DNA from: Candidatus Methylomirabilis sp.
Lineage (GTDB): Bacteria; DYJV01
DNA length: 14,874 bases
Assembly (NCBI GenBank): GCA_020722945.1
Contig: DYJV01000060.1
Location: forward strand, 1 to 14,874
Direction: 5' to 3'
Part shown: positions 1 to 14,874 of the stretch, one piece after another
How the letters are laid out: each line of letters begins with the position of its first letter
How positions within the stretch are numbered: the first letter of the stretch is position 1
Made by a program: the position numbers and the translations under genes
Notes under the pieces: model-generated
Seen by the model: the letters and a program-made list of their open reading frames with translations, nothing else
Told to the model about the DNA's origin: nothing
The model's database searches: none

Positions 1-83
1 CTATTTCTCACACCTATTCATATCTTAACCTATACTCTATAAGTTTGTTTGACTATACCTCTACCTTCTGATAAAAGGGAATT

Positions 84-2408
84 ATGTATCTAAAAGTTGT
101 ATTTGATATAAATTTAAATTCCCATTTTATTTATCATAAACCTGATTTTATATCTGATTCCCTTATATTTAGAAGGGTTTTACTACCTTTTAACAGAAAA
201 CTAAAAATTGCTTTTGTTATTGAAGAGTTTGAAAAGGTTGATAATACCCTATCTTTTAAAATTGAAGAGATAATAGATGTAATTGATTCTTTTTCTCTCA
301 TCAATTTTAAGGAGTTTTGTTTTTATAAATGGATTTCAGATTACTATATTGCTCCTTTAGGTCAGGTAATATTTGCTTTTTTACCATCTTTCTCATTAGA
401 TAATTGTAAAATTAAAATTATAGATAATCAATATTTACCTGAAGAGAGTGAAAAAGATATATTTGAGTTTATACAAAGGGATTCCTCTCTAAAAAAAATT
501 CAGGAGAAATTCTCTTTCTCTATCTTTTTTATCAGGAAACTAATTGAAAATAATATACTTTCAATAGAAACATCCCCTTCAAAATCTAAAAAGGTAAAAT
601 TTATAAAATTAAAATCTGATAAATTTCCACCACTAAATGATATTTTTAAAGATAAAAAGATATTACCTTTTGAATTTTTAAAAAAGAGAATAAAAGGGTT
701 AAAACGATATTTAAATGAAGGTGTCCTTGAATTAATTGAGAAAAATTACCAATTTTTACCTGATTCATTTGACTCTTCATTTGATTATAAAAGACCAGAT
801 ATATTATCAGATGAGCAGAAAACAGTATGGAGTAACATAGAAAGAGCAATAGAAAGTAAGAGATATTCACCGCAGCTTATATTTGGAGTTACTGGAAGTG
901 GTAAAACTGAGATATATCTAAAAGCTATTGAAAAAACTTTATCAATGGGGAGATCTGTAATATATCTTTTACCAGAGATATCACTCACTTCCGGGATTAC
1001 ACATATTCTTCTCTCTAATTTTCCTGAATCCCAGATAGCCTTGTATCATAGTAAAATCTCCAAAAATTTAAGATATGATTTGTGGGAGAAATCTCTAAAT
1101 GGTCAAGTAAATATATTAGTAGGTGCAAGGTCAGCTCTTTTTATTCCATTAAAAGATATCGGTTTGATAATTGTTGATGAGGAGCATGATCAAAGTTACA
1201 AGCAGGATGAGAAACCGCGATACAATGGGAGAGATTGTGCTCTTGTTAAAGCTAAATATTACAATATTCCTGTGATACTTGGTTCGGCTACGCCATCTAT
1301 TCAGAGCTTTTATAATGGTAACATAGGAAAATATAATATGAATATCCTTTCTAAAAGAGTTAGTGAACAGGCATTACCACAAATTGAAGTAATTGATATG
1401 AAGATGTTCCCTGGTGATAATATTGTTTCTCAAAAACTAAAAATTGAGATTGAAAAAAGTATATCAGCTAAGGGGCAAGTAATACTCCTTCTAAATAAAA
1501 AAGGGTATTCATCTTTTCTACTTTGTAGTGATTGTGGATATGTTTTTAAATGTAAAAACTGTGAAATATCTCTTACTTATTATAAGTCATACAACCAACT
1601 CGTTTGTGGTTACTGTGGAACCAGATATCCTGTCCCTTTTACATGCCCTAATTGCAAAAACAGTTTGTTCAGATTTATGGGTAAAGGGACAGAAAAGATA
1701 GTTGAGTATCTTTTTGAACAATTTAAAGAAAAGTATAGGATTGAAAGATTTGATGCAGAAGCATTGTCAAAAAAGGGTGAAAATGTTAGAATCCTGAAAG
1801 GTTTTAATAAAGGTGAGATCGATATATTAGTTGGAACTCAAATGATTGCAAAAGGTTACGATTTTCATAATGTTTCTCTTGTTGGGATAATATCTATTGA
1901 TAGTATGCTCAATTTTCCTGATTTTAACTCTTTAGAGAAGAGTTTTCAGCTTGTAATTCAGTGTTCAGGAAGAGCTGGTAGGAAGGGTAATTCGGGAAAA
2001 GTTATACTCCAAACTTTCTCTCCTGATAATTATATTTTTAAATTTTTTGAAGATTATAAAATAGATGATTTTTATAAATATGAGTTAGAGCAACGTAAAT
2101 TAGTTGGTTATCCACCATTTTCTTCTATTGTCCATATTATTTTTGAAAGTAGTATTAAAAATAAATGTTACGATTTTTCAGTAGCAGCAGAAAAAATTTT
2201 ACAAAAGTTTAAGAAAGGGGATACTCATATATTAGGTCCTGTTGAAAGCCCGATAAAAAGGATAAAAAGCAGATTTAGATATTCGATAATTTTAAAGGGT
2301 CATCAGAGAGATAATCTAAATTTTATGGTTAAATCTATGCTTGATAGTATGAAAAAGACAAATTCTGTTGATATTAAAATAGATGTTGACCCTATTAATT
2401 TGGTGTGA
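84..2408 (+). CDS. priA: Primosomal replication-restart helicase PriA
   Basis: PriA is a superfamily 2 3'-to-5' DNA helicase that recognises stalled forks and D-loops and reloads the replicative helicase. The 774-residue protein has the usual full length. An N-terminal DNA-binding domain covers about residues 1-100. The helicase core shows Walker A GVTGSGKT (268-275), Walker B DEEH (365-368), GSATPS (400-405), GTQMIAKGYDF (584-594) and QCSGRAGR (626-633). The PriA-specific zinc insertion is complete, with eight cysteines at 481, 484, 490, 493, 508, 511, 521 and 524 as four CxxC pairs. The C-terminus ends in the family-typical DVDP. The ATG follows AAAAGGGA with a short spacer. A TATACT at 31-36 could be a -10 box, but no convincing -35 is visible. 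It appears to be transcribed alone, with a 129-bp gap to the next open frame. Confidence 0.97.
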   Translation: MYLKVVFDINLNSHFIYHKPDFISDSLIFRRVLLPFNRKLKIAFVIEEFEKVDNTLSFKIEEIIDVIDSFSLINFKEFCFYKWISDYYIAPLGQVIFAFLPSFSLDNCKIKIIDNQYLPEESEKDIFEFIQRDSSLKKIQEKFSFSIFFIRKLIENNILSIETSPSKSKKVKFIKLKSDKFPPLNDIFKDKKILPFEFLKKRIKGLKRYLNEGVLELIEKNYQFLPDSFDSSFDYKRPDILSDEQKTVWSNIERAIESKRYSPQLIFGVTGSGKTEIYLKAIEKTLSMGRSVIYLLPEISLTSGITHILLSNFPESQIALYHSKISKNLRYDLWEKSLNGQVNILVGARSALFIPLKDIGLIIVDEEHDQSYKQDEKPRYNGRDCALVKAKYYNIPVILGSATPSIQSFYNGNIGKYNMNILSKRVSEQALPQIEVIDMKMFPGDNIVSQKLKIEIEKSISAKGQVILLLNKKGYSSFLLCSDCGYVFKCKNCEISLTYYKSYNQLVCGYCGTRYPVPFTCPNCKNSLFRFMGKGTEKIVEYLFEQFKEKYRIERFDAEALSKKGENVRILKGFNKGEIDILVGTQMIAKGYDFHNVSLVGIISIDSMLNFPDFNSLEKSFQLVIQCSGRAGRKGNSGKVILQTFSPDNYIFKFFEDYKIDDFYKYELEQRKLVGYPPFSSIVHIIFESSIKNKCYDFSVAAEKILQKFKKGDTHILGPVESPIKRIKSRFRYSIILKGHQRDNLNFMVKSMLDSMKKTNSVDIKIDVDPINLV

Positions 2409-2546
2409 TTTAAAATCCGTTACAATGATTCTCAATTAAGATTATCTACTTTATCTGATTAAGAGTTAGTTGTTACCATGGAAGTCAATGTTTAAAATTT
2501 ATTATATTTTGTTTTATTCCAACTAAACAATTAAAAGGTGGTAGTT

Positions 2547-3056
2547 TTGAATAGTGCAGAGTATTTTATTTCAAAGCTCAGATTAGAAAAGCATATAAAG
2601 GGTGGGTATTTCAGAGAGATATACAGAAGTTCTATAAGTATAGGAGATAAATGTTTACACTCTAATATTTGTGGTGATAGATCACTTCTAACAACCATAT
2701 ATTTTCTTTTAAAGTCAGGGGAAGTATCAAAATTTCATAAGTTAAAATTTGATGAGATATGGTTTCATCACTATGGCTCATCGCTTCTTTTACATGTTAT
2801 AGAGGAAAATGGAGATTATAAACCTTTAAAACTGGGTCTCGATATTGAAAATGGTGAGTTACCTCAAGTATTAGTAAAAGGTAATTCTATATTTGGAGCT
2901 GAGCTACTTCATAAGAATAGCTTTTCACTATTAAGTTGTATAATTGCTCCAGGTTTTGACTATGCAGATTTTACTTTGTATAAAGATAAAGAGCTTTTGA
3001 AATTATATCCTCAACATGCTGAGATTATAAAGAAACTTAATTCAGAGAAAGATTAG
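2547..3056 (+). CDS. Cupin-superfamily protein, DUF985 (YML079w-like)
   Basis: This is a small single-domain protein of 169 residues related to the DUF985 cupins. Family hallmarks are GGYFREIYRS (19-28), a central TIYFLLKSGEVSKFHKLKFD segment followed by E-I-W-F-H-H-Y-G (50-77), and APGFDYADFTL (134-144) near the end. Proteins of this fold are double-stranded beta-barrels, and many are dimers. No substrate is established for this branch, so the biochemical role is unknown. I place the start at the TTG at 2547 because AAAGGTGG (2534-2541) is a good Shine-Dalgarno sequence five bases upstream. A GTG at 2538 would add three residues but lies inside that ribosome binding site. The gene lies between priA and the aromatic operon leader with no overlap, so there is no strong functional context. 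Confidence 0.88.
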   Translation: MNSAEYFISKLRLEKHIKGGYFREIYRSSISIGDKCLHSNICGDRSLLTTIYFLLKSGEVSKFHKLKFDEIWFHHYGSSLLLHVIEENGDYKPLKLGLDIENGELPQVLVKGNSIFGAELLHKNSFSLLSCIIAPGFDYADFTLYKDKELLKLYPQHAEIIKKLNSEKD

Positions 3057-3099
3057 GATAAAAGAGTTTTGATTTTCTGATAACAGTTTAACAAATTTC

Positions 3100-3128
3100 T
3101 TGACAATCTCTTTTTTTTCTATTAATTA
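3100..3128 (+). promoter_or_regulatory. Possible promoter of the aromatic amino acid operon
   Basis: A perfect TTGACA -35 hexamer lies at 3100-3105. The -10 is not clear: TAATTA at 3123-3128 has the right 17-bp spacing but matches poorly, TATTAA at 3120-3125 matches better at 14 bp, and TAAAAT at 3132-3137 is too far away. A start near 3130 would place the whole leader peptide and attenuator in the transcript. Confidence 0.45.
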
Positions 3129-3162
3129 GATTAAAATTTTATTTTAAAGAGGCTATTTTATA

Positions 3163-3237
3163 ATGTCTACCCATTTTAATTTTTATTTTTTTTACTTTTA
3201 TTACAACAAAACTGTTGAGGGGATCTCCTTACGGTAG
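3163..3237 (+). CDS. Phe/Tyr-rich attenuation leader peptide
   Basis: This is a 24-codon open frame, ATG to TAG, preceded by AAAGAGG (3146-3152) ten bases upstream. Codon 5 is Phe and codons 7-14 read FYFFYFYY, so five Phe and four Tyr fall within ten positions. There are no Trp codons. This composition is the signature of a leader peptide that monitors charged tRNA-Phe and tRNA-Tyr, as in E. coli pheA or trp attenuation. The last control codons (Tyr-Tyr, 3199-3204) lie just upstream of RNA segment 1 (3211-3220). The stop codon at 3235-3237 overlaps the end of segment 2, so a terminating ribosome would mask it. The four-gene operon that follows makes prephenate, Phe and Tyr. AT-rich DNA can give Phe/Tyr runs by chance, but the ribosome binding site, stop position and RNA structures all agree. 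Confidence 0.83.
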   Translation: MSTHFNFYFFYFYYNKTVEGISLR

Positions 3238-3285
3238 AGTTCTATATATTTATTATTAAGAGCCGTGGGATTTACCCCCACGGCT
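3211..3285 (+). promoter_or_regulatory. Ribosome-mediated attenuator (segments 1-4) of the aro operon
   Basis: Hand pairing gives mutually exclusive stems. The 1:2 protector pairs 3211-3220 with 3227-3235 (nine pairs, one bulged T at 3215, loop GGATCT). The 2:3 antiterminator pairs CTTACGGT (3228-3235) with GCCGTGGG (3262-3269), eight contiguous pairs of which three are G-U. The 3:4 terminator pairs 3261-3269 with 3277-3285. Inference: ribosomes stalled on the late Phe/Tyr codons cover segment 1, free segment 2, and allow 2:3 to prevent termination. Ribosomes reaching the stop codon mask segment 2, so 3:4 forms and transcription ends. No energies were computed. Confidence 0.78.
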
Positions 3286-3293
3286 TTTTTTTT
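3258..3293 (+). terminator. Intrinsic terminator (attenuator stem 3:4)
   Basis: AGCCGTGGG (3261-3269) pairs perfectly with CCCACGGCT (3277-3285) around a seven-base loop and runs directly into nine T residues (3285-3293). The stem can extend outward with A-T and G-T pairs from 3258. It sits 28 bases before the first structural gene and downstream of the leader peptide, so its role is probably conditional rather than ending the cupin gene alone. Confidence 0.92.
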
Positions 3294-3321
3294 GCCAAAA
3301 AAAATAAAGGGGGAGAAGAAA

Positions 3322-4116
3322 GTGATTGGGAAATTGATAAGAATGGGAAGGCTGAAAGACAGGGAAAGTGGTAAGTTTTTAATTCTGCCACTTGATCATG
3401 GGGTTACAGTTGGTCCAATACATGGGATCACAAATCTTAAATCTATTGTTGATATTGCTGCAAATGGAGGGGCTACTGCTGTTGTTGAGCATAAAGGTAT
3501 GGTTGAAGCAGGTTTTAGAGGAGGTGGAAAAGATATTGGATTGATAGTGCATTTATCTGCTTCTACAAATCTTTCAGAATATCCGAATACCAAAACTCTT
3601 GTTGGAACTGTTGAAGAAGCTATCAAACTTGGAGCTGATGGTGTTTCCATACATGTAAACATTGGTGATATTAATGAAAGGGAGATGTTGTCTGATTTTG
3701 GAAAGATATCAAAATGTGCATCAGAGTTTGGAGTTCCACTGCTTGCAATGGTTTATCCCCGTGGAAGTAAGATAAAAGATAGCTATGATCCAAGTTTAAT
3801 TGGACACTGTGCAAGACTTGGTGCTGAACTTGGTGCTGATATAGTAAAGGTTTCATACAGTGGAGATATAGATTCATTTGCTAAGATTGTAGAATCAACA
3901 CCTATCCCTGTTGTTATTGCAGGTGGGGAGAAGATGGAGTCAGATATTGATGTCCTCAAAATGGTTGAAGATTCCATTAAAGCAGGTGGAGCAGGAATCT
4001 CAATAGGAAGAAATATATTTCAAAGTCCGATCCCTGACAAATTGATTCAAGCATTATCACTTATAATAAAAAATGGTGAATCAGCAGATAAAGCCCATAG
4101 TTATCTTACAAAATAG
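3322..4116 (+). CDS. 2-amino-3,7-dideoxy-D-threo-hept-6-ulosonate synthase (ADH synthase)
   Basis: This class I (Schiff-base) aldolase of the DeoC/FbaB-like family condenses L-aspartate semialdehyde with a 6-deoxy-5-ketofructose 1-phosphate-derived unit. The product is the first committed intermediate of the archaeal-type route to 3-dehydroquinate, replacing DAHP synthase. The 264-residue protein shows [10 protein letters not shown] with Asp25, MVYPRG with Tyr145 and ADIVKVSY with Lys176. These fall where the acid/base Asp and Tyr and the Schiff-base Lys lie in characterised MJ0400-type enzymes. The C-terminal phosphate site is seen in AGG-E-KM and [11 protein letters not shown] choose the GTG at 3322 because AAAGGGGGAG (3307-3316) is well spaced. 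An upstream in-frame GTG at 3265 lies inside the terminator stem and would add 19 non-conserved residues. It is the first gene of the attenuator-controlled operon. Confidence 0.93.
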
Positions 4117-4161
4117 AGATGCTCTAAATTTAATATAAAAATTTCCTTTAGGAGTCTGAAT

Positions 4162-5133
4162 GTGAAAAAGGTATGGTTGAATATAGAGATTTTTAATAAA
4201 GATTTTATTACTACTGCTCTTGAGTGTGGGGTGAAAACTTTTCTTGTTAGTGACCAAGTAGTTGGAGAAGAGATTTTGAAATTGGCAAAGGTTGAAATTA
4301 TTCTCAGAAAAGATATTATTTTTTACGAATATCAAAATCAGAGTGATGAAGATAAAATTTTAGATATTTCAAGAGATAATAATCTTGTATTGGAGAGTAA
4401 AACATGGGAGATAATTCCGTGGGAGAACCTTATTGCCAAAGGTGCAAAATTTTTTGTCTTTGTAAAAAACATTGATGATATAAAAAATGCACTAAAAGTT
4501 CTTGAAATAGGTGTTTATGGAGTTATTATCAATACTGTAGATAGAGATATTTTGAAAGAGATTTTGAAGAAAGTTTACTTTAAAAAATCTATCAATCTTT
4601 CTCCTGCAAAGGTTACAAAAATAAAAATTCTTGATTCTGGAGATAGAGTCTGTGTTGATACATGCAATCTTATGTCAATAGGTGAAGGACTACTAATTGG
4701 CAACAGTAGTAACTGCCTCTTTCTTGTCCATTCAGAATCAATAGAAAATAGTTACTGTAGTCCAAGACCTTTCCGTGTTAATGCAGGACCTGTCCATGCG
4801 TATGTTATGGTTAATGAAGGGAAGACGAAATATCTTTCTGAAATAAATAGTGGTGATGAAGTTGCAATAGTTAATTATAAGGGTGAAGTTAGGGTAGGGG
4901 TGACAGGAAGAAGTAAGATCGAAGTTAGACCACTTTTAATGGTTGAAGCTATTTCTGGTGGCACAACTTACTCTGTCATACTTCAAAATGCTGAAACTAT
5001 AAATTTAGTAAAAGAAGATGGGAATCCTGTCTCTGTAACTAATTTGAAAGAGGGTGATAATGTTTTGGTATATCTTGATACGGGTGGTAGGCATTTTGGA
5101 ATAAAGATAGAGGAGAGTATAGTTGAAAAGTAG
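4162..5133 (+). CDS. 3-dehydroquinate synthase II
   Basis: This enzyme performs NAD-dependent oxidative deamination and cyclisation of ADH to 3-dehydroquinate, replacing the DAHP-dependent AroB. It is unrelated in sequence to bacterial AroB. The 323-residue length is typical. The N-terminal half (1-145) is divergent. The C-terminal half carries the family core: GDRVCVDTCNLM (160-171), GEGLLIGNSS (174-183), FLVHSES (187-193), RPFRVNAGPVHAY (202-214), YLSE (224-227) and VGVTGRSKIEVRPLLMVEA (245-263). The GTG start at 4162 follows AGGAG (4150-4154); the overlapping ATG at 4160 runs straight into a stop. It follows ADH synthase by 45 bp and overlaps the next gene by 11 bp, consistent with one polycistronic mRNA. 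Confidence 0.95.
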   Translation: MKKVWLNIEIFNKDFITTALECGVKTFLVSDQVVGEEILKLAKVEIILRKDIIFYEYQNQSDEDKILDISRDNNLVLESKTWEIIPWENLIAKGAKFFVFVKNIDDIKNALKVLEIGVYGVIINTVDRDILKEILKKVYFKKSINLSPAKVTKIKILDSGDRVCVDTCNLMSIGEGLLIGNSSNCLFLVHSESIENSYCSPRPFRVNAGPVHAYVMVNEGKTKYLSEINSGDEVAIVNYKGEVRVGVTGRSKIEVRPLLMVEAISGGTTYSVILQNAETINLVKEDGNPVSVTNLKEGDNVLVYLDTGGRHFGIKIEESIVEK

Positions 5134-5869
5134 TTTTAAAATTGGAATTATTGGTGGAAACGGGGCAATGGGCAGCTCTTTTAGAAATTTTCTTGATAAT
5201 AAGGGGTTAGATTATATTTTTTCAGATAATGAAACTGATTATTCAAATATTGATGTGGTAAAATTTTCTGATATTGTTATTTTGAGTATCTCTCTTGGTA
5301 ATTATGAAAGGATTTTAAAAGAGATATCTCCATATCTTAAAAAGGGGAAGTTGTTGGTAGATTTTGGATCATTGAAGTTAGAGTCTGTAAAATTAATGAA
5401 ATTTTTCTTCGATGGTGAGATTCTTGCCACTCACCCTCTTTTTGGACCTGATAAGAATTTTTTTGGGGAGGGAAACAGCATTGTAATTAGCAAAACTGAC
5501 CCATCTGAGAAAACAGATTTTATAATTTCACTTTTTAAGGAGAACAAGTTAAATATTGTAGAGCTTTCACCTGAGGAACATGATGAGATTATGGCATATA
5601 TACATGGATTTTACTATCTTATGAACATAACGTATATTGATATTTTAAAAAATAAGTTTCAAAATATTGATAAATTGGAAGCTTTCAAGACAACCTCTTT
5701 TAAATCTTATCTAAATTCTTTGAATAATATTTTTAATGGTAAAGATGAGCTTATCAAGTTTATCAGTTATAGTAACCCTTATATTGATAAAGTAAAAAAC
5801 GAATTTATCAATAAACTGGGCAAAGATATAAATATAGGAGATTTAAGAAATTTTTTTAAAAGAGGTTAG
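5123..5869 (+). CDS. tyrA: Prephenate (or arogenate) dehydrogenase, TyrA
   Basis: TyrA oxidatively decarboxylates prephenate to 4-hydroxyphenylpyruvate, the tyrosine branch. The protein has 248 residues. A Rossmann nucleotide site is at the N-terminus (IGIIGGNGAMG, GxGxxG glycines 12, 14 and 17). The family motif THPLFGP (103-109, His104) and a second His-rich segment, SPEEHDEIMAYIHG (149-162, His153 and His161), mark the substrate domain. It is short compared with TyrA proteins carrying chorismate mutase or ACT domains and has neither, so feedback control here is likely at the attenuator or through other enzymes. The start is TTG at 5123, with AGGAG (5111-5115) seven bases upstream and an 11-bp overlap with the DHQ synthase gene, suggesting translational coupling. 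Prephenate versus arogenate preference cannot be read from the sequence. Confidence 0.9.
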   Translation: MKSSFKIGIIGGNGAMGSSFRNFLDNKGLDYIFSDNETDYSNIDVVKFSDIVILSISLGNYERILKEISPYLKKGKLLVDFGSLKLESVKLMKFFFDGEILATHPLFGPDKNFFGEGNSIVISKTDPSEKTDFIISLFKENKLNIVELSPEEHDEIMAYIHGFYYLMNITYIDILKNKFQNIDKLEAFKTTSFKSYLNSLNNIFNGKDELIKFISYSNPYIDKVKNEFINKLGKDINIGDLRNFFKRG

Positions 5870-5885
5870 TAAAGTGGGGAGTGAG

Positions 5886-6950
5886 ATGGATAAAGATCTA
5901 ACTTATTATAGAGACAAAATAGATAAAATAGATGCACAGATAGTTGATCTTCTAAATAAAAGAGCTGATGTTTCAAAGAAAATAGGTGAGATAAAGAGGG
6001 TTCACGAGGAGGAAATAATTGATTTTTCAAGAGAGAAAGAGGTTTTTACTAAAATTTTGTCAGAGAGTAGTGAGCTGATACCAGAGGGTGATCTAAAAAA
6101 TATTTATAGGGAGATAATAGCTTCTTCTCGTAAATTACAAAAATCTTATTTTGTTAGTTTTTTGGGTCCTGAGGGTTCATTTTCAAATATTGCTTTTGAG
6201 AAGTTTTTTGGTAAAAACACAAATTTTAATTTATGTAAAGACATTAAAGATATTTTTTATGATGTTTCTAAATCTAATGCAAAATTTGGTATAGTTCCTG
6301 TAGAAAATTCAATTGAGGGGAGTGTAAATACTACTTTTGATAACCTTTTTGAATTCAATGTAAAAATATGGTGTGAATTAAGATTGAGAATAAATTTTGA
6401 TTTAATTTCATTTTCTAATAGTATTAAAAGTATAAAGAAGATTTACTCTCATCCTCATGCATTAGCACAGTGCAGAAACTTTATTAAAAATAATTTTGAA
6501 AATGTTGAGTTAGTTGAATTATCAAGCACATCTGAGAGTGTCCATTATATTAAAGATAGTAGTGAAAGTGGTGCGATTGTATCCCCAGTTGCCGCTAAAA
6601 TATACAATGTTCCTGTGTTGTCCAAAAATATTGAAGATTCATCTAACAACTTCACAAGATTTTTTGTTATATCAAATAATGAAAACCAAATAAAAGAAGG
6701 GAGTAAAACATCTTTTATCTTCTCAATTTCTCATCAACCTAAAATGTTGGCCAAAGCACTTGGAGTTGTTGCCAAATACAATCTGAATATGTGTAAAATA
6801 GAGTCAAGACCTATAAAAACAATCCCTTGGGAGTATCTATTTTTTATTGATATTGAGGGGAAATGCAGTGAAGATTTTATTGAAGATTTTAAAAAAGAGA
6901 CAACTTTTTTAAAAAAATTAGGGACATACCCTTTAGAGATGCTCGATTAG
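5886..6950 (+). CDS. pheA: Bifunctional chorismate mutase / prephenate dehydratase (P-protein)
   Basis: PheA converts chorismate to prephenate and then to phenylpyruvate. Domains in order, from the ATG: AroQ-type chorismate mutase (about 1-85, with YYRDKIDKIDAQIVDLLNKR and the matching C-terminal helix), prephenate dehydratase (about 88-265; GPEGSFS at 94-100, VPVENSIEGSV at 137-147, SHPHALAQC at 188-196 and the catalytic TRF at 257-259), and a C-terminal ACT domain (about 275-350) with ESRP at 306-309, the Phe-binding signature for feedback inhibition. Two starts are plausible: GTG at 5874 (AGAGG eight bases upstream) and ATG at 5886 (GGGAG four bases upstream), differing by four residues. 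I report the ATG. It ends the four-gene aromatic operon. No strong hairpin terminator follows the stop. Confidence 0.94.
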   Translation: MDKDLTYYRDKIDKIDAQIVDLLNKRADVSKKIGEIKRVHEEEIIDFSREKEVFTKILSESSELIPEGDLKNIYREIIASSRKLQKSYFVSFLGPEGSFSNIAFEKFFGKNTNFNLCKDIKDIFYDVSKSNAKFGIVPVENSIEGSVNTTFDNLFEFNVKIWCELRLRINFDLISFSNSIKSIKKIYSHPHALAQCRNFIKNNFENVELVELSSTSESVHYIKDSSESGAIVSPVAAKIYNVPVLSKNIEDSSNNFTRFFVISNNENQIKEGSKTSFIFSISHQPKMLAKALGVVAKYNLNMCKIESRPIKTIPWEYLFFIDIEGKCSEDFIEDFKKETTFLKKLGTYPLEMLD

Positions 6951-6973
6951 CAACTATTTTAGTTTTGAATATA

Positions 6974-7007
6974 TCTCTCCGTGTATCTCTGTGTCCCCTG
7001 TGGTTTG
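6974..7007. repeat. Low-complexity CTCTGTG-type intergenic repeat, copy 1
   Basis: A pyrimidine/GTG-rich stretch reads CTCTCCGTGTATCTCTGTG and then CCCCTGTGGTTT. A diverged copy in the same orientation lies beyond the cfa gene at 8493-8517 (TCTCTGTGCTCTCTGCCATG, then TGGTA). Such phrases recur between genes in many Bacteroidota-like genomes (recalled, not searched). It marks the start of the foreign-looking 6951-9360 region. Confidence 0.4.
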
Positions 7008-7022
7008 TTTTTCTCACTATGA

Positions 7023-7067
7023 CCAATATGCCAAAAAAGTTGACCCCATAGATTGAAAAAAATATGG
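7023..7067 (-). repeat. Left copy of 45-bp inverted repeat flanking cfa
   Basis: Its reverse complement matches 8820-8863 with about 40 of 45 positions identical (four mismatches and one gap in a T run). The shared core is TATGGGGTCAAC and both copies end in CATATTGG. Identity stops sharply after CATATTGG on the outer side of both copies. No target-site duplication was seen. Confidence 0.8.
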
Positions 7068-7076
7068 AGAAAGCAG

Positions 7077-7196
7077 ATGATTGAAAAAATAGCCACAAAA
7101 TTAAGATTAAAAAATTATAGTAATAAAAAGAAGTTTGAATTATTGTTTGAATATTACTCATTGGAAGCAGAAGCAAGAGGTTCTTTTCTAAAGTGA
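7077..7196 (+). CDS. Unrecognised small ORF, possible gene remnant
   Basis: This is an ATG-started frame of 39 codons with GGAG (7066-7069) seven bases upstream. It encodes a Lys/Leu/Glu-rich, probably helical peptide starting MIEKIATKLRLKNYSNKKKF. I do not recognise it. The ribosome binding site lies at the inner edge of the left inverted repeat, so the frame could be the truncated N-terminus of a gene disrupted when the cassette formed, or chance. It is separated from cfa by about 150 bp of AT-rich DNA. Confidence 0.25.
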   Translation: MIEKIATKLRLKNYSNKKKFELLFEYYSLEAEARGSFLK

Positions 7197-7278
7197 GCAA
7201 GGTTTATATTTAGTAGAAATCGAAATATACAATTGAAATTTTGTTTAAAAGATTATTTTATAAATAGTAATTTTCTGT

Positions 7279-7307
7279 TTGACTACTTTTTGTTTTTTGT
7301 ATATATT
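7279..7307 (+). promoter_or_regulatory. Sigma70-type promoter of cfa
   Basis: TTGACT (7279-7284) and TATATT (7302-7307) are separated by exactly 17 bp, each matching five of six consensus bases. Transcription would start near 7314 and give a 5' leader of about 30 bases before the cfa ATG. Confidence 0.6.
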
Positions 7308-7344
7308 TTAAAAAAAAGTATTAAATCAAAAAAAATTTTCTAAT

Positions 7345-8463
7345 ATGAGCAAACAATACCGAGAATTAATTGAAAAATTATTATCTTCAGCTGGAATAAC
7401 CATAAATGGTGACAAAGATTTTGATCTGCAAATTTATGATGAAAGACTTTATGATAGAGTATTTCGTAAAGGGACATTAGGGTTGGGTGAAGCATATATG
7501 GATGTTTGGTGGGATGCTACGAAATTAGATGAATTTTTTTATCGTGTTTTCTATGCTAATTTGGATAAAAAAATAAAATGGAATTGGTCAGTTTTATGGT
7601 TAACCCTTATTTCTATAATTTTTAATAGACAATCAAAAAAATGTTCGTGTATTGTAGGAGAGAAACATTATGATATTGGCAATGATTTGTTTAACAAGAT
7701 GCTGGGGGAGACGATGGCTTACTCTTGTGGTTATTGGACAGAAGCGAACAATTTGCAAGATGCTCAAAGAGCCAAATTTGATTTGATATGTCGTAAACTT
7801 GGTTTACAACCCGGCATGCACATTTTGGATATTGGTTGTGGTTGGGGGACATTTCTCAAATATGCGTATGAAAATTACGGTGTTTCAGGAATTGGGGTGA
7901 CTATTTCCAAAGAGCAAGCTAATCTTGCAAAAGATATTTGTAAAGGTTTACCTATAGAAATTAGATTGCAAGATTATCGGGAGTTGAATGAAAAATTTGA
8001 TAGAATAGTTTCAGTTGGTATGATAGAGCACGTAGGATACAAGAATTATAAGACATATATGATGACTGCTAATAATTGTCTCAAAGATGATGGTATGTTT
8101 TTGCTTCACACAATTGGGTCCGACGAGTCAGTAAAGGCAACCGACCCTTGGATAGAAAAATATATTTTCCCAAATAGTCATTTACCATCAATCAAGCAAA
8201 TTGCTGAAAATTTGGAAGGGAACTTCATTATGGAAGATTGGCATAACTTTGGAGCAGACTACGACAAGACACTTATGGCTTGGGATGAAAATTTTCGTAA
8301 ATTTTGGCCGAATCTAAAAGATAATTATGGGGAACGATTTTATCGTATGTGGCGATTTTATTTACTTTCTTGTGCTGCTCTTTTTCGGGCTCGCAAAGCT
8401 CAACTGTGGCAAATTGTTTTGTCAAAAAAAGGAGTGCCAGGAGGCTGGAAAAGTGTGCGTTGA
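7345..8463 (+). CDS. cfa: Cyclopropane-fatty-acyl-phospholipid synthase
   Basis: This SAM-dependent enzyme adds a methylene bridge across cis double bonds of membrane phospholipid acyl chains, usually on entry to stationary phase or under acid and other stress. It has 372 residues, near E. coli Cfa length. The N-terminal lipid-binding region (about 1-100) leads to the methyltransferase domain, with HYDIGNDLF (108-116), MAYSCGYW (124-131) and SAM motif I LDIGCGWGTF (161-170). Cys128, Glu228, His255 and Tyr306 sit at a constant offset of 11 from the bicarbonate-site residues 139, 239, 266 and 317 of E. coli Cfa, so the enzyme looks active. The ATG lacks any Shine-Dalgarno sequence (the upstream bases are A and T), unlike almost every other gene in the window. 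It lies between 45-bp inverted repeats in an otherwise gene-poor stretch, which suggests horizontal acquisition. Confidence 0.94.
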   Translation: MSKQYRELIEKLLSSAGITINGDKDFDLQIYDERLYDRVFRKGTLGLGEAYMDVWWDATKLDEFFYRVFYANLDKKIKWNWSVLWLTLISIIFNRQSKKCSCIVGEKHYDIGNDLFNKMLGETMAYSCGYWTEANNLQDAQRAKFDLICRKLGLQPGMHILDIGCGWGTFLKYAYENYGVSGIGVTISKEQANLAKDICKGLPIEIRLQDYRELNEKFDRIVSVGMIEHVGYKNYKTYMMTANNCLKDDGMFLLHTIGSDESVKATDPWIEKYIFPNSHLPSIKQIAENLEGNFIMEDWHNFGADYDKTLMAWDENFRKFWPNLKDNYGERFYRMWRFYLLSCAALFRARKAQLWQIVLSKKGVPGGWKSVR

Positions 8464-8819
8464 ATTTAGTTTTTTAATCTCCCCGCAATTCATCTCTGTG
8501 CTCTCTGCCATGTGGTAGTTTGCAAGTTAAGAATTTAGTTGAAATTTTGTTTTTAATAACAAAATCATAAATTTGGGAAATGTCATATTGGTTTGAAGCA
8601 ATGCTGCAAGGAAATTTATTTTGAGTGTTGCTTTTGAACGGCAAACCCTGTAAAAAGTGATGGCTGAAAAACTTTCAATTTCTCAATTTTATGGGTTAAA
8701 GTGAATGTAAATATGCCATAACTACCAAACGGCACATCAAGAAAAGCGGGCTTAAATTTATTTATTATCGTTTTGCACTTTCAATTCTCACCCCCCCCAA
8801 AAAAAATTTTTTCCACCTC
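8464..8819. other. Gene-poor stretch downstream of cfa
   Basis: I see no convincing gene here, only stop-broken fragments. It holds the second CTCTGTG-type repeat copy (8493-8517) and a homopolymer block of C8, A8 and T6 at about 8792-8812, just before the right inverted repeat. No T-run hairpin terminator for cfa was found. Confidence 0.5.
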
Positions 8820-8863
8820 CCATATTTTTTCAATTTATGGGGTCAACTATTCTGACATATTGG
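8820..8863 (+). repeat. Right copy of 45-bp inverted repeat flanking cfa
   Basis: This is the mirror partner of 7023-7067. Translated in the frame that continues downstream it gives IFSIYGVN and then SDIL; the left copy read on the minus strand gives FFSIYGVNFFGIL. Recombinase homology starts immediately after it, so the repeat edge coincides with the break in the recombinase gene. Confidence 0.8.
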
Positions 8864-9360
8864 GGCAAGTAAAAGAAAATTGTCAAAAAGTTTCTTTGCC
8901 CGACGATTGGTGGGAAAAATATTTGGATAAATTTAAAATGTGGGAAAACGAAAACAGCCAAACATCAGACCTTTTCGCTCAAAATCTCAAAACCGAACTT
9001 TCCACCATTAAAACAAAAATATATTGGCTTATGGATGGCTATTTTAAAGGCAGTTTTGAACTTGCGGGATTTCAAGAAAAGAAAAACAAACCAATGGTGG
9101 AAAAGAAAACAAAAAAGAAAAAATTGTCATATTTTGAGCGAAAAGGCAATTATTGGCTCGAACTCACGAGAAATAGGATTGTAAATGCCAACCAAGCCAA
9201 AAATCTTGTTTTGTAATATAATTTTTTGGAGAGGAAAAATTGTCTTACAAAAAATCGGCTCGAACTAATATTTGCTGTGTGGAAATTGGTGATTAATTTC
9301 AAAAACCCATGCAATTATCTTGCTGAAATGCCCGAGTGAGGCAAATTTTGCTATAAATAA
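8864..9360 (+). pseudogene. Large serine recombinase, C-terminal remnant
   Basis: The frame is open from 8773 (inside flanking DNA) to a TAA at 9214-9216. From about 8864 it reads like the C-terminal region of large serine recombinases found on phage-like and conjugative elements: QVKENCQKVSLPDDWWEKYL, a coiled-coil stretch of about 60 residues, then YFERKGNYWLELTRNRIVNA and NQAKNLVL. Reading in the same frame past the TAA gives further family-like sequence (LERKNCLTKNRLELIF, then KNP..YLAEMPE), interrupted by TGA at 9337-9339 and ending at TAA 9358-9360. The catalytic serine domain, the recombinase domain and the zinc-ribbon Cys residues are absent. It is therefore a decayed fragment and no longer a functional recombinase. 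It ends five bases from the ssrA 3' end, converging on it. The family assignment is from remembered sequence patterns. Confidence 0.72.
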
Positions 9361-9364
9361 ATTT

Positions 9365-9710
9365 TGGTGGAGGCGGTGGGACTCGAACCCACGTCCAAAG
9401 CTTTTGTTGTAAAAACCTCTACATGTTTGTTCTATGTTTTTGTCTCCTCGTATTCACTCTCATAGACAAGATTGAATAAAAGTATCCTTTCTAAGAATTC
9501 GCTCTTCTACCGAAAGGATTATCGAAGAGCTATCCTGCTAATCTACGCATTGTCTACCTTAGCAGAAATCGGGTAGCAACACGAGCTGTCTAAGCAGCTA
9601 AAGCAAATTCGTTATCTGCGATTATCTTTAACCCTGCTATTTTAAGAGTTAACAGGAATCTCTACATGCAGTTCTTACCCCAACAAACCCTGTCGAATCC
9701 ATACGCCCCC
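9365..9710 (-). ncRNA. ssrA: Transfer-messenger RNA (tmRNA)
   Basis: tmRNA rescues ribosomes stalled on broken mRNAs and adds a degradation tag. The tRNA-like ends are clear. The 5' GGGGGCG (9710-9704) pairs over seven positions, one of them G-U, with CGCCUCC (9375-9369), followed by discriminator A and an encoded CCA (9367-9365). The 5' end continues GGATTCGACAGGG, the universal tmRNA signature, and the T arm is GTGGG-TTCGAGT-CCCAC. The length is 346 nt, a one-piece tmRNA. The 5' end is the base immediately after the gatC stop codon, so the RNA probably derives from a tRNA-Ser-gatC-ssrA transcript by RNase P cleavage. No intrinsic terminator is visible beyond the CCA, where the recombinase remnant begins. 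Confidence 0.97.
9590..9619 (-). other. tmRNA proteolysis-tag reading frame
   Basis: Reading on the minus strand, UAAUC precedes the resume codon GCA, much like UAGUC in E. coli. The tag is ADNEFALAA followed by UAG, nine residues against ten in E. coli. The ALAA end is the standard recognition signal for ClpXP-type proteases. Confidence 0.88.
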
Positions 9711-9995
9711 TTATATTATTTTGGGAACCTTAAAATGCCTCCCATCAGAGGAAGGGGCATTGGATAAAGAGGAGATGGCTCCAGAATCATTTTGGACTAC
9801 ATCTTCTCTAAATGCATTACTTATCTCTACAGCATGTGCCATAGGCTCAACATTGGAAGTATCAATTTGGTTGAGCTTATCAACATATACCAGAATATCA
9901 CTCAATTTTTTTGCAAAAGAATCTATCTCCTCCTCACTTATATCAAGTTTGGCAAGATTGCTTACATAAACAACTTCATCTTTTGATAGCTTCAT
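9711..9995 (-). CDS. gatC: Asp/Glu-tRNA amidotransferase subunit C
   Basis: GatC is the small belt subunit of GatCAB, which amidates Glu-tRNA(Gln) and Asp-tRNA(Asn) to complete indirect glutaminyl- and asparaginyl-tRNA synthesis. The 94-residue protein has full family length and typical order: MKLSKDEVVYVSNLAKLDIS at the N-terminus, a helical middle (LSDILVYVDKLNQIDTSNVEP), HAVEISNAFREDVV, and the C-terminal FKVPKII. The ATG is preceded by AAAAAGG (10010-10004) with a nine-base spacer. It lies 28 bp downstream of tRNA-Ser on the same strand and its TAA directly abuts the tmRNA 5' end. gatA and gatB, often adjacent, are not in the window; ssrA occupies the downstream position. Confidence 0.95.
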   Translation of the reverse strand: MKLSKDEVVYVSNLAKLDISEEEIDSFAKKLSDILVYVDKLNQIDTSNVEPMAHAVEISNAFREDVVQNDSGAISSLSNAPSSDGRHFKVPKII

Positions 9996-10023
9996 CTTGT
10001 AATCCTTTTTACAAAAAAGATAA

Positions 10024-10116
10024 CGGAGAGAGAGGGATTTGAACCCTCGATAGAGTTTTTAAGACCCTATACTCGCTTAGCAGGCGAGCGCCTTCGACCT
10101 ACTCGGCCATCTCTCC
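10024..10116 (-). tRNA. tRNA-Ser (anticodon GCU)
   Basis: Minus strand: acceptor GGAGAGA (10116-10110) pairs with TCTCTCC (10031-10025), with discriminator G. The anticodon stem-loop CTCGC-CTGCTAA-GCGAG gives anticodon GCU, reading AGC and AGU. A long variable arm (ATAGGGT/ACTCTAT) marks a class II tRNA, and the T arm is GAGGG-TTCAAAT-CCCTC. CCA is not encoded; TTA follows. The tRNA heads the gatC-ssrA cluster. Confidence 0.97.
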
Positions 10117-10138
10117 ATCTTAAACCAATGAGCTTGAT

Positions 10139-10167
10139 TTTCTATCAAACAGATGGATAGAAGTCAA
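10139..10167 (-). promoter_or_regulatory. Promoter of the tRNA-Ser-gatC-ssrA cluster
   Basis: On the minus strand TTGACT (10167-10162) and TAGAAA (10144-10139) are separated by exactly 17 bp, placing the start about 15 bases before the mature tRNA-Ser. The -35 overlaps an inverted repeat, ATAGAAGT/ACTTCTAT (10157-10164 and 10178-10185), just beyond the MFS stop codon. That hairpin lacks a T run in the MFS direction, so it is at best a weak terminator. Confidence 0.55.
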
Positions 10168-10186
10168 CAAAAATTTTACTTCTATT

Positions 10187-11368
10187 TTACTTATCAATAT
10201 TTTCTCTCTTCACAAAATTAATTAAAATAGCTGAAATAATAGATAAAATAGACAAATAGTAGAATATCAGTGTCCAATTTCTACCATTATCGAGAAGGTA
10301 TCCAGTCAAAGCAGGTCCTATTAATCCAGATAAAAATCCGTATGATGTAAATATTGCTCCAATAGCTATCCCAAAATGTTCTATCCCAAAACATTCAACT
10401 ATAAGTGGTGATGATACTGTAAATAGTGTGCCGAAGGAGAAGCCTATCAATATTATAAATAGGTATATAGCAGAGATGTTGTCATAATGATTAAGGAGGA
10501 TGTAACCTATCCCTGCAAAAAGAAAGGATATGCTCATAATAATCTTCTTGCTTAACATATCGGATAAACTCCCTGATATTATACGGCTCAATCCATTGCT
10601 GATATTGAATGCTGTTAAAAATCCAACTGCTAATAATGGTGTAAATCCTCTCTCAATTCCGTAGGGGACAGTAAGTGTAACCATTGATATCCCTGCTGCA
10701 CCTTGAAATGCCCATATTAACCAGATAAGCCAGAAATTTTTTGATTTTATGATATGGTTTATTAGATAATGTTTAACATTTTTGTTAGCTGAAGTTGAAA
10801 ATTGTATATTAGGTTCAGAAAAATATATAAAAGCAGTAACTCCTGTTGCAAAAGAGAGTAGGAAAAGTGCAGAAATAGTATAGGTGTAATTGAATGAATA
10901 TAGCATAAAACTGAAGATTGGAGACATTATAGCAGCTGAAAAACCGAATACAAAATTTACAATCCCAGAAACAAGTCCTTTTCTAAAAGGGAAAAGTGCC
11001 TGAACCGTAGTCATAATTGGAACATATATAAAGCAACATGAAAGTCCTACCATAAAAGACCAAAGATATATAAGGTAAATAGAGGTTAATTTGAGAAGAA
11101 TAAGTAAACTAAAAGAGTTTAGAAGTATTCCAAGTAGCAGAATTCTCTTTATCCCAAATGTAATCTGCATCCTTCCTGCAATATACATAAATATTCCAAC
11201 TGCTGAGAGAATAAAGAACATTGTAGCGCCAATTTGGGAGTTCCCTACATTGAGGGACTCTTTCCAATAGCTGCTCATTATCCCAGGAAGACTAAATATA
11301 AAGGCACCTGACCAGAAGATTGATATGGAGCTCATTATTAAAGTGATATAATTATCTCTATTTTGCAA
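10187..11368 (-). CDS. Major facilitator superfamily transporter, oxalate/formate antiporter-like
   Basis: This 393-residue protein has about 12 hydrophobic helices in the 6+6 MFS pattern, with a polar linker around residues 185-210. Motif-A-like loops appear in both halves: GRMQITFGIKR (65-75) and SGSLSDMLSKK (265-275). The segment FPFRKGLVSGIVNFVFGFSA (126-145) resembles the R-G-L-A-x-G helix of oxalate:formate antiporters and related monocarboxylate carriers. The substrate is not predictable; an organic anion is the family-based guess. The start is TTG (11366-11368) with AAGGA (11378-11374) five bases upstream. It lies 79 bp beyond the acyl-CoA ligase remnant on the same strand and might once have been co-transcribed with it. 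Confidence 0.88.
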   Translation of the reverse strand: MQNRDNYITLIMSSISIFWSGAFIFSLPGIMSSYWKESLNVGNSQIGATMFFILSAVGIFMYIAGRMQITFGIKRILLLGILLNSFSLLILLKLTSIYLIYLWSFMVGLSCCFIYVPIMTTVQALFPFRKGLVSGIVNFVFGFSAAIMSPIFSFMLYSFNYTYTISALFLLSFATGVTAFIYFSEPNIQFSTSANKNVKHYLINHIIKSKNFWLIWLIWAFQGAAGISMVTLTVPYGIERGFTPLLAVGFLTAFNISNGLSRIISGSLSDMLSKKIIMSISFLFAGIGYILLNHYDNISAIYLFIILIGFSFGTLFTVSSPLIVECFGIEHFGIAIGAIFTSYGFLSGLIGPALTGYLLDNGRNWTLIFYYLSILSIISAILINFVKRENIDK

Positions 11369-11429
11369 AAGTATCCTTATTTTGATATTGTGATTAAAGT
11401 TATTGAGTAATTTTGTATGAAACTTATAT

Positions 11430-11435
11430 ATTATA
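11430..11435 (-). promoter_or_regulatory. Possible -10 element for the MFS gene
   Basis: A perfect TATAAT on the minus strand lies about 60 bases before the TTG start. The 17-bp-upstream hexamer TTTTTA is a poor -35 and lies inside the end of the ligase remnant. It could have taken over transcription of the transporter after the upstream gene was broken. Confidence 0.35.
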
Positions 11436-11447
11436 AATGAGGTATTA

Positions 11448-11707
11448 TCAAATAAAAATTCTCCTCATCTCCTTTTTATCCATTTTCCCGACACTTGTTT
11501 TTGGAAGAGAGTTGAGAAATTTGTATCTATCTGGCATTGCGAATTTTGATATTTTACCACTCTTTATATATAAAGTCATCAAATTTGTAAGCTCTTGAAT
11601 TGGTATTTCAACGTTATTTTTTGTAACTATCAGAGCCATAGGTCTTTCCCCATTTGGGATCAGGAATCCCGATATAACTGGTTAGTGTAGTATTTTCTGT
11701 AAATTCG
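11448..11707 (-). pseudogene. Acyl-CoA synthetase (AMP-dependent ligase), C-terminal remnant
   Basis: The minus strand encodes the C-terminal subdomain of an ANL-superfamily acyl-CoA ligase: GIPDPKWGK, then MALIV, ISKFAMPDRYKFLNSLPKTSVGK and the closing DKKEMRRIF, ending at TGA (11448-11450). The Lys of SVGK matches the conserved adenylation lysine (A10-type motif). Between WGK and PMALIV one extra base (near 11643) shifts the frame, so the open frame from the ATG at 11639 covers only the last 63 codons. Upstream of about 11707 ligase similarity stops and insertion-sequence DNA begins, so at least 400 N-terminal residues are missing. Truncated by an insertion or a deletion and almost surely inactive. 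Confidence 0.82.
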
Positions 11708-11794
11708 TATTAACTTGACAGATAGGTTAAAAAAACTTGTAAAGTTGGATCAAATCAGCAACCTTCTAATTATTCAAAAAAAGGAGATGTTGAA

Positions 11795-12088
11795 ATGATC
11801 TGAGAAGATTTTAACAAAATTTTTGAAGCTGTCCAGATTGTAATGGAAAATGGTTTTGAAGGCTTACAGTAAGCAACAACTCTTTTATTGAATGAAGCGA
11901 TGAAAATTGGACGAATTAAGGCACTTGGCACAGGAAATTATGAGCGGATAGAAGAACGAAGAGGTTATGCTAACGGCTACAAACCCAAGACAGTTAAAAG
12001 CTGTTTTGGCGAATTAAACCTGCAAATTCCACAAGTTAGAGGAGATGTTGAGTTTTATCCGTCAGCACTTGAAAAAGTAACAACATAG
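11795..12088 (+). pseudogene. IS256-family (mutator-type) transposase, N-terminal remnant
   Basis: AGGAG (11782-11786) precedes an ATG at 11795. The frame reads through two in-frame stops (TGA 11801-11803 and TAA 11876-11878). From 11888 it carries the typical N-terminal block of IS256-family transposases: NEAMKIGRIKALGTGNYER, EERRGYANGYKPKTV, FGELNLQIPQVRGD and VEFYPSALEK. A TAG at 12086 ends it, and no later transposase sequence, including the DDE catalytic core, is found. About 90 of some 400 residues remain. The left end of the element probably lies near 11708, at the break in the acyl-CoA ligase gene. No terminal inverted repeat pair can be identified because the right end is missing. 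Confidence 0.87.
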
Positions 12089-12359
12089 AGTAAAAATCAA
12101 CAATAAAAAATAGTCTTTTGCAGTTTATGTAATAATCAGAACAATGTTTTAATTATTCCCTTTCTATAAATAGTATTCTAAAATATTTTCAATCAATAAT
12201 TTTTTACTTATAGAAGTTCGATATTCAGTTTATTGCTTACCTTGTAATTACTCTATTATCTTGGCTATCTCCCATTGTAATATAATAATAACATTAAATT
12301 TCTCCCTATGAATTAAATGAATTGATTTTTTATATTCTTTATTATAGTAAAATGACCTT
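12089..12359. other. AT-rich intergenic region before the HD gene
   Basis: No gene or RNA is recognisable here. The boundary of the transposase remnant is lost somewhere in the first tens of bases. The last 40 bases hold the candidate promoter of the downstream operon. Confidence 0.5.
12322..12348 (+). promoter_or_regulatory. Possible promoter of the HD-walJ-flippase operon
   Basis: TTGATT (12322-12327) and TATAGT (12343-12348) are 15 bp apart. Transcription would start near 12355, only a few bases before the ATG at 12360, and no Shine-Dalgarno sequence is visible. This suggests near-leaderless translation if the promoter is real. Confidence 0.4.
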
Positions 12360-12887
12360 ATGAATATAGAAGAAGCAATAATTTTACTTCACTCCCACAA
12401 TGTCCCTGACCATATAATAGAGCATTCATACAAAGTTGCAAAGGTTGCTGCTATTATTGCTGAGGAGCTTTTATTAATTGGTTTTGATATAGATAAAGAT
12501 TTAGTCTTATCATCTGCTCTGCTTCACGATATAACTAAATACGATTCTATAATAAATCGTGGTGAGGATCATGCAGTAAGTGGTGGGGTATTTTTGAGAG
12601 AGAGAGGTTATCCTAATGTTGCTGAAATTGTTGAAAATCATATAATGCTTCTTCCTGACAATGGGAATCTGATAATGGAGAAGAAAATTATCTTTTATTC
12701 AGATAAGAGGGTCAAGCATACAAAGGTTGTTTCTCTTGACGATAGGTATTATGATCTTCTTGAAAGATATGGGAAATCTGAAACATCTGTCAGATGGATA
12801 AAGGATGGATTTGTAATTGCCAAAGGGATAGAGAGTGAGCTGTTTTCCAATATAAATATTCCACCATTATACCTAAATATTTTATAA
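12360..12887 (+). CDS. HD-domain phosphohydrolase-like protein
   Basis: This 175-residue protein is built around an HD metal-dependent phosphohydrolase fold. Putative metal ligands are His22 in EHSYKVAKVA, His56-Asp57 in ALLHDITKYD, His71 in GEDHAVSGG, His94 in VENHIML and Asp115 in FYSDKRVKH. The spacing matches small HDIG-type proteins that act on nucleotides or other phosphoesters; the substrate is unknown. The gene begins a compact three-gene cluster: the WalJ-like gene starts 11 bp after its stop. The ATG at 12360 has no ribosome binding site, unlike its neighbours. It could be related to YqeK-like or other stand-alone HD hydrolases, but I cannot assign a subfamily with confidence. Confidence 0.85.
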   Translation: MNIEEAIILLHSHNVPDHIIEHSYKVAKVAAIIAEELLLIGFDIDKDLVLSSALLHDITKYDSIINRGEDHAVSGGVFLRERGYPNVAEIVENHIMLLPDNGNLIMEKKIIFYSDKRVKHTKVVSLDDRYYDLLERYGKSETSVRWIKDGFVIAKGIESELFSNINIPPLYLNIL

Positions 12888-12897
12888 AGGATGATTT

Positions 12898-13665
12898 TTG
12901 CTTAAAGTTTGTGCATTGGGAAGTGGAAGTAAAGGGAACTCTATATTTATTGGGTCAGATCAGTGTAAGATTCTGATAGATGTGGGTTTGTCAGCAAAGC
13001 AGATATCATTGAGGCTTCAAGATATTGGTGAAGATATAAATGCTATAAATGCTATCTTTATAACTCATGAGCACTCTGACCATATAGGGGGTCTGAAGGT
13101 TTTATCCAAGAAGCTCCCCTCTATTCCTATCTTTGTCAGCAAAAATATAGATTCAGATACTTTTAGCTATTCAAAATCGTTAGAAACATTCACATCAGGT
13201 GATTCAATCCTTTTTAGAAATTTCAAGATATCAACTTTTCAAATACCGCATGATACTGTTGACCCTGTTGGATTTGTAGTTCAATCAGGCTCTTCTAAGG
13301 TTGCTGTTGCAACAGATATTGGGAAACCGACTTATAATGTTAAAAATGCTCTTTTTGAATGTTCCACAATATTTCTTGAGTTTAACCATGATGAGACTCT
13401 TCTATTGACAGGCAGTTACCCTTGGGAGTTAAAAGAGAGGATTAAGGGTAATTATGGCCATCTATCCAATAGGGAAGCGATAGAGATATTAAAAGAGATA
13501 GAGTCAGACAACCTAAAAAATATATTTATATCTCATATTAGTGAGGAGAATAATTCATACAAAAAGATAAAATCAGATATTTTATCAACTTTTCCAAATA
13601 AACTGAAAAGTAAACTTTTCTACTTTACCTTCCAAAGAAAGATAAGTAAAGTTGTCAATGATTAA
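12898..13665 (+). CDS. Metallo-beta-lactamase-fold hydrolase, WalJ/YycJ-like
   Basis: This is a 255-residue MBL-fold protein resembling WalJ (YycJ), a predicted nuclease/phosphodiesterase linked in Firmicutes to the WalRK cell-wall regulon and to DNA metabolism. Motifs in order: N-terminal LGSGSKGNS (7-15), LIDVGLS (26-32), the zinc motif THEHSDH (56-62), IPHDTVDPVGF (116-126), ATDIGKPT (138-145), FNHD (162-165), YGHLSNREA (186-194) and the C-terminal SHISEENN (212-219). All expected metal-binding His and Asp residues are present. The start is TTG at 12898, with AAAGGA (12886-12891) six bases upstream. It lies 11 bp after the HD gene and overlaps the next gene, so co-transcription is likely. 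No WalRK genes are in the window, so a cell-wall role cannot be inferred here. Confidence 0.9.
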   Translation: MLKVCALGSGSKGNSIFIGSDQCKILIDVGLSAKQISLRLQDIGEDINAINAIFITHEHSDHIGGLKVLSKKLPSIPIFVSKNIDSDTFSYSKSLETFTSGDSILFRNFKISTFQIPHDTVDPVGFVVQSGSSKVAVATDIGKPTYNVKNALFECSTIFLEFNHDETLLLTGSYPWELKERIKGNYGHLSNREAIEILKEIESDNLKNIFISHISEENNSYKKIKSDILSTFPNKLKSKLFYFTFQRKISKVVND

Positions 13666-14632
13666 GATAAATATTCTCAAGATATTCAATTTATTAATAG
13701 TTGGGCTTATAATATTTTTATGTGTTAAATATCTCCTTACTATTTTCAACGAATTGTCTTACACTCAGATAGTTGAATCTTTTCATAAAACAGATAAAAC
13801 TTTTATATTGATATCATTGCTTCTTACAGTTTTTAACTATCTTTTGGTAATATTATACGACTATACTGTTGCAAGACAGTTAGCAATCAAAATCCCTGTC
13901 AAACATCTCTGTGTAATCTCTTTGATAACATTTACTTTTAATAATAATCTCGGTTTTGGTGCTCTACTTGGGGGAGTTTTAAGGTTTAGATTCTTCTCAA
14001 GACTTGATATCAAGCTAAAAGATATAGGTAAATACTTGATAATGTTTTCCTGGGTTTATTGGGTTGGTCTTGTTTTTTTATCAATTTTTACATTTCTATT
14101 TATTGATAAAAATTACATAATAAAAATTCCACACTGCTCACTCTCTTTTGATGGTCATATAATTGGTAAAATATCACTGATACTATTCTCTTCATTTTTT
14201 TTTATATCTCTTGTAAAAGATATTTTCAATCTAAAATGGAAGATACTATTCCCTATTGCTACCACAAAACGTTTGATTATACTTACAATAGTCTCATCTC
14301 TTGATTGGCTGCTGCTGTCTGGGGTGTTTTTTCTTCTCTTGCCACATGGGCATATATCTTATTTGGAATTTTTCCCATCATTTATGATAGCACAGATAGG
14401 AGCTGTATCAAGTCATGTTCCAGCAGGGATAGGTGTATTTGATGCTTTAATAATATTTTATCTAAAAGATGTTTTTGGGATAAATAGTATAGTTTTGTCC
14501 CTTATTATGTTTAGATTGGTATATTTCTTTCTCCCAATGCTTGCAGCCATAATTCTTTTTATCTTGTATGAGCGGGACTGGATTAATAAGATAAGAGAGA
14601 GACAGAGAACGAAAAGTATTTCGAAAGAGTAA
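13658..14632 (+). CDS. Integral membrane protein, MprF flippase-like (lysylphosphatidylglycerol synthase TM region / UPF0104)
   Basis: This 324-residue protein has about eight membrane segments and resembles the N-terminal flippase domain of MprF and stand-alone YbhN/UPF0104 proteins. Signature segments are FNNNLGFGALLGGVLRFRFF (94-113) and SSHVPAGIGVFDALI (251-265), the latter matching the P-G-G-x-G-V-F-E motif of the family. The soluble aminoacyl-transferase domain that makes lysyl-PG in full MprF is absent, so it probably moves or organises a lipid rather than synthesising aminoacyl-PG. The ATG at 13658 overlaps the walJ-like stop by 8 bp; a TTG at 13652 would add two residues. The basic C-terminus (KIRERQRTK) is probably cytoplasmic. 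The ligand is unknown. Confidence 0.85.
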   Translation: MIKINILKIFNLLIVGLIIFLCVKYLLTIFNELSYTQIVESFHKTDKTFILISLLLTVFNYLLVILYDYTVARQLAIKIPVKHLCVISLITFTFNNNLGFGALLGGVLRFRFFSRLDIKLKDIGKYLIMFSWVYWVGLVFLSIFTFLFIDKNYIIKIPHCSLSFDGHIIGKISLILFSSFFFISLVKDIFNLKWKILFPIATTKRLIILTIVSSLDWLLLSGVFFLLLPHGHISYLEFFPSFMIAQIGAVSSHVPAGIGVFDALIIFYLKDVFGINSIVLSLIMFRLVYFFLPMLAAIILFILYERDWINKIRERQRTKSISKE

Positions 14633-14842
14633 ATAACCTGTCTGCCAAGAGTAAAGCAAGGTCAGGATGAAGGGAAAAATGTGAAAATAGTTGTTAGTTA
14701 TTAGTTGTTAGAAAAAAAGATAAAAGTAGAGAGGTTTCGTTTTTATCTTGGATGGTATAGTTTTTTTAAAAATTCCCTTCATCAATAAGTAGGTGAACAA
14801 AAAAAATAAAAGAAAAAACAAGAGGAGAAAAAATAAAAAAAC
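14633..14842. other. Intergenic region with short repeats and a weak hairpin
   Basis: No gene is seen. TAGTTGTTAG occurs twice in direct orientation (14688-14697 and 14702-14711). AAGATAAAA (14717-14725) can pair with TTTTATCTT (14741-14749) around a 15-base loop. With no immediate T run it is a doubtful terminator for the preceding operon. Confidence 0.45.
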
Positions 14843-14874
14843 AACCACCCCGTCAGGCTCTGCCTGCCACCCCT
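14843..14874. repeat. G+C-rich palindromic intergenic repeat, cut by window end
   Basis: After a purine-rich A tract the sequence abruptly becomes CACCCCGTCAGGCTCTGCCT and then GCCACCCCT. CAGGC (14854-14858) and GCCTG (14862-14866) form a five-base-pair stem with a TCT loop. The same phrase (from memory, usually CAGGCTTCGCCTG) recurs between genes in many Bacteroidota-like genomes. It continues beyond the window. Confidence 0.55.

Follow-up and report, generated by a model that had tools for sequence, protein, structure and literature searches.

A candidate Phe/Tyr-codon attenuator ahead of an archaeal-type aromatic operon in Candidatus Methylomirabilis, and comparable leaders on ADHS genes of Desulfobacterota

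The leader and the operon behind it

The window, that is, the whole stretch of 14,874 nucleotides of Candidatus Methylomirabilis sp. DNA analyzed here, carries an archaeal-type aromatic operon in which 2-amino-3,7-dideoxy-D-threo-hept-6-ulosonate synthase (ADHS) is followed by 3-dehydroquinate synthase II (DHQS-II), tyrA and a pheA fused to chorismate mutase, with an attenuator-like leader directly 5' of ADHS. The features are as follows.

3100-3105, plus strand: possible -35 box TTGACA, proposed from the sequence and absent from the consensus scan output
3147-3153, plus strand: AAAGAGG, ribosome binding site (Shine-Dalgarno) of the leader, 9 nt 5' of the ATG, read from the sequence
3163-3237, plus strand: leader peptide ORF, MSTHFNFYFFYFYYNKTVEGISLR and stop, 24 codons plus stop (sequence, shuffle test)
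3175-3204, plus strand: putative regulatory codons, five Phe and four Tyr among 10 codons (sequence, shuffle test)
3211-3220, plus strand: segment 1, pairing with segment 2 in a putative protector helix of -7.4 kcal/mol (folding)
3227-3235, plus strand: segment 2, the antiterminator strand, within the final leader codons and the stop codon (folding)
3258-3269, plus strand: segment 3, common to the antiterminator (2:3, core 3262-3269) and the terminator (3:4)
3277-3293, plus strand: segment 4 and T9 tract of the intrinsic terminator (sequence, terminator scan, folding)
3322-4116, plus strand: ADHS copy 1 (NCBIfam TIGR01949, 332.5 bits, above cut-off)
4162-5133, plus strand: DHQS-II (PF01959, 367.5 bits; NF002627, above cut-off)
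5123-5869, plus strand: tyrA, prephenate dehydrogenase (PF02153, PF20463)
5874-6950, plus strand: pheA, chorismate mutase / prephenate dehydratase (PF01817, PF00800; NF008865)

Since HMM searches name the last two genes as tyrA and pheA, the amino acids that would be sensed are the products made with them. The first-pass annotation had described a 24-residue leader frame with a ribosome binding site, eight consecutive Phe/Tyr codons and no Trp, and the description held on re-reading and in shuffle tests. The eight codons form an unbroken row at 3181-3204, with one more Phe codon at 3175. Dinucleotide shuffling of the 450-nt upstream region never gave an ORF with nine aromatic residues in 10 (100 shuffles), and shuffling of the intergenic region gave one in 1000 trials (p ~0.001), an estimate that must be read with the caveat that Phe codons are cheap here because the leader region is T-rich. 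The stop codon (TAG, 3235-3237) does overlap the end of segment 2, as had been proposed. The consensus scan found no promoter of good match upstream of the leader, and no clear -10 was found at the standard spacing from TTGACA.

All three stems claimed earlier were reproduced by folding, with energies consistent with an attenuation scheme. In the window sequence, the 1:2 helix (3211-3220 with 3227-3235) has nine pairs and one bulge (-7.4 kcal/mol). Eight pairs, of which three are G-U, make up the 2:3 helix (3228-3235 with 3262-3269; -7.0 kcal/mol), and the 3:4 helix reaches -17.1 kcal/mol, or -19.9 with an A-U extension. Taken alone, the 2:3 duplex of the window is weak (p=0.107 against shuffled spacers). 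The region 3145-3295 as a whole folds at -32.8 kcal/mol (z -2.7). Besides the terminator (3258-3288), the 14.9 kb contain just one more terminator-like site, two in all; shuffles give about seven for this length.

Partial folds under a stalled ribosome are thermodynamic estimates that depend on the footprint, whose edge was assumed to lie 12 bases beyond the first base of the A-site. With the ribosome halted at the earliest Phe/Tyr codons (A-site 3175-3184), the 2:3 helix has a probability of 0.76-0.87, since segment 1 is taken up by a small hairpin at 3204-3217. The 2:3 helix is also favored when the halt falls on the final two Tyr codons (A-site 3199-3202; 0.6-0.98). At the codons between (A-site 3193-3196) the 1:2 helix is predicted to win, and with the ribosome at the stop codon 3:4 alone remains. 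The earlier comparison with the geometry of E. coli trp and pheA is right in placing the stop codon in segment 2, but these folds make a simple scheme in which the ribosome masks segment 1 inexact.

Trp-codon leaders in the host genome and in a second genome of the order

The host genome (G000) has a second ADHS gene, 63% identical to the window copy, at the end of a trpEGDCFBA operon on contig C150. The two copies are sisters in the tree (support 100/98), suggesting one duplication after which control was divided between Phe/Tyr and Trp. The leader upstream of the host trpE, MMTNINTLTTNWWWNSKMI and stop, contains three Trp codons (Trp-Trp-Trp), which fall within the 5' arm of a long and perfect 1:2 hairpin, and it has a competing antiterminator of -18.5 kcal/mol. 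No Shine-Dalgarno sequence is evident before this leader. Between it and trpE stand two consecutive intrinsic terminators (L015:1559-1588 and 1602-1629).

Only one other genome of the host's order and phylum (G001) was available for comparison. Its trpE (55%) is led by MIIQNSTWCWWWNNLSFREYPR and stop, with AAAGGAG before the ATG, and the genome has two Trp leaders in all, with runs WCWWW and NYWWSWW. Its terminator, TTAAAAGCCGTGGG..CCCACGGCTTTTTTTTTGCC, is nearly identical to that of the window. A search with the terminator pattern GCCGTGGGN{2,12}CCCACGGC gave a single site in G000, that of the window, and two sites in G001, which lie behind the Trp leaders, with no further occurrence in either genome. 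Although segment 2 differs between the window (CTTACGGT) and G001 (CCCGCGGT), each version pairs with GCCGTGGG, and the position of segment 2 relative to the stop is the same in the two leaders. Based on this common terminator core and preserved segment 2 pairing, what looks like the same element would be used with different regulatory codons in the two genomes. Because the G001 contig ends inside pheA, its ADHS region lies outside the sequence seen: its missing ADHS cannot count as absence, and for the window's Phe/Tyr leader itself there is no closely related leader to compare. No His leader was found upstream of hisG in G000 or G001; attenuation is thus not universal in these genomes.

The two G001 Trp attenuators lie in tandem upstream of trpE (L016, contig C285, ~6590-5900, minus strand). 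Between them is a pair of genes for a RelB-like antitoxin and a ParE-type toxin (PF18506, PF05016), a toxin-antitoxin module that, from its position, appears to stand behind a Trp attenuator.

Leaders of ADHS genes in Desulfobacterota

In a sample of 395 Desulfobacterota genomes we examined 110 ADHS loci and counted the 109 with at least 250 nt upstream. An aromatic ORF precedes ADHS in 74 of the 109, and in 72 (66%) it is accompanied by a terminator; the same combination was found in 15 of 1231 control segments of neighboring DNA (1.2%). Such a leader is missing from 35 of the 109 genes, some of which are explained by ADHS not being first in its operon. The nearest named relatives of the ADHS, three Candidatus Desulfofervidaceae and one Desulfobacca, all have an aromatic leader and a terminator before the gene, with runs such as NFYYFYFWYY and FYYFSYYYFW. 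Trp is included in 41 of the 72 aromatic runs; another 28 contain both Phe and Tyr but no Trp. In the operons checked, ADHS and DHQS-II are followed by aroE/aroA, by pheA/aroD/aroE/aroA or by pheA/aroA/tyrA.

Retention of the leader frame and its codons among relatives, and covariation in the stems, had been named as checks on the attenuator. The relatives do keep a leader frame with aromatic codons. In most of their leaders segment 2 begins about five bases after the aromatic run, within the C-terminal leader codons, which would explain the conserved peptide endings (CASTFK, GLP). An antiterminator stronger than in shuffles (p<0.05) was found in 54 of the 72 leaders. Among the 18 leaders that fell short are all five of the Desulfofervidaceae-like type, which carry two successive hairpins, the second being the one scored. 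Also among them are several leaders of the CASTFK clade with the CTTTTAAAAG part outside the tested segment, and most of these pass once that part is included. Compensatory change in both 2:3 and 3:4 was seen in two clades. In alignment A2 (18 sequences) the 2:3 pairs are kept in 95% of cells, against 34-44% when the strands are slid; one 2:3 pair shows six U-A to C-G double changes, and three 3:4 pairs have double changes. Alignment A3 (25 sequences) has double changes at five 2:3 pairs and four 3:4 pairs, and its covariation score exceeds those of shuffles and slid versions, although the relatives in A2 and A3 are phylogenetically linked and shuffle counts are not probabilities.

Where the surroundings of both genes were read in Desulfobacterota with two ADHS copies, the first copy, preceded by a mixed Phe/Tyr/Trp leader, heads an ADHS-DHQSII-pheA-aroA-tyrA operon; the second has no other pathway genes alongside. 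Leaders of second copies have Tyr-only runs (TYYYYGY, SSYYYYGY and PYYYGY in L098, L105 and L108) or Phe-only runs (RFSFSRFFGF and IFMFRFFF in L102 and L132), and one (L099) reads Phe as well as Tyr. The tree, in which several forks are weak, suggests that ADHS duplications took place separately in the window's lineage and within Desulfobacterota. It is likely that ADHS, which opens the archaeal-type route in bacteria, is a recurrent target of attenuators and that, after independent duplications, each copy acquired its own leader codons, giving isozyme-specific feedback. In the window's lineage the division would be between Phe/Tyr and Trp, and in Desulfobacterota between Phe/Tyr/Trp on one copy and Tyr-only or Phe-only on the other. 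If so, the specificity of each ADHS isozyme would be predictable from its leader sequence, and the re-programmed leaders would form a natural series for studying how attenuator specificity changes.

Two observations concern the terminators themselves. Desulfofervidaceae-type leaders (L027-L031) have before ADHS two GC-rich hairpins with GCCGTGG in common, possibly tandem terminators. The GCCGTGG core also recurs across phyla in aromatic attenuators (window 3262-3284; L016; L017; L034), by homology or by convergence.

Proposed mechanism, alternatives and known systems

The window element is very probably a classical ribosome-mediated transcription attenuator of the trp/pheA type. A leader ORF with a ribosome binding site lies 5' of the first gene, its clustered codons are cognate to the products of the operon, and an intrinsic terminator stands before that gene. 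An antiterminator that excludes the terminator is present as well, its helix in the window being weak alone and backed by the relatives and by covariation. The ribosome attenuation reading of the first-pass annotation is supported by the codons of the relatives, the covariation, the fold energies and the Trp-codon versions on trp operons. We infer transcription and translation of the leader, Phe/Tyr-responsive termination, the ribosome footprint positions and the promoter. As proposed, a ribosome would translate the leader while RNA polymerase transcribes it. With charged Phe- and Tyr-tRNA plentiful, the ribosome would reach the stop codon and cover segment 2, allowing the 3:4 terminator to act near 3290. 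When Phe- or Tyr-tRNA is short, it would stall in the Phe/Tyr run, leaving segment 2 free to capture segment 3; the 2:3 pairing would block the terminator, and ADHS, DHQS-II, tyrA and pheA would be transcribed. Elements of this type have probably been used repeatedly, providing separate amino-acid-specific control for duplicated ADHS genes.

The terminator might instead belong to the upstream cupin gene, which ends at 3056, and be of the ordinary intrinsic kind, with a promoter of the downstream operon after it and an ORF arisen by chance in T-rich DNA. It does lie 200 nt past the cupin gene, and Phe codons are cheap in such DNA. Nevertheless, we consider this account very improbable: the 28 bases from the T tract to the ADHS start are too few for a promoter, the ORF has a p of ~0.001, a Trp version with the same terminator core sits on the G001 trp operon, and the arrangement recurs on 66% of the relatives' ADHS genes against 1.2% of controls. 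A T-box, a riboswitch or a protein-controlled antiterminator could also sense Phe/Tyr or uncharged tRNA with no need for leader translation, the ORF being secondary, and other bacteria have T-boxes on tyrosine genes, according to one survey (PMC1262725). The window leader and 20 related loci gave no Rfam match at the gathering threshold, however; at a permissive threshold the matches were at chance level only, and the T-box covariance model did not match the window leader. Moreover, the conserved part is the in-frame run of aromatic codons, whose identity follows the gene downstream, with Trp codons on trp and only Tyr or only Phe codons on second copies of ADHS, so that a sensor of this kind is extremely unlikely.

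Codon identity also bears on whether the leader responds to translation rate in general (slow translation, antibiotics, cold) and not to Phe and Tyr specifically. Any stall ahead of segment 2 would free it, and mixed codon runs are less specific, but in each setting the codons fit the product of the controlled genes, and we give general rate sensing hardly any weight beside the attenuator responding to Phe and Tyr.

In E. coli, the ilvGMEDA and thrABC leaders each read more than one end product, and the first step of the aromatic pathway is duplicated in the DAHP synthase isozymes AroF, AroG and AroH, with end-product-specific control. The leaders studied here resemble the former in reading several amino acids and differ in that the set is aromatic, with a composition that changes from one gene copy to another (FYW, FY, Y only, F only, W). 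Unlike AroF/AroG/AroH, the duplicated enzyme is ADHS of the archaeal-type route, and specificity appears to be written in the leader codons. The earlier claim that Phe and Tyr are read together agrees with nine Phe/Tyr codons before a tyrA/pheA operon, but multi-amino-acid reading is not new in principle.

The E. coli pheA attenuator (pheL; Rfam RF01859, Phe_leader) is alike in its Phe-rich leader, its stop codon in segment 2, its 1:2, 2:3 and 3:4 alternatives and its control of prephenate dehydratase. In the window, however, Tyr codons are present, the operon starts with ADHS and DHQS-II, the phylum is different, and the score against RF01859 is 15.8 bits, below the cut-off of 55. The trp attenuators known from Proteobacteria and Actinobacteria (Rfam RF00513; PMC1262725) follow the same logic, and the host genome has a Trp-codon version on its trp operon; the window differs from them in having Phe/Tyr and not Trp codons, and the host trp operon in ending with an ADHS paralog.

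An attenuator on the ADHS/DHQS-II route, which the first-pass annotation did not know to be described, was likewise not found described in the literature searched, although an earlier mention elsewhere is possible and the element is not isolated, being common on Desulfobacterota ADHS genes. It is not mentioned in the available portions of Rodionov 2004 on delta-proteobacteria (PMC545781), Naville 2010 (PMC2965389), a regulon survey (PMC3766115) or the Actinobacteria survey (PMC1262725). In Desulfovibrio hydrothermalis an aldolase-DHQS-pheA-aroA-tyrA cluster shifts jointly under pressure (PMC4162548); the accessible text of that study mentions no attenuator or leader. The mechanism is known, and no description of its use on this target route, in this lineage and phylum or in isozyme-specific wiring turned up in the literature searched. 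A codon-read attenuator would explain how the ADHS/DHQS-II route is controlled without a regulator protein in at least two phyla, and would extend trp/pheA-type attenuation to a little-sampled phylum.

Some further features of the window and its genome were noted. A PF00793 match in the host genome (L139) was considered as a DAHP synthase and set aside, as it adjoins a CTP-synthase-like gene and looks KdsA-like by eye. A tmRNA (tag ADNEFALAA), a GatC gene and a tRNA-Ser form a cluster at 9365-10117 of the window (minus strand). The dispersed repeat TTTCAATTTATGGGGTCAACT..TGACATATTGGG occurs in inverted orientation on either side of a cyclopropane synthase gene (7008-7061 and 8825-8878), with a similar stretch upstream of the host trp operon (L015:1347-1395); it may be what is left of a small transposon.
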